Shown one piece after another: positions 1 to 64,000 of a stretch of DNA of 64,000 nt. Both the position numbers and the translations under genes were made by a program. The notes under the pieces were generated by a model. That model had not been told where the DNA came from. It ran no database searches and saw nothing but the letters and a program-made list of their open reading frames with translations. Numbering within the stretch: the stretch's first letter is position 1; the number at the start of each line of letters is the position of its first letter. This DNA is from Bacillota bacterium. Lineage in GTDB: Bacteria; Bacillota; Sulfobacillia; JAJZYS01; JAJYTV01. The stretch is taken from the NCBI GenBank assembly GCA_021847575.1, contig JAJZQO010000006.1:19755-83754 (forward strand). The letters run 5' to 3'.

Positions 1-905
1 CCGGCGGCTGCCGCATGGATCGGTGTGCCCATCGGCACGCCGATGTCGATGCCGGAATGCAGGGCGTACTGGTGCGTCACTGGGTCAAGGCGGTATCCGA
101 AAGGCGACGTGATCGGTCCGATCACGGGCCAGATAAAGTGAATGCCGTGGACGCCGCTGCCGGTGCCATGGCTTGCCAAGCTCTGAATGATCCTCTCGAT
201 CTCGGCCGAGTTTCCCTCGTCGGAATGGATGCTTGACGCCTGCTTCGCGTAGGTGAGGTCGAGCGCGGCGATGGCGTCGCGCTGGTAGGACAGCTGCTGC
301 GTGAGGGCCTGCTTCGCCTCCCGCCGTACCGTGGCCGCGACGGCGAACTGCCTGCGCGCGGCGGCCAGTGCGTCGCGCTCGCGCTGGAGTTGCGCCTCAG
401 CCTGCTGGACGTGGCTCAGCACCATGGCGTCCGCGGTCACGATCTCGCTCAAAAGCCCGAGCCTTGTCTCGAAATCGCTGAAAGACTGTGCACCGAGCAC
501 CACGTTGAGGTAGCCGCCAGGGCCCTGCTGCTCGATGGCCACCAGGGCGCCGGTCAGAACGGAGCGGTCGCGTGCGAGTTGTCGCTCCGTCAGCACGATC
601 GCCCGCTTCTTGGTGCTCAGGCGTCGCGTCAGCGTCGCCTCCCAGTTGAGCGCCTGGTCGAGCTGACGTGTCGTGTGATCAAGGCTCGCGTGCATGCTGG
701 CGATCGTCGCCTGCTTCTGCGCCAGGGAGGTCTTCGTCTGCTGCAACTGGGCACGGTCGTTCGCCAGGCGCTGCTTGATCGCCTCGAGTTCGGCCTGTGC
801 CTCCTTGAGGGTCAAGGCGCGCGCTGGTGGTGCCGCCATGCCGATGCCTGCCGCAAGGGACAGGGTCGCCAGGACGAGCATTGCCAACGCCTGGCGAAAC
901 CTCAT
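1..905 (-). CDS. M23-family murein hydrolase with coiled-coil N-terminus (3' end outside window)
   Basis: This is a secreted peptidoglycan hydrolase or activator of the EnvC/LytM kind, probably working with FtsEX. The product begins MRFRQALAMLVLATLSLAAG, a signal peptide, followed by about 200 residues rich in Q, A, L, E and R that look like coiled coil. Near the window edge comes a LytM start (WPVIGPITSPFGYR) and the zinc-ligand motif HSGIDIG. The rest of the domain, including the HxH motif, lies outside the window. The start overlaps the ftsX stop as ATGA, so translation is probably coupled. In the family, FtsEX controls such coiled-coil hydrolases at the membrane; that partnership is inferred from gene order. 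Confidence 0.85.
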   Translation of the reverse strand, partial: MRFRQALAMLVLATLSLAAGIGMAAPPARALTLKEAQAELEAIKQRLANDRAQLQQTKTSLAQKQATIASMHASLDHTTRQLDQALNWEATLTRRLSTKKRAIVLTERQLARDRSVLTGALVAIEQQGPGGYLNVVLGAQSFSDFETRLGLLSEIVTADAMVLSHVQQAEAQLQRERDALAAARRQFAVAATVRREAKQALTQQLSYQRDAIAALDLTYAKQASSIHSDEGNSAEIERIIQSLASHGTGSGVHGIHFIWPVIGPITSPFGYRLDPVTHQYALHSGIDIGVPMGTPIHAAAA

Positions 906-1785
906 ATGCGGGCAAGCCTCCTGACCGAGATGCGGAAGCCGATCGCCCCAAGCAGGATGCCGAGCAGGAGCAGCAGGAGGGCGATGTCACGCGGGATTGG
1001 GCTGGGCGACACAAGCGGCAGGAAAGGCAGTGAATGGACCGCGTCGTGGTAGACCGCGACGTAGCTCCAGAAGGAGAGCCCGGACGCCACAACCGCACCG
1101 ATGCCTCCCAGGATCAGCCCCTCGAGGATGAACGGCCAGTGCACCAGGGCTTCGGTCGCGCCGACAAGGCGCATGATGCCGATCTCACGCCGTCTGGCCG
1201 CTATCCCCAGACGGATGGCGTTCGTGATCACGAGCAGGGAACCGATCAGCAGCAGGACGCCGATGGCCAGGCCGACAACGCGCACGCCGTTGATCAGCGC
1301 GAACAGCCGGGAGACGACGGAACTCTGGTAGGTGGTGTGCACGATGCCGGCAAGGTGCGAAAGGCGCACCGCCAGCGGCTTCACGTCCGCAGGCTTCTGC
1401 GCAGTTACGGAAAGGGAGTCCTCGAGCGGGTTGGCCGTGCCGAGGGTTTCGAGCACCTGCCCCTGCTTGCCGAACTCTTTCTTGAGCTGGGACAGGGCCT
1501 GGTCCTTGGTCACGAGCGATGCCGAGCGGACCCCTTGCCAGCCACGCACCGTCTGCAGTTCGGCGAGCTCCTGGCTCTCGGCGGTCTGGTGCGCAAAGAA
1601 CGCGCGTACCGCCACCTGACTTTCGATCGAGGTGGCGATGGAGTTCACATTGACGCTCAGAAGCAGGAAGACGCCAAGCACGAGCAGCGACACGGCCGTG
1701 GTGGTGATCGACGCGATGGCCAGAACCGGGTTGCGCAGCAGGTTCTGGCTCGCCTCGCTTAGACAGAACGCCCATGTCCGCAGCC

Positions 1786-1789
<4 letters not shown>
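902..1789 (-). CDS. ftsX: cell-division ABC transporter-like permease FtsX
   Basis: FtsX is the membrane half of the FtsEX complex, which passes ATP-driven conformational changes to peptidoglycan hydrolases outside the cell. The 295-residue product has the family layout: one transmembrane (TM) segment at about 23-47, an extracellular domain to about 165, then three TM segments. The cytoplasmic stretch RRREIGIMRLVGA near residue 200 is the usual FtsX coupling motif. The start overlaps the ftsE stop by 4 bp and the stop overlaps the downstream hydrolase start by 4 bp, giving a coupled ftsE-ftsX-hydrolase unit. Confidence 0.95.
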
Positions 1790-2478
<689 letters not shown>

Positions 2479-2565
2479 CAGTTAGAGCCACCTGCCGGGA
2501 CAGCCTGTACTCTCACGGTCTTCGACTGTACCGGGTCGACTCCTGCCGAAGCCATGCGGCATTTC

Positions 2566-2587
2566 TTGACACATGGTAAGTTGTCAA
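2566..2587. repeat. inverted repeat TTGACA/TGTCAA near the ftsE upstream region
   Basis: The half-sites TTGACA (2566-2571) and TGTCAA (2582-2587) are exact reverse complements around a 10-nt spacer. The repeat overlaps the last bases of the YitT gene and lies about 90 bp upstream of ftsE. It could be an operator. Each arm also resembles a -35 box, but neither strand has a convincing -10 at 16-18 nt. Function unknown. Confidence 0.4.
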
Positions 2588-3444
2588 CTCGGACGGTGCA
2601 GGCCAGGCCTGCGTCTCGCCTCGAGTTCCTTGAATCCTTCGCCGAGCACTTCATGCACGGTCGAAATGACGACGAAGGCGTCGCGATCCTGGTGATAGAC
2701 GATGTCCTTGACCTCCTGCACCTCGCTGCGGGAGACAACAACGAGCAGGACGGGCCTGTCGACCTGCGTGTAGCCGCCACGTCCGTGCAGTTCCGTGACA
2801 CCACGGCCCAGACGGTCGAACACCTGCTGCCTGATGGCTTCACTCGCATCGGAGATCACCAGCACAGCCTTGCGGAAGTCGAGGCCGTCCTGGATCAGGT
2901 CTACGACGCGCGTGCCGACGAACAGGGCGACGGCCGAATACATGCCGAGGCGGAGCCCGAAGAAGACCGCCGTGAGCGCTATGACGAAGAAGTCGGTGCC
3001 CAGCAGACCCGATCCCATGCTCAGGTTTGCGAAATAGCGCAACAGGCGCGCGACGAGGTCCGTGCCACCCGTTGAGCCCCCGACCCGAAACACGATGCCG
3101 AGTCCCATGCCAGAGAGTACCCCGCCGTAGAGCGTGGCCAGCAGGAGGTCGTGGGTGATGGGATGGGTCGGCAGGAGCCAGAGCCAGAACGAGAGGAATG
3201 TGACGCCCACGAGCGTCCGAGCCACGAACGGCACGCCGATGAAGTATGTGACGGCCGCAAGGAGCGGCACGTTGAGAACGAACACCAGAAGGCCCACCGG
3301 CCAGCCGAGCAAATAATGGAGGACGACGGCGAGACCCGTTAGTCCGCCGTCGTTCATGCGGTTCGGGATCAGGAAGAGGTTGAGCCCCGACGCCGTGATC
3401 AGGGTCCCGAGCGCGGTGCCAAAGATGTCGCGAAGCTTGGGCAT
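2584..3444 (-). CDS. YitT/YvjA-family membrane protein (DUF161/DUF2179)
   Basis: This is a polytopic membrane protein of the YitT family, whose members have no firmly assigned transport activity. The 286 residues show about five hydrophobic segments between residues 10 and 190 and the family motif GGSTGGTDLVARLL near 135. A soluble C-terminal DUF2179-type domain includes GRGVTELHGRGGYT. A family member (yvjA) lies in the corresponding place near prfB and ftsE in B. subtilis, so the neighbourhood agrees. It starts 12 bp after the stop of the exported protein upstream. Confidence 0.88.
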   Translation of the reverse strand: MPKLRDIFGTALGTLITASGLNLFLIPNRMNDGGLTGLAVVLHYLLGWPVGLLVFVLNVPLLAAVTYFIGVPFVARTLVGVTFLSFWLWLLPTHPITHDLLLATLYGGVLSGMGLGIVFRVGGSTGGTDLVARLLRYFANLSMGSGLLGTDFFVIALTAVFFGLRLGMYSAVALFVGTRVVDLIQDGLDFRKAVLVISDASEAIRQQVFDRLGRGVTELHGRGGYTQVDRPVLLVVVSRSEVQEVKDIVYHQDRDAFVVISTVHEVLGEGFKELEARRRPGLHRPS

Positions 3445-3456
3445 CGCTCCATCCCC

Positions 3457-4029
3457 CTACTTGGCACTCTGGACGCTGTATTGGCCGATGACGAGGACGA
3501 GGATCCTGGCGGTCCCCACCGGGACGATGCCGCGACCGTCGCTGCGCGCCGCGAGCAGGAGCTGGTTCCGCGGCACCACCGCATCCTGTCCCAAGTTCTG
3601 CCCTGAAGTGAGATCGGCGAATCCGCCGCCGGAGGTCCCAAGGAGCTTGACGGTGGCGGAACCGCCCCGCAGAACAAACTCCGTGCCCTGATCGGCAACG
3701 AGTTCCTGTCCTGGCGGCACGGAGACGACCACGGTGCTGTTCCCCCCCGCTGGCAGGCTCTTCAAGGCGGCCTGGATCTGAGTCTGCACGGTGGACTGGA
3801 CGAGCGGGGTCACAACCCCGGGCAGCGCCGACTGGATCCCCGCCGTCACCAGGTCTGGAACCTGCCCCTGCAGGGCTGACGAGATCGCCTGGGTCACAAA
3901 GCTGACCGATGCCAGCGGGTCCTGCGCAGACCCGGGCACAGCCCCCGACTGCGCCGCGGCCTGTCCAAACCAGAAACCGACCGCAAGCATGCCGAAGGCA
4001 GCCAGTATGAGCAGTGGCAGACGGCGCAC
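3457..4029 (-). CDS. hypothetical exported protein
   Basis: I do not recognise this family. The GTG start at 4029 is chosen because GGGGG lies 7 nt upstream; the frame stays open further 5' but without an SD. The 190-residue product begins with a hydrophobic segment (LPLLILAAFGMLAVGFWFG) ending near AAAQS, which fits a signal peptide or membrane anchor. An amphipathic region rich in V, Q, S and A follows (about 35-95), then a compact C-terminal half with VVVSVPPGQELVADQGTEF and GTARILVLVIGQYSVQ. It probably sits outside the membrane. It lies between prfB and the YitT gene, all on the minus strand. Confidence 0.65.
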   Translation of the reverse strand: MRRLPLLILAAFGMLAVGFWFGQAAAQSGAVPGSAQDPLASVSFVTQAISSALQGQVPDLVTAGIQSALPGVVTPLVQSTVQTQIQAALKSLPAGGNSTVVVSVPPGQELVADQGTEFVLRGGSATVKLLGTSGGGFADLTSGQNLGQDAVVPRNQLLLAARSDGRGIVPVGTARILVLVIGQYSVQSAK

Positions 4030-4115
4030 GCTGAGACCCCCTGGCTCGCCGGAAAACGGCAGATTCTCAACTCCACACGAGGCCACTTCGACAAGCCCGA
4101 GGCGAATCCTGGCCG

Positions 4116-5214
4116 CTAGACCGCGCGCTGGGCCTGCTGACGCAGGTAGGCCTCGATGAACCCGTCGATATCGCCGTCCATCACACCGAGCGCGTTGCCC
4201 ACCTCGAAGCCCGTCCGATGGTCCTTGACGAGGGTGTACGGCTGGAACACGTAGCTGCGGATCTGGTTACCCCAGGCGATCTGTCCCTGGTCGCCGCGCA
4301 GGTCCGCCACTTGCTGTCGCTCCTGCTCCTCCTTCCGTTCGAGCAGCCGCGCACGCAGCATGTGCATGGCCGTCTCACGGTTGGAGTGTTGCGAACGCTC
4401 GGTCTGGCAGGCGACCACAATGCCAGTCGGCAAGTGCGTGATGCGCACGGCCGATTCGGTTTTGTTGACGTGCTGACCGCCCGCCCCGCTCGAGCGGTAG
4501 GTGTCGACTTTCAGGTCCTCGGGGTTGATCTGGATCGACTGGTCGTCGTCCTCGAGCGAAGGCAGCACATCAGCCGAAGCGAAGGATGTGTGCCGGCGGC
4601 CGCTGGCGTCGAACGGCGAGATGCGGACGAGCCGGTGGACGCCTTTTTCCGCTCGCAGATAGCCGTAAGCGTAGTCGCCGCGCACCTCGAAGGCCACGCT
4701 CTTTACTCCCGCTTCCTCGCCGGGCAGGATGTCAAGGAGTTCGACCCCGAAGCCGCGCGACTCCGCCCAGCGCTGGTACATGCGCCAGAGCATCTGGACC
4801 CAGTCTTGCGCCTCGGTGCCGCCGGCCCCCGCGTGCAGCGTGACGATGGCGTCCAGGCCGTCGTACTTGCCTCGCAGTAGCTCGCGCAGCTCAAGCTGGG
4901 AAACTTCCGATTCGGCACGCTGAAACTCGCGGCGCACCTCGTCGGCCGACGCCTCGTCCGCTTCCGAAGCCGCCAGCTCGTCCAACACCAAAAGATCGGC
5001 TACCTCGCGCTCCAGGCGCTGCACCGTCTCGAGCGGGCCCTTCAGCTGCTTGAGGCGCCGCCCGACTTCCTGCGCCCTGCGCTGGTCGAGCCAGAGGTCG
5101 GGTGACTCCATCTCCCCCGTCAGCCGATCGATCTCCTGCCTCCGCCGCTCGGAGTCAAAGAGACCCCCTAAGGGCGAGAATGCGATCGTGAAGCGTCGTC
5201 AATTCGTCGTGCAC
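4116..5214 (-). CDS. prfB: peptide chain release factor 2 (programmed +1 frameshift)
   Basis: RF2 reads UGA and UAA stop codons and triggers peptide release. Translation starts at GTG 5214, 6 nt after GGAGG, and runs 19 codons to an in-frame TGA at 5157-5155. A +1 shift there joins the 346-codon main frame, giving 365 residues, the usual RF2 length. The main frame holds the codon-reading motif SPF (VRISPFDASGRRHTS) and the catalytic GGQ in [14 protein letters not shown]. An annotation that ignores the shift would start wrongly at ATG 5111 and lose 34 residues. The gene follows secA by 14 bp and is probably co-transcribed with it. Confidence 0.97.
5155..5172 (-). promoter_or_regulatory. RF2 programmed frameshift site
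   Basis: Read on the minus strand the site is CTT AGG GGG TCT CTT TGA C. It has an internal SD-like AGGGGG three bases before the slippery CTT, then the UGA stop and a C. This is the well-known autoregulatory frameshift signal of bacterial prfB, differing from the E. coli form only at the TCT/TAT codon. Low RF2 favours the shift and so raises RF2 synthesis. Confidence 0.97.
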
Positions 5215-5228
5215 GTCATGCCTCCGGT

Positions 5229-7760
<2,532 letters not shown>

Positions 7761-7821
7761 CGTTGGGACCTCCCCACGCAGCAAACGCCGAACCCTGCGC
7801 CAGAAAAGGGCGCTACGCTTT

Positions 7822-7851
7822 AGTGTACCATCGCCTGTGACGCCCCCGCAA
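7822..7851 (-). promoter_or_regulatory. candidate sigma-A promoter of secA-prfB
   Basis: On the minus strand TTGCGG (7851-7846) and TACACT (7827-7822) are separated by 18 nt, ending about 60 bp before the secA start. The -10 is good and the -35 partial. The site lies between hpf and secA, so secA can be transcribed independently of hpf. Confidence 0.5.
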
Positions 7852-7934
7852 TCACAAAAGGTCGTTGCGCGACCAGGACGTGGGGGCGGGCCCGCGAGGC
7901 GACATGAGCACTCGCATCGCGGGTCCGCGGAACG

Positions 7935-8450
7935 TCACCGCTCGGGTTCGAGCAGCCCGTAATTCCCGTCGGCGCGGCGGTACACGACGTTGATCACGTC
8001 CGTCTCCGCGTTGGTAAAGGCAAAGAAGTCGTGACTCACGAGGTTCATCTGCAAGATCGCCTCGTCTGGCGACATCGGCTTGCGCGGAAAAGTCTTGGTG
8101 CGCACCAGTGTCCCTTCGTCCTCCAGCGGACCTTCTTCGGCCGCGGCGGTCTCCGTGCCGCCGGTATGGCGATGGAGCCTCTGGTTGAGCCTCTTGGCCT
8201 GGCGCTCGAGCTTCTGGACCACCTGGTCGACAGATGCGTACATATCATCACCACGCACCTCGCCGCGCAGGATGAACCCGCCGACAGGTATCGTGACCTC
8301 TGCGATGTGCCGGCCGCGCTCGACCGTCAGGCGCACCTGGGCCTGTCCGGCACCTGACAGGAACTTGTCAAGCTTGCGCACCTTCTGGGTAGCGTGGTTT
8401 TTGAGGGCAGCGGTGAGATTGATGTCGCGTCCGCGAACGACGACTTCCAT
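7935..8450 (-). CDS. hpf: ribosome hibernation promoting factor, long form
   Basis: Long HPF dimerises 70S ribosomes into inactive 100S particles in stationary phase or stress. The start ATG 8450 lies 8 nt after GGAGG. The 171-residue product has the N-terminal ribosome-binding domain (MEVVVRGRDINLTAALKNHA, HIAEVTIPVGG), a charged linker, and the C-terminal dimerisation domain (KTFPRKPMSPDEAILQMNLVSHDFFAFTN). Length and domain order match the long form. It precedes secA, as yvyD (hpf) does in B. subtilis. Confidence 0.96.
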   Translation of the reverse strand: MEVVVRGRDINLTAALKNHATQKVRKLDKFLSGAGQAQVRLTVERGRHIAEVTIPVGGFILRGEVRGDDMYASVDQVVQKLERQAKRLNQRLHRHTGGTETAAAEEGPLEDEGTLVRTKTFPRKPMSPDEAILQMNLVSHDFFAFTNAETDVINVVYRRADGNYGLLEPER

Positions 8451-8869
8451 CCAGGTCACCTCCAGGGGAACGTAGATACAGTTTCCCCCCTGCTTCCCAT
8501 CGCTCCTGCCTAGTCCCGCAATCGCGGATACAGGTCAGGGAGACCCGCATAGTATGTGACGTATCCTGGCCCTCCCAGCCCCTTGCGACAGCCCTCCACC
8601 AACGCTCCGCAGCTGGCGGCCATGCAGAATTGTTAGGATTTCGTGAAGCACAGGGCAACCTGTGCAAACTGTGGACAACTCTGTGGATAGGCTATCTCGC
8701 GGCGTTTCACGCATCGATGGGTGTGGACTGTTCCACAAGCGGTGCATGCAGGTCTGCATACTGTTACCTTTGGCAGTATCTTGCGCGGAGAACGGGCGGA
8801 ACAGCGCGGCACCCACCCCCTGAGGGGCGGGTGCCGCGGAATGAGTCCGGTATGTTCGAGATGGACGTC
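8451..8869. other. non-coding interval with TGTGGA-type repeats
   Basis: No convincing gene was found. The hpf SD lies at the left edge. At 8661-8690 there are three tandem variants of TGTGNANAN (8661, 8670 and 8682). The last one, TGTGGATAG, is one base from a DnaA box. At 8722-8737 a perfect inverted repeat TGTGGA-CTGT-TCCACA follows. A strong hairpin closes the interval at 8806-8837. The interval must contain the hpf promoter, but no clear -10/-35 pair stands out. Confidence 0.5.
8806..8837. terminator. hairpin downstream of the zinc-ribbon gene
   Basis: A stem of about 13 bp with one mismatch (GCGGCACCC..GGGTGCCGC plus CCCC/GGGG) surrounds a short CTGA-type loop. It lies about 30 bp after the stop of the minus-strand zinc-ribbon gene. 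There is no clear T-run, so it may be a weak terminator or an mRNA-stabilising 3' hairpin. Confidence 0.55.
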
Positions 8870-9145
8870 CTAGACCTGCGCGCGCTCACGCTCGAAGCAT
8901 TCACGGCAGTAGACCGGCCGGTCGAGACGCGGCTTGAAGGGAACCTGGGTTTCGACACCGCAGGAAGCACAGACCACCGTGTGCAGTTCGCGCGCGCTGC
9001 CCACCTCCTGCCGCTTCTTGGTGCGGCAGTCGCGGCACCGCGTGGGTTCGTGTTGGAAGCCCTTCTCCGCGAAGAACTCCTGCTCACCCACCGAGAAGAG
9101 AAACTCTGCGCCGCAGTCCCGGCACTTGATGACCTTGTCCTCCAA
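8870..9145 (-). CDS. small zinc-ribbon protein with four CxxC motifs
   Basis: The 91-residue product has CRDC, CRDC, CASC and CREC pairs, enough for two zinc ribbons. The motif EDKVIKCRDCGAEF followed by GEQEFFAEKGFQHEPTRC matches the probable zinc-ribbon (zf-trcl-type) family common in Bacillota. That family has no settled function; a nucleic-acid or protein contact role is only a guess. TTG 9145 is chosen because GGAGG lies 8 nt upstream and the protein then begins (M)EDKVIKC like its relatives. The gene appears monocistronic, followed by a hairpin. Confidence 0.82.
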   Translation of the reverse strand: MEDKVIKCRDCGAEFLFSVGEQEFFAEKGFQHEPTRCRDCRTKKRQEVGSARELHTVVCASCGVETQVPFKPRLDRPVYCRECFERERAQV

Positions 9146-9218
9146 AGGAATTCCCTCCCAGGACCCGGGAATGTGCACCCAGCATATCCGACCGTTGCCA
9201 AACCGTCAATTCCACGCG

Positions 9219-10898
9219 TCAACGCGATATCCTCTTGAGGCGCTTCTGCCGGTACATGGCCTGATCGGCGGCGTCCAGCAGGGCCTTCGGGTCATGGGCT
9301 CCGCTTCGGTCGCATGCGACACCATAGCTGAAGCCGAGACCGAGACCTCCCGCGGCCAGCCCGAAATCCGCGAGGAAGCGGTGCTCCTGCACCTCGGCAT
9401 GGAGCCGCCCTGCCACATCATGGGCCCGAGCCTCATCCGCCTCATGCAACAGCAGCACGAACTCATCTCCCGCGTACCGCGCGGCGACGTCGCCCTGACG
9501 GGTATGTCTGCTGAGGATGTTGGCAAACTCGCGGAGGACCTCATCCCCGGCCAGATGTCCCAGTTGGTCGTTGAACTGCTTGAAGCCGTCGAGGTCCAGA
9601 TATACGAGCGCCAGTTCCTTGTCCTCGCGCCGGTTCCGTTCCAGTCCCTCCGCGAGGCGGTCGATCAGGTAACGGTAGTTGTAGAGACCGGGCAGGCGCG
9701 GGTCGGTAGCGGCCAGGCGTTCGGTCTCCCGCAAAAGCGTCTCCTTCTCGCACGCGATCGTGGCGAGTTGGCGCGCAGCCTGGAAAAGATGCATGTCCTC
9801 AGGGCCCACCACGAGTTCGTAAGGCCAGGCGAACGCAACCAGGCCGCACAGCCCGCGCGAGGTGACAATAGGCAGAAGGATGCCGCCCATCGTCCCGGCC
9901 GCCAGCAGCTCGGAAGCGTCAGCAGGACCGAGCACCACCTCGCGCCCCGCCTCTTCCGCCGCGAGGGCCGCGGCCTGGCGAGGTGTGAAGTCGCTGCGCG
10001 CGAGCGTAAGGAGGGTGTTGCGGGCATCGACGACGGCCGCGTAGGCGAGCGCGTTCTGGAAAACCAGTGCGAGGCGATCGCGCATCATCGTCAGGATCGC
10101 CGCGACGTCCCCCGCTTCCGCGAACTGCTGATAGAAGGCGTAGAGAAGTTCAAGATTGCGGTTGCGCACCTGCAGATTCATTTGCAGGTGCAGCACGTAC
10201 CCAAGAAGCACAAGCGGCGTGGCGATGGCGAACACGCCCACCCACGAGTATTCATGGAACGCGACCACGACACCCATGCCCAGCGGCAGCGTGACGACCG
10301 ACGCCAGGAGGTCCAGCCACAGCCCGTCCAACACGGCAGCCCGCCAATGAAAGCGGGCCAGCAGGAAGTAGCTGTCCACGAACACGTGGTTGAGGACCAG
10401 GAACAGCGCAAAAAAGCCGGCCAAGGCTCCGACATGCAGAACATATCCCGAATAGAGCGGACCGAGAAGCCATTGGCTGAGATAGCCTGCGGCGAGGACA
10501 CTGATGGCGTACTGCCCGCCGTTGAACACGCCCACGCGCACGGGTCGGCCATTGACGAGCGAAGCCAGAAACACGCTCACGGCAAATGTCGCCGCGGCGC
10601 CCGTCGGCGTCGTGAAGACCGCCGCAGGGATCAGGAACGCCGTTTCGACTGACACCGTGCCCGCACGCAGGTTTGCGGGCCAGATCTCGGCAAGCACCCC
10701 GTATGCGGCGAACGCCGCCATGACGAGCGGAGCGGAGGGAGGGTGCAGCAAAAGTGCGGCAAACAGAAGAAGCCAGCCGGCAATGCCCGCGACCCAGGCG
10801 TAGCCGTGCTCGCGCCGCACTGGCATCAACTCCGTTGGCAAACGTCCTGGTGCCCGTCGGGGGTGCCGACTCCGCCTTGAGACCGGCGTTACAAGCAC
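9219..10898 (-). CDS. membrane-bound GGDEF-domain protein (probable diguanylate cyclase)
   Basis: This probably makes the second messenger c-di-GMP in response to a membrane or small-molecule signal. The 559 residues contain about seven hydrophobic segments (about 33-230), a GAF-like sensor region (about 245-385) and a C-terminal GGDEF domain. The active-site motif is AGDEF rather than GGDEF. The metal aspartate (VYLDLDGFKQFND) is present, and an inhibitory-site RQGD lies five residues before AGDEF. Some cyclases with A or S at the first position are active, so activity is likely but unproven. The N-terminus is uncertain; Met at 10823 is an alternative start. Confidence 0.85.
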   Translation of the reverse strand: MLVTPVSRRSRHPRRAPGRLPTELMPVRREHGYAWVAGIAGWLLLFAALLLHPPSAPLVMAAFAAYGVLAEIWPANLRAGTVSVETAFLIPAAVFTTPTGAAATFAVSVFLASLVNGRPVRVGVFNGGQYAISVLAAGYLSQWLLGPLYSGYVLHVGALAGFFALFLVLNHVFVDSYFLLARFHWRAAVLDGLWLDLLASVVTLPLGMGVVVAFHEYSWVGVFAIATPLVLLGYVLHLQMNLQVRNRNLELLYAFYQQFAEAGDVAAILTMMRDRLALVFQNALAYAAVVDARNTLLTLARSDFTPRQAAALAAEEAGREVVLGPADASELLAAGTMGGILLPIVTSRGLCGLVAFAWPYELVVGPEDMHLFQAARQLATIACEKETLLRETERLAATDPRLPGLYNYRYLIDRLAEGLERNRREDKELALVYLDLDGFKQFNDQLGHLAGDEVLREFANILSRHTRQGDVAARYAGDEFVLLLHEADEARAHDVAGRLHAEVQEHRFLADFGLAAGGLGLGFSYGVACDRSGAHDPKALLDAADQAMYRQKRLKRISR

Positions 10899-10949
10899 AT
10901 TTTGCCATGACAGCCTGGATACCGCAAAGCCACCTGTGGCTGCACCGGA

Positions 10950-11300
10950 TCAGAACCCCGCCTGACGCAAGGCGCCAAGGGCGGGTCGCCCGTCGTCCAG
11001 CCGCACGAGAATCGCTGCCGCAAGGCCGCTCGCGTCCAGCCCGGACTCGAGACTTGCGTGGGAGGCTCGGACGCTTTGCGCCTCCCGCGCGAAGCGTGTG
11101 ACGATCGCCCACGTCTCGTCGCCAGACTCCAGCACGATCACGTGCACCTCGCGATCGCCGCTCGCGACGATGCGCAGCACGCCTTCGATCTCGTCGGCGC
11201 GATTGCGCACGAGCAACAAGACCGGCAGGCGGCGCCGCTCGGAGGGCCAGACGATCCAATAGACCAAGAGAGCGCCGATCGCCAGCCACACCCAGATCAA
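10950..11300 (-). CDS. hypothetical single-pass membrane protein
   Basis: I do not recognise this family. The 116-residue product starts with a hydrophobic helix (MIWVWLAIGALLVYWIVW). The soluble domain that follows contains LPVLLLVRNRADEIEGVLR and VHVIVLESGDETWAIV, which suggests an alternating alpha/beta fold. It lies 57 bp after metK on the same strand and may be read through from it. Nothing in the sequence points to a role in methionine metabolism. Confidence 0.6.
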   Translation of the reverse strand: MIWVWLAIGALLVYWIVWPSERRRLPVLLLVRNRADEIEGVLRIVASGDREVHVIVLESGDETWAIVTRFAREAQSVRASHASLESGLDASGLAAAILVRLDDGRPALGALRQAGF

Positions 11301-11356
11301 GCCTACCGCCCCCTCTGCCGCAATACCCTATGGCGCGAGCGGGGGGGCGGTGAAAG

Positions 11357-12544
11357 TCAGCGGCTGGACTGGAGGCCGAGGCGGCTTTGCAGGTCGGACA
11401 CCTTCGTCAGCTGCTCCCAGGGCAGGTCGAGATCGGGACGGCCGAAATGGCCGTAGGAAGCAACCTGACGGTAGATCGGCCGCCGCAGATCGAGGGCCCT
11501 GATGATGGCGGCCGGCCGAAGGTCGAAGACGTCCTGCACGGCTGCGGAGATCTCCCCATCCGGCACCCGGCCCGTGCCGAACGTATCCACCCGCACGGAC
11601 AGGGGGTGAGCCACCCCGATCGCGTAGCTGACCTGAATCTCGCAGCGTCGCGCAAGGCCCGCGGCAACGACGTGCTTTGCCACCCAGCGCGCGGCATAGC
11701 TCGCGGAGCGATCGACTTTGGAGGGGTCCTTGCCGGAGAAGGCGCCACCGCCGTGACGGGCCATGCCGCCGTAGGTATCCACGATGATCTTGCGCCCGGT
11801 CAGACCGGAATCGGCGGCTGGCCCGCCGTAGACGAACCGCCCGCTCGGGTTTACCAGGTACCGCGTGCGAGCGTCGCGCAACTCGAGCGGCACGACAGGG
11901 TCGATGACCCGCTCGCGGATCTCCGCCTCGAGCCTCGCGTTCGAGACGTCGTCCGCATGCTGGGTGGACACGACGACCGTGTCCACGTAGACGGGGCGGT
12001 CGTTCTCATAGCGGATCGTCACCTGCGTCTTGCCGTCCGGGCGCAGGAACTCCAGCGCGCCGCTCTTGCGCACCTCCGCGAGCCGCCGCGACAAGGCGTG
12101 TGCCAGGCTGATGGGCAGCGGCATCAGTTCGGGGGTCTCGTCGCAGGCGTAGCCGAACATCATCCCCTGATCGCCGGCGCCCTGATCCTGCGCCGCGGTG
12201 CCGTCGCGCGTCTCCAGTGCCTTGTCCACGCCCTGGGCGATGTCGGGAGATTGTTCGTCGATGGATGTCAGCACGGCGCACGTGTCCGCGTCAAAGCCGA
12301 ACTTCGCGCGAGTGTAGCCGATGTCGCGCATAGTCTGGCGAATGATGCTTGGCAGATCGGCATAGCAGGATGTCGTGATCTCGCCCGCCACGAGCACGAG
12401 GCCGGTTGTGACGAGCGTCTCCGCCGCTACCCTGGCATCTGGGTCGTTGGCAAGGATGGTGTCGAGAATCGCGTCGGAGATCTGGTCGGCCACTTTGTCG
12501 GGGTGTCCCTCGGTGACGGACTCCGATGTGAACAGGCTGTGCAA
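11357..12544 (-). CDS. metK: S-adenosylmethionine synthase
   Basis: MetK makes S-adenosylmethionine from methionine and ATP. The 395-residue product opens with [20 protein letters not shown], carrying the ATP-binding histidine, and contains the family motifs [12 protein letters not shown] near residue 118 and [17 protein letters not shown] near 263. The length is typical. SD GGAGGAGG precedes the ATG. The leader carries a SAM-I riboswitch and terminator, so expression should fall when SAM is plentiful. Confidence 0.98.
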
Positions 12545-12585
12545 AAGGATCCTCCTCCCTGATCGGCACTTCCCGGCACAAACAT

Positions 12586-12608
12586 AGCCGGACTACGAGA
12601 GTCCGGCT
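12586..12608 (-). terminator. riboswitch-linked terminator hairpin of metK
   Basis: On the minus strand AGCCGGACT and AGTCCGGCT form a 9-bp stem with a 5-nt loop, followed by ATGTTTGTG. It lies just after the SAM-I aptamer and about 40 bp before metK. It is the expected expression platform, although the U-tract is short. Confidence 0.8.
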
Positions 12609-12613
12609 GCGTT

Positions 12614-12712
12614 CTCTCATCCCTCAGCTGCGCTGCAGGGTTTGGCACCGTGGCAATCGCCCGGTTGCCGGGTTTCATCGGGCCAGCCCCTCCACCACTC
12701 GCGATGAGCATG
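12614..12712 (-). promoter_or_regulatory. SAM-I (S-box) riboswitch upstream of metK
   Basis: The minus strand carries the S-box conserved blocks in order: CTCATCGCGAGTGGTGGAGG, GGCCCGATGAAACCCGGCAA, GGTGCCAAACCCTGCAG and GGATGAGAG. The first and last blocks close helix P1 (CTCATC/GATGAG). This aptamer binds SAM; binding normally favours the downstream terminator. It places metK under feedback control by its own product. Confidence 0.97.
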
Positions 12713-12733
12713 TTCAATTTTTTGGCGAGCATC

Positions 12734-12763
12734 ATCCTAGCACAGGGCCGCAGATCGCGTCAA
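12734..12763 (-). promoter_or_regulatory. sigma-A promoter of metK leader
   Basis: On the minus strand TTGACG (12763-12758) and TAGGAT (12739-12734) are separated by 18 nt, about 25 nt upstream of the riboswitch. The same box pair with a 17-nt spacer occurs before tagO. Confidence 0.75.
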
Positions 12764-12781
12764 TGCAGGCCCGAGCGACGG

Positions 12782-13234
12782 TCAGACCGCTCCTTGGCCT
12801 CCCTGCCGTTCGCCTTCGAAGTCGCTGCGCTTGACGAGGGCGAACGCGACCGTAGCCTGAGCCACGACCCGGTCGGCGCAGAGTATGCGACCCTCGGCCT
12901 TCGCGAAGCCCCTGCGGTAAGCGACGATCTTGGCTTCGATGCGCAATTGGTCCCCCGGTCGAGCCGGCCGGTGGAACTTGGCTCCATCGACACCGGCGAG
13001 GACGCCGACGCGGTCGCCGATCTCCTCGCCGAAACACAGTCCGGCGGTCTGCGCCATGCACTCGAGCTGCAAGACGCCGGGGAAGATTGGCATGCCGGGG
13101 AAGTGCCCCTGGAACACGGGTTCGTTGTGGGACAGGTTCTTGATCGCCACGGCGCTTTCCCGCGGTACAATCTCAAGAATCCTGTCCACCATGAGGAATG
13201 GATAGCGGTGCGGCAAGAGCGCCAGGACGTCCAT
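12782..13234 (-). CDS. fabZ: 3-hydroxyacyl-ACP dehydratase FabZ
   Basis: FabZ dehydrates 3-hydroxyacyl-ACP to trans-2-enoyl-ACP in fatty-acid elongation. The 150-residue product shows MDVLALLPHRYPFLMVDRI at the N-terminus and the active-site segment with the catalytic His in GHFPGMPIFPGVLQLE. A glutamate in ECMAQTAG fits the usual second catalytic residue. The length is typical. It follows mbl on the same strand, as the fabZ homologue ywpB lies near mbl in B. subtilis. Confidence 0.96.
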   Translation of the reverse strand: MDVLALLPHRYPFLMVDRILEIVPRESAVAIKNLSHNEPVFQGHFPGMPIFPGVLQLECMAQTAGLCFGEEIGDRVGVLAGVDGAKFHRPARPGDQLRIEAKIVAYRRGFAKAEGRILCADRVVAQATVAFALVKRSDFEGERQGGQGAV

Positions 13235-13286
13235 CGTCGGCCTCCTACAGCCTCGGGACGCGTGCCCCTGCGGCTCGGATTCGGAG

Positions 13287-14291
13287 TCAGATCACGCGCT
13301 TGAACACTACGATGTGCCGCCCCACCAGTTCCATCTCGAGAGCGCGCGCGGTGCCGAGTGCAACCGATGACATCGGATCCTCCGCGCGCTGTGCAGGCAG
13401 CCCCGTTTCGCGGGAGATCAGCTCCGGCATGCCGTGCAGGAGGGATCCTCCCCCCGTAAGCCAGATACCGCGGTCCAGGATGTCAGCGAGCAGCTCCGGC
13501 GCCGTTTCCTCGAGCACCCGACGGACCGAGTCGACGATCTGGTGCGCTGGCTCCATCAGGATCGGCCGCACGTCCGCGGGCGTGAGGGTAATCGTGCGGG
13601 GCATCCCCGTGAGCAGGTCGCGCCCGCGGATGTCGATCGCGCCGACCCGCCCGTCGGGGTGAACCGAGCCCACCTCGATCTTGACCTCCTCGGCCGTGCG
13701 CTCGCCGATCGCAAGGCTGTAGGCGGACTTGAGCTCGTGCGAGATCGCCGCGTCCATGGTGTCGCCACCGACGCGCACCGAATCGCTTGCGGCTATGCCA
13801 CCGAGCGTCAGCACGGCAACATCGGTCGTGCCACCGCCGATGTCCACCACCATGTGGCCACTCGCCTTAGTAATATCCAAGCCGACGCCGAGCGCCGCGG
13901 CCAGTGGCTCCTCGATGAGCTCCACCTTGCCCGCCCCGGCGCTCTGCGCCGCCTCGCGCACCGCCCGCCGTTCGGCGCCCGTGGCGCCAGTCGGTATGCA
14001 CACCATGACGCGCGGCCGCGTCATGCTCCGCCCAGGTGTCACGCGCGCAATGAAATGGCGCAGCATGGCTTCGGTGATGTCGTAGTCGGCGATCACGCCG
14101 TCCCGAAGCGGCCGCGACGCCACGATGGATCCAGGTGTCCTGCCCAGCATCTGGCGAGCCTTGTCGCCGATGGCAACGAGCCGGCCCGAGTCCCGTTCCA
14201 CTGCCACCACAGACGGTTCCCGCAACACGATCCCTTTGCCGCGAACCGCCACGAGGACGTTGGCCGTCCCCAGATCGACCGCGATTTCCAT
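13287..14291 (-). CDS. mbl: MreB-family actin homologue (Mbl-type)
   Basis: This forms membrane-associated filaments that guide the lateral wall synthesis machinery. The start ATG 14291 lies 8 nt after GGAGG; an in-frame ATG five codons upstream is less likely. The 334-residue product has the actin-like phosphate-1 motif EIAVDLGTANVLVAVRGKGI, phosphate-2 VVDIGGGTTDVAVLTLGG and adenosine motif WLTGGGSLLHGMP. I call it mbl rather than mreB because it directly follows spoIIID, as in B. subtilis. The sequence alone does not separate the paralogues. Confidence 0.9.
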   Translation of the reverse strand: MEIAVDLGTANVLVAVRGKGIVLREPSVVAVERDSGRLVAIGDKARQMLGRTPGSIVASRPLRDGVIADYDITEAMLRHFIARVTPGRSMTRPRVMVCIPTGATGAERRAVREAAQSAGAGKVELIEEPLAAALGVGLDITKASGHMVVDIGGGTTDVAVLTLGGIAASDSVRVGGDTMDAAISHELKSAYSLAIGERTAEEVKIEVGSVHPDGRVGAIDIRGRDLLTGMPRTITLTPADVRPILMEPAHQIVDSVRRVLEETAPELLADILDRGIWLTGGGSLLHGMPELISRETGLPAQRAEDPMSSVALGTARALEMELVGRHIVVFKRVI

Positions 14292-14384
14292 GCAGGCGTC
14301 CTCCAACCATGCCGTCCGACATCATGGGCAATTCTCGCGGCAAGGTCGAAGGTCCTGCATTATTAATCCAACAAGGCCGTGAAT

Positions 14385-14615
14385 CTAGAGAGACCGTTCG
14401 AGGAACTTGCGCCGCGTCGCCTCGCCGCCACGAATATGGCGTTCGGCTTTGTTGTGCTCGAGCACGAGTTTGACTTCGCGAGCGAGCTGCGGGTTGATGC
14501 GCGGTAGCCGTTCGGTCACATCTTTGTGCACTGTGCTCTTGGAGACTCCGAAGCGGTGGGCGGTATCCCGTACCGTGTCCTTCGTCGCCAGAATGTAATC
14601 CGCGACCTCCATCGC
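14385..14615 (-). CDS. spoIIID: spoIIID, 3' part (interrupted gene)
   Basis: SpoIIID is a small DNA-binding regulator of mother-cell genes during sporulation. This part encodes MEVADYILATKDTVRDTAHR, then the helix-turn-helix FGVSKSTVHKDVTERLPRIN and the tail EHNKAERHIRGGEATRRKF, all diagnostic of the family. The frame is open upstream to GTG 14651, giving a possible 88-residue protein with N-terminus MTQTPVRLTIERA, but no SD precedes that GTG. The expected N-terminus (V/M-K-D-H-I-W-K-R) lies instead at 16796-16755. Joining the two parts in frame gives about 84 residues, the normal length. Translation of the 88-residue form by coupling to the overlapping recombinase gene remains possible. Confidence 0.9.
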   Translation of the reverse strand, partial: AMEVADYILATKDTVRDTAHRFGVSKSTVHKDVTERLPRINPQLAREVKLVLEHNKAERHIRGGEATRRKFLERSL

Positions 14616-14619
14616 GCGC

Positions 14620-15981
14620 TCAATGGTCAGACGCACGGGTGTTTGCGTCACCGGCGCCGCAGGCGCGGATCTCCGCCGCGTCGGGCCCGAACCAGACGCT
14701 TAGGCCGAGGTAGCGCAGGATGTCGCGGCGGCCACGGGCATCGGCCCGCTTAAGGTAGGCGAGCGCCGCCTCGGCGTCCTGTTTCCCGCCGCCGCGTTGA
14801 GGCTCGAGGTCAAGCGCCTTGAGGCGGCCGTCCACCTGACTGAGGGCAAGGGTGAGATCCTCGGCGGACAGACGGCCTGCGCCGCCCGCCTGAACAAGTC
14901 GCCGACGCCGCGACTCAAGCCGCCGACGATCCCTGGCGCGCGCGCGTTCGGCCCATGCCTCCACCTCGGGAGTCTCATGCCTGGCAGCGCTCTCGAGCTC
15001 CGACACCACGAGTGCCCAGATTGCGGCCTCCGTCTCCGCCGCGGGGTAGTACGGCGAGCTGCAGGGCGGTTTCGCCCGTTTGCCCGCACATGCATAGTAG
15101 GGGCGGCTGCCGCCGCTTCCTGTCACGGCGCGGCCGCATATCGCGCAGCGGGCCACTCCACTCAGCACGTAGACCCTGCCGTGGCCCGCAGGTCTTCTGC
15201 GGCGCGCCGCAAGCGCCCTTGCGGCCAGGTCGAACGCCTCCCGCGCCACAAGGGGCGGCATGGAGATGCTGCCCTGGCCCTTGAGCATGCTCATCCGGCC
15301 GAGATAGGTAGGGTTGCGCAAGATGCCGTAGACCGCGGACTGGGAGAACTCCCCTCCCCCTTTGGCATGAAGTCCCGCGGAGTTGAGCGCGTCCGCGATG
15401 GCCTGCGTTGACATCTGCGGCGCCATCGCGAACACGGCTCGCACGATGGCCGCCTCCGCCACATCCACGACGAATCCCTTTCGCTTGCGGTCGTAGGCGT
15501 AGCCGAGGATCTGCGTGCCTGTGACCGCCTTGCCCTCGCGCAGGCGCTGCTGCTTGCCCTGGCGCGTGCGCTCGCGGATCTTGTGCGCCTCGAACTCCGC
15601 GATAGCGCCGCGTATGGCGTAGAGCAGACGACCATCAGGGGTTGGCCGGCGTTCGAATTGGACGAAGTGCAACTCGACGCCAATGCTTTCTAGCTGGTCC
15701 GTCAGGATCAGCTGATGGCTCAAATTGCGTGCCAGGCGATCCGGGTCAAGGCAGACGACGGCTTGGATCTCGTTCGCCTTGGCGGCCGCCAGAAGCGACT
15801 GCAAACCCGGTCGGGTGATGTCCGCGCCCGAGATGCCCGCGTCGACAAAAGAGCGCATTTCCGTCGCGCCGAGCTGCTCGGCCAAGGCCTGGCAGCGCTG
15901 GATCTGTCCTTCCAGAGAGGTGCCGTGCTGGGCCTGCTCCTCCGTCGAGACGCGCGCGTAAAGCGCGACGCAGAGACTCAC
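14620..15981 (-). CDS. large serine recombinase (SpoIVCA/integrase type)
   Basis: This enzyme should perform site-specific recombination through a serine-DNA intermediate. The GTG start at 15981 overlaps the stop of the 30-residue ORF as GTGA. The 453-residue product has the resolvase domain with catalytic Ser in YARVSTEEQ and the arginine motif DRLARN. The recombinase domain lies at about 150-260 (GTQILGYAYDRKRKGFVVD, YGILRNPTYLGRM), then a zinc ribbon (CAICGRAV...YYACAGKRAKPPC) and a basic coiled-coil tail. The stop codon falls 4 nt before the first candidate core in the downstream spoIIID part, so the gene ends exactly at the element border. The enzyme is short compared with many phage integrases but complete. 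Confidence 0.93.
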   Translation of the reverse strand: MSLCVALYARVSTEEQAQHGTSLEGQIQRCQALAEQLGATEMRSFVDAGISGADITRPGLQSLLAAAKANEIQAVVCLDPDRLARNLSHQLILTDQLESIGVELHFVQFERRPTPDGRLLYAIRGAIAEFEAHKIRERTRQGKQQRLREGKAVTGTQILGYAYDRKRKGFVVDVAEAAIVRAVFAMAPQMSTQAIADALNSAGLHAKGGGEFSQSAVYGILRNPTYLGRMSMLKGQGSISMPPLVAREAFDLAARALAARRRRPAGHGRVYVLSGVARCAICGRAVTGSGGSRPYYACAGKRAKPPCSSPYYPAAETEAAIWALVVSELESAARHETPEVEAWAERARARDRRRLESRRRRLVQAGGAGRLSAEDLTLALSQVDGRLKALDLEPQRGGGKQDAEAALAYLKRADARGRRDILRYLGLSVWFGPDAAEIRACGAGDANTRASDH

Positions 15982-16070
15982 CTGAGCTTGCCCTGCCGGC
16001 GCAGTTGCTCGAGCAGGACCTGCCATGCCTTCAGCCATTCGTGCTGGGACACATCCACCCGGATCTCCAC
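15978..16070 (-). CDS. 30-residue ORF coupled to the serine recombinase
   Basis: GTG 16070 follows AGGGGG with a 7-8 nt spacing and opens a 30-codon frame ending in TGA at 15980-15978, which overlaps the recombinase GTG. The product is EIRVDVSQHEWLKAWQVLL plus EQLRRQGKLR after the initiator Met: an acidic start, an amphipathic helix with two Trp, and a basic end. I do not recognise it. Its position suggests it could set recombinase translation or act as a recombination directionality factor, but that is a guess. Confidence 0.6.
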   Translation of the reverse strand: MEIRVDVSQHEWLKAWQVLLEQLRRQGKLR

Positions 16071-16082
16071 GGCGCTTCCCCC

Positions 16083-16101
16083 TGTCCCGCGAACCGGGAC
16101 A
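16083..16101. repeat. hairpin before the 30-residue ORF
   Basis: TGTCCCG and CGGGACA form a perfect 7-bp stem around CGAAC. On the minus strand it ends immediately before the SD AGGGGG of the 30-residue ORF, so it could affect translation. A tiny frame (ATG TCC ACA TAG at 16115-16104) with a strong SD lies just upstream and might be a leader or chance. Confidence 0.5.
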
Positions 16102-16517
16102 ATCTATGTGGACATGTCCTCCTCCTTGCAGGATGGGCGCGGTACGATCGGACCCGCCTTGACGGGCCCATTCGGCACTATCGAGCCGAGTAGGCGCTTG
16201 CGCATCATGAATTCAGGCCGCGGACCATCCCCACGATTTGAGGATGGCGTGAACCGGGAGGCGTCCCGGTGGCTCTGCCGATCGTCTGCACCGTCGTTGT
16301 CTGATATCTCCTGTCCGACGACGGCACGCAGGCCCGGACACTCGGCCGTGACACCGGTTGACGCACCGCGCACCTCGGGCGTACAAGACCGCGGCATCAC
16401 CGCTTCGAGGGTATCGGACTCAAGCGTGGCTTGTGCGTACGCACCGGTCAGCCAAAGCTCCCCCTGGCGAACGGCATACGGCGCGTTTAGCCGCCTCGAT
16501 GGTACCGATTGCGCGGT
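16102..16517. other. non-coding part of the spoIIID intervening element
   Basis: No supportable gene. A long minus-strand frame crosses this stretch, but its composition looks like GC-driven openness, and it is only the read-through of the split spoIIID 5' end. The plus-strand frames are similarly unconvincing. Confidence 0.5.
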
Positions 16518-16742
16518 CGCCGGCCACTTGCCGGCGCTCCCCCGAAAAGGGGCGCGGGCGTTGCCCGCTATCCAGCCGGCACCGGGAACAGAGTTCCTGG
16601 TGCCGGCTTCGTCGTTCGGCAGCTGCTTCTTTCCCCGTGCGCAAGCGTCTGGACGGTCGTGGTCCCCTGCCAGGCAAAACACCGCTGCACGGGCGGAACC
16701 GCGAGACCAAGCACCGGCGCCCGCAACGGGCGCCGGTGCTTG
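16518..16742. repeat. cluster of five strong hairpins inside the intervening element
   Basis: Perfect or near-perfect inverted repeats occur at 16518-16536 (7 bp), 16535-16555 (CCCC/GGGG core), 16554-16568 (6 bp), 16574-16608 (16 bp with one G-U pair and a 3-nt loop) and 16708-16742 (15 bp perfect). The last ends 12 bp before the split spoIIID 5' part. They may be terminators that insulate the recombinase from spoIIQ-spoIIID transcription, recombinase-site structure, or a structured RNA. Confidence 0.7.
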
Positions 16743-16754
16743 CCTTGCAGATAA

Positions 16755-16796
16755 CCGGGCGGCGTCAAGCGCCCGCTTCCAGATGTGGTCCTTCAC
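16755..16796 (-). CDS. spoIIID: spoIIID, 5' part (interrupted gene)
   Basis: GTG 16796 follows AGGAAGGGG by 9 nt and encodes VKDHIWKRALDAAR, which matches the conserved SpoIIID N-terminus (M-x-D-Y-I-x-x-R-x-x-x-x-x-x). After about 14 codons the similarity stops and the frame runs into low-complexity GC-rich sequence. It begins 47 bp after the spoIIQ stop, the place where spoIIID is expected by synteny with B. subtilis. This part therefore supplies the ribosome-binding site and start that the 3' part lacks. Confidence 0.82.
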
Positions 16797-16842
16797 CGCA
16801 TCCGGCCCCTTCCTCGGCATCATTCGCGCAATACTTATGCGC

Positions 16843-17661
16843 TCAACTGTGCCGCGATGCGCCTGCCGTCGCGGCAGGTAACAGACTGGCGGGATCGATG
16901 GGCTGTCCCGCGCGCCTGATCGAAAAGCCGAGTTTTACGCCGCCGGCACCTGCCTGGGGCATCGTGCCGATCATCGTTCCCTGCCCGACTGTGCTTCCCA
17001 CCGCGAGGGACGTCGCAGCGAGACCCGTGTAGGTTGTGACGACGCTCTGGGGTGACGTCACGACGATCGTGAAGCCGCCGGATGCCTCGCGTTCCACCGC
17101 GGCGACGGCGCCTGGCAGCGCGGCGCGCACCGCCGCGCCAGGAGTCGCGGCGATCTCGAGACCCGTGTGGTAGAACCAGTAGCGACCGGTAGGATCAAAG
17201 ACCCAGCCATAGCCCATCGCCACGCGTCCCTGAAGCGGCCAAACGGCGGTTGCCGGCAGTGTGGGCGTGGCGGGGATGGTGGGTGCGTGGGCTGGCGATA
17301 CCGTGCCCGAGCCGGTGACGCCAGACTTGGCAGGGGCGGTTGGCCCGCTCGCGGAACCCGTTCCGTCGGGCGTGGGCTGCACCGCCATGGCCTGAGCCTC
17401 GGCGGCCCCCCGCTCAGCCGCCAGCATGCGCGTGCGCCCGAAGTCGCCGGAAAGCCGAACAGGTGTCTCGGGTGCCGCATTGCCGTTCGATAGGATGGTT
17501 ACGGCGGCGATGAGCACGACGAGCGCCCCCGCGCTCCAAAGCATTGGCTCTTGCCGCAGGGAGTCGCGAGCCCTGCGCGGAGCCAGGTAAACCCAGCGTC
17601 GGAAACCTGCTAGCCGACGATGCAAGTCCAAGGTCTGCGCCCGAAAAAGTGGGCGACACAC
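16843..17661 (-). CDS. spoIIQ: SpoIIQ-like degenerate LytM/M23 protein
   Basis: SpoIIQ is made in the forespore and bridges to SpoIIIAH across the two membranes during engulfment. The 272-residue product has one TM segment (MLWSAGALVVLIAAVTIL, about 40-57), a Pro/Thr/Ala-rich linker, and a C-terminal M23 fold (about 145-260). The first zinc motif is HTGLEIA, with Glu in place of the usual Asp. The usual HxH is replaced by KLGFS, so catalysis is unlikely, as in B. subtilis SpoIIQ. It lies directly before the 5' part of spoIIID. The start is uncertain: the GTG at 17661 overlaps its own candidate SD. Confidence 0.82.
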   Translation of the reverse strand: MCRPLFRAQTLDLHRRLAGFRRWVYLAPRRARDSLRQEPMLWSAGALVVLIAAVTILSNGNAAPETPVRLSGDFGRTRMLAAERGAAEAQAMAVQPTPDGTGSASGPTAPAKSGVTGSGTVSPAHAPTIPATPTLPATAVWPLQGRVAMGYGWVFDPTGRYWFYHTGLEIAATPGAAVRAALPGAVAAVEREASGGFTIVVTSPQSVVTTYTGLAATSLAVGSTVGQGTMIGTMPQAGAGGVKLGFSIRRAGQPIDPASLLPAATAGASRHS

Positions 17662-17779
17662 CTCCCTTCGCCGCTATTCTTTGCCGTGGCCGCCAGACAC
17701 AAACGCGGAAGGCCACCACGCCCCGATCTGCTATAGTGGCTTCGTCAAACAAAGGGCTGGCTTGAGGAGGAAGGCAAGG

Positions 17780-18553
17780 ATGGCTTTGCTGCAGGAGCGC
17801 CGGGGATCGGTGGCGATCTTGACGTTCAACAGGCCCGAGTCGCTGAACGCTCTCAATCAGGAAGCTTTGCGGGAGTTCGAGCAGGCCGTCGATGCGATCG
17901 AGCACGACGACGAAGTCGGTGCCATGGTGCTAACCGGGGCCGGTGATCGCGCCTTCGTGGCCGGGGCGGACATCAGTCAGTTCACCCATCTCGACCTGTG
18001 GACGTCCGGCGCCTTCGCGGAGCGCACCCTTGCGCTCTTCCGCCGCATCGAAGTCTCGCCCAAGCCTTCGATTGTCGCCGTGAACGGCTTCTGCCTCGGC
18101 GGCGGCGTCGAGCTTTCGCTCAGCTGCGACATCCGGCTCGCGTCGGAGAACGCCAAGTTCGGTCAGCCGGAGATCAACCTCGGCATCATCCCTGGTTGGG
18201 GCGGCACGCAGCGCCTGCAACGCGTGGTTGGCCCGGGCTGGGCCAGGCAGATGATCCTGAGCGGCGAGATGGTCGATGCCCAGACGGCCTTGCGCATCGG
18301 CCTCGTCAACGAGGTGCTGCCCCGCGAGCTATTGCTGGATCGGGCCGTGGCGCTCGCGGAGCGCATTGGCGGACGGGCGCGCAAGGCCGTGGCGCTGGCG
18401 AAGCAAGCCATCCTGCGCGGCCAGGGTATGCCTTTGGAGGACGGCCTCAAGTACGAGACGGCCATGTGGCAGCTCGCCTTCGAAACCGAGGACTGCAAGG
18501 AGGGCGTCGCGGCCTTCCTTGAGAAGCGCGAGGCGAAGTTCAAGGGGCGCTGA
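17780..18553 (+). CDS. enoyl-CoA hydratase/isomerase (crotonase family)
   Basis: Crotonases hydrate or isomerise acyl-CoAs, commonly in beta-oxidation. ATG 17780 lies 9 nt after AGGAGG. The 257-residue product has the oxyanion-hole segments AFVAGADIS and NGFCLGGGVELSLS, and the two catalytic glutamates in GGGVEL and FGQPEINLGIIPGWGGTQ, as in true enoyl-CoA hydratases. It is followed by a strong terminator and so forms its own unit. Its position beside the acyl-CoA operon suggests related metabolism. Confidence 0.92.
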   Translation: MALLQERRGSVAILTFNRPESLNALNQEALREFEQAVDAIEHDDEVGAMVLTGAGDRAFVAGADISQFTHLDLWTSGAFAERTLALFRRIEVSPKPSIVAVNGFCLGGGVELSLSCDIRLASENAKFGQPEINLGIIPGWGGTQRLQRVVGPGWARQMILSGEMVDAQTALRIGLVNEVLPRELLLDRAVALAERIGGRARKAVALAKQAILRGQGMPLEDGLKYETAMWQLAFETEDCKEGVAAFLEKREAKFKGR

Positions 18554-18566
18554 GTCGGTAGGATCA

Positions 18567-18603
18567 GGCGCGCGGCTCTCGTGCCGCGCGCCTTTCGCTT
18601 TTT
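18567..18603 (+). terminator. intrinsic terminator after the enoyl-CoA hydratase gene
   Basis: GGCGCGCGGC and GCCGCGCGCC form a perfect 10-bp stem with a 6-nt loop, followed by TTTCGCTTTTT. It ends the hydratase transcript 14 bp after the stop codon. Confidence 0.92.
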
Positions 18604-18680
18604 CCGCGCGCCCCGCAATCTCTTGTCGACCCCTTCCTTTTCCCGAGGGTCTGCGGGGAACGTCCCACCCGAGAATCCGG

Positions 18681-18708
18681 TTGACACCGGCAGGCTTCAC
18701 ACTATAGT
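18681..18708 (+). promoter_or_regulatory. sigma-A promoter of the transporter/acyl-CoA operon
   Basis: TTGACA (18681-18686) and TATAGT (18703-18708) are separated by 16 nt. The likely transcription start is near 18715, the first base of the operator palindrome described separately. Confidence 0.85.
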
Positions 18709-18714
18709 GGTATA

Positions 18715-18735
18715 TGACACATGACTCATGCGTCA
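18715..18735. promoter_or_regulatory. 21-bp operator, probable TetR-regulator binding site
   Basis: The half-sites TGACACATGA and TCATGCGTCA flank a central C and match as reverse complements at 9 of 10 positions. The palindrome sits at about +1 to +21 of the operon promoter, where a bound repressor would block initiation. The TetR-type gene at the end of the transporter cluster is the obvious candidate regulator. Confidence 0.72.
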
Positions 18736-18763
18736 GTTTCCTGAATCGAGAGGAGGGTCCAGT

Positions 18764-19990
18764 TTGCGCGCTTCGCGTCTCCTCAAGCCTACCGTCCCGG
18801 TCGTCATGGCGGGCCTGCTGACCAGCACGTTCGGATCCGCGCTGGCCGTGCCGGCGCAAGCCGCGGCACCCATCAACATCGGCGTCGTGACCTCGATCTC
18901 GGGACCCCTGGCCGACTACGGCCAGCAGGAACTGCGCGGGCTCAAGCTGGGCATCGCCTACGCTACACACGGCACATGGAAGGTTGACGGCCGCAAGATC
19001 AACCTGATCGTGCGAGACGACACCGGCAATCCCGCTACCGCAGCCCAGGCGATGCGCGGACTCATCCTGCAAAACCACGTCGCGATGGTCCAGGGCCCGG
19101 CCGACAGCGCCGTGGCTATCCCCATGGAGCAGCTGGCCGGCCAGTACAAGGTGCCGCTCGTGATCGACCCCGCGGCGGACGACGACCTGACCACGACCTA
19201 CCTGAACCCGTACGTCTTCCGCACCGCCGTCAACACCTACATGTACGCCAAGTCGTACGCGGAGTACCTGAACACGCACGGTGGCGCCCATGGTGTGACG
19301 TTCTACCAGTTCGCCCCCAACTACGTCTTCGGCACATCCAGCGTCAAGGACTGGAAGGCCGCGCTGTCATCGGCCGGCGCCACCAACAAGGGCGTAACCT
19401 ACGCCCCCATCACCACGACCGACTTCACGAGCTACATCGACCACATCCTCAGCATGAAGCCCTTGCCGAAGGTGCTCGTCGTTACCTGGGCGGGTGTCGG
19501 GGCCTTGACGCTGTTCCAGCAGATGGCCCAGGCCGGGCTGTACGGCAAGATGAACGTTATCGGCGCCATTGGCGGCTACAACGGACTCAAGGCGCTCGGC
19601 AAGACAGACGACGGCTACATCGGTGTGACCGACTACTACTACACGATCCCGCACAACGCGGCCAACACCTACCTCACGCGGCAGTACGAGCAACTGTACA
19701 ACAACCCTCCCGATCTGTTCGCGGGCACGTCGTTCGCAGCGGGCCAGGCGATCGTGCAGGCACTCGCCAAGGCCAAGGGCACCAACGCCCAGGCCCTGAC
19801 GCGCGCGCTCTCGGGCATGACGATCCTCGGTCCGAAGGGACCCATCTACATCCGGCCCAAGGACCACCAGGCCATCCAGCCGATGTACGTCGTCAAGCTG
19901 GTCTGGAACGCGGGCGTGGGTTACTCGGTCCCGACTGCGATCATGACCGTCTCGGCGCAGGAGAGCGCTCCGCCGCTGCCCAAGCGATGA
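18764..19990 (+). CDS. ABC transporter substrate-binding protein, LivK type
   Basis: This exported binding protein should capture the substrate for the permease encoded downstream. TTG 18764 is preferred because GAGGAGGG precedes it by about 6 nt; ATG 18728 lies in frame upstream without an SD. The 408-residue product has a signal peptide ending near VPAQAAA and the Peripla_BP_6 pattern INIGVVTSISGPLADYGQQ near the start. Such proteins bind branched-chain amino acids, but also amides, urea, aromatic acids or short acids. The neighbouring acyl-CoA genes argue for a carboxylic-acid substrate; this is inference. The stop overlaps the next start as ATGA. Confidence 0.9.
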   Translation: MRASRLLKPTVPVVMAGLLTSTFGSALAVPAQAAAPINIGVVTSISGPLADYGQQELRGLKLGIAYATHGTWKVDGRKINLIVRDDTGNPATAAQAMRGLILQNHVAMVQGPADSAVAIPMEQLAGQYKVPLVIDPAADDDLTTTYLNPYVFRTAVNTYMYAKSYAEYLNTHGGAHGVTFYQFAPNYVFGTSSVKDWKAALSSAGATNKGVTYAPITTTDFTSYIDHILSMKPLPKVLVVTWAGVGALTLFQQMAQAGLYGKMNVIGAIGGYNGLKALGKTDDGYIGVTDYYYTIPHNAANTYLTRQYEQLYNNPPDLFAGTSFAAGQAIVQALAKAKGTNAQALTRALSGMTILGPKGPIYIRPKDHQAIQPMYVVKLVWNAGVGYSVPTAIMTVSAQESAPPLPKR

Positions 19991-20697
19991 GCGCGCAGCC
20001 GGTGCTGGAGGCAAGGGGCCTGTCACGCCACTTCCATGGTGTGATCGCCGTCGACGCGGTGGACCTGCGACTCGAGCAGGGCACCGTCCACGGCCTGATC
20101 GGCCCGAACGGCGCCGGCAAGACAACCCTGTTCAACCTTCTGACAGGACTCGTCCGCCCCACCCGCGGACGCGTCCTGCTGGAAGGGCGCGACATCACCG
20201 CCTGGAGCCCCGACAGACGTGCCAGATCGGGGCTCGGCCGCGTCTTCCAGCGCACACAGCTCTTCGCGACGCTGCCTGTGCGCGAGCACCTGAGGCTTGT
20301 GGATCCGCGCACTGGCGGGCAGGCCTGGATCGAGCCGTTCGGCCTCGGCCCATGGCTGGACCGCCTGCCCGCGACCCTGCCGCACGGTGTCGCCCGCAAG
20401 GTGGAACTGGCGAGTGCCCTCGCTGCCTCCGGGCAGGTCCTGCTCCTCGACGAGCCGGCCGCGGGTCTGACAGAAGAGGAGCGTCAGGACCTGGGCAGGC
20501 TGCTCAGGCTGGCCCTGACGCAGGGACGAACGCTTCTCGTCGTAGAACATGACCTTGAGTGGGTCGTGGACCTGGCCGACAGGCTGACCGTTCTCGACTT
20601 CGGCAAGGTGATCGCACAGGGGCCGCCGCGCGAGGTGGCGGCCTCTCCCGCAGTTCGTCTTGCCTACCTTGGCGAGGAGGAGGCCGAACAGGCGTGA
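19987..20697 (+). CDS. livG: ABC transporter ATP-binding protein, LivG type
   Basis: One of two ATPases of the HAAT-type importer. The 236-residue product has Walker A GPNGAGKTTLF near residue 39. The signature region is atypical: PHGVARKVELASALA replaces the usual LSxGxxR. Walker B LLLDEPAAGLTEEE and the switch EHDLEWV are present. Both ends overlap neighbouring genes by 4 bp, indicating coupled translation. Confidence 0.92.
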   Translation: MSAQPVLEARGLSRHFHGVIAVDAVDLRLEQGTVHGLIGPNGAGKTTLFNLLTGLVRPTRGRVLLEGRDITAWSPDRRARSGLGRVFQRTQLFATLPVREHLRLVDPRTGGQAWIEPFGLGPWLDRLPATLPHGVARKVELASALAASGQVLLLDEPAAGLTEEERQDLGRLLRLALTQGRTLLVVEHDLEWVVDLADRLTVLDFGKVIAQGPPREVAASPAVRLAYLGEEEAEQA

Positions 20698-21392
20698 CAC
20701 TCCAGCTCTCAGCCCTGCAGGCCAGCCTCCAGGGAGCGCCTGTGCTGCACGCGGTGGATCTCGATGTGAAGCCCGGCCAGGTGCTCGCCCTTCTGGGACG
20801 CAACGGCGCGGGCAAGACGACTACCTTGCGGACGATCATGGGTCTTACGCAGCAGACGGGTGGCCACGTGCGCCTCGACGGACGCGACCTTGGCGGGGCG
20901 CCAACCTGGCAGAGGGCGCGCATCGGCATCTACTTCGTACCGGAGGACGGCGGCGTGTTCCAGGAGTTGAGCGTCCTCGAGAACCTCCGCCTCGCCGGTC
21001 GTGGCCAACCCGAACAGGTGCTCGGGGCGTTCCCGGAGCTGAAAGCCCTTTGGCACAGGCGCGCCGCCCTGCTGTCGGGTGGTGAGCGGAAGATCCTGGC
21101 CTTGGCCCGCGCCGCACTGTCCGGCAGCCGCTGGCTTCTGATCGACGAACCGTCGCTCGGCCTCGCCCCCGCTGTCCTCCGCCGGCTTGGCCAGGCGATC
21201 GCGGCCCTGCGCGCCGAGGCGGGGGTGCTGCTCGTGGAGCAGAACCTGCGTTTCGCTCAGAGTGTCGCGGACGACTACGTGCTGATGCAGCGCGGCAGCA
21301 CCGTGGACCAGGGACCGATCGAGGCCCTGCGCGAGAGCCCGTTCTTCGCGCAGGCCATGAGTTTCGGCAGCGGGGAGGGAGACAGCGCATGA
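20694..21392 (+). CDS. livF: ABC transporter ATP-binding protein, LivF type
   Basis: Second ATPase of the importer. GTG 20694 overlaps the livG stop (GTGA). The 232-residue product has Walker A GRNGAGKTTTLR, the LivF motif FVPEDGGVFQELSVLENL, signature LLSGGERKILALARA and Walker B LLIDEPSLGLAP. It ends by overlapping the livH start as ATGA. Confidence 0.93.
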   Translation: MTLQLSALQASLQGAPVLHAVDLDVKPGQVLALLGRNGAGKTTTLRTIMGLTQQTGGHVRLDGRDLGGAPTWQRARIGIYFVPEDGGVFQELSVLENLRLAGRGQPEQVLGAFPELKALWHRRAALLSGGERKILALARAALSGSRWLLIDEPSLGLAPAVLRRLGQAIAALRAEAGVLLVEQNLRFAQSVADDYVLMQRGSTVDQGPIEALRESPFFAQAMSFGSGEGDSA

Positions 21393-22264
21393 TCGCAAAC
21401 GTCGTGCTCGCCGGCATCTCCCTCGCAGCCTTCTACTTCGTGCTATCTGCCGGCCTCTCGCTCGTGTTCGGCATCATGGGCGTGCTCAACTTCGCGAGCG
21501 CCGGCTATTTTCTCGTCGGGCTCTACGCCGCGTGGTACATGCTCGGGCACGGCAGCGGCTTCCTCGTGGCGGCCCTTGCAGCCGGCCTGATCTCCGGGGT
21601 CACCGCGCTGATCGTCGAGTTCGTCATGCTGCGCCCGCTCTACCGCAATCCCGGTGGGCAGCTGCTCACCACCCTCGGCGTCATGCTGATCCTCACAGAA
21701 GCCGTGAACTGGGTGTTCGGCCCGCAGATCCAGCAGGAGCCCATGCAGGGCCTCCTGGCGTCCACGTTGCCCGTAGGGGGACTCCCGTTTCCCGTCTACC
21801 GCCTGCTCTTGATCGCGTCGGGCCTCGTGATCTACCTGCTACTCGTCGCCCTCCTGCGCGGCACTTCGCTCGGACTCAAGGTGCGGGCAGGCGTGGAGAG
21901 CCAGACGCTCGCGGAGCTTTCCGGCATCCGCGTCCTGCCCCTGAGGAGCCTGGTGTATGCCCTCGGCGGCATCCTGGCCGGTTTCGCCGGGGCCCTCTAC
22001 GGACCGTTCGGCGGCGTCTATCCCGGCGCAGGCACGGACACGCTGCTGCTCACCTTCATCGTCGTTGTCATCGGCGGACTCGGGTCCGTGGGAGGCACAC
22101 TCGTCGCGAGCCTGATCATCGGTCTGGCGGAGGCGCTCGTAGGCTTCTACGCACCCAATCTCGCGCTCACAGTCAACGTCCTCGCCATGATCATCGTGCT
22201 GATCCTGAGACCGCAGGGCCTGCTCGGCCGTGCGCCGGGAAGGCGGGATACCCATGCCGCGTAA
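21389..22264 (+). CDS. livH: branched-chain-type ABC permease, LivH type
   Basis: The 291-residue membrane protein has about eight hydrophobic segments and the family motifs GLSLVFGIMGVLNFASAG near residue 25 and GGLGSVGGTLVASLIIGL near 225. With LivM it forms the channel of the importer. It overlaps livM by 11 bp. Confidence 0.93.
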   Translation: MIANVVLAGISLAAFYFVLSAGLSLVFGIMGVLNFASAGYFLVGLYAAWYMLGHGSGFLVAALAAGLISGVTALIVEFVMLRPLYRNPGGQLLTTLGVMLILTEAVNWVFGPQIQQEPMQGLLASTLPVGGLPFPVYRLLLIASGLVIYLLLVALLRGTSLGLKVRAGVESQTLAELSGIRVLPLRSLVYALGGILAGFAGALYGPFGGVYPGAGTDTLLLTFIVVVIGGLGSVGGTLVASLIIGLAEALVGFYAPNLALTVNVLAMIIVLILRPQGLLGRAPGRRDTHAA

Positions 22265-23252
22265 CCGCCTTTGGCTGCCGCCGCTGGCGCTGCTTGCCAT
22301 CCTCTATGTCGTCTGGCCGTGGCTCGGCGGCAGCCCCTTCCTTGTCAACCTCATCACAGGCGGAGTGATCTGGGGGATCTTCGCCGTCTCGTACGACCTC
22401 GTCCTCGGCTGGACCGGAGAGATCTCGTTCGGCCACGCGCTCTGGTTCGGCGCGGGCATCTACGGCGTCGCGCTGCTTGTCCAGGCGACCCACATCGACA
22501 CGATGCTGGCCATCCTGATCGTGGCCGCGATCACCGCGCCGCTCTCGTTTCTGGTGCACATCATCAGCCTGCGCCTGCGCGGCGCCTACTTCGCGATGAT
22601 CACGTTCGCCATCGCCGAGTTCGCCTATCTGCTCGTACAGAACGCCACCGCCCTGACGGGCGGCACGAACGGTCTCACCGGCATCATGCTGAGTCCGTAC
22701 TTCCTGGATCCAAACTTCCTCTACGCCATCCCGGCCGCTCTTCTGCTGATCTTCGTCCTGGGGCTGCGGGCCATCGGCCGAAGCCGCTCGGGCCGTATCG
22801 TGCACGCGGTTCGCGACAACCCGACGCGCGCCGCCCTCTTCGGCCACAACGAAGTGCTGGTCAAGGGCATCACACTCTCCGCGTCATCCGCGCTCGCGGC
22901 CATAGCGGGTGGCCTCTACCTCGCCTACCAGGGCATGGCCTTCCCCGACGCGATGAGTTCCAACACTGGCTTCATGGTGCTGCTGATGGTGGTGATCGGC
23001 GGCGCCGACTCGATCTGGGGACCCGCTGTAGCAGGGATCGGGCTCTACCTGCTCGAGAACTCGCTTACGTCCACAACGGCCCATTGGAGCCTGTGGCTCG
23101 GGGTCGTATACGTCCTCGTCGTCCGGTTCCTGCCCAACGGTCTCGGCGGACTCGGCCCGCGGCGCCTCTGGGCGCCGCGCGGTCAGACCGCCATACTGCA
23201 TGAAGGAGCCGGTCAAAGCCGGACAAAAGTGAGGGAGTCCAACCTTGAGTAA
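22254..23252 (+). CDS. livM: branched-chain-type ABC permease, LivM type
   Basis: The 332-residue membrane protein has the LivM motifs YDLVLGWTGEISFGHALWFG, TGGTNGLTG and VVIGGADSIWGPAVAG. The chosen start ATG 22254 has a weak GGCGGG upstream; a GTG at 22230 is the in-frame alternative. It overlaps the TetR start by 8 bp, so the regulator belongs to the same transcript. Confidence 0.92.
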   Translation: MPRNRLWLPPLALLAILYVVWPWLGGSPFLVNLITGGVIWGIFAVSYDLVLGWTGEISFGHALWFGAGIYGVALLVQATHIDTMLAILIVAAITAPLSFLVHIISLRLRGAYFAMITFAIAEFAYLLVQNATALTGGTNGLTGIMLSPYFLDPNFLYAIPAALLLIFVLGLRAIGRSRSGRIVHAVRDNPTRAALFGHNEVLVKGITLSASSALAAIAGGLYLAYQGMAFPDAMSSNTGFMVLLMVVIGGADSIWGPAVAGIGLYLLENSLTSTTAHWSLWLGVVYVLVVRFLPNGLGGLGPRRLWAPRGQTAILHEGAGQSRTKVRESNLE

Positions 23253-23874
23253 GGAAATGCGCGCCCGTCCCATGCCACTGACCGATCGCGGCCGCGAGAC
23301 GCGGCAGCGCCTCCTGGACGCCGCGGAGTCCATTTTCGGCAGTATGGGCTTCCATGAGGCGTCCGTGACGCAGATCGTCGCGGCGGCCGGAGTCGGCCAG
23401 GGCACATTTTACCTGTATTTCGGCCAGAAGAAGGACATCTTCGTTGCCCTCGTCGACCACCTCGCCCACTCCCTGCGCCGCAGCCTCAACCGCGCTATCG
23501 CGGACAAGGGGACGCGCGAGGACGTGGAGTGGGCCGGCTTCAGGGCCTTCTTCGCCTTCGTCGCGCAGCACCCGATGCTCTACCGCATCGTGCGTCAGGC
23601 CGAGTTCGTCGACGAGGAGGCGTTCAGGGCCTACTACCGGACGTTAGCCCGCGGCTACCGGCGCGGCCTCGAGAAGGCCATGGCGGATGGCGAGTTCCGG
23701 GATCTGGACGCGGAGGCCTTGAGCTATGCCCTGATGGGCATAGCGGACTTCGTCGGCATGCGCTATGTGCTGTGGCAGGACCCCGGCACGGTGCCGGATG
23801 AGGTGGTGGAAGCCCTGATGCGCTTCATCCTCGGCGGACTGCGCACCGCAGACGGGAAAGGCACGCGCCCATGA
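23245..23874 (+). CDS. TetR/AcrR-family transcriptional regulator
   Basis: The 209-residue product has the TetR helix-turn-helix near residues 35-60 (ASVTQIVAAAGVGQGTFYLY followed by FGQKKDIF) and a C-terminal ligand domain typical of fatty-acid-responsive regulators (FRAFFAFVAQHPMLYRIVRQ). TTG 23245 has GGGAG upstream. It probably represses this operon through the palindrome at 18715-18735 and is released by an acyl-CoA or the transported acid. The ligand is inferred from the neighbouring genes. Confidence 0.9.
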   Translation: MSKEMRARPMPLTDRGRETRQRLLDAAESIFGSMGFHEASVTQIVAAAGVGQGTFYLYFGQKKDIFVALVDHLAHSLRRSLNRAIADKGTREDVEWAGFRAFFAFVAQHPMLYRIVRQAEFVDEEAFRAYYRTLARGYRRGLEKAMADGEFRDLDAEALSYALMGIADFVGMRYVLWQDPGTVPDEVVEALMRFILGGLRTADGKGTRP

Positions 23875-24872
23875 CATCCGAGGCCGGGCTCGTCGCCGTA
23901 GCCAGCTACTTGCCGCAAGGGCGCATGAATGCCGCCGAGATCGCCCTCGCTACGGGCCTGCCCGAGCAGGTGGTGCGGGAGAAGCTCGGCATCGTGCGCA
24001 AGGTGCAACCGGGGAATGAGGACGGCCCGCACCGCATGGCGGTGCTTGCGGCACAGCGGCTGATCAGGGAGCAGCAGCTCGATCCAATGCAGATCGATGT
24101 CATCATCTCGATCACCGAGGAGTACAAGGAGTACCCCGTCTGGACGACCGGCATCGCCCTGCAGGAGGAGATCGGCGCGAGGCGCGCCTGGGCGTTCGAT
24201 GTGGCTCAGCGCTGCGGGACTGGCGTACTCGCCCTCAAGCTGGCGCAGAGCCTGATCAGGTCCGATCCGGACGTGAACACGGTGCTGATTGCGGGCGGCT
24301 ATCGCAATGTGGACCTCATCGACTACAAGAACCCGCGCGTGCGCTTCATGTACAACCTAGCGGCCGGCGGGGGCGCAGCGCTGGTGCGGCGGGGCGGACC
24401 AAACCCTCTGCTCGGCATGGCGATCCGCACCGACGGAAGCTTCAGCCGGGACGTCATCGCCCCTCGCGGCGGCGCGGGCTCGCCGCTCGGCGACTGGCCC
24501 GTGCCCTATCTTGAGGTGCCGGACCCTGCCGGCATGAAACAGCGCCTCGAGGAGCGGTCGATGAAGAACTTCCTCGCCGTCGTGGACGAGGCGTTGGGCC
24601 GCAGCGGCATGACGCGGCAGGACATCGGCTACCTCGCGATCCTGCACATGAAGCGCAGCGCCCACCTCGGCGTCCTGCGGGAGCTCGGGCTGCGCGAGGA
24701 CCAGTCGGTCTATCTCGAAGAATACGGGCATATCGGACAGATCGACCAGATCCTCTCGACCGAACTGGCCATGCGCCAAGGCTTGCTCGCGGACGGCAAG
24801 GCGCTCGTCTGGGTCTCGGCCGGCATCGGCTACGCCTGGGATGCGGCAGTGATCCGCTGGGAGCGGGCCTGA
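23871..24872 (+). CDS. 3-oxoacyl-ACP synthase III-like condensing enzyme
   Basis: KS-III enzymes condense an acyl-CoA with a malonyl unit or carry out related acyl transfers. The 333-residue product has the KS-III thiolase fold, with the probable active-site Cys in FDVAQRCGTGVLALK and a His in LAILHMKRSAHL. At the place of the third catalytic residue (usually YGN) it has EYGHIGQIDQ, so Asn appears replaced by His. A plain FabH role is therefore doubtful. The location between a TetR regulator and an acyl-CoA synthetase suggests a specialised acyl-CoA step. The ATG overlaps the TetR stop as ATGA. Confidence 0.8.
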   Translation: MTSEAGLVAVASYLPQGRMNAAEIALATGLPEQVVREKLGIVRKVQPGNEDGPHRMAVLAAQRLIREQQLDPMQIDVIISITEEYKEYPVWTTGIALQEEIGARRAWAFDVAQRCGTGVLALKLAQSLIRSDPDVNTVLIAGGYRNVDLIDYKNPRVRFMYNLAAGGGAALVRRGGPNPLLGMAIRTDGSFSRDVIAPRGGAGSPLGDWPVPYLEVPDPAGMKQRLEERSMKNFLAVVDEALGRSGMTRQDIGYLAILHMKRSAHLGVLRELGLREDQSVYLEEYGHIGQIDQILSTELAMRQGLLADGKALVWVSAGIGYAWDAAVIRWERA

Positions 24873-24893
24873 CCATCGAAGGGGGTGCGGCGT

Positions 24894-26414
24894 TTGAACT
24901 GCGACTGGGCCTCGGCCCGCGCTCGCCTCAGTCCAGACAGGACGGCGATCTTCGATCTGGACCGCGGCGCGGCTTACAGCTACCGTGCCATGCGGGACCG
25001 GGTGGCGCGTCTCAGGGGTCTCGTCGCAGGCCTCGGCGTCGGGCGCGGCGACCGCATCGCCATCCTGGCGAAGAACGGCATTGCGCATGTCGACCTTTTC
25101 CTGCTGGCAGGCTACGCGGGCGTCACACTCGTGCCCCTCAACTGGCGGCTGCCCGCTCAGGAACTCACGCCGCTCGTCGCGGCGGCCCGGACTCGCCTTC
25201 TCTTCTACAGTCCGGAGTTCGAGGCGACGGCAGTGGGGCTGCAGGCGGCGACAGGCCTGCAGGCCTTCGCCCTCGCAGACAGCGGCGAAAGATACGAGTC
25301 GCTGCTCGCCCAGGCGCCTGCCCTGCCCCCTGAGCCAGCGGACGAGACCGATGTCGCCATGCTTCTCTTCACCGGTGGAACGACGGGCATCGCCAAGGGC
25401 GTGCGCATCACGCACCGGCAGATCTTCTGGAACGCCGTGAACACGGTGACAAGCTGGGAGCTTTCCGCGGCGGACTGCGCCCCCGTCTTCACACCCTTCT
25501 ACCACACGGGGGGCTACCACGTGCTGTTCTCGCCGCTCTACCACGCCGGCGGCACGAGCCTGATCGCTGAGGCTTTCAGCCCGGCGCTGGCACGGCGTGC
25601 CGTGCGTAACTACGGCGTAAGCGTTTTGTTCCTGATTCCGACCATGTTCCAAAGCCTGATCGACGAAGGGCTCGATCCCGAGGACATGGCGAGCGTGCGC
25701 TTCGCCATCTCGGGCGGAGCTGCTTGCCCCCCTTGGGTAGAGGAGCGCTTCGGTCGCCTCGGAGTGCGCTTCAAGCAGGGCTACGGGCTTACTGAGGTGG
25801 GGCCGAACTGCTTCTCGCTCGCCCTGGACGAAGCGGCCACCCACCCCGGCTGCGTGGGGCTGCCCGTATTCCATCTCGAGCTGCGCATCGTCGGAGACGA
25901 CGGGCAGGCACTGCCGCCAGGCCAGCCAGGCGAACTCTGGCTGCGTGGCCCGACGGTAGCCGACGGCTACGAAGGCCGGCCCGACGAAACCAAGGCAGCC
26001 TTCGACCAAGAAGGCTTCTGCCACACAGGCGACCTTGCGGAACAGGACCCGGACGGGTTCGTGCGCATCGTCGGCCGAAAGAAGGAGATGTTCATCTCCG
26101 GCGGCGAGAACATCTACCCGATCGAGGTGGAGAACGCCCTCTACGCGCACCCGGCGGTGGCCGTCGCCGCCGTCCTCGGCGTGCCGCATGAGCATTGGGG
26201 CGAGGTGGGCGTCGCTTGGGTGCAGTTGCGGGAAGGTGAGGACGCCTCGCCCGAGGAGCTCCTCGGCTTCCTGGCGGGACGCCTCGCGCGCTACAAGTTG
26301 CCGAAGCGGCTGCAGATCCTTCCCTCCCTGCCACTCACGGCCGCTGGCAAGGTGGCCAAGGAGGAGCTCAGACGGCTGTACTTCGCTCGGGCCGGCGCGC
26401 AGGAAGGTGCGTGA
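24894..26414 (+). CDS. AMP-forming acyl-CoA synthetase
   Basis: This activates a carboxylic acid to its CoA thioester through an acyl-AMP. TTG 24894 is placed 9 nt after AAGGGGG. The 506-residue product has the ATP motif LLFTGGTTGIAKGVRITHRQ, the A5 motif QGYGLTEVGPN, the A7 segment FCHTGDLAEQDPDGFVRIVG and the A10 lysine region PLTAAGKVAKEELRR. The substrate is not fixed by sequence; medium-chain or aromatic acids are plausible. The stop overlaps the next GTG by 4 bp. Confidence 0.93.
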   Translation: MNCDWASARARLSPDRTAIFDLDRGAAYSYRAMRDRVARLRGLVAGLGVGRGDRIAILAKNGIAHVDLFLLAGYAGVTLVPLNWRLPAQELTPLVAAARTRLLFYSPEFEATAVGLQAATGLQAFALADSGERYESLLAQAPALPPEPADETDVAMLLFTGGTTGIAKGVRITHRQIFWNAVNTVTSWELSAADCAPVFTPFYHTGGYHVLFSPLYHAGGTSLIAEAFSPALARRAVRNYGVSVLFLIPTMFQSLIDEGLDPEDMASVRFAISGGAACPPWVEERFGRLGVRFKQGYGLTEVGPNCFSLALDEAATHPGCVGLPVFHLELRIVGDDGQALPPGQPGELWLRGPTVADGYEGRPDETKAAFDQEGFCHTGDLAEQDPDGFVRIVGRKKEMFISGGENIYPIEVENALYAHPAVAVAAVLGVPHEHWGEVGVAWVQLREGEDASPEELLGFLAGRLARYKLPKRLQILPSLPLTAAGKVAKEELRRLYFARAGAQEGA

Positions 26415-27286
26415 AGGAAATGCTTCAGGAACCGGGGTCCGTGCGCATCATCGACGCTGCCGACGGATTGCCACTCGCCCTCCACGACCTGGGCGGCGAA
26501 GGGTCACCTCTCCTCCTGTTGCACGGCATCACAGCCAACGCGCGCTCGCTGGACGCGGTGGCGGAGGACCTTCTTGACCAGTTTCATGTCTTCGCGCTCG
26601 ACTTCCGCGGCAGGGGACGCAGCGGCTCGCCGTCGAGAGGCGCCGCCATCCCCGAGCACGCGGCCGACGCAGCGGCCGCCATTCATGCCATCGGCTCGCC
26701 GGTGCACCTGGTCGGGCACTCGCTCGGAGCGCTCGTCGGCCTCTACCTGACCGGCGAGCAGCCGGAACTCGTGGACCATCTCGTGCTGATCGACGGTGCC
26801 GGTGATGTGCCGGCAGCCAATCTGGAGGCTATCGGGCCCTCGCTAAGTCGTCTCGAACAGGAGTACGCGACCTTCGAGGACTACGCGGCGACATTCCGCA
26901 TGGCGCCGCACCTGCAGCCGTGGAACAGCTTCGTCGATGCCTTTCTCCGCCTGGACGCGCGCACGCTGCCTGGAGGCGCGGTGCGATCACGCGTGGAGCC
27001 CGGTATCATCCGCGACGAGCTCCTGGCGAACTCCACGCTGCCAACCCTGCGTCTCAGCCAGGAGAAGATCCGGCGGCCGACCCTGATCCTCCGTGCGGCA
27101 GCTCCGGTTGCGGAGGGGCTGCCTCCTGTTTTCGACAGGGCGACGTGCCTTCAGGCACACGCCGTCAACCCGCAGAGCCTGCTCGTCGAACTTCCCCATC
27201 TCCACCACTACTCGATCGGCCTCCAGCCCAGTGCGTTGCGCCGCGCGGCCTTGAGAAGCTTCCTGCTGCCTGCGAGCCAAACATAA
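26411..27286 (+). CDS. alpha/beta hydrolase
   Basis: The 291-residue product has the oxyanion LLLLHGITANARS, the nucleophile elbow GHSLGAL (Ser near residue 103) and a late His in LPHLHHYSIG. The fold covers esterases, thioesterases and C-C hydrolases of aromatic catabolism. In this operon it could release an acid or hydrolyse a thioester. GTG 26411 overlaps the ligase stop, making it the last tightly coupled gene of the cluster. Confidence 0.87.
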   Translation: MKEMLQEPGSVRIIDAADGLPLALHDLGGEGSPLLLLHGITANARSLDAVAEDLLDQFHVFALDFRGRGRSGSPSRGAAIPEHAADAAAAIHAIGSPVHLVGHSLGALVGLYLTGEQPELVDHLVLIDGAGDVPAANLEAIGPSLSRLEQEYATFEDYAATFRMAPHLQPWNSFVDAFLRLDARTLPGGAVRSRVEPGIIRDELLANSTLPTLRLSQEKIRRPTLILRAAAPVAEGLPPVFDRATCLQAHAVNPQSLLVELPHLHHYSIGLQPSALRRAALRSFLLPASQT

Positions 27287-27396
27287 ACACGATTGCCGGT
27301 TATCCTGAAACTGCGCCAGTCGCCTTTGCAGGGGGGCACGCAAGGATGATCCGACGCTTGGGCCGAGAATTTTGTCCTTTTGTGCCTTGACGGTTA

Positions 27397-27411
27397 CACT
27401 GCCGCGCAGTG
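27397..27411. repeat. palindrome upstream of the aldehyde dehydrogenase gene
   Basis: CACTGC-CGC-GCAGTG is a perfect 15-bp palindrome. A -35-like TTGACG begins at 27387, but no good -10 follows, so a promoter-operator role is only possible. Confidence 0.4.
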
Positions 27412-27462
27412 AAGTGTACGGGTGGCCCGACCTGCGGAGCCAGCGGCCAGGGGGCGTCGCAA

Positions 27463-29001
27463 TTGTCCTATCGTGATCTGGTCCCGCTCGATCCCTCCCT
27501 GCCCGATGCACACTCCGAACTCGAGACCGCCATCGCCCATGTGCGTTCGCAGTTCGGCCGACGCTATCCGCTTGCCATCGGCGACCGCGAAGACGCCGGC
27601 AACGACGTCCTGGTCTCCTGCGACCCGGCCGACCCTGGGCAAGTTGTCGGCGAAGTCTCCCTCGGCGGCTTTAGCCATGCCGATCAGGCCGTGCGAAGCG
27701 CGGCGGCCATGGCTCCGGTCTGGTCTCGGGTGCCAGCCGAGGAGCGTGCCAGCCTGCTCCTGCGCGTCGCGGACGAACTCTACCGGCGCCGTGCCGAGCT
27801 CATGGCCTGGATGGCCTTCGAGACGGGCAAGAGCTTCACGGAATCGGACGGCGAGCTTGTCGAGACAATCAGACACCTCGGCTGGATCGCGGACCAGCTG
27901 ACTTCCGTGCGTCCGGTGCGCTGGGCGTCGCTGCACGACGACTACGTCGTGGAGGAGTACGACCGACCGCTCGGCGTCGGCGTCGCGCTGACGCCGTTCA
28001 GTTTTCCTGTTGCACTGCCCATCGGCATGGCAGCGGCCGCCATCGGCGCCGGCAACACGCTGGTGCTCAAGCCGAGCCGAGTCGCCCCGATCACGGCTAT
28101 TGAGTCCCTGCGCGCCTTCCGCGCCGCGGGGCTGCCGCCTGGCGTGCTCAACGTCGTCGTTGGACAGGGCAGCGAGCTGCGCGACGCTCTCGTGCACCAC
28201 AGCCTCACCCGCTTCGTCGCGTTCGTCGGGTCGCGGACCGGCGGCACCGCCGTCCAGGCCGGTGCTTCACTCTGGCAGCCGGATCAGGATCAGGCGCGCC
28301 ATGTCGTCGCGCGCATGGACGGCAAGGCGGCGACGCTCGTCACCGCCAGCGCGGACCTCGACTGGGCAGCGCGGGAGGTCGTGCGCTCGGCGTTCGCGTT
28401 CCAGGGCCAGAAGTGCACTTCGACGGCACACCTCGTGCTTGTGGACGAGATTCACGACGAGTTTGTCGACCGTCTCCTGGCCGAGGTGGAACGCTACTGC
28501 GCTGACCGGGGCCCGGCCGCGCTTGGGCACCGCTACGGACCGATGATCAGCGCCGCGGCACTCGCGAAGGTACGCGGCTTCGCTCGCGAAGCAGCTAGCT
28601 ACGGCATGGTGCTGAGGCATGGGGACAGCCAGGGTCCGGGCCACTTCATCGGACCCGTCGTGGTCGACGACGTCTACAGCGACACACCGCTCGCCCGCGA
28701 GGAGATCTTCGGCCCGTTCCTCTCGATCGTGCGCGCGGGGACGCTCGAGCACGCGATCGACGTGACGAGCGGCTCCGGTACCGCGCCAGCCGCCGCCGCC
28801 TTCACCCGCGACGCGCAGGAGGTGGCGCGCATCCGCGAACGCCTGCGTACGCGGACGCTTTACCTCAACGCCGCCTCCACCGGATCGCTCGCCGGCGTAC
28901 GGCCGCCCACGGCGGACGGCCAGAACCACAACGAACCGGACGACCCCGCCGCTTTCCGAGAGACGCGCACGGTCATGGAGCGCTACACGTTTCCTCGGTA
29001 A
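27463..29001 (+). CDS. aldehyde dehydrogenase family protein (P5C-dehydrogenase-like)
   Basis: This NAD(P)-dependent family oxidises aldehydes to acids. TTG 27463 is chosen because AGGGGG lies 8 nt upstream. The 512-residue product has the nucleotide-binding region FSFPVALPIGMAAAAIGAGN and VAFVGSRTGG, the catalytic Cys in FAFQGQKCTSTAHLV, and EEIFGPFLSI near the C-terminus. The closest motif pattern is that of 1-pyrroline-5-carboxylate dehydrogenases. The motif that normally holds the general-base Glu (E-M-G-G-K) reads ARMDGKAATL, so Glu seems to be Arg. Activity or substrate may therefore be unusual. It is 177 bp after the hydrolase gene and may be transcribed separately. Confidence 0.85.
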   Translation: MSYRDLVPLDPSLPDAHSELETAIAHVRSQFGRRYPLAIGDREDAGNDVLVSCDPADPGQVVGEVSLGGFSHADQAVRSAAAMAPVWSRVPAEERASLLLRVADELYRRRAELMAWMAFETGKSFTESDGELVETIRHLGWIADQLTSVRPVRWASLHDDYVVEEYDRPLGVGVALTPFSFPVALPIGMAAAAIGAGNTLVLKPSRVAPITAIESLRAFRAAGLPPGVLNVVVGQGSELRDALVHHSLTRFVAFVGSRTGGTAVQAGASLWQPDQDQARHVVARMDGKAATLVTASADLDWAAREVVRSAFAFQGQKCTSTAHLVLVDEIHDEFVDRLLAEVERYCADRGPAALGHRYGPMISAAALAKVRGFAREAASYGMVLRHGDSQGPGHFIGPVVVDDVYSDTPLAREEIFGPFLSIVRAGTLEHAIDVTSGSGTAPAAAAFTRDAQEVARIRERLRTRTLYLNAASTGSLAGVRPPTADGQNHNEPDDPAAFRETRTVMERYTFPR

Positions 29002-29288
29002 ACCAGGGCGCCGCGATCTTCAACCGCCATCCTGCCTGCCTTTGTCGCGTCCTCGAAGGACACATCGGGCGTTTCGCCGGAACAGTCCTGGTAGGTGTTG
29101 CAGGGCTGCAACGACGAGGTTCGCGCTGGGGTACGGACCCGTCTGCACCCGGTCGCAGTCCAGGGCCGGCAAGGCAACATGCGCGCTGCCTCTGCCGCGG
29201 GCCGCATCGGCGGCACCACCGGCCGCGCAACTGCCAGTGCTGCAACGGCGGACAGGCGCCGCGCAAATGAGCCACGCCAACGCGCCAT
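28983..29288 (-). CDS. possible small cysteine-containing exported protein
   Basis: A 101-codon minus-strand frame fills much of the gap between the aldehyde dehydrogenase and murA. It starts MARWRGSFARRLSAVAALAV, which resembles a signal peptide, and ends with a natural-looking stretch (TYQDCSGETPDVSFEDATKA...EDRGALVYRGNV). It has five Cys. No good SD precedes it, the middle part is Arg-rich, and another frame looks protein-like over part of the same bases. It may therefore be a decayed or frameshifted gene, or chance. It overlaps the aldehyde dehydrogenase end by 19 bp. Confidence 0.3.
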   Translation of the reverse strand: MARWRGSFARRLSAVAALAVARPVVPPMRPAAEAARMLPCRPWTATGCRRVRTPARTSSLQPCNTYQDCSGETPDVSFEDATKAGRMAVEDRGALVYRGNV

Positions 29289-29346
29289 CCCCTACCCGCT
29301 CTCGGAGGACAGGCTCCCTCGGGGCGTGTCGCCGCACCAGTGCAAG

Positions 29347-29384
29347 AAAGGGCAACGCCCCCTGCGACGGGGGAGTTGCCCTTT
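29347..29384. terminator. bidirectional terminator between murA and the aldehyde dehydrogenase
   Basis: AAAGGGCAAC and GTTGCCCTTT pair as a perfect 10-bp outer stem, with an inner CCCCC/GGGGG stem. It starts 38 bp after the murA stop on the minus strand and carries TTT on both sides, so it can also end plus-strand transcripts. Confidence 0.88.
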
Positions 29385-29421
29385 ATGGATTCCAACGAAA
29401 CTCTTCAACCGCGCATTGCCC

Positions 29422-30726
29422 TTAGGGTTCCTCCGAGCACCGGCAGCGCTCGATGTCGGCGCCCAGCGATCCAAGCTTATCTTCGAGCCGATAGTAGCCG
29501 CGATCGAGGTGGAAAGCCTCGCTCAGCTCCGACGTACCCTTGGCACCGAGGGCCGCGATCACGAGGGCAGCGGCCGCGCGGAGATCCGATGCCCGCAGAT
29601 TCGCGCCCATGATGTGCGGTGTACCGGTCACCAGCGCGGTGCGCCCGTCGATCTTGATGTCCGCTCCCATGCGGCGCAGTTCCGGTACGTGCATGTAGCG
29701 GTTCTCGAACACCGTCTCCGTGATCACCGATGTCCCCTGCGCCCGAATGAGGGCTGCCATGAGCGGGGCCTGGAGATCGGTGGGGAAACCTGGGTGAGGC
29801 ATCGTCTTGACATCGATCGCCTGCAGCGGCTCCTCGGCCGTGATCCGCACGTAGTCGCCAGCATCCTCGATCACCGCCCCCGCCTCGCGCAGCTTCGCGA
29901 GCAAGGGCCTGATGTGCTCAGAGACGATCGGGCCGACCACGACGTCACCGCCTGTCGCGGCGCCTGCGATCAGGTAGGTGCCGGCCTCGATGCGGTCCGG
30001 AATCACCTGGTAGGTGGCCCCGTGCAGCCGGTCCTGGCCATGCACCCGGAGCTCGGGCGTACCCGCGCCCCTGACCTCTCCGCCCAAGGCGTTCAAGAAA
30101 TTCGCAAGGTCGACCACTTCCGGCTCCTGCGCCGCGTTCTCGACCACGGTCCAGCCGTCGGCGAGGGATGCGGCCATCAGCAGGTTCTCCGTCGCTCCGA
30201 CGCTGGGAAAGTCCAGATAAATGTTGGCGCCACGCAGACGGGGTGCGCGGAACTCGATGTAGCCGCTGTTCGACTGTACGTCGGCGCCCAGGGCCTGCAG
30301 TCCCTTGAGGTGCAGGTCAATCGGGCGCGAGCCGATGGCGCAGCCGCCCGGCAACGGCACACGCGCAACGCCGAATCGCGCCAGCAGCGGCCCTGCGATC
30401 AGGAAGGAGGCGCGCATGCGGCGCACCAGGTGCTCCGGCGCCGCAAAGGGGTCGACTTCTCGCGCCTCGACGGTAAGGTCCCGGCCGCTGCGCTCCGTGG
30501 AGACGCCCAGGGACATGAGGACGCGACGCAGCGTGTCGACGTCGTGCAACCACGGGATGCCAGGCAGCGTGACCGGGTCCGCGGTCAGCAGCGCCGCAGC
30601 CATCACGGGCAACGTGGCGTTCTTCGACGCCTCGACCTCGACCTCGCCGCGCAGCGGTCGTCCGCCGCGTACGATGATCTCCGGCAGCTGGCCTACCTGA
30701 CGAACTTGCGTATCACTGTCGCTCAT
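29422..30726 (-). CDS. murA: UDP-N-acetylglucosamine 1-carboxyvinyltransferase MurA
   Basis: MurA transfers enolpyruvate to UDP-GlcNAc, the first committed step of peptidoglycan synthesis. ATG 30726 lies 9 nt after AAGGAG. The 434-residue product has the active-site Cys in PLPGGCAIGSRPIDLH (about residue 118), the N-terminal IIVRGGRPLRGEVEVEASKN and HPGFPTDLQAPLMAAL. The Cys form is the fosfomycin-sensitive type. It follows ywmB and the ATP synthase operon, as in B. subtilis, but spoIID does not follow it here. Confidence 0.97.
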   Translation of the reverse strand: MSDSDTQVRQVGQLPEIIVRGGRPLRGEVEVEASKNATLPVMAAALLTADPVTLPGIPWLHDVDTLRRVLMSLGVSTERSGRDLTVEAREVDPFAAPEHLVRRMRASFLIAGPLLARFGVARVPLPGGCAIGSRPIDLHLKGLQALGADVQSNSGYIEFRAPRLRGANIYLDFPSVGATENLLMAASLADGWTVVENAAQEPEVVDLANFLNALGGEVRGAGTPELRVHGQDRLHGATYQVIPDRIEAGTYLIAGAATGGDVVVGPIVSEHIRPLLAKLREAGAVIEDAGDYVRITAEEPLQAIDVKTMPHPGFPTDLQAPLMAALIRAQGTSVITETVFENRYMHVPELRRMGADIKIDGRTALVTGTPHIMGANLRASDLRAAAALVIAALGAKGTSELSEAFHLDRGYYRLEDKLGSLGADIERCRCSEEP

Positions 30727-30757
30727 GGATGACGGCTCCTTCTTGCGCGGCAGCGTG

Positions 30758-31429
30758 TCATGGTTCAGAGCTCGGGATGGTTGGCGTCGCGAGGACCGCC
30801 TTCGCGCTGTGCGCATTATCGTACGTGATCTGCACCGCGAGGTTCATGGCTACGCCGCCAATTGCGACAACTGGGCGAATCCCCGGCACGTAGGCGAGCG
30901 CCAGCAGCCCTTTAGGCCCGTGGACAAGCCCGCGCTGCAGGGCACCCACCTGTCGCAGGGCGACCTTGACCGTCTCAGCTGACGGACTCGCTGCGAGCGT
31001 CGCCGTGACCGTCACCTGCTCGTGGCGGGGGCCGCAAGGCGGCGTCGAACTTGCACTGAGCGCCCTGCCGATCCCTTCCGCCGGTACCTCGACGGCCGTC
31101 GAACAAACCAGTGTCGCGCCCGCGGGACTCGGCAGGTAAGCGATTCTGGCGGTGCGGCCTCCGGCGTGGGCCGTGAAGACCTCGCCGGTCCCGAGCTCGG
31201 AGGCACGCCAGTTTCCCCCAGGGAGGATCTCCTGTTCTAGAATTCGCACAGCAGGGCGGTTTTTGACGGTGGAAACCGCAAAAACTTCCACGTGCGCCGT
31301 GGCCGTGCGCGCACCGAGGCTGGCCGCAAGCGGCCAGAGGGCGCTCGCCGTCGAACCGCGGCCGAGGGGTATCGCGTTCGACAATACCATGATACCAACG
31401 GAGGACATAAGCAATGGCAAGGCACGCAT
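30758..31429 (-). CDS. YwmB-like exported protein
   Basis: The 223-residue product begins with a hydrophobic export signal (LPLLMSSVGIMVLSNAIPLG) and continues as a soluble extracytoplasmic domain. GGAGG precedes the ATG by 7 nt. Its place between atpC and murA is that of ywmB in B. subtilis, and the overall layout fits that family, whose function is not established. The family call rests mainly on position and length, since no sharp motif is visible. Confidence 0.65.
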   Translation of the reverse strand: MRALPLLMSSVGIMVLSNAIPLGRGSTASALWPLAASLGARTATAHVEVFAVSTVKNRPAVRILEQEILPGGNWRASELGTGEVFTAHAGGRTARIAYLPSPAGATLVCSTAVEVPAEGIGRALSASSTPPCGPRHEQVTVTATLAASPSAETVKVALRQVGALQRGLVHGPKGLLALAYVPGIRPVVAIGGVAMNLAVQITYDNAHSAKAVLATPTIPSSEP

Positions 31430-31472
31430 TCCGGACCCTCCCGGAAACGAGCCTTGCCACGTTCAGCCAGCG

Positions 31473-31895
31473 CTATACGGCGGCGGTTCTCTTGGCCTCC
31501 TGGGCGAGCTGCAGACGTACGAGCGCGCGCTCAAGCGCGAGCTCCGCACGCGCGAGGTCGAGGTCCGCAGCGCGCTCCCTGAGTCGTTCCTCCGCCCTCT
31601 CCTTGGCGCCTTCGGCACGGGTCACATCGATCTCCTCGGGCCGCTCCGCGGTGCGCGCGAGGACGGTGACCTGGTCGCCGCGCACCTCGAGGAAGCCGCC
31701 CGTCACCGCGTAGCGATCCCGGCCCCCGGGCGTGCGGACTTCCAGTACGGACGGCCGGATCGGCGTCACAAGCGGGATGTGGTGCGGCAGGATGCCGAGG
31801 TCGCCAGCCGCGCCGCGCACGATGACCATTTCGGCGTCCGTGCGCGCGAGTTCCCGCTCCGGTGTCACGACCGAGACGGGGACGGTGCTCGCCAT
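31473..31895 (-). CDS. atpC: ATP synthase epsilon subunit
   Basis: The epsilon subunit sits in the F1 central stalk and can inhibit ATP hydrolysis. ATG 31895 follows AAGGAG by 9 nt. The 140-residue product has the N-terminal beta domain (VSVVTPERELARTDAEMVIV, GDLGILPHHIPLVTPI) and a C-terminal helical pair rich in Glu, Arg and Ala. It is the last gene of the atp operon and starts 1 bp after the atpD stop. Confidence 0.95.
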   Translation of the reverse strand: MASTVPVSVVTPERELARTDAEMVIVRGAAGDLGILPHHIPLVTPIRPSVLEVRTPGGRDRYAVTGGFLEVRGDQVTVLARTAERPEEIDVTRAEGAKERAEERLRERAADLDLARAELALERALVRLQLAQEAKRTAAV

Positions 31896-31896
31896 A

Positions 31897-33321
<1,425 letters not shown>

Positions 33322-34167
33322 TTACTGAAGCGCGTTCGCGCCGCCGACGATCTCGGCGATCTCGTTCGTGATCGCAGCCTGACGGAGACGGTTCAGAAGC
33401 AGAACCAGGTTGTGGATGAGATCCTCGCTGTTGCGGGTGGCGGAGTCCATCGCCGTCATGCGTGCGCCCCACTCCGACGCCTTGGACTCAAGTAGAGCCC
33501 TGTAGAGCTGCGCGTACAGATAGTGCGGCACAAGCGCCTCCAGTACGGCCTCGGCATCCGGCTCGTAGATGTACTGCCGGCTGGCGCCGCCGCTCGGACG
33601 CTCCACCGGCAGCAGTTGCTGCACGATTGGGCGCTGCGTCATGACGCTGACGAACTGGCCGTAGACCAAGCGAACCTCGTCCACGTCGCCCGAAAGGAAC
33701 GCCTGGACGATGTCCTCGCCGATGGCTTGGGCCTGGTAGTAGCGCGGGTAGTCGCCGATGCCGATGTACTCCTTCGCGATGGCGTGGCCACGGTGGCGCA
33801 GGTAGTCCCTACCCTTGCGGCCCACGGCGAAGAAGACCATCTCGCCGCCCTGGTTGATCTCCTGCTGCACCCGCCGCAGGATGTTCGCGTTGAACGGTCC
33901 CGAAAGGCCTCGGTCGCCCGTGAGGACGACATAGCCCACCTTCTGCACGGAGCGCGGCCGGAGAAGCGGCATGCGCGAGGCGCTGGCGTCCTGCGACACC
34001 GAACGCAGTGCGTCCTCGATCCGCTCGGCGTAGGGCCTCGCAGCCTGGGCGCTCTCCTGCGCACGGCGCAGCTTCGCCGCCGCGACCATCTTCATCGCCT
34101 GGGTGATCTTGCGCGTGTTCTCGACGCTGCGGATGCGGCGTCGGATGTCGCGCAGGCCCTGCGGCAT
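33322..34167 (-). CDS. atpG: ATP synthase gamma subunit
   Basis: Gamma is the rotating central shaft of F1. The 281-residue product has the conserved N-terminal coiled coil (LRDIRRRIRSVENTRKITQA) and the C-terminal signature RMTAMDSATRNSEDLI with LNRLRQAAITNEIAEIVGGA. Canonical position between atpA and atpD. Confidence 0.98.
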   Translation of the reverse strand: MPQGLRDIRRRIRSVENTRKITQAMKMVAAAKLRRAQESAQAARPYAERIEDALRSVSQDASASRMPLLRPRSVQKVGYVVLTGDRGLSGPFNANILRRVQQEINQGGEMVFFAVGRKGRDYLRHRGHAIAKEYIGIGDYPRYYQAQAIGEDIVQAFLSGDVDEVRLVYGQFVSVMTQRPIVQQLLPVERPSGGASRQYIYEPDAEAVLEALVPHYLYAQLYRALLESKASEWGARMTAMDSATRNSEDLIHNLVLLLNRLRQAAITNEIAEIVGGANALQ

Positions 34168-34178
34168 CTCTGCCCCTC

Positions 34179-35680
<1,502 letters not shown>

Positions 35681-35684
<4 letters not shown>

Positions 35685-36232
35685 GCCTGTCCCCCCAATT
35701 CACTGTCCGCCAGCAGCATCCGTCTGATGCTCGTCAGTCGGGAGCGTACTGTGTCGTCCAGCAGCTGGTCTCCGACGCGCACCCTCACCCCGCCAAGCAG
35801 TGCCGGGTCTACGCGCGGCGAGAGCCTCAGCCGCCTCTTGAACCGCTTCTCAAGCGCCGTTTTGAGCCGCTCGAGGTCCTCGTCGCCCAAGGGGACGGTC
35901 GTTTCGACAACGGCCTCGGCCTCCCCGCTGCGCTCGTCGGACATCCGGCAATATTCCTCGTAGATCGCCTCGATCTCGGACTCCCGCCTCCGTCCAAGCA
36001 CTAGGCGAAGAAAACTCTCCAGCACTGGCGGCGCGTCGGGCAGCAGGCGGCGGAGCACGCGCTCCTTGTCAGCCGTCGCAATCCTCGGGTTTGCGATGGC
36101 CTGCCGCAAGGAATCGTTCTCTCGGTATGCCGCTATGAGGTCGGCGAAAGACCCGCGCACATCAGCCTCATAACCGCCCTTGGCGCCGATGAGTGCCTGC
36201 GCGTAGCGCCGCGCGACCGCCGCGCTGCTCAT
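35681..36232 (-). CDS. atpH: ATP synthase delta subunit
   Basis: Delta joins F1 to the peripheral stalk. The 183-residue product has the N-terminal helical domain ([15 protein letters not shown]) and the C-terminal pattern [20 protein letters not shown] typical of the family. Both ends overlap neighbours by 4 bp, showing tight coupling within the operon. Confidence 0.96.
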
Positions 36233-36723
36233 GATTCAGCTTCCGCCGTGCTCAGGAATTCCTCGACGAGCTTGCGCTGGCGCTCCTGGTCGAGCTCCGC
36301 GTCCAGCACCCGCCCTGCGATAATGAGCGAGAGCTCCGCCACTTCCTGGCGGATCTGACGAACAGCTTCGCGCTTCTCGCCCGCGATCTCCTCGCGCGCC
36401 ATCGCGATCAGCCGCTCCGCCTCACGACGGGCCTCGGCAATCGTCTCCTGCGCCTGCACGTCCGCCGTGCGCTGGGCACGGTCGATCAGCGCGTGCGCAT
36501 CCTGGCGTGCACTCTGCATCTGCGCCTCGAACTCTTCCTTCAGCTTCTGCGCTTCCTCACGGTCGCGCCGCGCTTCGTCGATGGAGCGCTCGATGCGCTC
36601 GCGTCGCTCGCGCAGGATCTTCTCCATCGGCGGGAAGCCGTACTTGTACATGAAGAAGAGGAAGATGAGGAAGGAGAGGATCTCGGCGACGATCGTTCCG
36701 GCATTGACCCCTAGCGCCGCCAC
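36229..36723 (-). CDS. atpF: ATP synthase b subunit
   Basis: Subunit b forms the peripheral stalk. The 164-residue product has one N-terminal TM segment (TIVAEILSFLIFLFFMYKYG) followed by about 120 residues of charged coiled coil. GTG 36723 follows AAGGAG. Confidence 0.97.
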   Translation of the reverse strand: MAALGVNAGTIVAEILSFLIFLFFMYKYGFPPMEKILRERRERIERSIDEARRDREEAQKLKEEFEAQMQSARQDAHALIDRAQRTADVQAQETIAEARREAERLIAMAREEIAGEKREAVRQIRQEVAELSLIIAGRVLDAELDQERQRKLVEEFLSTAEAES

Positions 36724-36791
36724 GTCGAACTCCTTTCAGGATTGGGCGCGAACCGCCTGGGCCCGCGCCTTCTCCGCCGCGAAAGTCCTGA

Positions 36792-37028
<237 letters not shown>

Positions 37029-37065
37029 CTACTCACCTCCCTTCAATGATGTGTTGTCGCTCGAC

Positions 37066-37776
37066 CTAGTGGTGCCCGGCTGGCTTCATGCTCTGGCTGA
37101 TATAGGCCAAAGTGAGCACCATGAAGATGAACGACTGCATCACAGCGATGAACGTGTTGAAAGCCAACACCCCAAGCTGGAGCAGAACCGACAAGATGAA
37201 TGCCACACCGAACCAGAGGGAGATGCCGACCGGCACGATGCTTGTCGCCAGACCCATGAGCATGTCGCCAGCGAAGATGTTGCCGAAAAGTCGCAAGGCC
37301 AGCGTGGCGGGGTTCGTGAACTGCTCGAGGACGAAGAGCGGCGTCAGGCCCCAGGGGCTTGACATGCTCCTAAGGTGCCCGCCGAACTTGCGGTAGTGCA
37401 CACCGTAGAAGTGAATCAGAACAAAGACGATAAGGGCGAGCCCGATCGGGGTGTTGATGTCGGCGGCCGGGGCATGGAAGAACGGGATCGGCAGAAGGCT
37501 GAAGATGTTGACCACGAGCAGAAACATCAGCTCCGCCACCAGAAGCCGGAAGATGCGATTGCCCTGCTCGTCGTTCAAATCGTCGCGAACATAGTTGTTA
37601 ACAAAGTCGAATGCGAGTTCCACGAAATTCTGAAGGCCACGTGGCTTCTCGACGCTCGCCTTGCGTCCCGCCAGGCGGAACATCAGGAATACCACCAACA
37701 TAGCGGCCCATGTGAACACCATAGTGTCCGCGTTCACAATGTAGCCGAAGATATGCCACTGCCACTGCGCCTCCAT
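37066..37776 (-). CDS. atpB: ATP synthase a subunit
   Basis: Subunit a holds the two half-channels and the essential arginine facing the c-ring. The 236-residue membrane protein has that Arg in TLALRLFGNIFAGDM, preceded by the TM segments LLVVNIFSLLPIPF and IGLALIVFVLIHFYG. SD AGGTGA precedes the ATG. It lies 3 bp after atpI. Confidence 0.98.
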   Translation of the reverse strand: MEAQWQWHIFGYIVNADTMVFTWAAMLVVFLMFRLAGRKASVEKPRGLQNFVELAFDFVNNYVRDDLNDEQGNRIFRLLVAELMFLLVVNIFSLLPIPFFHAPAADINTPIGLALIVFVLIHFYGVHYRKFGGHLRSMSSPWGLTPLFVLEQFTNPATLALRLFGNIFAGDMLMGLATSIVPVGISLWFGVAFILSVLLQLGVLAFNTFIAVMQSFIFMVLTLAYISQSMKPAGHH

Positions 37777-37779
37777 GCG

Positions 37780-38127
37780 TCACCTCTGCTCCTTTACTGC
37801 CAGGATGAGTACGACAGCTTCCTCCAATAAGAAACCGCCGAGGAACGCGATATCCCCCGACGTACCCACGAGGCGCCGCAGGATCAGCAGCACCAGGACC
37901 AGGACAGCCGCCCGGGCGAAGAAGTTGACCTGCAGCCCCACCGCGGCTCTCACGAAGTTGGCCTGAACGATCGTGCCGCTGCGCAGCCACAGCATCATGA
38001 GGTTCACAAAGCCAGTCGCAGCACCGGCCATGATGCCGATGCTCACAGGATTGGCCGGCATCAGCGCCCAGAATATGAACGCCAGCGCAACGACGAGCAA
38101 CCCGAAACTGACTGCGGTCCGACGCAT
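37780..38127 (-). CDS. atpI: ATP synthase subunit I (AtpI-like)
   Basis: AtpI-type proteins help assemble the c-ring and may affect Mg2+ supply. The 115-residue product has four predicted TM segments and FVNLMMLWLR, which fits the family, and it occupies the usual first position of the operon. Sequence conservation in this family is low, so the call relies on topology and position. AAGGGG lies 6 nt before the ATG. Confidence 0.85.
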   Translation of the reverse strand: MRRTAVSFGLLVVALAFIFWALMPANPVSIGIMAGAATGFVNLMMLWLRSGTIVQANFVRAAVGLQVNFFARAAVLVLVLLILRRLVGTSGDIAFLGGFLLEEAVVLILAVKEQR

Positions 38128-38253
38128 GCACTACCCCTTCGATGGTGGATGCGCGGGCCACCGGAGACCGCGCCAGTCGACGTTAGACCGCCCAATCGAG
38201 AGCTTTTTGGCGCTCGGCGTATCTCCGCTCCACTGGTGGCCGCTATTCGCGGG

Positions 38254-38276
38254 AAACGCGCCAATTCGGCGCGTTT
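38254..38276 (-). terminator. hairpin in the atp operon leader
   Basis: AAACGCGCC and GGCGCGTTT form a perfect 9-bp stem with loop GAATT, followed on the minus strand by CCC rather than a T-run. It lies between the atp promoter and atpI, about 16 nt after the likely transcription start. It may be an attenuator, a 5' stabilising hairpin or the end of upstream transcripts. Confidence 0.5.
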
Positions 38277-38303
38277 TCACATGCGAAGCGTATCTCCTCC
38301 CAT

Positions 38304-38332
38304 AGTATAAGAGATGCGGTGCCATGTGACAA
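38304..38332 (-). promoter_or_regulatory. sigma-A promoter of the atp operon
   Basis: On the minus strand TTGTCA (38332-38327) and TATACT (38309-38304) are separated by exactly 17 nt. Transcription would start near 38296, leaving a leader of about 165-170 nt before atpI. Confidence 0.82.
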
Positions 38333-38401
38333 GCAAACGCTTAGGCAGATCGGCCTTGTGGCGCTACCTGCGGCCGTAGGCAATAGGCCGACCGGTGTGG
38401 C

Positions 38402-39535
38402 CTATAGGAACTCGTCGGGCGGCTCGGCACGGTCGCCGAACCAGTGCAGGACGGCTTGCCAGATGCGGTCGGACGCCCGGCCGTCACCGAATGGGTTCCT
38501 CGCCCTGGCCATCGCCTGCCACGCCTCAATATTGTCGAAAAGCTCGAGCGAGGCCGCCAAAACGTACTCCTCGTCGTACCCCACCATGCGGACGACCCCT
38601 GCGTCGATGGCTTCCGGACGCTCGGACGTGTCGCGTAGCAGCAGAAGAGGCACCCCGAGCGCCGGGCACTCCTCTTGCAGGCCACCGCTGTCCGTCATGA
38701 CCAGTTTGGCCTTCGCCACGAGTTGCATGAACTCTGGGTAATCGAGCGGCTCGAGAAGGTGGATGCGGGGGTGTCCCGACAGGATGTCCTGCACCGGATC
38801 CTGCACTGCAGGGTTCGGGTGGACGCTGAAGGCCACCTGTACGTCGCGCTGGTCGGCGAATCGGCGGATGGCCCGAAAGATCGCCCGATGGCGTTCGCCG
38901 ATGTTTTCGCGCCTATGCGCCTCCACCACCACGAGGAAGGGCGCATCGGCGAGTTCACGCAGTTCTGGCCTGGACCAGGGACGCTGGTGGCCTGTCATGA
39001 GCTGCACGGCGTCGATGACGGTGTTGCCGGTCACGAAAATGTCGCCAGGGCAGGACTCGCGCCTGAGAGACGCGCTGGCCACCTGGGTCGGCGCGAAGAG
39101 GAGGTCCGAAAGGCGGTCGGCCAGTTGCCGGTTCATCTCTTCGGGCCACGGGCTGTACTTCTGCCCGGACCTCAGGCCCGCCTCGACATGGCCGACCGGA
39201 ATCTGCTGATAATAGGCGGCCAATGCCGCATAGAGCGTGGTGGACGTGTCGCCGTGCACCAGGACGAGCTCCGGCTTCGCCTGCTTCAGCACCTGCTCCA
39301 TGCCAGTGAGCACGCCCGTCGCGATGGAGGTGAGGCTCTGGCTCTCCTGCATGATGTCGAGGTCGTAGTCCGCCGTCACGCTGAAATCGCGCAGCACCTT
39401 GTCGAGCAACTCGCGGTGCTGCGCCGTAACGGCAACCTGGCAGGCAACTCCATGGCGTTGCGCGCTGTTCACCACGGGGGCCATCTTGATCGCCTCGGGT
39501 CGGGTGCCAAAGACGGCGAGAACCTTTCGGCTCAA
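38402..39535 (-). CDS. wecB: UDP-N-acetylglucosamine 2-epimerase (non-hydrolysing)
   Basis: It converts UDP-GlcNAc to UDP-ManNAc for wall teichoic acid or other surface glycans. The 377-residue product begins VLAVFGTRPEAIKMAPVV and has GDTSTTLYAAL, HVEAGLRSG, EAHRRENIGE and TDSGGLQEECPALGVP, all family signatures. The TTG start overlaps the tagO stop (TTGA), so the two genes are coupled. In B. subtilis mnaA, the same enzyme, also lies just before the atp operon. Confidence 0.97.
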   Translation of the reverse strand: MSRKVLAVFGTRPEAIKMAPVVNSAQRHGVACQVAVTAQHRELLDKVLRDFSVTADYDLDIMQESQSLTSIATGVLTGMEQVLKQAKPELVLVHGDTSTTLYAALAAYYQQIPVGHVEAGLRSGQKYSPWPEEMNRQLADRLSDLLFAPTQVASASLRRESCPGDIFVTGNTVIDAVQLMTGHQRPWSRPELRELADAPFLVVVEAHRRENIGERHRAIFRAIRRFADQRDVQVAFSVHPNPAVQDPVQDILSGHPRIHLLEPLDYPEFMQLVAKAKLVMTDSGGLQEECPALGVPLLLLRDTSERPEAIDAGVVRMVGYDEEYVLAASLELFDNIEAWQAMARARNPFGDGRASDRIWQAVLHWFGDRAEPPDEFL

Positions 39536-40587
39536 CGCGCCACCCCACGATCGTGGGGCTGCGGCAGGGGTGGTGCCTTCGTCGGCAACTCAAGCAGGCC
39601 GGAGCGCATGCCGATGATGAGCAGGCCGACCAGAAGCAGGGCCACGATGGCGAAACCCAGGCCGCGCGGCAGCAGCACGACCAGTACCGCGCCGAGGCCG
39701 CAGGCGACGGCCACCGTGTAGAGGAGCAGCACGGCCCGGCGCTGTGAAAGGCCGCGGTCGATCAGCCTGTGATGCAGATGGCCGCTATCCGCCTGGCCGA
39801 TGGGCTGGTGGCTGCGAATGCGCCGGACGATCGCGAATGCGGTGTCGAAGAACGGCAGGCCGAGCGCCAGAACGGGGACGCCGATGGCAAGCGCCGCCGC
39901 CTGCTTGTCGGTGCCCAGCACAGCCAGCGCCGCCAGTACGTAGCCAAGGTACATGGCTCCGGTGTCGCCGAGGAAAATGTTCGCCGGAGCGAAGTTGTCC
40001 CGCAGGAAACCGATCGTCGCGCCGGCGATCGCGGCGCTCAGAACGGCGCTCTCGATGTCGCCGCGATGCAGCGAGACGACGAGCATCGCCAGCGATGCGA
40101 TCGCCGTGATGCCAGACGCGAGCCCGTCCAGTCCGTCGGCCAAGTTGACCATGTTCTCAACCGCCACCACCCATACGACCGTCAGCACGTAGCCGATCGC
40201 GCCTGTATAGAGGATGCCCCCAAAGGGGTTGGTCACCCAGCCGATGCGCGAGCCGAAAACCGCCAGGACGATGCCGGACACGATCTGGCCCAGAAGCTTC
40301 TGCCAAGGTCTCAAGCTCCAGATGTCGTCGACCACGCCGACGAGCGCTATGACAATTCCACCCGCCAGCAGGCCCGTCACTCCTGGCGAATGCCAGGACA
40401 TCGCGGCCGCGGCGATCGTGAATCCACCTATGATGGCAAGACCGCCCATGTGCGGCATCGGGCGCCGGTGCATCGAGCGGTCGTTGGGCGGCTTCAGCAG
40501 CCCGAGCCGCACCACCCAACGCCGCACAAGCGGCGTCAGGGCAAGCACGATCGCTCCGGCGAGCAATGCCGCGAACAACTCGCGCAT
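39532..40587 (-). CDS. tagO: undecaprenyl-phosphate GlcNAc-1-phosphate transferase (TagO/WecA type)
   Basis: This membrane enzyme starts lipid-linked glycan assembly by moving GlcNAc-1-P onto undecaprenyl phosphate. The 351-residue product has about ten TM segments. Motifs include the catalytic Asp pair in ALVGVVDDIW, NMVNLADGLDGLASG, FLGDTGAMYLGYVLA and the His-rich HLHHRLIDRG of the GlcNAc-1-P branch (rather than MraY). AGGAG lies before the ATG. With wecB it suggests teichoic-acid-like linkage units. Confidence 0.95.
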   Translation of the reverse strand: MRELFAALLAGAIVLALTPLVRRWVVRLGLLKPPNDRSMHRRPMPHMGGLAIIGGFTIAAAAMSWHSPGVTGLLAGGIVIALVGVVDDIWSLRPWQKLLGQIVSGIVLAVFGSRIGWVTNPFGGILYTGAIGYVLTVVWVVAVENMVNLADGLDGLASGITAIASLAMLVVSLHRGDIESAVLSAAIAGATIGFLRDNFAPANIFLGDTGAMYLGYVLAALAVLGTDKQAAALAIGVPVLALGLPFFDTAFAIVRRIRSHQPIGQADSGHLHHRLIDRGLSQRRAVLLLYTVAVACGLGAVLVVLLPRGLGFAIVALLLVGLLIIGMRSGLLELPTKAPPLPQPHDRGVAR

Positions 40588-40630
40588 TTCAATTGCTCCT
40601 CATGCAGCACATGATTCGATTCTACTAACA

Positions 40631-40659
40631 ATCCTAATACCGCGACAGGGCAGCGTCAA
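40631..40659 (-). promoter_or_regulatory. sigma-A promoter of tagO-wecB
   Basis: On the minus strand TTGACG (40659-40654) and TAGGAT (40636-40631) are separated by 17 nt, about 45 bp before the tagO start. Confidence 0.78.
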
Positions 40660-40709
40660 ATGGATGTATCTGAGCATGTGCTTCTTTTCTTAGTATCTAC
40701 TTATACAAG

Positions 40710-41036
40710 TCACACGCTTTTCAAATATCCGCGACGGATTAGCTTCTCGATATGCGCTTCGAGAATCTCACCGATCTGAACGTCATATGATTCTTCCAGG
40801 ACGAACATCATGGTGACAGCCGTCTGGGCAACGTCGAGCAATTCCTCCGCCACACGACGAATGGCATCCTCTTCGCCAGTCACCACCCGCTCGCCCGAAA
40901 GCCCGCGCACCTTGCCAATGGCGGCACCGAGTTCCCCGGCCTCCTCCATCAATTTCAGCGCCGTCGACTCAAGAGTGGGGCTCAGACCGTCGAGCCTCGG
41001 CAGATGGATCTCCTTCGTCTGCGCCAACTCGCACAT
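40710..41036 (-). CDS. MazG-like nucleotide pyrophosphohydrolase
   Basis: The 108-residue product has the MazG metal-binding pattern: LKLMEEAGELGAAIGK followed about 25 residues later by EELLDVAQTAVTMM. Such enzymes hydrolyse (d)NTPs to monophosphates. ATG 41036 lies just 3 nt after AGGAGG, so the true start could be the TTG four codons later. The 5' end lies inside the 3' end of the deaminase gene (about 68 bp overlap), so the two are probably co-translated. Confidence 0.8.
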   Translation of the reverse strand: MCELAQTKEIHLPRLDGLSPTLESTALKLMEEAGELGAAIGKVRGLSGERVVTGEEDAIRRVAEELLDVAQTAVTMMFVLEESYDVQIGEILEAHIEKLIRRGYLKSV

Positions 41037-41493
41037 CGACCTCCTGATGCGGCCGAAAACCTTCGGGGGCTTCGCCACGCTCGCAGGAGATTCCCGCCTG
41101 CAGGCGCAAGGCGCGCGCCAGCGTGTCCTCGTAGGGGTCCAGGTACACGATCCGTCGGACGCGGGCGTTCAGCAACATCTTCGTGCATTGCAGGCACGGT
41201 TCCGAGGTGACGTAGATGGTGGCACCCTCCGTGGAGACACCATGCGCCGCCGCCTGGAGGAGCGCGTTCTGTTCGGCGTGCAGGGTGCGTACGCAATGTC
41301 CGTCCACGATCAGGCAGCCGACGTCGGTGCAGTGCGGCAGGCCCTCGGGTGCGCCGTTGTATCCCGTCGTCAGGATGCGGCGATCCCGGACGAGCACCGC
41401 TCCGACGGCACGCCTGAGGCACGTCGAGCGGCCGCTTACGGTGGCCGCGATCTGCAGGAAGTAGGCGTCCCACGTCGGACGCGGCCGCGTCAC
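40969..41493 (-). CDS. dCMP deaminase family protein (ComEB-like)
   Basis: This zinc enzyme probably deaminates dCMP to dUMP for thymidylate synthesis. The 174-residue product has the zinc/proton-shuttle motif TLHAEQNALLQAA and the second ligand pair SEPCLQCTKMLLNA, with an extra Cys-rich insertion HCTDVGCLIVDGHC usual in dCMP deaminases. The GTG start overlaps the stop of the YwlG-family gene (GTGA). Confidence 0.9.
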   Translation of the reverse strand: MTRPRPTWDAYFLQIAATVSGRSTCLRRAVGAVLVRDRRILTTGYNGAPEGLPHCTDVGCLIVDGHCVRTLHAEQNALLQAAAHGVSTEGATIYVTSEPCLQCTKMLLNARVRRIVYLDPYEDTLARALRLQAGISCERGEAPEGFRPHQEVDVRVGADEGDPSAEARRSEPHS

Positions 41494-42044
41494 CTCGGCC
41501 GCTCCGCAGGGTACTGGGCCCGCGCACCGCCGATGAGCGGCGGCCGCGTGTGCGCGCCGACAACGTGCGCCTGCCCGATCGACTTGACGCCGAGGCGCAC
41601 CGGCACCGCAACAGGGCGGAGGTGCATGCCGATCAGCGTATCACCGATGTCGAGGCCGGCTCCCGCCTGCAGGCTCGCTACGAGGCACGCCTCCTCGCCA
41701 AGGCGCCCGTAGTAGGCAGCCGCCAGGGCTCCGCCGGCGCCGGGTACGGGCCTCGCCGTGACTTCCTGCAGCCCGCGGGCTAAGGCGACCGAACGCGGCA
41801 GCACCACGGCGCGGTTGAGATGCTCGCAGCACTGCACGGCAAGCACCGCGTCCGTTTCATCCATCGCGGCGAGAAGCCCGTCCACCAGAGCCTCCCCGAC
41901 CGCGAGCGCAGGCCGCGTGCCGATCTGCTCGCCCTGCACTTCGCTGGTGGACCCGCCGACGACCACCGTGTCCCGCGGCTGGAGCCGGCTAGTGGCCAAG
42001 AGCTCCGCCATGGCCTGGCGGGCCGCCTCCCGATACGCGTCCAT
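41490..42044 (-). CDS. ywlG: YwlG-family protein (UPF0340)
   Basis: This is a conserved Bacillota protein of unknown function. ATG 42044 follows AGGAGG with good spacing. The 184-residue product has the family motifs VVGGSTSEVQGEQIGT, VLAVQCCEHLNRA and LGVKSIGQAHVVGAHTRPPL. It follows the rpiB-containing gene, the same order as ywlF-ywlG in B. subtilis. Confidence 0.93.
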   Translation of the reverse strand: MDAYREAARQAMAELLATSRLQPRDTVVVGGSTSEVQGEQIGTRPALAVGEALVDGLLAAMDETDAVLAVQCCEHLNRAVVLPRSVALARGLQEVTARPVPGAGGALAAAYYGRLGEEACLVASLQAGAGLDIGDTLIGMHLRPVAVPVRLGVKSIGQAHVVGAHTRPPLIGGARAQYPAERPR

Positions 42045-42170
42045 GGCGCACCTCCTGCAGCTCATCCAGACCCTCGGTTCCATATTGGACCATGTCGCGC
42101 GCTGCGCAACGCAATAGGGATGAGAAACTTGCGAGAATATGCGGTACCGGTACACGAGGAGCCGGGAACC

Positions 42171-43055
42171 TCAACTCTCGGCCTCGATCGCCCTGATCTT
42201 GTCGACGCGCCTCGCGTGGCGGCCGCCGTCGAAAGACTGCCGCAAGAAGCGCAACGTCGCCTCCCGGGCCACTTCCGGGCCCGTGAGGCGGGCGCCTAGA
42301 CATAGCACGTTGGCGTCGTTGTGACGGCGGGCGAGTTCCGCGCCAAGTCCCTCCGCCGCGAGTGCTGCGCGAACGCCCGGCACCTTGTTGGCGCTGATCG
42401 ACATGCCGATGCCCGTGCCGCAGATCAGCACGCCGGCGCCCACGTCGCCACCGGCCACCGCACGGCCAACGGCCAGTGCGAAGTCGGGATAGTCGCAACT
42501 CTCCACGCTGTCGGTGCCGAAATCCAACGTGGGCACGCCCTCGTGACGCAATGCCGCGGTAAGCTCGCGCTTGAGCGAGAATCCGGCGTGATCCGAACCG
42601 AACCCCACTGTCTGCAGGTATAGCCAGCCGTGCCGCACTTTCGCGCGGCGAAGCAGGCTCGCGATGCGGTCCGCCGTCTCGCGGTAGCGCCCGTCACCTT
42701 GGCCGATCGGATCCTCGATTTCCTCCGCGGGCTCCCCCGCGTAGGCGCCAAGGCTGAATACCCTGCCTTCGGCGTCGGGGAATCGTCTGCGCACCTCGTC
42801 CTGGTGCGCACGCGTCATCGTCAGGCAGACCGCCCCGGCCAGCAGCTGCGCGCGCAGGGTCTGCGCCCGGTGGTCTTCGAGGGACAGTCCACGCTCCCGC
42901 GCGACGCTGCGGGCGGCCTCGGCGGCCGGGCCGCCGTCGTAGGCGGCGAGTCCCGCCGACTGCACGTCGGCGTCAGGCTCCTCCGCGCGCAGGATGGCCG
43001 CCGCCAGGGGACTGCGGCAGGTGTTGCCGCTGCACACGAACACAACGCGCTTCAT
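42171..43055 (-). CDS. fusion of a YwlE-type phosphatase and ribose-5-phosphate isomerase B
   Basis: One 294-residue frame joins two enzymes that are separate neighbours (ywlE, ywlF) in B. subtilis. Residues 1 to about 140 are a low-molecular-weight phosphatase with P-loop VCSGNTCRSPLA and a late DPIGQGDGRY. The Thr in GNTCRS, instead of the usual Ile, is characteristic of the protein-arginine phosphatase YwlE. Residues about 150-294 are RpiB, with GFGSDHAGFSLK, the catalytic Cys in LICGTGIGMSISANK and RRHNDANVLCLGAR. RpiB interconverts ribose-5-phosphate and ribulose-5-phosphate. There is no stop or internal restart between the halves. The start overlaps the sua5-type stop by 4 bp. Confidence 0.93.
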   Translation of the reverse strand: MKRVVFVCSGNTCRSPLAAAILRAEEPDADVQSAGLAAYDGGPAAEAARSVARERGLSLEDHRAQTLRAQLLAGAVCLTMTRAHQDEVRRRFPDAEGRVFSLGAYAGEPAEEIEDPIGQGDGRYRETADRIASLLRRAKVRHGWLYLQTVGFGSDHAGFSLKRELTAALRHEGVPTLDFGTDSVESCDYPDFALAVGRAVAGGDVGAGVLICGTGIGMSISANKVPGVRAALAAEGLGAELARRHNDANVLCLGARLTGPEVAREATLRFLRQSFDGGRHARRVDKIRAIEAES

Positions 43056-44038
43056 GTTTCCTCCCCCACGCTTGAAGGCTCCGTTGTCACATTTGCTCCG
43101 GCTGCCCTGAGAAGCCTGTCCCGTACCCCGGCCGCCTCGGGAGACGCAGGAGGCCAGGCCGCGATTACGGGCGCCTGCAGGCGCTCCGCATCGCGCAGTG
43201 TTTCATAGAGTCTTCTCTGCAGATCTGCAAGGTCCCTCGCAAGAAGACCGGTCGCCCCCTCAGGTGCCGCAGCCGCAAGGCCAATGTACACCGCGGCGGG
43301 TTCGGCCAGAAGGGCCGCGGCCAGTGCTCGCCGGAGCCAGTCGCCACCGCCGGCGAAGAGATGCACGGGAACGCTGGGCGCGTAGTGCCTGTAACGCGTG
43401 CCGGGCGAGCGCCTCGAGCCCGAGGCGTGCCCCACCTCCGTGGCCAGGACGCGCTCGATCTGCCTTTGGTCGATATCCCCCGGTCGCAGGATCATGGGCG
43501 TCGGTCCCGTCAGGTCAACCACGGTCGACTCGATGCCCACCGTCGCCGCTGGCCCGTCGAGCACGGCCTCGATCCTGCCTCCCACTTCGCTCATCGCCGC
43601 CGCGGCCGTGGTCGGGCTCGGCCTGCCCGATCGGTTGGCGGATGGCGCCGAGACTGGCCGGCCTGCCGCCTGGAGCAGACGCAGCGCGGTCGGCTCGGCG
43701 GGCATGCGCAAAGCGACGGTCGCCCCAGGAAGCAGACCGCGCGACGGCAGCACGAACGTCAGGGGACCGGGCCAGAATCTGTCCGCGAGACGCCAGGCGC
43801 GCTCATCCGGCTCGGCCCAGCGACCGATCTCCTCGATCCCTGCGACGTGCACGATGAGCGGGTTGTCGGAGGGTCTTGACTTGGCGGCATAGATCCTCGC
43901 GACAGCGCTCGCGTCCAGCGCGTTCGCGCCGAGCCCGTAGACCGTCTCCGTGGGAAACGCGACCAGGGCGCCGGCGCGCAGGAGCGCAGCCGCCCTCGCG
44001 ATGCCCGAGGCGTCGGGCCTGATCAGTTCCGTACGCAT
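43052..44038 (-). CDS. tsaC: threonylcarbamoyl-AMP synthase (Sua5/YwlC)
   Basis: It makes threonylcarbamoyl-AMP for the t6A modification of ANN-decoding tRNAs. ATG 44038 is chosen because GGGGGG lies 8 nt upstream. The 328-residue product has the YrdC core (VAFPTETVYGLGANALD, KSRPSDNPLIVHV, SAPSANRSGRPSPTTA) and the C-terminal Sua5 domain after the linker SPGTRYRHYAPSVPV. Length fits the two-domain Sua5 form. It overlaps prmC by 16 bp. Confidence 0.95.
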   Translation of the reverse strand: MRTELIRPDASGIARAAALLRAGALVAFPTETVYGLGANALDASAVARIYAAKSRPSDNPLIVHVAGIEEIGRWAEPDERAWRLADRFWPGPLTFVLPSRGLLPGATVALRMPAEPTALRLLQAAGRPVSAPSANRSGRPSPTTAAAAMSEVGGRIEAVLDGPAATVGIESTVVDLTGPTPMILRPGDIDQRQIERVLATEVGHASGSRRSPGTRYRHYAPSVPVHLFAGGGDWLRRALAAALLAEPAAVYIGLAAAAPEGATGLLARDLADLQRRLYETLRDAERLQAPVIAAWPPASPEAAGVRDRLLRAAGANVTTEPSSVGEET

Positions 44039-44826
44039 GTCCATCGCCCCCCGACGACGCGCTCGATGCCGGCGAGGTCCTCCTGACAGACCATGTCCTG
44101 AAACCCCCTGCGGGCGAGAAGACCTGCGACGTCGCCGCTCTGGCCGGCCCCCACCTCAAGCAGAAGCCAGCCGCCCGGAGCCAGGTGATCGGGCGCTTGC
44201 CGCACGAGACGGCGTATCGCCCTGAGGCCGTCCGCCCCGCTCACGAGCGCCATGCGGGGTTCGCGCCGCACATCGGCGGGCAGGTCCGCGTATTCGTCGC
44301 TGCGCACGTAGGGCGGGTTGGCCACGATGACGTCCTGGCGATCGGCGAGCGGCGCACACAGGTCGCCCTGCAGCACCTCCGCGTAGCCAGCGAGGTTTTG
44401 CCGGGCGTAGCGCAGCGCGAGCTTCGACCGCTCGACCCCCACAAGCTTGAGGTCCGGACGCTCGACGGCGACAGCCGCCAGAATCGCTCCGCTCCCCGTG
44501 CCGATGTCCGCCAGCCTGCCGCCCAGCGGCGCGCGCGCGCAGGCCGCCTCGACAAGCGTCTCCGTCTCCGGGCGAGGCACGAGGACGCCCGGCCCGACCG
44601 CCAAGGGCAGTGACCAGAACCACGCCGTGCCCGTTAGGTACTGGAGCGGCCAGCCAGTCTGGCGCTTGCGGATCTGGCTTCGGACCCGCCGCAGCGCCGC
44701 CGCTGGCACCTCCGCGTCGAGTTCCGTATAGATCGCGACCTGGTCCAAGTCAAGGGCGTGCGCGAGCAGGATCAAAATCTCGCGTGCCGGCAGCTCGCCA
44801 TAGGCAAGGAGGTCGCGTCGCGTCAT
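44023..44826 (-). CDS. prmC: peptide chain release factor N5-glutamine methyltransferase
   Basis: PrmC methylates the Gln of the GGQ motif in RF1 and RF2. The 267-residue product has an N-terminal helical domain, the SAM motif [16 protein letters not shown] and the catalytic motif [14 protein letters not shown]. It directly follows its substrate gene prfA with an ATGA overlap. Confidence 0.96.
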
Positions 44827-45866
44827 AGCAGTCCTTTGCGCAGGGCTTCGATCAGCTCATCGAGGTCGCCGTCGAGGATCTCCGGCAAGCGGTGCGTCGT
44901 GAAGCCGATGCGATGGTCCGTTACCCGTCCCTGGGGAAAGTTGTAGGTGCGAACACGCTCGGACCGGTCGCCCGTGCCGACCTGGCTGCGGCGCGCCATG
45001 GCCATCTCCTCGTGCGCCTCGCTCTCGAGGCGCTCCATCAGGCGTGCGCGCAGGACGCGCATGGCCTTGTCGCGATTCTTGTGCTGGCTTTTCTCGTCCT
45101 GGCAAGTCACGACAATGCCCGTGGGCAGATGCGTGATGCGCACCGCGGACTCCGTCTTGTTGACGTGCTGGCCGCCCGCGCCTCCTGAACGGTACGTGTC
45201 GATGCGCAGGTCGTCGGGGTCGATCTGCAGTTCGACCTCAGCCGCCTCCGGCAGGACAGCCACCGTGGCGGTGGACGTGTGGATGCGCCCCTGGGCCTCT
45301 GTCTCCGGCACGCGCTGAACGCGGTGCACGCCGCTCTCGAAGCGCAACCGGGAATAGGCGCCCCTGCCCTTGACCGCGAAGATCACTTCGCGGAAGCCGC
45401 CGATCTCGGTTTCGGAGGCGTCCATCATCTCGACCTGCCAGCCGTGCCGCTCGGCGTAGCGCGCGTACATGCGCATCAAGTCTCCGGCAAACAGCGCCGC
45501 TTCGTCGCCGCCTGTGCCGCCGCGCACTTCAACGATGACATCCTTCTGGTCACGTGGATCCTTCGGCGTGAGAAGGTCCTTCAGTCGGGCCGAGAGTTCC
45601 TCGTGCCTCTGCTCGAGCTGCTGCAGTTCGTCCTGCGCCAGTTCGCGCAGTTCAACCTCGTCCGCCTCCTGCAGAAGCAGGCGCGCCTCGGCCATCTCGC
45701 GTTCGGTCGCCTCGATGGCCCGCGCGCAGAGCACGAGGTCCTCCACGTCGCCCTGTCTGCGGCGCAGGTCGGCGGCGCGGGCAGGATCACGCCAACTGTC
45801 GGGGTCGGCGAGTTCCCTCTGCAGCTCGTCGTAGGTTCGGATTGCGGCGTCGAGTCTCTCGTCCAC
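44823..45866 (-). CDS. prfA: peptide chain release factor 1
   Basis: RF1 reads UAG and UAA stop codons. The 347-residue product has the recognition motif PET in [19 protein letters not shown] and the catalytic GGQ in [18 protein letters not shown]. There is no frameshift, unlike prfB. GTG 45866 follows GGAGGGAG. Confidence 0.97.
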
Positions 45867-46189
45867 CTGGCTCCCTCCGGATCATCGGCTTGGCTTTTGA
45901 CAAATTCGCCGATCGCGCCGCGGTCCACGCTGCGTCCGCCGGGCGGGCCCGTCAGCGGGAAGAGCCGCGCCTCACAATTGCGACAAGGTCGGGCCGCGGC
46001 CGCCAGCGGCGGCCTGCAGCCGGCGAAGACCGGGTTTACGAAATACACTTCGTACCCCTTCGGATAAGTGGGCCCGCCACAGCGTCGGTCCGCCGACCAT
46101 AGGGCCGGCCTCTTCCACAGTCCGACGTCCCTCGCGGCTGCAGGCGGTGAATCGGGCAGGATAACCGCCGCCCAACCAGGAGAAGAGAA
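45867..46189. other. gene-poor interval between rpmE and prfA
   Basis: No convincing gene is seen in about 320 bp. Two short minus-strand frames begin after SD-like AAGAGG or AAGGGG (near 46100 and 46050). One contains a Cys-x-x-Cys pair, but neither resembles a family I know. In B. subtilis tdk lies here; no thymidine kinase motif is present. Confidence 0.45.
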
Positions 46190-46211
46190 GGGAGGCGGTA
46201 GACCGCCTCCC
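46190..46211 (-). terminator. terminator after rpmE
   Basis: On the minus strand GGGAGGCGG-TCTA-CCGCCTCCC forms a 9-bp stem immediately after the rpmE stop codon, followed by the pyrimidine-rich TTCTCTTCTC. Confidence 0.85.
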
Positions 46212-46212
46212 T

Positions 46213-46413
46213 CTAAAGACCGTAGCGTCTCTTGAAGCGTTCGACGCGGCCACCGGTGTCCACGATGCGCTGCTGTCCGCCAGTGAACAGCGGGTGGCAA
46301 GCGGAGCAGATCTCGACGCGCAAGTTCTGCTTCGTGGAGCCGACGTGGTAGACGGCACCACAGGAACAGGTGATGGTCGTCTGCTCGTACTTCGGATGGA
46401 TGCCCTGCTTCAT
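46213..46413 (-). CDS. rpmE: 50S ribosomal protein L31 (zinc form)
   Basis: The 66-residue protein begins [19 protein letters not shown] and has the zinc ligands CSC and CSAC, with the usual [20 protein letters not shown]. It is the zinc-binding RpmE type. It has its own promoter and terminator, so it is probably monocistronic. Confidence 0.98.
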
Positions 46414-46503
46414 GACCCTTCACCACCTTTGATGCCCGGCCAGCGCAATTTGCGCCGGGTGAACACGAAGAAAACTGCACCCTTTTTGGGGCGCTACCCA
46501 TGT

Positions 46504-46533
46504 ACAATACCACCGCCAGTTTTGGCCGGTCAA
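46504..46533 (-). promoter_or_regulatory. sigma-A promoter of rpmE
   Basis: On the minus strand TTGACC (46533-46528) and TATTGT (46509-46504) are separated by 18 nt, in the gap between mntP and rpmE. A GC-rich near-palindrome lies in the spacer. Confidence 0.7.
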
Positions 46534-46540
46534 GCAAGCG

Positions 46541-47086
46541 TCATGCGGCAAGCTTGATGATGAGCAGGACGAGACCCGTGGCCGCCAGCACAGCGCCGGC
46601 GAAGCGCTCGGCCCACTGTTCCAACCAGCGTCCGAGGCCCCGCCCGAACTGCACGCCGACCCATGTCATGACGAATGCCGAGACGCCCAGCGCGATGATC
46701 GTGAGCAGCGTGGGAAAGCCCGCGAGTGCGAGCGAGAAGCCTACGGCGAGCGAATCGAGGCTGACGCCGCTCGCCGAGAGGAGCAGTCCGAGTCCGCGGC
46801 CGAGATGCATCTTCTCCCTGCCGGGACGGAACGCCATGACCAGGGTGATGACGCCAACCACGAACAGAAGCCCGAAGCCAAGGTAGCCAGCCATGTCGCC
46901 CAGCTTCGGCCCGACCAGCCGGCCGATGTACAGGCCGAGCGCCGGCAGCACCGTCTGGAACAGGCCAAAGACCAACGCGACAAGGAGGGCCCGCCGGTGG
47001 CTGACGCCCTGTACGCCGATACCGACTGCCACGGACAGGTTGTCGAGCCCGAGCGAAAGGGCGAGAAGCCAAACTTGCCAGTAAAT
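46541..47086 (-). CDS. mntP: manganese efflux pump MntP
   Basis: MntP exports excess Mn2+. The protein has six TM segments and the paired family motifs SLGLDNLSVAVGIG and ASGVSLDSLAVGFSLAL with conserved Asp residues. No ATG, GTG or TTG lies in frame near the expected N-terminus. An ATT at 47086 sits 7 nt after GGGGGG and gives 181 residues, a normal length; a CTG at 47092 is too close to the SD. ATT starts are rare, so this start needs confirmation. It follows glpX by 19 bp. In B. subtilis mntP (ywlD) sits between ywlC and ywlE instead. Confidence 0.88.
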   Translation of the reverse strand: MYWQVWLLALSLGLDNLSVAVGIGVQGVSHRRALLVALVFGLFQTVLPALGLYIGRLVGPKLGDMAGYLGFGLLFVVGVITLVMAFRPGREKMHLGRGLGLLLSASGVSLDSLAVGFSLALAGFPTLLTIIALGVSAFVMTWVGVQFGRGLGRWLEQWAERFAGAVLAATGLVLLIIKLAA

Positions 47087-47105
47087 GCTCAGGCCCCCCG
47101 GTTCA

Positions 47106-48038
47106 TCATTCCGCCGGAACGAAGCGGCGAACACGCCGCACCACGCCGCCTGCGACCACAAGCGAATGGATGTAGCTGCCGTGAAGGGCCGCGCAAGGCG
47201 CCGGCCCAGCCACCGAGTCCGTGACGGACGTGGCGGCGAACACGAGATCGTCGGAGCGCACCACTTCCTGGAGCAGCATGAGCCGGCCGGCCTCCGCACC
47301 GAGCATCTCGACCATGCGCCGACGCTCGTCCTCGCCCTCCGGCGAAAGCCGGCACCAGAACTCGCCCCCGAGGCATCGGACAGCGGCGGCGGCAATGACG
47401 CCCTCCGGCGCGCCGCCCGTGCCGACCACGAGGTCGAGGTCGCCATCGGGCAGGCAGGTGGCGACCGCCGGCCCGACGTCGCCTGCCGGCAGCAGCCGCA
47501 CCTTGGCCCCTGCCTTGCGCAGTTCCGCGAGGATCTCCTTGTGCCGTGGGCGATCCAGCAACGCGACCCGCAGTTCGGCGGGGGCCTTGCCGAGTGTCCG
47601 CGCCAGGAGCCGCAAGTTTTCGGAGAGCGGCGCCTGCGGATCCAGTCTGCCCCGAGCCGCAGGCCCCGCACAAAACTTTTCCATGTACATGTCCGGGGCG
47701 TGCAGCAGTGCATCGCGAGGACCAGCCGCGAGAACGGTCATGGCTCCCGGCTGGCTCTCCGCCGTGAGCGTGGTGCCCTCGAGCGGATCGACGGCGATAT
47801 CGCATTCCGGCCCCCCGCCACCCATCTCTTCGCCGATGTAGAGCATCGGCGCCTCGTCCATCTCGCCCTCGCCGATCGCGACGCGCGCCTTGAGCGCGGC
47901 TCGCGCAAACGCACGGTGCATGCCGTCGACGGCGGCCTGGTCGGCCGCTGTCTTGTCTCCCAGGCCGCAGAGCGGCAAGGCCGCAATTGCCGCTTCCTCG
48001 GTGACCTCAAGAAGCTGTGCCCAGTAACCCTGCAGCAC
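47106..48038 (-). CDS. glpX: fructose-1,6-bisphosphatase class II (GlpX)
   Basis: It hydrolyses fructose-1,6-bisphosphate in gluconeogenesis. GTG 48038 is preferred because GGGGGG lies 6 nt upstream; the frame opens 16 codons earlier without an SD. The 310-residue product has the metal-site motifs VAIGEGEMDEAPMLYIGEEM and CDIAVDPLEGTT, and the late GGAPEGVIAAAAVRCLGG. Confidence 0.94.
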   Translation of the reverse strand: MLQGYWAQLLEVTEEAAIAALPLCGLGDKTAADQAAVDGMHRAFARAALKARVAIGEGEMDEAPMLYIGEEMGGGGPECDIAVDPLEGTTLTAESQPGAMTVLAAGPRDALLHAPDMYMEKFCAGPAARGRLDPQAPLSENLRLLARTLGKAPAELRVALLDRPRHKEILAELRKAGAKVRLLPAGDVGPAVATCLPDGDLDLVVGTGGAPEGVIAAAAVRCLGGEFWCRLSPEGEDERRRMVEMLGAEAGRLMLLQEVVRSDDLVFAATSVTDSVAGPAPCAALHGSYIHSLVVAGGVVRRVRRFVPAE

Positions 48039-48054
48039 GGCGATCCCCCCAGTG

Positions 48055-48435
48055 CTACTTAGAATGCCTGAAGCTCTGCTGTACACGCGCGACCGTCACG
48101 CCCACGGCTCCGAGAGCCAAGGCGAAGAGGGCGGTCGCGAAGCCTGTCTCGATGATCAGGACCACGCTGCCGAGCACGTTCGCCTGCGGTGCCAGAAAGA
48201 GGGTGAAAGAACCCAGGATCCCGGCGACGATGCCGGCCAGCATGGCCGTCAGGGTTGCCTGCACGAAGCTTCCCGATGCCCTGAACGCGGTGTATCCGAC
48301 GTAACCGAACACGGCAAGGGTGAGCAGCGAGACCCATGTCGGTGCCTCAGGCAGGCCGCCGCGGGCGGCCAGGTAGCCCAGCCATTCGATGATGGTGAGG
48401 AGAATCCCCCATAGCATGCCGAGCTTCCAGCTCAT
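48055..48435 (-). CDS. hypothetical four-TM membrane protein
   Basis: I do not recognise the family with certainty. The 126-residue product has four hydrophobic segments and small loops (MLWGILLTIIEWLGYLAA, LLTLAVFGYVGYTAF, MLAGIVAGILGSFTLFLA, VLIIETGFATALFALALG). It lies just upstream of glpX on the same strand, so it may share its transcript. Confidence 0.7.
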   Translation of the reverse strand: MSWKLGMLWGILLTIIEWLGYLAARGGLPEAPTWVSLLTLAVFGYVGYTAFRASGSFVQATLTAMLAGIVAGILGSFTLFLAPQANVLGSVVLIIETGFATALFALALGAVGVTVARVQQSFRHSK

Positions 48436-48613
48436 CCGTCGCGCCGCGCCACCATGAGCGCCGCGGCTAACCCTCCTTAGGTCGCCTGCCTACTCCATCC
48501 ATGCTAGCCGAGGAGACGACACCCCACAACCACGCGCGAAAGCACTGTCGAATTTTGCGGCTCGCGATGCCGGCGCGCGCGCGGAAAGAGTGCAGACGGA
48601 GCCAATGTGCCGC

Positions 48614-48642
48614 GTGTAGCCGGATGCGACCCACGGTATAAT
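48614..48642 (+). promoter_or_regulatory. promoter candidate of murJ
   Basis: A consensus -10 TATAAT lies at 48637-48642. The hexamer 17 nt upstream (GTGTAG, 48614-48619) is a poor -35. The murJ start follows about 50 bp later. The rest of 48436-48613 shows no gene. Confidence 0.5.
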
Positions 48643-48691
48643 GTAGCGTGATGCAAGCGCTACTGCGGCAAAAGCCGCGAAGGCGGGACTT

Positions 48692-50275
48692 ATGAGCCGA
48701 CGCGCACAGAGCATCGGCAGCGCGGCGGCAATCGTCGGGGCCGCCATGGTGCTGTCGCGCATTCTCGGCTTTATGCGCAACACGGCCATCGCCGCCCTCT
48801 TCGGCCAGGGCTTCGCGACCGACGCGTTCACCGCGGCCTATCTCGTCCCCGACACCATCTACATGATCCTGATCGGCGGGGGCATATCATCGGCGTTCAT
48901 CCCCGTCCTCACCCGCTACCTCGCCGACGAGCGCGAAGACGAGGTGTGGCGGGTGATGTCCATCTCGGTCAACATCGTGGCGGTGGGCCTGGCCGCCGTC
49001 CTGGGCCTCGGTATGCTGCTCGCGCCTTGGTACCTGCACCTCCTCCTGCCCGGCTTCGGCACGGCCAAGCTTGCGCTGACGGTGGAACTGACGCGGATCA
49101 CGCTCGGCAGCATCTTCTTCCACGGATTGAACGGCGTCTTGATCGGTACGGAGTACGCCTACTCGAGTTTCACCGGCACGGCGCTCGGCCCGCTCGTCTA
49201 CAACGTGGCGATCATTCTGGTCGGCATCGCCCTGGCGCGGCCGTTCGGCATCGCTGCGTTCGCCTGGTCGACGCTGATCGGCGCCTTCCTTAATTTCGCG
49301 GTCCAGCTCTGGGGCGTCATACGCCTGCGTCCGCGCTACTACCTGTCCCTTGACATGCACCACCCAGGGATCCGGCGCATCTTCAGCCTGATGGTGCCCG
49401 TCGCCTTCGGCATGTCGCTGGCCCAGATCAACCTCCTCGTCAACCAGTCGTACCTGGCCTCGACACTGCCGCAGGGCAGCGTCAACGCGCTGACTCTGGC
49501 TTCCCGCGTCGAGCTGGTTCCCGTGATGTTCGCCATTTCAGTCGGCATCACGCTCCTGCCGAACCTCAGCCGTCAGGCTGCGCAGCGCGATATGCAGGGC
49601 TTTCGGCGCTCTTTCTCCGACGCGATGCGCGCCGTTCTCTTCGTCACCATCCCTGCCTCGCTCGGGCTCCTGCTCCTCGCAGAGCCCGTCGTGGAGGTGC
49701 TGTTCCAGCACGGCGCATTTGGTGGCCAGGCTACCCTCGTGACGTCGAGCGCGCTCGTCTACTACAGCATCGGCATCACCGGCTACGCCGCCTACGAAAT
49801 CATCGCCCGCGGCTTCTACGCCCTGGGCGATACGCGCACCCCCGTGCTGATCGGTGTGATCACGCTGGTCGTCAGCATCATCCTGAACTTCCTGCTCGTG
49901 CACCTGTTCTCTGGCCCCCACGGCAGCGGCGGCGAGCGGGGTCTGGCACTGGCCTACTCCCTGACGGGGCTGCTCAATGCCTGGCTTCTCCTGAGCGCCT
50001 TCAGGCGCCGGGCCGGTCCGTTGCAGGGTCGGCGAACCGCCCGCACAGCCGTGCGAGCCGTACTGGCCGGCCTCGGCATGCTCGCCGTCGTGTGGCTCGG
50101 CGAACACCTGACGCCGCATCTCGTCTTCGGCCCCTCCATCGTGCGCGACCTTATCGAATTGCTCTGGCCGATGGCGCTCGGCATGGTGGCCTACTTCGCC
50201 ATTGCCCGCATGCTGGGCGCGGAAGAGGTGGGTTGGATCCTCGGTATAGCGATGCGTCGGCTACGCCGGGCCTGA
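48692..50275 (+). CDS. murJ: lipid II flippase MurJ (MviN family)
   Basis: MurJ moves lipid II across the membrane for peptidoglycan synthesis. The 527-residue product has about 14 TM segments, an N-terminal VLSRILGFMRNTAIAALFG and the repeated MATE-like halves typical of MVIN proteins (QGFATDAFTAAYLVPD, LFQHGAFGGQATLVTSSAL). The downstream ABC genes are on the other strand. Confidence 0.93.
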   Translation: MSRRAQSIGSAAAIVGAAMVLSRILGFMRNTAIAALFGQGFATDAFTAAYLVPDTIYMILIGGGISSAFIPVLTRYLADEREDEVWRVMSISVNIVAVGLAAVLGLGMLLAPWYLHLLLPGFGTAKLALTVELTRITLGSIFFHGLNGVLIGTEYAYSSFTGTALGPLVYNVAIILVGIALARPFGIAAFAWSTLIGAFLNFAVQLWGVIRLRPRYYLSLDMHHPGIRRIFSLMVPVAFGMSLAQINLLVNQSYLASTLPQGSVNALTLASRVELVPVMFAISVGITLLPNLSRQAAQRDMQGFRRSFSDAMRAVLFVTIPASLGLLLLAEPVVEVLFQHGAFGGQATLVTSSALVYYSIGITGYAAYEIIARGFYALGDTRTPVLIGVITLVVSIILNFLLVHLFSGPHGSGGERGLALAYSLTGLLNAWLLLSAFRRRAGPLQGRRTARTAVRAVLAGLGMLAVVWLGEHLTPHLVFGPSIVRDLIELLWPMALGMVAYFAIARMLGAEEVGWILGIAMRRLRRA

Positions 50276-50295
50276 TTGGGCTGGCCTTCGCAAGG

Positions 50296-51504
50296 CTATT
50301 CGCTGCGCAGGGCTTCCGCTGGCATGAGGCGTGACGCCCTTAGCGCAGGCAGGGCCCCGAACAGGGCCCCGACCGCGATCGAGAAGCCGAGCGCCACGGC
50401 GACGGCCCCCGGTGTCAGGCCCGAGGGCAGCCCTGCCATGCGGGCGATGATCCTGCCCACGATGGCGGACAGGGCGACGCCGACCGCGCCCCCCAGCACC
50501 GCGAGCAGCACAGACTCCACGAGGAACTGCCACAGGATATCGCCGTCGCGCGCGCCGAGCGCCTTGCGGATGCCGATCTCCCTGAACCGTTCCGTCACGG
50601 TGACCAGCATGATGTTCATGATGCCGATGCCGCCCACGAGCAGGGAGATCGCGGCGATCCCGCCCAGAAACGCCGTGATCACCGCCAGGGTGCGGTTGAT
50701 GGACGAGAGCAGTTGGCTGTTCTTCGTCACCTGGAAGTCGCGCAGCGCGTGCCGGCGATCGAGAACGCGCAGCACGGCCGCGGCGGCCTTGTCCACCTGG
50801 CCTGTCCCCCTTGCCTCGACGAGGATCTGCGACACCTTGTCGAGCCCGGCCAGCGCGAGACCCTGCCGTACTGGGATGAAGACCGCCTGATTGGCCTGCA
50901 GGCTGAGCATGCCCTTGCCACGCCGGAGCACGCCGGTGACGGGGAACTCGCCGCCGCCCACCCGTACCTTTTGGCCCAGGGCTGCGGCACGGCCGAAGAG
51001 ACTCCTTGCGGCACCACTGCCCAGCACCGCACCGTGTACGGAAAAGTGACCGTGGGTGAAGTTGAGTTGCTCCAGCGGGAAGTAGCTGCCCGTCGTGGCG
51101 ATGACGGTCACCGCGGCCGGCGCACCACGGCCCGCCGCCACAGGCAACGGCAGCTGGCTGACGGGTGCCACACGGCGGATGCCGGCACCGCGCACCGCCG
51201 CGATCGCCTGGCTGTCGGCCACGGTGAGGGTGCTGGGCAGACCGCCGGTGGCGAACGGCGGCCCGCCGCCCCGGGCGAACTCACGCGGCCCGCCCCGCGC
51301 GCCCGTGCCCGGCGTGGCGGGCGACACCGTGAAGACGCTCGCCCCTACTTGCCGGAACTGATGGCTGACATAGTCCCGCACGGCCGTGCCCAAAGAGACC
51401 AGCGTCACCACAGCAAAGACGCCGATGACGACCCCGAGCGCCGTCAGGGCGCTGCGCGTACGGTGGCTCCAGATTGCGTCCAAGGCGATGGCGAAGGCGT
51501 TCAC
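50296..51504 (-). CDS. MacB-type ABC transporter permease
   Basis: The 402-residue product has the MacB layout: one N-terminal TM segment (ALTALGVVIGVFAVVTLVSLG), a large extracytoplasmic domain (about 45-270, with a Gly-rich segment near 70), then three TM segments. The cytoplasmic coupling motif is TERFREIGIRKALGARDGDI. Such pumps export peptides, lipids or antibiotics. The GTG start overlaps the ATPase stop by 4 bp. No adaptor (MacA) gene lies next to it in this window. Confidence 0.9.
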   Translation of the reverse strand: MNAFAIALDAIWSHRTRSALTALGVVIGVFAVVTLVSLGTAVRDYVSHQFRQVGASVFTVSPATPGTGARGGPREFARGGGPPFATGGLPSTLTVADSQAIAAVRGAGIRRVAPVSQLPLPVAAGRGAPAAVTVIATTGSYFPLEQLNFTHGHFSVHGAVLGSGAARSLFGRAAALGQKVRVGGGEFPVTGVLRRGKGMLSLQANQAVFIPVRQGLALAGLDKVSQILVEARGTGQVDKAAAAVLRVLDRRHALRDFQVTKNSQLLSSINRTLAVITAFLGGIAAISLLVGGIGIMNIMLVTVTERFREIGIRKALGARDGDILWQFLVESVLLAVLGGAVGVALSAIVGRIIARMAGLPSGLTPGAVAVALGFSIAVGALFGALPALRASRLMPAEALRSE

Positions 51505-52253
51505 GGTGTCGGCTCCCCGCAGGCGCGCGTCGCCAGCAGCCGGTCCTCCACCGGTCGGTCGGACACCACGCGGCCGTCCTCGATTTCGATGAGGCGCTGC
51601 GCGTGGCGCGCCACGAAGGGGTCGTGGGTGACCACAGCGACCGTCAGGCCGAGCGCTTGGTTGAGCTCCTGGAAGATCCCGAGGACTTCGCGCCCCGCGC
51701 TTCTGTCAAGGGCCCCCGTCGGCTCGTCCGCGAGCAGCAGATCCGGTCCCGGCGCAACGGCACGGGCGATGGCGACGCGCTGCGCCTGACCGCCCGAAAC
51801 CTGGTTCGGCATGCGTCGCTCGATCTGCTCGAGGCCGACCCTGGCCAAGCTTTCGCTCACCCGCTTGCGCCGCTCGGGTGCGGGCATGCGCGCATAGAGC
51901 ATCGGCAGCTCGACATTCTTGGCGAGGGTGAGCCGCGGGATGAGGTGAATGCCCTGGAACACGAACGCGATGCGCCGTCCTCTGAGCTCCGCGGCCTCGT
52001 GCGAGCCGATCCTGCTCACATCTCTGCCGCCAAGGCGATAGCTGCCCGCGGACGGGCGGTCGAGCAGGCCGAGGATGTGCATCAACGTGGATTTGCCGCT
52101 GCCCGACGGTCCCATAAGCGCTATCATCTCGCCACGCTGCACATCAAGGTCCACGCCGCGCAGCGCCTGAACGGCGGCCTCTCCCTGCCCGTAACGACGT
52201 TCAAGCTTCCGCACCTCGATCAGCGGCGAAGCCCCGTGCTCAGGCGTCTGCAC
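51501..52253 (-). CDS. MacB/LolD-type ABC transporter ATP-binding protein
   Basis: ATPase partner of the MacB-type permease. GTG 52253 is chosen because GGGAGG lies 7 nt upstream; the longer open frame upstream lacks support. The 250-residue product has Walker A GPSGSGKSTLM, signature QVSGGQAQRVAIARA, Walker [13 protein letters not shown] and switch VVTHDPFVA. Confidence 0.92.
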   Translation of the reverse strand: MQTPEHGASPLIEVRKLERRYGQGEAAVQALRGVDLDVQRGEMIALMGPSGSGKSTLMHILGLLDRPSAGSYRLGGRDVSRIGSHEAAELRGRRIAFVFQGIHLIPRLTLAKNVELPMLYARMPAPERRKRVSESLARVGLEQIERRMPNQVSGGQAQRVAIARAVAPGPDLLLADEPTGALDRSAGREVLGIFQELNQALGLTVAVVTHDPFVARHAQRLIEIEDGRVVSDRPVEDRLLATRACGEPTP

Positions 52254-52531
52254 GCACGCACCTCCCAGCCTCCCGGCACGCCCCACATTGGCAATGTCGG
52301 CGTGAGGGCCGCGTCTTTGCCACCCACGCCTCGGCTTAGGCTTCCCCGGCAGGCAACTGAAAGTTACGGGAGTTGGCGGCGCCGGCATGGGCGACCGACA
52401 GGTCGCTGAAGTGCCACGGCCGGGCGTGACATCGGCTGGCAGCGTGCCGCGCGCCAGGCAGACGGCTCCGCGCTTGCAGGCTTCGTTGCCAGTCGCTATG
52501 CTCATGCAGGAGAACAGAAGGAGCGATGGAC

Positions 52532-52717
52532 ATGTCCGAAGCGAGGACCTTGCCGTATCCTCCGGACGTCGTCGAGATGGTCAGGAATCTCCAGCGGGAG
52601 AAGGAAGTCCTGCTCGAGCGGGCTGCGGAAAAGCCGTACAAGCAGCGCAACCACATCATGCGGCGCGTGATCGCGATCGACGACGAACTGGCACGTCTGT
52701 ACACGCCGAACCTCTGA
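52532..52717 (+). CDS. hypothetical small protein
   Basis: The 61-residue product (start MSEARTLPYPPDVVEMVRNL, end VIAIDDELARLYTPNL) is charged and helical, with a motif KPYKQRNHIMRRVI. GGAG lies 8 nt before ATG 52532; an in-frame ATG two codons upstream is the alternative. I do not recognise it. It is followed by a strong hairpin and then kamA. Confidence 0.62.
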   Translation: MSEARTLPYPPDVVEMVRNLQREKEVLLERAAEKPYKQRNHIMRRVIAIDDELARLYTPNL

Positions 52718-52743
52718 CAGCGGGATCGTTTGCAAAATTTGTC

Positions 52744-52774
52744 GCGAAGGCGCCCTTTGTCCGGGCGCCTTCGC
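52744..52774. terminator. strong hairpin between the small gene and kamA
   Basis: GCGAAGGCGCCC and GGGCGCCTTCGC form a perfect 12-bp stem with a 7-nt loop, 26 bp after the small gene. The plus side lacks a T-run. Confidence 0.72.
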
Positions 52775-52819
52775 CGTGTACCGTGACCATTCTACTATGT
52801 TCCTCATAGCGCGGGGTCT

Positions 52820-52825
52820 ATAATG
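52820..52825 (+). promoter_or_regulatory. -10 element of a candidate kamA promoter
   Basis: A consensus TATAAT lies 43 bp before the kamA start. No good -35 is seen at 16-18 nt upstream. Confidence 0.45.
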
Positions 52826-52868
52826 GTGGCACCTCGCCGTCCAGGTGAACATCAAGGGGGCAGAATGC

Positions 52869-54251
52869 TTGGTCCAGCATGAAAAGGCCACGACAAGGAG
52901 CCAGCTGCAGCTGCCTAGGGGCACGCGGGCGCCCGCGTTCGCGAGCGTTTCCGACGAGGAATGGCAGGACTGGCGCTGGCAGCTCAAGCACCGGCTCAAC
53001 AGCGTAGACGAACTCGCCGAGGTCATCCGACTTACGCCGGAGGAAGAGGAAGGCATCCGCGCGAGCGGCATCCTCCGCGTGGACATCACGCCGTACTTCG
53101 CTTCGCTGATCGATCCGGACGACCCCACCTGCCCGATCCGGCGCCAGGTGGTGCCGACCGGCCAGGAACTCGTGCCGTTCACGGCCGAGATGCGCGACTC
53201 GCTGGCGGAAGACCTGCACAGTCCCGTGCCGGGACTTGTCCACCGCTACCCCGACCGCGTACTCCTGCTGATCACGACGCAATGCGCAAGCTACTGCCGC
53301 TACTGCACACGCTCACGCATCGTCGGCGACCCGCACGCCAACTTCAGCCCGGCTGAGTTCGAGGCGCAACTCGACTATTTGCGCCGCACGCCGCAGGTGC
53401 GGGACGTTCTGCTGTCGGGTGGAGATCCACTGGTGCTGAACCCCAAGGTGCTCGAGCATGTTCTGCGCTCCCTCAGAGAGATCCCGCATATCGAGATCAT
53501 CCGCATCGGCTCGCGCGTGCCGATCTTCCTGCCACAGCGCATCACGCCCGAACTCGTCGAGTTGCTCGCGCAGTTCCACCCCCTCTGGATGAACATCCAC
53601 GTCAACCATCCGAAGGAGATCACGCCCGAGGTGGAGGACGCCCTCGATCGCCTGTCCCGCGCGGGCATCCCGCTCGGCTCGCAATCGGTGCTGCTGGCCG
53701 GCATCAACGACCACCCCGCCATCATGCACAAGCTGATGCGTGAGCTGACGCGCTGCCGCGTGCGGCCGTACTATATCTATCAGTGCGACGAAGTGCACGG
53801 AGCCGGCCATTTCCGCACGACGGTCGCCAAAGGCGTCGAGATCATGGAGGCGCTGCGTGGCCATCTTTCCGGATACGCTGTACCCACCTATGTCGTCGAC
53901 CTTCCCGGGGGGGGCGGCAAGGTGCCGGTCGGGCCCACCTACCTGCTGGCGCAGGGCTCTGGCAGGGTCGTGCTGCGCAACTTCGAAGGCTACATCGGCA
54001 CCTATACGGAGCCCGAGGACTACCGCGGTCCCGACATGGCCATACCTCAAGAATGGGTCTGGCCTGAGCCCGGGCAGCGCGGCGTCGCGGGCCTTCTGGC
54101 GGGCGAGGAGCTTGCGATCCAGCCGAAGGACTTCGACCAGATCCACCGGCGCGGCGGTCAGGAGCACCGGCTCAACCAGGACAAGGAAAAGTGGACGCCC
54201 CGCGGCATCGGCCAGAGCCGCGCGCCGCTCGTCCACGACCGGACGCAATGA
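52869..54251 (+). CDS. kamA: lysine 2,3-aminomutase (KamA family, radical SAM)
   Basis: KamA converts L-lysine to L-beta-lysine with a 4Fe-4S cluster, SAM and PLP. TTG 52869 is placed 8 nt after AAGGGGG. The 460-residue product has the radical-SAM triad CASYCRYC in LLITTQCASYCRYCTRSR, the motif VLLSGGDPLVLNPKVLE, and the C-terminal PLP and substrate region PTYVVDLPGGGGKVPVGPTY. Related enzymes act on glutamate or arginine, so the substrate is inferred from overall pattern. Confidence 0.93.
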   Translation: MVQHEKATTRSQLQLPRGTRAPAFASVSDEEWQDWRWQLKHRLNSVDELAEVIRLTPEEEEGIRASGILRVDITPYFASLIDPDDPTCPIRRQVVPTGQELVPFTAEMRDSLAEDLHSPVPGLVHRYPDRVLLLITTQCASYCRYCTRSRIVGDPHANFSPAEFEAQLDYLRRTPQVRDVLLSGGDPLVLNPKVLEHVLRSLREIPHIEIIRIGSRVPIFLPQRITPELVELLAQFHPLWMNIHVNHPKEITPEVEDALDRLSRAGIPLGSQSVLLAGINDHPAIMHKLMRELTRCRVRPYYIYQCDEVHGAGHFRTTVAKGVEIMEALRGHLSGYAVPTYVVDLPGGGGKVPVGPTYLLAQGSGRVVLRNFEGYIGTYTEPEDYRGPDMAIPQEWVWPEPGQRGVAGLLAGEELAIQPKDFDQIHRRGGQEHRLNQDKEKWTPRGIGQSRAPLVHDRTQ

Positions 54252-54278
54252 GCGGGCCCCGTTCGGAGGAGGAGAGCG

Positions 54279-56099
54279 GTGAAGCAGTTCTACGGTCTGG
54301 TCTCGAACGGGCAGACTGCGGCTCTCGTCGCTCCTGACGCCTCGATCGACTGGCTCGCCTTCCCAGATTTCGACAGCGACGCGGTGTTCTGCCGTCTTCT
54401 CGATCCGCTGGTCGGCGGCTTCATGACACTGCGTCCGGAGTCGCATTTCCGAACCGACCAGGCGTACCTGCGTGGCAGCCTGGTCCTTGAGACGCGACTG
54501 CGCACACCTTCGGGCGACGCTACGATCGACGACTACCTGGTGATCGGTCGCACGGAGTTGCGCCGCTACGTCCGCAACGAGGTGCCCCTCATCCTCGAGT
54601 GCGCGCCCCGCTTCAGCTACGGCCAGTCTCTCGGTGCCTTGCGGCAGCGCGATGACGGGCTTCTGTGGCTCAACCCGCACAAGGCGGAGGGGCTGCTGCT
54701 GAGCCTGCGCGGGGCGAGGCCGCGGCGGATCGGCCGCGAGCAGTGGCTGCTGCCGCCAGGCGAGCACGAGATCGCGCTACTGTACACGCCGGACTTCGCC
54801 AAGGAGAAGAATGACTTCGCGCCGCCGGAGGGCGATCCCGCGCTGCATCTCGAGGACGCCCTGCGCTATTGGCGCCAGGTTCCGATGCCCACGACCGTTC
54901 CCGCCATGCAGGAGCTCTTCGAGCGTTCCGTGCTGACCATGCGCGCGCTGACCGTGCGCCCCACGGGGGCCATCCTCGCCGCGCCGACCACGAGCCTCCC
55001 GGAGCAGATCGGCGGAGCGCGCAACTGGGACTACCGCTTCGTCTGGGTGCGCGACTCGGCCTACGCCGCGGAGGCGTTCCTGCTCTCTGGGGACGTCCTC
55101 GCCGCCCGCCGGCTCATGGAGTTTCTGCTCAGCGCAGTGCAGATGACCGGCAAGCCCTTCGTCAGCCCGTTCATGCGCGGCGACGGAAGCTTCAGCCTCG
55201 GCGAGCGGGAACTTGGCTGGCTCGCCGGGCACAGGCAGAGCCTGCCCGTACGCGTCGGCAACGCAGCCTCGGCACAGCTTCAGCTGGACATCGAGGGCGA
55301 TCTGCTCTGGGCGCTCTGGCGCTACGTGCGGGACACAGATGACTGGAACCTGCCCAGAAGCTACTTCTGGGCGATCGAGCGCATGGCGGACTGGACAGCC
55401 GAGATGTGGCGCATACCCGATGCGAGCCTTTGGGAGTTCCGGGACGAACCGGGGCACTACACGCACTCGCTCGTACTCTGCTGGGTTGCGCTGTCGGCGG
55501 CGGCGGGCCTCGCGGAGGCAGTCGGGCGGCCTGAGAAGACCAGCTACTGGCGCGAGCAGGCGGCGCAAGTGCGCCAGTTCGTGATGGGCGAATGCTACCG
55601 GCCAGACCTGCGCAGCTTCACCCAGGGCGTCGGCAGCCCCCAGGTGGACGCCGCGCTCCTCTGTCTGCCGCTCTACGGTTTCGTCCCGGCCACCGACCCG
55701 GCCTGGCAAGGCACCTTGGAACGCATCGAGCACGATCTGGTCCAAGACGGTCTCGTCTACCGGTACCGCTTTGACAGCATGGGGCCGGCCCGCCATCCCT
55801 TCACGCTCGGCAGCGCATGGCTGGCGCGGGTCTACCTGCGCACGGGACAGGTGGCCAAAGCCGTGGAGACACTCGAACAGCTCGAACAGGTGGCTACGCC
55901 GCTGGGCCTTTGGGGCGAGCACGTGGATCCGTCCCTGGGGGAGCAGCGCGGCAACTTCCCGCAGCTCTTCCCGCACGCCGGTTTCGTCGCGGCAGCTTCG
56001 GAACTGCAGCGCTCGGTTTCGGGCCTGGGACTCCGGCCCGATCTGGGCGCCTTCGGGACGCAGGTCGAGGGGACCGCTGCACCCGACCGGAAGTTTTGA
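54279..56099 (+). CDS. GH15-family glycoside hydrolase (glucoamylase or trehalase)
   Basis: GH15 enzymes release glucose from alpha-glucans, and a bacterial branch hydrolyses trehalose. The 606-residue product has an N-terminal beta domain (YGLVSNGQTAALVAPDASID, WLAFPDFDS) and the (alpha/alpha)6 domain with NWDYRFVWVRDSAYAAEA. The probable catalytic acid is in SLWEFRDEPGHYTHS and the base in LWGEHVDPSLGEQRGNFPQL. No signal peptide is seen, so it is cytoplasmic. The neighbouring GT20 gene suggests trehalose metabolism. GTG 54279 follows GGAGGAG; it is 27 bp after kamA. Confidence 0.9.
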   Translation: MKQFYGLVSNGQTAALVAPDASIDWLAFPDFDSDAVFCRLLDPLVGGFMTLRPESHFRTDQAYLRGSLVLETRLRTPSGDATIDDYLVIGRTELRRYVRNEVPLILECAPRFSYGQSLGALRQRDDGLLWLNPHKAEGLLLSLRGARPRRIGREQWLLPPGEHEIALLYTPDFAKEKNDFAPPEGDPALHLEDALRYWRQVPMPTTVPAMQELFERSVLTMRALTVRPTGAILAAPTTSLPEQIGGARNWDYRFVWVRDSAYAAEAFLLSGDVLAARRLMEFLLSAVQMTGKPFVSPFMRGDGSFSLGERELGWLAGHRQSLPVRVGNAASAQLQLDIEGDLLWALWRYVRDTDDWNLPRSYFWAIERMADWTAEMWRIPDASLWEFRDEPGHYTHSLVLCWVALSAAAGLAEAVGRPEKTSYWREQAAQVRQFVMGECYRPDLRSFTQGVGSPQVDAALLCLPLYGFVPATDPAWQGTLERIEHDLVQDGLVYRYRFDSMGPARHPFTLGSAWLARVYLRTGQVAKAVETLEQLEQVATPLGLWGEHVDPSLGEQRGNFPQLFPHAGFVAAASELQRSVSGLGLRPDLGAFGTQVEGTAAPDRKF

Positions 56100-56125
56100 C
56101 CGCCTCCGTGCCAGTCTGGTAGCAT
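56096..56125 (+). promoter_or_regulatory. candidate promoter of the riboswitch-otsA unit
   Basis: TTGACC (56096-56101) and TAGCAT (56120-56125) are separated by 18 nt. The -35 overlaps the GH15 stop codon, and the aptamer starts about 12 nt after the -10. It allows otsA to be transcribed separately from the GH15 gene. Confidence 0.6.
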
Positions 56126-56136
56126 AAGAATGGTCG

Positions 56137-56268
56137 GAACACACTCTGTATGGCTGAATCTCGTCTGCGAGAGCGGGGGAACCACTCTTTGGGGCTAAGC
56201 GCCTATCGGCGCGGGGTCACACTTCGATCCCAGCCCGTCAGCTAACCTCGCAAGCCGTCGAAGTGCGG
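56137..56268 (+). promoter_or_regulatory. c-di-AMP (ydaO/yuaA) riboswitch upstream of otsA
   Basis: The conserved blocks occur in order: GGCTGAATC, AGAGCGGGGGAACCA, TTTGGGGCTAAGCG, then CCCGTCAGCTAACCTCGCAA followed by GC. The sequence CTTCGA (56222) pairs with TCGAAG (56258) as an outer helix. This is the c-di-AMP-binding ydaO-type aptamer, which usually turns genes off when c-di-AMP is high. Such riboswitches control potassium, osmolyte and wall genes. Confidence 0.95.
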
Positions 56269-56311
56269 TGGGTGCACCCGGCGTTGTTCGCGTCTCCAAA
56301 CGCAACAAGGG

Positions 56312-56347
56312 CCGCCTCGGTCACCCCGGGGCGGTTTATGCACTTTT
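56312..56347 (+). terminator. terminator of the c-di-AMP riboswitch
   Basis: CCGCCTCGG and CCGGGGCGG pair over 9 bp (one G-U) around TCACC, followed by TTTATGCACTTTTT, 22 bp before the otsA start. It is the expected off-switch of the riboswitch. An upstream GCGTTG/CGCAAC pair (56281-56305) may be an alternative helix. Confidence 0.85.
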
Positions 56348-56368
56348 TCCGCCAAAGGAGGGGCTCAG

Positions 56369-57868
<1,500 letters not shown>

Positions 57869-59568
57869 TAGTGGGAGAGGATGGCCTGGTAGGTCATCCC
57901 CTGCTGCGCCATGTACTGGGCCCCATCCTGGCTCATGCCCACTCCATGCCCGTTGCCGCGCCCATTCAAGGCGTAGGTGGACGCCGCAAGCGGATAGCTG
58001 GCCTGAGCGCCGGCCGCGCCCTGCGCGTCCACTTCGGGCGGCAGCGGGGCAGTTCCGTCCGCTCCCGTCGCTACGCTGCCGGACAAACTGGGCAGCGTAG
58101 CCTTGCCGTGGGCGCCCTGCACCGTCACTTGCGCGTCGGTTGTGACGGTGAACAGGGTGGAGGGCAACCGCAGGAGGCCCCTGATGCTGTCCTTGTAGAC
58201 GGTGTACTGTCCCAAGCTTCCCACGAACTGTACCGCGAGCGGCCGGCCCGAGAAGGTCTGGGACGTACCCTGCTCGACCATCTGCTCCAGATCGCCGATG
58301 GCGACGCCGCTCCAGTCCAGCACGAGATTCGCGATGTCCGCGGCGGTGAGGGTCACGGTCCACGTCGTCGGTTTGTAGCCAGGCAGCTCGCGGACGCCGC
58401 GCAGGTACGGCAGGGCCGTCGACCAGACGTTCTCCGAGTTCTCGGTGGCGCCGCCGGAGTCTGCGGCGAACACGGCGTCGATCGGCTCGCCCTGATAGGT
58501 CATGACGATGTTCGCAGTCGCGTCCACAGCGGCGCTCGAGCTGGGCTGCTCGGCCGCATAGCCGCCGTAGGCCTGGCTGAGTGTCGAGCCGTAGACATCG
58601 AAGAGGCTGCCCTGGGGCCTGTGGCGCGCCTGGTAGAGCGCATAAGTCCGCGAAGCGACAGCCTGAGCCTCGAGTGCCGCCTGCGACCAGCTCGCTGGCA
58701 TCTCCGACGGGACCACGCCATACAGGTACTGCTCGAGTGGCAGGGTGTTGACGACCTCCAGGCGCGTCTGCGACAGCGCGAAGGACAGGCTGCCGCGGTA
58801 CGCCTTGCCCTGCACGGACACGACCCCGCCGTCGCCGGACGCGGTCAGGCCGCTCTGCGACGCGGCGAGGAAGGCCGTGGCCCCGCTCGGAATCTGCACC
58901 ATCAGCTCTTTGCCGCTCGGCTGATAGGCCGTGGCGGATGGCATCTGGGCGAGAACCGTCTGCAACTCCGCAGCGGCCGCCGCCGCACTGGAATATTGGC
59001 CGACGAGCACGCCCCAGGCGCCCTGTGCCAGAAGAATCGGATAGGCCGGAACACCCGCCTGCCAGAAAGGCGCGACAAGGCTCTGGGCGGCCGCCATGCT
59101 CGCCTCGCCCGGGATCAGCACGCCGTAAGGGCCGAAGACGGCCGTTGCGGAAACGGCGGTCGCGGCGGACTGGGCCGCAGTGAGCGACACGTAGGGCCCG
59201 GAGAACACGTCGTAGATGCCGAGCGGCGTCTGCTCCAGATAGGCGGGATGGCCGCCGGCGGCGATCGTGCGGACGTCGGACTGGCCAGTCGCGAGATCCT
59301 GCGTCTGGCTCACGAGGTCACGGTAGCCCAGCATGCGCACGTAGCTCTGACCGGGAAGCTGCGCGGTGGCAGCCCCCACCGCATAGACGACGCTCTGGCT
59401 CGGTCCCCCTGGCGCAATGGTCACGGCCGGAAGGGCAGCCGAACCGACGTAAAGTCCGACACGGATGTCAGGCGACGTCTGCGCGGATGTCGGGCCGGGC
59501 AACAACAGAAGAGCGAGGAACCCCGCGACGAGTGCGGCGGCCCCTGCCTGACGGATGGGGTTGACCAT

Positions 59569-59847
59569 GATGAAGCGCGTTCGACGGTTTTCGTGTGGTT
59601 CCCTCCCAGGTCGACCGGGCGCCGAAGACAAAATGCCCATTGTACGACGCAATGCGATACGTAAACTAAGCACAAAGCACCGGCGACAAGAATCGCCATG
59701 TTCTGTGTCCTAGCTTGCGATTTCAGCGCCATTCTCGGCGCACCAATCTACTTAAGATGCTAGACAAAGCAATGGACAGTGCGCAATGTATGGAGTATCG
59801 TAACGTTAGTGCATACTGTGTTGTGCAAACCTGAAGGAGGCTTCAAC
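59569..59847. other. divergent intergenic region
   Basis: It separates the SpoIID-type gene from the plus-strand gene at 59848. On the minus strand TACAAT (59644-59639) could be a -10, with GTCGTACAATG also resembling a sigma-E-type -10, but no firm -35 is seen. The region is more AT-rich than its surroundings. The SD AAGGAGG at the right edge belongs to the next gene. Confidence 0.4.
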
Positions 59848-60288
59848 GTGTCCGTTCGCACTGGCCCCTATACGGATGACGAGATCGCTGAGATCCGCAA
59901 GATGACGGCGAAGGTGCGTGAGGGCGCGCAGATCCGTGATCTCGCGCAGGAGTTGGCCGTTGAACTCAACCGCTCTGCGCGTGGCCTCGCTCTGACCATC
60001 GGGCGGGAGCTGGCCCGCCAGAATCCCCGTCGTCCCCGGCAACGCAAGATTCGCGCCATCGGGCGCGGCCGTGACATGATGGTGCTGACGCAGCGCCTTG
60101 CGGCGCTTGCTCGCGAGCTCGACGATCTTGGCCGCCGCCGTCGCGACCTTGACCGCGCGATCGAGACCCGCCTCTCCGAGTACTCGGACCTCAAGTCGAA
60201 GCTCTTGCAGGCAATCACACCGGCCAACGTCGACATCACGCCGCAGATCGCGGTCGAGGCTGCCGCCCTGGAGGAAGCCGCGGAGTAG
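59848..60288 (+). CDS. hypothetical protein with possible Myb/HTH-like N-terminus and coiled coil
   Basis: GTG 59848 follows AAGGAGG by 7 nt. The 146-residue product begins SVRTGPYTDDEIAEIRKMTA and contains GAQIRDLAQELAVELNRSAR, which resembles the spaced helices of RsfA/Myb-like regulators. It continues with a basic linker (RRPRQRKIRAIGRGR) and an amphipathic coiled coil (LTQRLAALARELDDLGRRRR). A DNA-binding role is suggested, not shown. It is followed by a strong terminator, so it is monocistronic. Confidence 0.72.
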   Translation: MSVRTGPYTDDEIAEIRKMTAKVREGAQIRDLAQELAVELNRSARGLALTIGRELARQNPRRPRQRKIRAIGRGRDMMVLTQRLAALARELDDLGRRRRDLDRAIETRLSEYSDLKSKLLQAITPANVDITPQIAVEAAALEEAAE

Positions 60289-60301
60289 ACAAGGCTCGTA
60301 T

Positions 60302-60334
60302 GCAAGGGCGCGCCCGCGTGGGGCGCGCCCTTGC
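60302..60334. terminator. bidirectional terminator
   Basis: GCAAGGGCGCGCCC and GGGCGCGCCCTTGC form a perfect 14-bp stem around GCGTG. It lies 14 bp after the plus-strand gene and 12 bp after the stop of the minus-strand deacetylase gene, and serves both. Confidence 0.88.
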
Positions 60335-60345
60335 TCTTGCTGCCG

Positions 60346-61515
60346 CTAGACCCCGCTGGTCAGGAGCGCGGGGTGGAGTCCCTCGCGCTGCAGCGTCTTG
60401 AGCAGGTGCTCCACCGCGTGCCCCACGCCCGGCACCCAGTGCAGCAGGACGATGTCGCCCGCCTGGATGGGACCTCCGTTCCAGGTCGAGACGCCCTGAT
60501 CCGGGGTCCAGACGACGTCCCACATCACCAGTTCCTTGAGACCCGCCGCCCATGCCGCGGCCTGGACATCGGCGTCGAACGCGCCGTAGGGCGGTCTGCC
60601 GAGGCTGGGCGCCGGAACGCCGAACCATGCGGCAAAGTCATCGATCGGAATTCGCCACTGCGCTTGCGCTGCTTGCAAAGTAAGACCGGTAAGGTTCGCG
60701 TGGCTCGCCGTGTGGTCCTCGATCAACCCTCCGGCCGCCACGAAATCGCGCCAGTATCCAGGGTCCTCCGCCGCGGCATCTGCGATCAGAAAGGCCGTGA
60801 TCGGTACATGGGACGTGCGCATCAGGCGCAGGAGGTACGCACTGCGGTACCAGCCGTCGTCGATCGTAAGGTAGACCTGGCCGGCCTGGGCCGACCCGAA
60901 CCAGATGACAGGCGCCTGCGGCAAGGCGGGTACGGTCACCTGCCAGACGCTCTGTCCGCCACTTTGTCCCACCGCCTTGAGGCTGTACGTCATGTCGACC
61001 GTCTGTCGCCGCAGGGTGACGATGTCGGGCTGCGAGGGCTGCCAGCTACCTGGCGGAACACCCTCGACCGATACAAGCGGTTCGGATGCGTGCAGCACCA
61101 GCGCGTTACCTTCCAGCTCTTTCGCGACGAGCACCGGCGATGCCGGGACGAAAGCCAGGATGCGGGCCTGGGAGGGGTCGGGGCCAAGTATGGCCACCCG
61201 TGCGGAGAAGATCTCGCCCGGCTTCAGCCGAAGCGTGATCGTCCCGCCGGCCGACCTGAGCTCGTCGATGTACGTCCAGCGGCTGCGGCGGAAGACGTAC
61301 CCCGCAAGAGGACTTTGTCCGGGACTCAGCCAGATGCGCAGCTTGTCGCTGGCGGCGTCCAGCCGCCAGCGCACGGCCGGCGCGGCCAGGCGTAGCGACA
61401 GCTCGCCAAGCAAGGCGAAAAGCAGAACCGCGACCAGGACCCAGGTCAGTCGAGGTCTCTCTGCGCACAGCGACCTCAGCGACCAGACGTGCACATGTGA
61501 GCCGCGCCGCGGCAA
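60346..61515 (-). CDS. membrane-anchored polysaccharide deacetylase (NodB domain)
   Basis: It probably removes acetyl groups from peptidoglycan or another surface glycan. TTG 61515 follows AGGAGG by 7 nt. The 389-residue product has an N-terminal anchor (LTWVLVAVLLFALLGELSL), a beta-rich region of about 150 residues, and a NodB domain. Its motifs are VYLTIDDGW, EDHTASHANL and LGRPPYGAFD, matching the metal-binding Asp, the HxxxH pair and the RPPYG motif. A late LLHWVPG fits the final His motif. Confidence 0.9.
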   Translation of the reverse strand: MPRRGSHVHVWSLRSLCAERPRLTWVLVAVLLFALLGELSLRLAAPAVRWRLDAASDKLRIWLSPGQSPLAGYVFRRSRWTYIDELRSAGGTITLRLKPGEIFSARVAILGPDPSQARILAFVPASPVLVAKELEGNALVLHASEPLVSVEGVPPGSWQPSQPDIVTLRRQTVDMTYSLKAVGQSGGQSVWQVTVPALPQAPVIWFGSAQAGQVYLTIDDGWYRSAYLLRLMRTSHVPITAFLIADAAAEDPGYWRDFVAAGGLIEDHTASHANLTGLTLQAAQAQWRIPIDDFAAWFGVPAPSLGRPPYGAFDADVQAAAWAAGLKELVMWDVVWTPDQGVSTWNGGPIQAGDIVLLHWVPGVGHAVEHLLKTLQREGLHPALLTSGV

Positions 61516-61641
61516 GGGTTCTCCTCCTCGCGAAGGACGCCGTGGGACACGACCATCCTATGTGCGGGAAGTTCCTGGCTTGCCCCGAAAGTGGCCGATC
61601 GCAAGAATGGCACATCCCGACCCTGCCGCGTCGAGCGCCGA

Positions 61642-61670
61642 TTGCCGCTCCGACGACATGCGGCTATGCT
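61642..61670 (+). promoter_or_regulatory. sigma-A promoter of niaR
   Basis: TTGCCG (61642-61647) and TATGCT (61665-61670) are separated by 17 nt, 17 bp before the niaR start. Confidence 0.6.
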
Positions 61671-61687
61671 CAGGCCAGGAGGTCGAC

Positions 61688-62200
61688 ATGCGCAGACGAC
61701 AGTTGCTCCAGGTACTCACGGACTCCCGGGAGCCGATCTCGGGAGGCCAGTTCGCGGATATGTTCGGCGTGTCGCGCCAGGTGATCGTACAGGACATCGC
61801 ATTGCTGCGTGCCGAGGGGCACGCGATCGACGCCACGACGCGCGGCTACCGTCTGGCAAGCGGCCCCGCGGGCGTCAGGGACGCGTTCTCTGTGCGCCAT
61901 GCGCCGGAGCAGACAGAGGCGGAACTCAAGGCTCTGGTCGATCTCGGCATTGTCGTCAAGGACGTGATCGTGGACCATCCGATCTACGGCGAACTGCGCG
62001 GCGGCCTTGAACTCCACTCGCGCCGCGACGTCGATCTCTTTCTCGAGCGACTTGACCAGAACGGCGGCCATCTCCTGAGCGTGCTCACCGGTGGCGCCCA
62101 CGTGCACACGGTTGAGGCCCCGGACGCACCTACGCTCGCTGCGGGACACCGGGCGCTCGCACAGCTTGGGATCCTCGACGAAGCAGAAGATAGGCGGTAG
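61688..62200 (+). CDS. niaR: niacin-responsive repressor NiaR
   Basis: NiaR represses NAD synthesis and niacin uptake genes when nicotinate is present. ATG 61688 follows AGGAGG by 5 nt. The 170-residue product has an N-terminal winged helix (SGGQFADMFGVSRQVIVQDI, ALLRAEGHAIDATTRGYRL) and a C-terminal 3H domain with its metal-binding histidines in IVDHPIYGELRG, LELHSRRDVD and TGGAHVHTVEA. The 3' end overlaps the convergent NCS1 permease gene by 71 bp. Confidence 0.93.
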   Translation: MRRRQLLQVLTDSREPISGGQFADMFGVSRQVIVQDIALLRAEGHAIDATTRGYRLASGPAGVRDAFSVRHAPEQTEAELKALVDLGIVVKDVIVDHPIYGELRGGLELHSRRDVDLFLERLDQNGGHLLSVLTGGAHVHTVEAPDAPTLAAGHRALAQLGILDEAEDRR

Positions 62201-63425
62201 CGGCGACAAGCCCGCCGACGTAGTACGCGATGTCGGCGCCGCCCATCGCCCTTGCCACGGGCCCCGTGAACAGGGATTGCGACATGAATGGCACGGAACA
62301 CAGAAGGCCGATCAGGAATGCCCAGAATCCCGCCTCGATCGGGCGCGGGAAGCTGGGCGCGGTTTTCTGCGCCAGGACGACGCCGAGCCATGGCGCGATC
62401 CAGTAGGACAGGAGCAACAGGAAGGACTCGTAGTCGCCGGAGAAGCCGCGCAGCCCGAGGATGGCGAGAACCGTGCCTAGAACGCCAACCGCGACGGCGG
62501 CCAGCCAGCGTGGCATGCGAACGCCCAGCGCGAGCAGCGACGTGGCTCCCGTGTAGATGTTGAGCAGGTTGGCGGTCAGCGTGCCGAGGATGCCTGCCGC
62601 GAAGACGAAACCGACCGCACCCCCCGCAGCCGACCTGAGCAGCGGCACCGCGTCGAAGTCGCGGAAGTGGGCCGCCATGGCCACGCCGAGCAGTTCCACC
62701 CAGAGGCAGGACAGCAGCGAGCCGGCGAAGGTGGCGATGAAGACCCGCGCCGGTGCGGCGGAGACCGGCAGGTAGCGTGAATAGTCCGAGGCGTAGGGCG
62801 CCCATGAGAAGACGTACGAGGCGATCATGGCGACGCCCAGCGCAAAAGCCGGCCAGGAGAATCCGCCGGATATCACCGCCGGGATCCCTGCCTGGGCCGC
62901 CCGCCAAGTGAAGAAGGCGAAGGTGAGGACCAGAAGGATGCTTACCCAGCGCTCCGCGCGGTGGACCATATCGTGTCCGAACGCGGCAATCACCACCTGG
63001 AATCCGCCGATCAGGACGATTCCCCCGACGGCCGGCAGGCCAAGGAGGCTGGCGAGCAGCTCGCCGCCCATCAGCGAGTTCACCGCAAACCAGCCGAGAC
63101 AGGACAGCCAGTTGAGCGCTGCCGGCAGCCCGACCCCCACCCTGCCGAAGCCACCACGCGAGAGGGCGAGTTGCGGCAGACCTGTACGCGGGCCCATGAG
63201 TGACGGCAGGGCGACGAGCGCCGAGCCGACCAGATTGCCCAGGAGGACAGTGAAGAGCGACCAGCCGAGGCCGAGGCCGAACGAGTAGAGCAGCACTCCG
63301 AGGAACCACGGAGGAACGCCCAGGTTGGCTGCAAACCATAGGGTAAAGAGGCTTGAGCTTCTGCCGTGCCGTTCCGAGGCGGGAATGGGCTCGATACCGC
63401 GGGTTTCGATCTTTACGACGATCAC
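62130..63425 (-). CDS. NCS1-family permease (purine/cytosine/allantoin type)
   Basis: NCS1 proteins import nucleobases and related heterocycles with H+ or Na+. The 431-residue product has about 12 TM segments and NCS1-like features: ASERHGRSSSLFTLWFAANL near the N-terminus, ASYVFSWAPYASDYSRYLP in the middle, and GDYESFLLLLSYWIAPWLG near the C-terminus. GTG 63425 is the nearest in-frame start. It lies only about 10 nt after the -10 box, so the mRNA may be nearly leaderless. Convergence with niaR and the promoter palindrome suggest a vitamin B3-related substrate; this is inference. Confidence 0.88.
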   Translation of the reverse strand: MIVVKIETRGIEPIPASERHGRSSSLFTLWFAANLGVPPWFLGVLLYSFGLGLGWSLFTVLLGNLVGSALVALPSLMGPRTGLPQLALSRGGFGRVGVGLPAALNWLSCLGWFAVNSLMGGELLASLLGLPAVGGIVLIGGFQVVIAAFGHDMVHRAERWVSILLVLTFAFFTWRAAQAGIPAVISGGFSWPAFALGVAMIASYVFSWAPYASDYSRYLPVSAAPARVFIATFAGSLLSCLWVELLGVAMAAHFRDFDAVPLLRSAAGGAVGFVFAAGILGTLTANLLNIYTGATSLLALGVRMPRWLAAVAVGVLGTVLAILGLRGFSGDYESFLLLLSYWIAPWLGVVLAQKTAPSFPRPIEAGFWAFLIGLLCSVPFMSQSLFTGPVARAMGGADIAYYVGGLVAATAYLLLRRGSQAVRAPGVPQRA

Positions 63426-63434
63426 CTCGCGGAG

Positions 63435-63465
63435 ACTATACACTTGTCTTGTCAGTTTGGACAAG
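63435..63465 (-). promoter_or_regulatory. promoter and overlapping operator of the NCS1 permease gene
   Basis: On the minus strand TTGTCC (63464-63459) and TATAGT (63440-63435) are separated by 18 nt. The -35 lies inside a perfect inverted repeat, CTTGTC-6 nt-GACAAG at 63448-63465, with a further CTTGTC copy at 63443-63448. A repressor there would block RNA polymerase. NiaR is the likely binder because its gene is next door and its 3H family uses ACA/TGT-type palindromes. Confidence 0.65.
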
Positions 63466-63570
63466 AAGGAGGACTCATCGAGGAAGGGATGTGGGTGTCC
63501 ACCCTGGCCACCCTTGCCGCGCATCCCGCCAAAGCTGCAGCGGGCGCAGCGATCAAAGCCTCCAAGCAAT

Positions 63571-63607
63571 GGCGAGAGGGGACGGCCGTTTGCCGCCCCC
63601 TCTCGCC
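63571..63607 (-). terminator. terminator after the peptide-binding protein gene
   Basis: GGCGAGAGGGG and CCCCTCTCGCC form an 11-bp stem with an inner GC-rich loop, 11 bp after the stop of the minus-strand gene at 63618. Confidence 0.75.
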
Positions 63608-63617
63608 TTCGCCCTTG

Positions 63618-64000
63618 CTACTTTGTGAGCCAGACGCGGTTCATGTTGACGTAGAAGAACGTGGGGTTCGGAACGAACCCGTGCACGCTCGTCGTCTCGG
63701 CACGCAGGAGGTCGGTGTAGTTGAGGAAGATCGCCGGCGCGTCGTGCATGATCTGCTTCTGGATCACGTCGTAGTACGCGGCGCGCTGCGACGGCACAGA
63801 AGTCAGGAGCGCCTTGGCGAAGTCCTGGTTGACGGTGGGGTTGCTGTAGTGCGAGAAGTTGCCCGTCAGGAACGCGTTGCCGTTGAACAGCGGCGAGATC
63901 ATGTCGTCCGGGTCGCCGTTGTCACCGGTCCAGCCGGCGAGCGACATCTTGTTGAAGCCGTTCGAGCGCGCCTGGCCCAGCCACGTGGCGGGGTCGAGGA
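63618..64000 (-). CDS. ABC transporter substrate-binding protein, family 5 (5' end outside window)
   Basis: The C-terminal 127 or so residues are visible. They contain SLAGWTGDNGDPDDMISPLF, LLTSVPSQRAAYYDVIQKQI and MHDAPAIFLNYTDLLRAETT, the usual end of oligopeptide/dipeptide-binding (SBP_bac_5) proteins, closing with YVNMNRVWLTK. The frame is open to the window edge. The transporter partners are not in the window. Confidence 0.9.
   Translation of the reverse strand, partial: LDPATWLGQARSNGFNKMSLAGWTGDNGDPDDMISPLFNGNAFLTGNFSHYSNPTVNQDFAKALLTSVPSQRAAYYDVIQKQIMHDAPAIFLNYTDLLRAETTSVHGFVPNPTFFYVNMNRVWLTK

Follow-up and report, generated by a model that had tools for sequence, protein, structure and literature searches.

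A Serine Recombinase Element That Splits spoIIID in a Family of Predicted Spore-Forming Bacillota and Is Likely Excised to Rebuild the Gene

Introduction

The closest described counterparts of the locus reported here are the skin elements of sigK (SpoIVCA in Bacillus subtilis; skin-Cd, with CD1231/CD1234, in Clostridium difficile), which split the gene of a mother-cell regulator, encode a serine recombinase and permit precise in-frame rejoining. The element gin lies in gerE, a very small regulator gene of Bacillus cereus ATCC10987; it is of non-phage character and combines a serine recombinase and a tiny directionality factor (RDF) with an inverted-repeat attachment site. It is described as having 31 genes, three of them for recombinases, in 28.6 kb and an RDF (GirX) of 42 aa, and is reported from some strains of B. 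cereus and B. toyonensis (PMC5595907). Two further reports name sigK, spoVFB, spoVR, spsM, gerE and yabG as split sporulation genes; vfbin (spoVFB), vrin (spoVR), SP-beta (spsM) and yin (yabG) resemble the present element in intervening in sporulation genes, and differ from it in being described as phage-derived or prophage-like and in their target genes (PMC4191935, PMC10747680). Among the papers listed by literature searches, none concerned a split spoIIID.

The spoIIID element described here was found in the window (the whole 64,000-nucleotide stretch of DNA analysed), in a genome of an apparently uncultured family whose members are predicted, from their genes only, to form spores. Like skin, it interrupts the gene of a mother-cell regulator, carries a serine recombinase gene of its own and is predicted to allow precise in-frame rejoining; unlike skin, a prophage-like island, it measures about 2 kb and targets spoIIID, upstream of sigK, and its recombinases form a clade of their own, with the element present in 10/10 family genomes examined. 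With gin it has in common the non-phage character, the very small target gene, a serine recombinase and the inverted repeat of the attachment site, and it has a tiny RDF candidate, but it is far smaller, with one recombinase and a small ORF. Prophage-like gene content, which is not required of such elements since gin, is absent from its 2,157 bp. Of the characters of the skin type, those found at this locus are a sporulation gene interrupted so that its parts join in frame, an own serine recombinase, a shared core with inverted arms, and uninterrupted relatives. Excision of the element by its own large serine recombinase is considered likely; the mother cell would thereby regain a SpoIIID of 84 residues.

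Results and Discussion

The Split spoIIID Gene

All features given below lie on the minus strand. The sole SpoIIID match of the genome is split into an N-part of ten codons (VKDHIWKRAL, 16767..16796) and a C-part with the HTH, running from codon 11 to the stop (14385..14609). As the preliminary description had stated, the SpoIIID N-terminus is encoded from GTG 16796, opening VKDHIWKRALDAAR, and the HTH part follows 2,157 bp away with a serine recombinase gene in between. The Shine-Dalgarno (SD) sequence reported as good, GAGGAAGGGG, is real and conserved in the f1 sequences and in G011, though somewhat distant from the start, and the gap from the stop of the spoIIQ-like gene to the start is 46 nt, not 47 bp. 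This upstream gene (16843..17661) encodes an M23 peptidase with a Peptidase_M23 domain, scores well below the cut-off of the SpoIIQ model, and is also found beside spoIIID in G001, G002, G004, G007 and G010; downstream lies mreB/mbl (13287..14306), recognised by domain and profile matches.

The C-part scores above the TIGR02844 cut-off but spans model positions 6–79 only. Joining at a GA dinucleotide drops 2,157 bp and gives an in-frame SpoIIID of 84 aa, in agreement with the length of about 84 residues proposed earlier; the joined protein reaches 140.2 bits over positions 1–79, compared with 130.5 and 125.6 for the C-part alone when translated from GTG and ATG, respectively. A second spoIIID elsewhere in the genome, or intact relatives starting with MTQTPVRLTIERA, had been named as arguments against the split. 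The profile search of the window's genome gave the C-part as its single SpoIIID match, and the uninterrupted genes of relatives (G010, G085 and P0003, MKDHIWKRAIEVADYIMATRDTVRDTA) begin (V/M)KDHIWKR and are colinear with the joined form across the junction. Other genomes of the genus and of the family show this arrangement too, and a chance split is ruled out.

The Recombinase

The element encodes a large serine recombinase of 453 aa (14620..15981), whose start is most likely GTG 15981, which overlaps the stop codon of a small ORF (30 aa), rather than ATG 16038. It has the catalytic serine and the N-terminal Resolvase, Recombinase and Zn_ribbon_recom domains common to large serine recombinases and integrases, and the YARVS motif is invariant among 11 aligned recombinases. 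In a tree with 49 others, the 14 recombinases of spoIIID sites formed one clade (SH-aLRT 100), which differs from other large serine recombinases in being tied to one host codon in 14/14 members compared. Outside relatives of the enzyme lie in most cases (42 of the 64 found) at most 1.5 kb from sigK-like sequence; no near viral relative was seen among the 80 viral matches retained of 429, where identity reached 38%. Family recombinases are under purifying selection, with dN/dS of 0.13–0.20 within genera, and in most family pairs their dS is about that of the neighbouring mreB, an exception being the pair W–G001 with 1.36, about twice the mreB value of 0.71.

Junction and Attachment Sites

The crossover had been placed at a shared GCG or CGC. 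These letters are not common to all end pairs (e.g., in G006 and at the f44 right ends) and the dyad is centred elsewhere; from the dyad register, they were replaced by the GA of codon 11. In the 12 genomes with both ends, the inverted-repeat match of the attP arms averaged 11.25/20 in the GA register and 3.25–6.75 in the other 24 registers. GA, on which the dyad is centred, is common to both ends in 12/12 of these genomes, a count to be read with the right-end search pattern, which required GA; the printed sequences show GA at codon 11. A two-way shift scan also gave 8.0–10.8/18 along the line where the ends move in opposite senses; since this line keeps the same dyad axis, the dyad determines the centre, the rest being given by the shared frame. 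On these sequence comparisons the crossover is best placed at the GA of codon 11, with deduced dinucleotides at 16765..16766 (attL) and 14608..14609 (attR). The P′ arm of attL (16741..16764) forms an inverted repeat with the P arm of attR (14610..14633), which overlaps the end of the recombinase gene. The predicted joined attB reads …AAGCGGGCGCTT-GA-GGTCGCGGATTAC…, and the predicted attP of the circle …GAGCGCGCGATG-GA-CGCCGCCCGGTT….

The right end bears on another explanation, namely that a shortened SpoIIID is translated from the C-part alone, initiating either at the junction or in the last stretch of the recombinase gene (perhaps by translational coupling), with the N-part a relic. A shorter protein is conceivable because codon 10 itself is ATG or GTG in 11/14 right ends (7/9 family genomes and 4/4 f44 genomes) and other in-frame starts precede the C-part, at least one being present in 8/9 family genomes that have it. 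The window alone has three before codon 11 (ATG 14612, GTG 14636 and GTG 14651), where a single one had been described; that none has a good SD (best 4/6) was upheld. The C-part by itself exceeds the SpoIIID cut-off, and gene callers report short forms (P0001, P0002, P0004 and P0011). However, codon 10 of the right end is ACG in G006, GCG in G007 and CTG in G011; G006 has no in-frame ATG, GTG or TTG from the last stop to the HTH region; the closest start of G007 is a TTG 22 codons upstream, again lacking a good SD. The N-part is nearly invariant (3/30 nt variable in 8 family genomes) with its upstream sequence kept, and a shortened SpoIIID leaves the att dyad and the selection on the recombinase unexplained. 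We regard this explanation as improbable, although the starts near the junction slightly reduce our confidence in excision.

Distribution and Age of the Split

The recombinase is at the spoIIID site in 10/10 family genomes examined. In G011, of a related family, it occupies the same site in inverted orientation, and in f44, another family of the class, it is found there in four genomes, with longer elements and one intact relative. Element size is 1,747 bp in G011 and 2,069–2,157 bp in five family genomes. Judged from these sequences, the split is old. Among the matches listed in a survey of the phylum (down to E 5.4e-39), splits elsewhere were neither found nor excluded. An apparent sigK split in G000 was rejected, the sigK pieces ending at contig ends. 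G081 gave odd weak matches, with no usual HTH motif there.

Sporulation being known here from genes alone, the lineage might have lost it and the split spoIIID might be decaying; three small genomes of the order are without both spoIIID and SpoIVA. Against such a loss, which appears very unlikely, SpoIVA is present in 12/12 order genomes having a spoIIID gene or part, and the C-part shows a dN/dS of 0.00–0.04 in the family, mostly at dS near 1.

The Interior of the Element

The preliminary description of an element without cargo stands in that only a small ORF and the recombinase were recognised in the 2,157 bp; a conserved covarying region and the 30-aa ORF have to be added to it. The region, of about 470 nt (16071..16540), covaries as a structured RNA. 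Its single-sequence folding is unremarkable (z −1.59 and −0.30), and the number of further pair types, one of the covariation measures, does not clearly exceed that of shuffled alignments (42 versus 38.8, with 38/500 shuffles as high); the case for a structure rests on the remaining covariation measures. A 239-aa window ORF over the region matched, by tblastn, pieces in several frames of relatives, which is read as conservation at the DNA level because the relatives' frames are broken by stops. The RNA model R1 was built from family sequences, and its 9 matches in 154 genomes are its training rows; weak matches were L183 (16.6 bits, E 0.21) and L192 (15.7 bits, E 0.31).

A large covarying region in the 5′ part of the insert, preceding the ORF, would also suit an intron of ribozyme type that contains a recombinase ORF and is removed from RNA and not from DNA. 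A scan of 14300–17000 against Rfam, a library which we take to include intron models, gave 0 matches with E ≤ 1 across all families, thus no group I/II intron match, and a known RNA family is ruled out for the element on this basis. Moreover, the modelled domain was not detected in the G011 or f44 genomes, although these are split in the same codon, and the ends of the insert carry recombinase-type arms centred on one dinucleotide. Removal from RNA is accordingly held to be highly improbable. In an element excised as DNA, the structured region may act as an RNA that regulates the operon; we know of no skin-type element with such a control layer.

The 30-aa ORF VEIRVDVSQHEWLKAWQVLLEQLRRQGKLR (15978..16070) is conserved across the family, abutting or overlapping the recombinase start, and longer similar-looking ORFs are found in G011 and f44. 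The protein of about 30 aa, encoded directly ahead of the recombinase, may be the directionality factor. Ahead of it lies CATAGATT (16101..16108), a candidate −10-like motif of a mother-cell sigma factor. The pattern CATA[CG]A[CT]T is present at −36 to −38 in 9/9 family elements, where shuffled bases give an expectation of 0.035 per 2.7 kb, and no conservation of a −35 was seen among these 9 elements. Judged by the sigma consensus, the CATA-type motif may mark a mother-cell promoter. By direct reading, a terminator-like hairpin lies just inside the element (16709..16741) and a second hairpin at 16575..16607; in relatives, the stretch corresponding to 16709..16741 contains one or two hairpins, mostly of different sequence, with one common to G002 and G004.

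Proposed Excision and Its Place in the Mother-Cell Cascade

The earlier reading that spoIIID is rebuilt by excision is supported at the level of sequence. The recombinase would recombine attL with attR at the GA in codon 11 and release the element, and the joined spoIIID would supply the 84-residue SpoIIID in the mother cell. Excision would take place in the sporulating mother cell only, leaving the split gene to be inherited by the spore. No excised or joined copy was seen: each of the 16 genomes having the N-part pattern contains it a single time, in every case at a split or intact gene, and the lineage's joined form is absent from 30 sequences taken from the 120 best protein matches.

In C. 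difficile, sigma-E and SpoIIID control the RDF gene of skin (PMC5025042), and control of this kind by SpoIIID can hardly apply to an element that splits spoIIID itself. Since SpoIIID is switched on by sigma-E (PMC517825), excision here would have to proceed with sigma-E only, ahead of the SpoIIID-dependent step behind skin excision in C. difficile.

A wider reading, which we put forward tentatively and as the less probable one, is that of a family-long obligatory rearrangement at the first mother-cell regulator step. The element would be a domesticated 2.1-kb switch in which the structured RNA (about 470 nt) and the 30-aa partner time the recombinase; the recombinase lineage would have specialised on one spoIIID codon in several families, and the switch would, in part of the genomes, precede a second excision in sigK.

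Conclusions

The small elements offer a clean att pair, a recombinase and an RDF candidate for biochemistry, and the structured region may be an additional control layer. Because the element is found in 10/10 family genomes examined, an excision switch can apparently become a lasting part of development and not a passing prophage. As SpoIIID precedes sigK, a DNA rearrangement in spoIIID would gate the mother-cell cascade one step before skin.

The split spoIIID gene and its predicted joined product

The locus lies on the minus strand and opens with a spoIIQ-like gene (17661–16843), followed by the first ten codons of spoIIID (N-part, VKDHIWKRAL, GTG at 16796), a recombinase gene, the rest of spoIIID with its HTH (C-part, 14609–14385) and mreB/mbl. 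The recombinase has all three large serine recombinase domains, and its overlap (GTGA) with the stop of a conserved 30-aa ORF points to the GTG at 15981 as the likely start. A single SpoIIID match was obtained in the genome of the window (99.4% complete), covering model positions 6–79 only. Probably spoIIID is rebuilt by excision of the 2157-bp element between its parts, an estimate set after reweighing the codon-10 starts described below.

The dinucleotide GA was present at codon 11 in 14 left ends (attL, N-part side) and 14 right ends (attR, C-part side) of a codon alignment, the right-end search pattern itself requiring GA. For an integrase acting at GA, the arms inside the element are expected as inverted repeats. 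Across the 12 genomes for which both ends were available, the inverted-repeat match between the right-end arm to the left of GA (P) and the left-end arm to its right (P′) averaged 11.25 over 20 nt at GA, versus 3.25–6.75 in 24 other registers. The preliminary description had placed the junction at a shared GCG or CGC; the in-frame joining of the two parts stands, but the site and its dyad shift the crossover by a few nt to GA. The predicted product reads VKDHIWKRAL-E-VADYIL across the join, scores 140.2 bits over model positions 1–79 and is colinear with an intact relative from the protein collection (P0003, MKDHIWKRAIEVADYIMATRDTVRDTA).

Codon 10 of the right end is ATG or GTG in seven of nine genomes of the family of the window (f1) and in 4/4 of another family of the class (f44), and could be either a piece of the attachment site or the start of a shorter SpoIIID. 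Production of such a shorter protein seems improbable, since G006 (ACG at codon 10) is devoid of any in-frame start ahead of the HTH region, the nearest start in G007 (GCG) is a TTG 22 codons upstream, and no junction start is preceded by a good SD.

Distribution of the split gene

The collection contained 15 genomes of the order, ten of them from f1; the genomes surveyed were assemblies from environmental DNA, nine f1 genomes and G011 (another family) being MAGs. Both spoIIID halves were found in seven f1 genomes, on one contig in G000, G001, G002, G004 and G007 and on two in G006 and G008. G003 and G005 showed the recombinase and C-part on a contig beginning upstream of the recombinase, and G009 the N-part and recombinase; no intact spoIIID was seen among the ten. 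Five of the ten f1 assemblies have contig breaks inside or beside this ~2.1-kb element (G003, C41; G005, C186; G006, C31/C84; G008, C160/C85; G009, C66). These breaks could stem from a mixture of strains, from hairpins or from the coexistence of excised and unexcised copies; no excised molecule was seen in the genome assemblies and protein hits examined. In G011 the same codon is split by a 1747-bp element with the recombinase in the opposite orientation, which shows that the orientation of this gene is not fixed. spoIIID is uninterrupted in G010 (a third family), and neither spoIIID nor SpoIVA was found in three small genomes of the order.

Of the 154 genomes surveyed across the class, 128 gave a SpoIIID match. 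Those of f1 and G011 begin at model position 4–8, and the only other full-strength matches beginning at 6–8 came from four f44 genomes (G084, G086, G088, G089), all with an N-part elsewhere. In a fifth f44 genome (G087) the N-part runs into a stop after codon 13 and a C-part was not found, and the sixth (G085) has an intact spoIIID reading VKDHIWKRVLEVSRYISRTKATVRD. The two measurable f44 elements are 4889 bp (G088) and 7450 bp (G086). Both appear to carry cargo (loci L182, L203, L183), which on reading of the sequence is ABC-transporter-like in G086, with putative MacAB-like genes. The survey found no normal spoIIID in G081, only weak, odd matches (C7, C47, C64); G021, with the same genus code, has a normal match.

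Recombinase lineage, selection and sigK

A tree of 63 recombinases, built by a quick method from 14 spoIIID-site enzymes (nine f1, G011, four f44; G003 fragment omitted) and 49 of 78 others, set the 14 off by one branch (support 100; f1, 100; G011 plus f44, 96). A search with the f1/G011 alignment gave 74 named loci, ten from f1/G011 and 64 others. As sigK-like sequence lay within 1.5 kb of 42 of these 64, the spoIIID-site enzymes appear to be related to skin recombinases but to act on a different target.

Recombinase dN/dS was 0.13–0.20 within genera (seven pairs) and 0.26 between the window and G007 (other genus). Its dS was close to that of the adjoining mreB in most pairs (G002–G004, 0.25 vs 0.23; G007–G008, 1.25 vs 1.22), which fits long vertical descent, with the exception of the window and G001 (1.36 vs 0.71). 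The C-part gave dN/dS of 0.00–0.04 (seven pairs); in the N-part, 3/30 nt vary in eight f1 genomes and 7/30 across the full set of 14 split genomes whose left end is present.

Several members of the order also have a split or cut sigK (loci L198–L202). That of G010 is divided (C128:2217–2543 and C259:4795–5145) beside a serine recombinase, at about the usual skin site. The gene is cut directly after LRLVAHIVK in G003 (C28:4931), G006 (C22:21537) and G008 (C49:4177), each contig having a weak recombinase match, and two excisions within one cascade are possible. G007 contains many additional sigK-like fragments, chiefly C-terminal (C28, C9, C61, C73 and others), plus one near-complete copy.

The small ORF and the putatively structured region

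The small ORF ahead of the recombinase, a candidate recombination directionality factor (RDF), encodes MEIRVDVSELEWRQAWRALIEQLRRQGKLR (G001) or MEIEWLASDDDLRAALHALADLLRLLPEPK (G008); longer, similar-looking ORFs occupy the equivalent place in G011 and f44. By comparison, the gin RDF, GirX, is 42 residues long (PMC5595907). The motif CATA[CG]A[CT]T stands 36–38 nt upstream of the small ORF in 9/9 f1 elements (shuffled expectation 0.035 per 2.7 kb), and CATA also precedes spoIIID in the 13 sequences compared. The motif is a candidate −10 element of the sigma-E/K type; no conserved −35 was found for it.

Between the hairpins that follow attL and the 30-aa ORF lies a covarying region of ~470 nt (16071–16540, minus strand). 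It changes more slowly than recombinase synonymous sites, with JC distances of 0.03–0.20 within genus g1 and 0.39 for G007–G008, against 0.17–1.36 and 1.25. The consensus structure (nine sequences) has 95 pairs, with changes on both sides in 20 pairs and 39 cells versus 9.4 and 14.5 in shuffles and 2–8 and 2–9 in slid versions, over which it has an advantage as it was derived from the alignment tested. No Rfam match was obtained for the region. Among 61 genomes searched at the DNA level, eight, all of f1, contained it, with contig breaks accounting for its double occurrence in G008 and its two pieces in G009; an additional 39-nt match in G055 is probably due to chance. A covariance model (141 positions) matched nine f1 genomes, once each, and no other genome among 154; in the tenth, G003, the contig ends before the region.

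Proposed role in sporulation

PMC4191935, PMC5595907, PMC10747680 and PMC5025042 name sigK, spoVFB, spoVR, spsM, gerE and yabG as split sporulation genes. The literature search found no paper on a split spoIIID; its coverage took in few subscription papers and preprints, so such absence is unproven. In the C. difficile skin element the RDF requires SpoIIID (PMC5025042), and the scheme proposed here differs. The split itself would keep spoIIID off in vegetative cells, and the hairpins after attL may block read-through. Activation of sigma-E in the mother cell would lead to synthesis of the small protein and the recombinase; these would release the 2.1-kb element in circular form, restoring spoIIID under its own promoter, and the forespore would retain the split gene.
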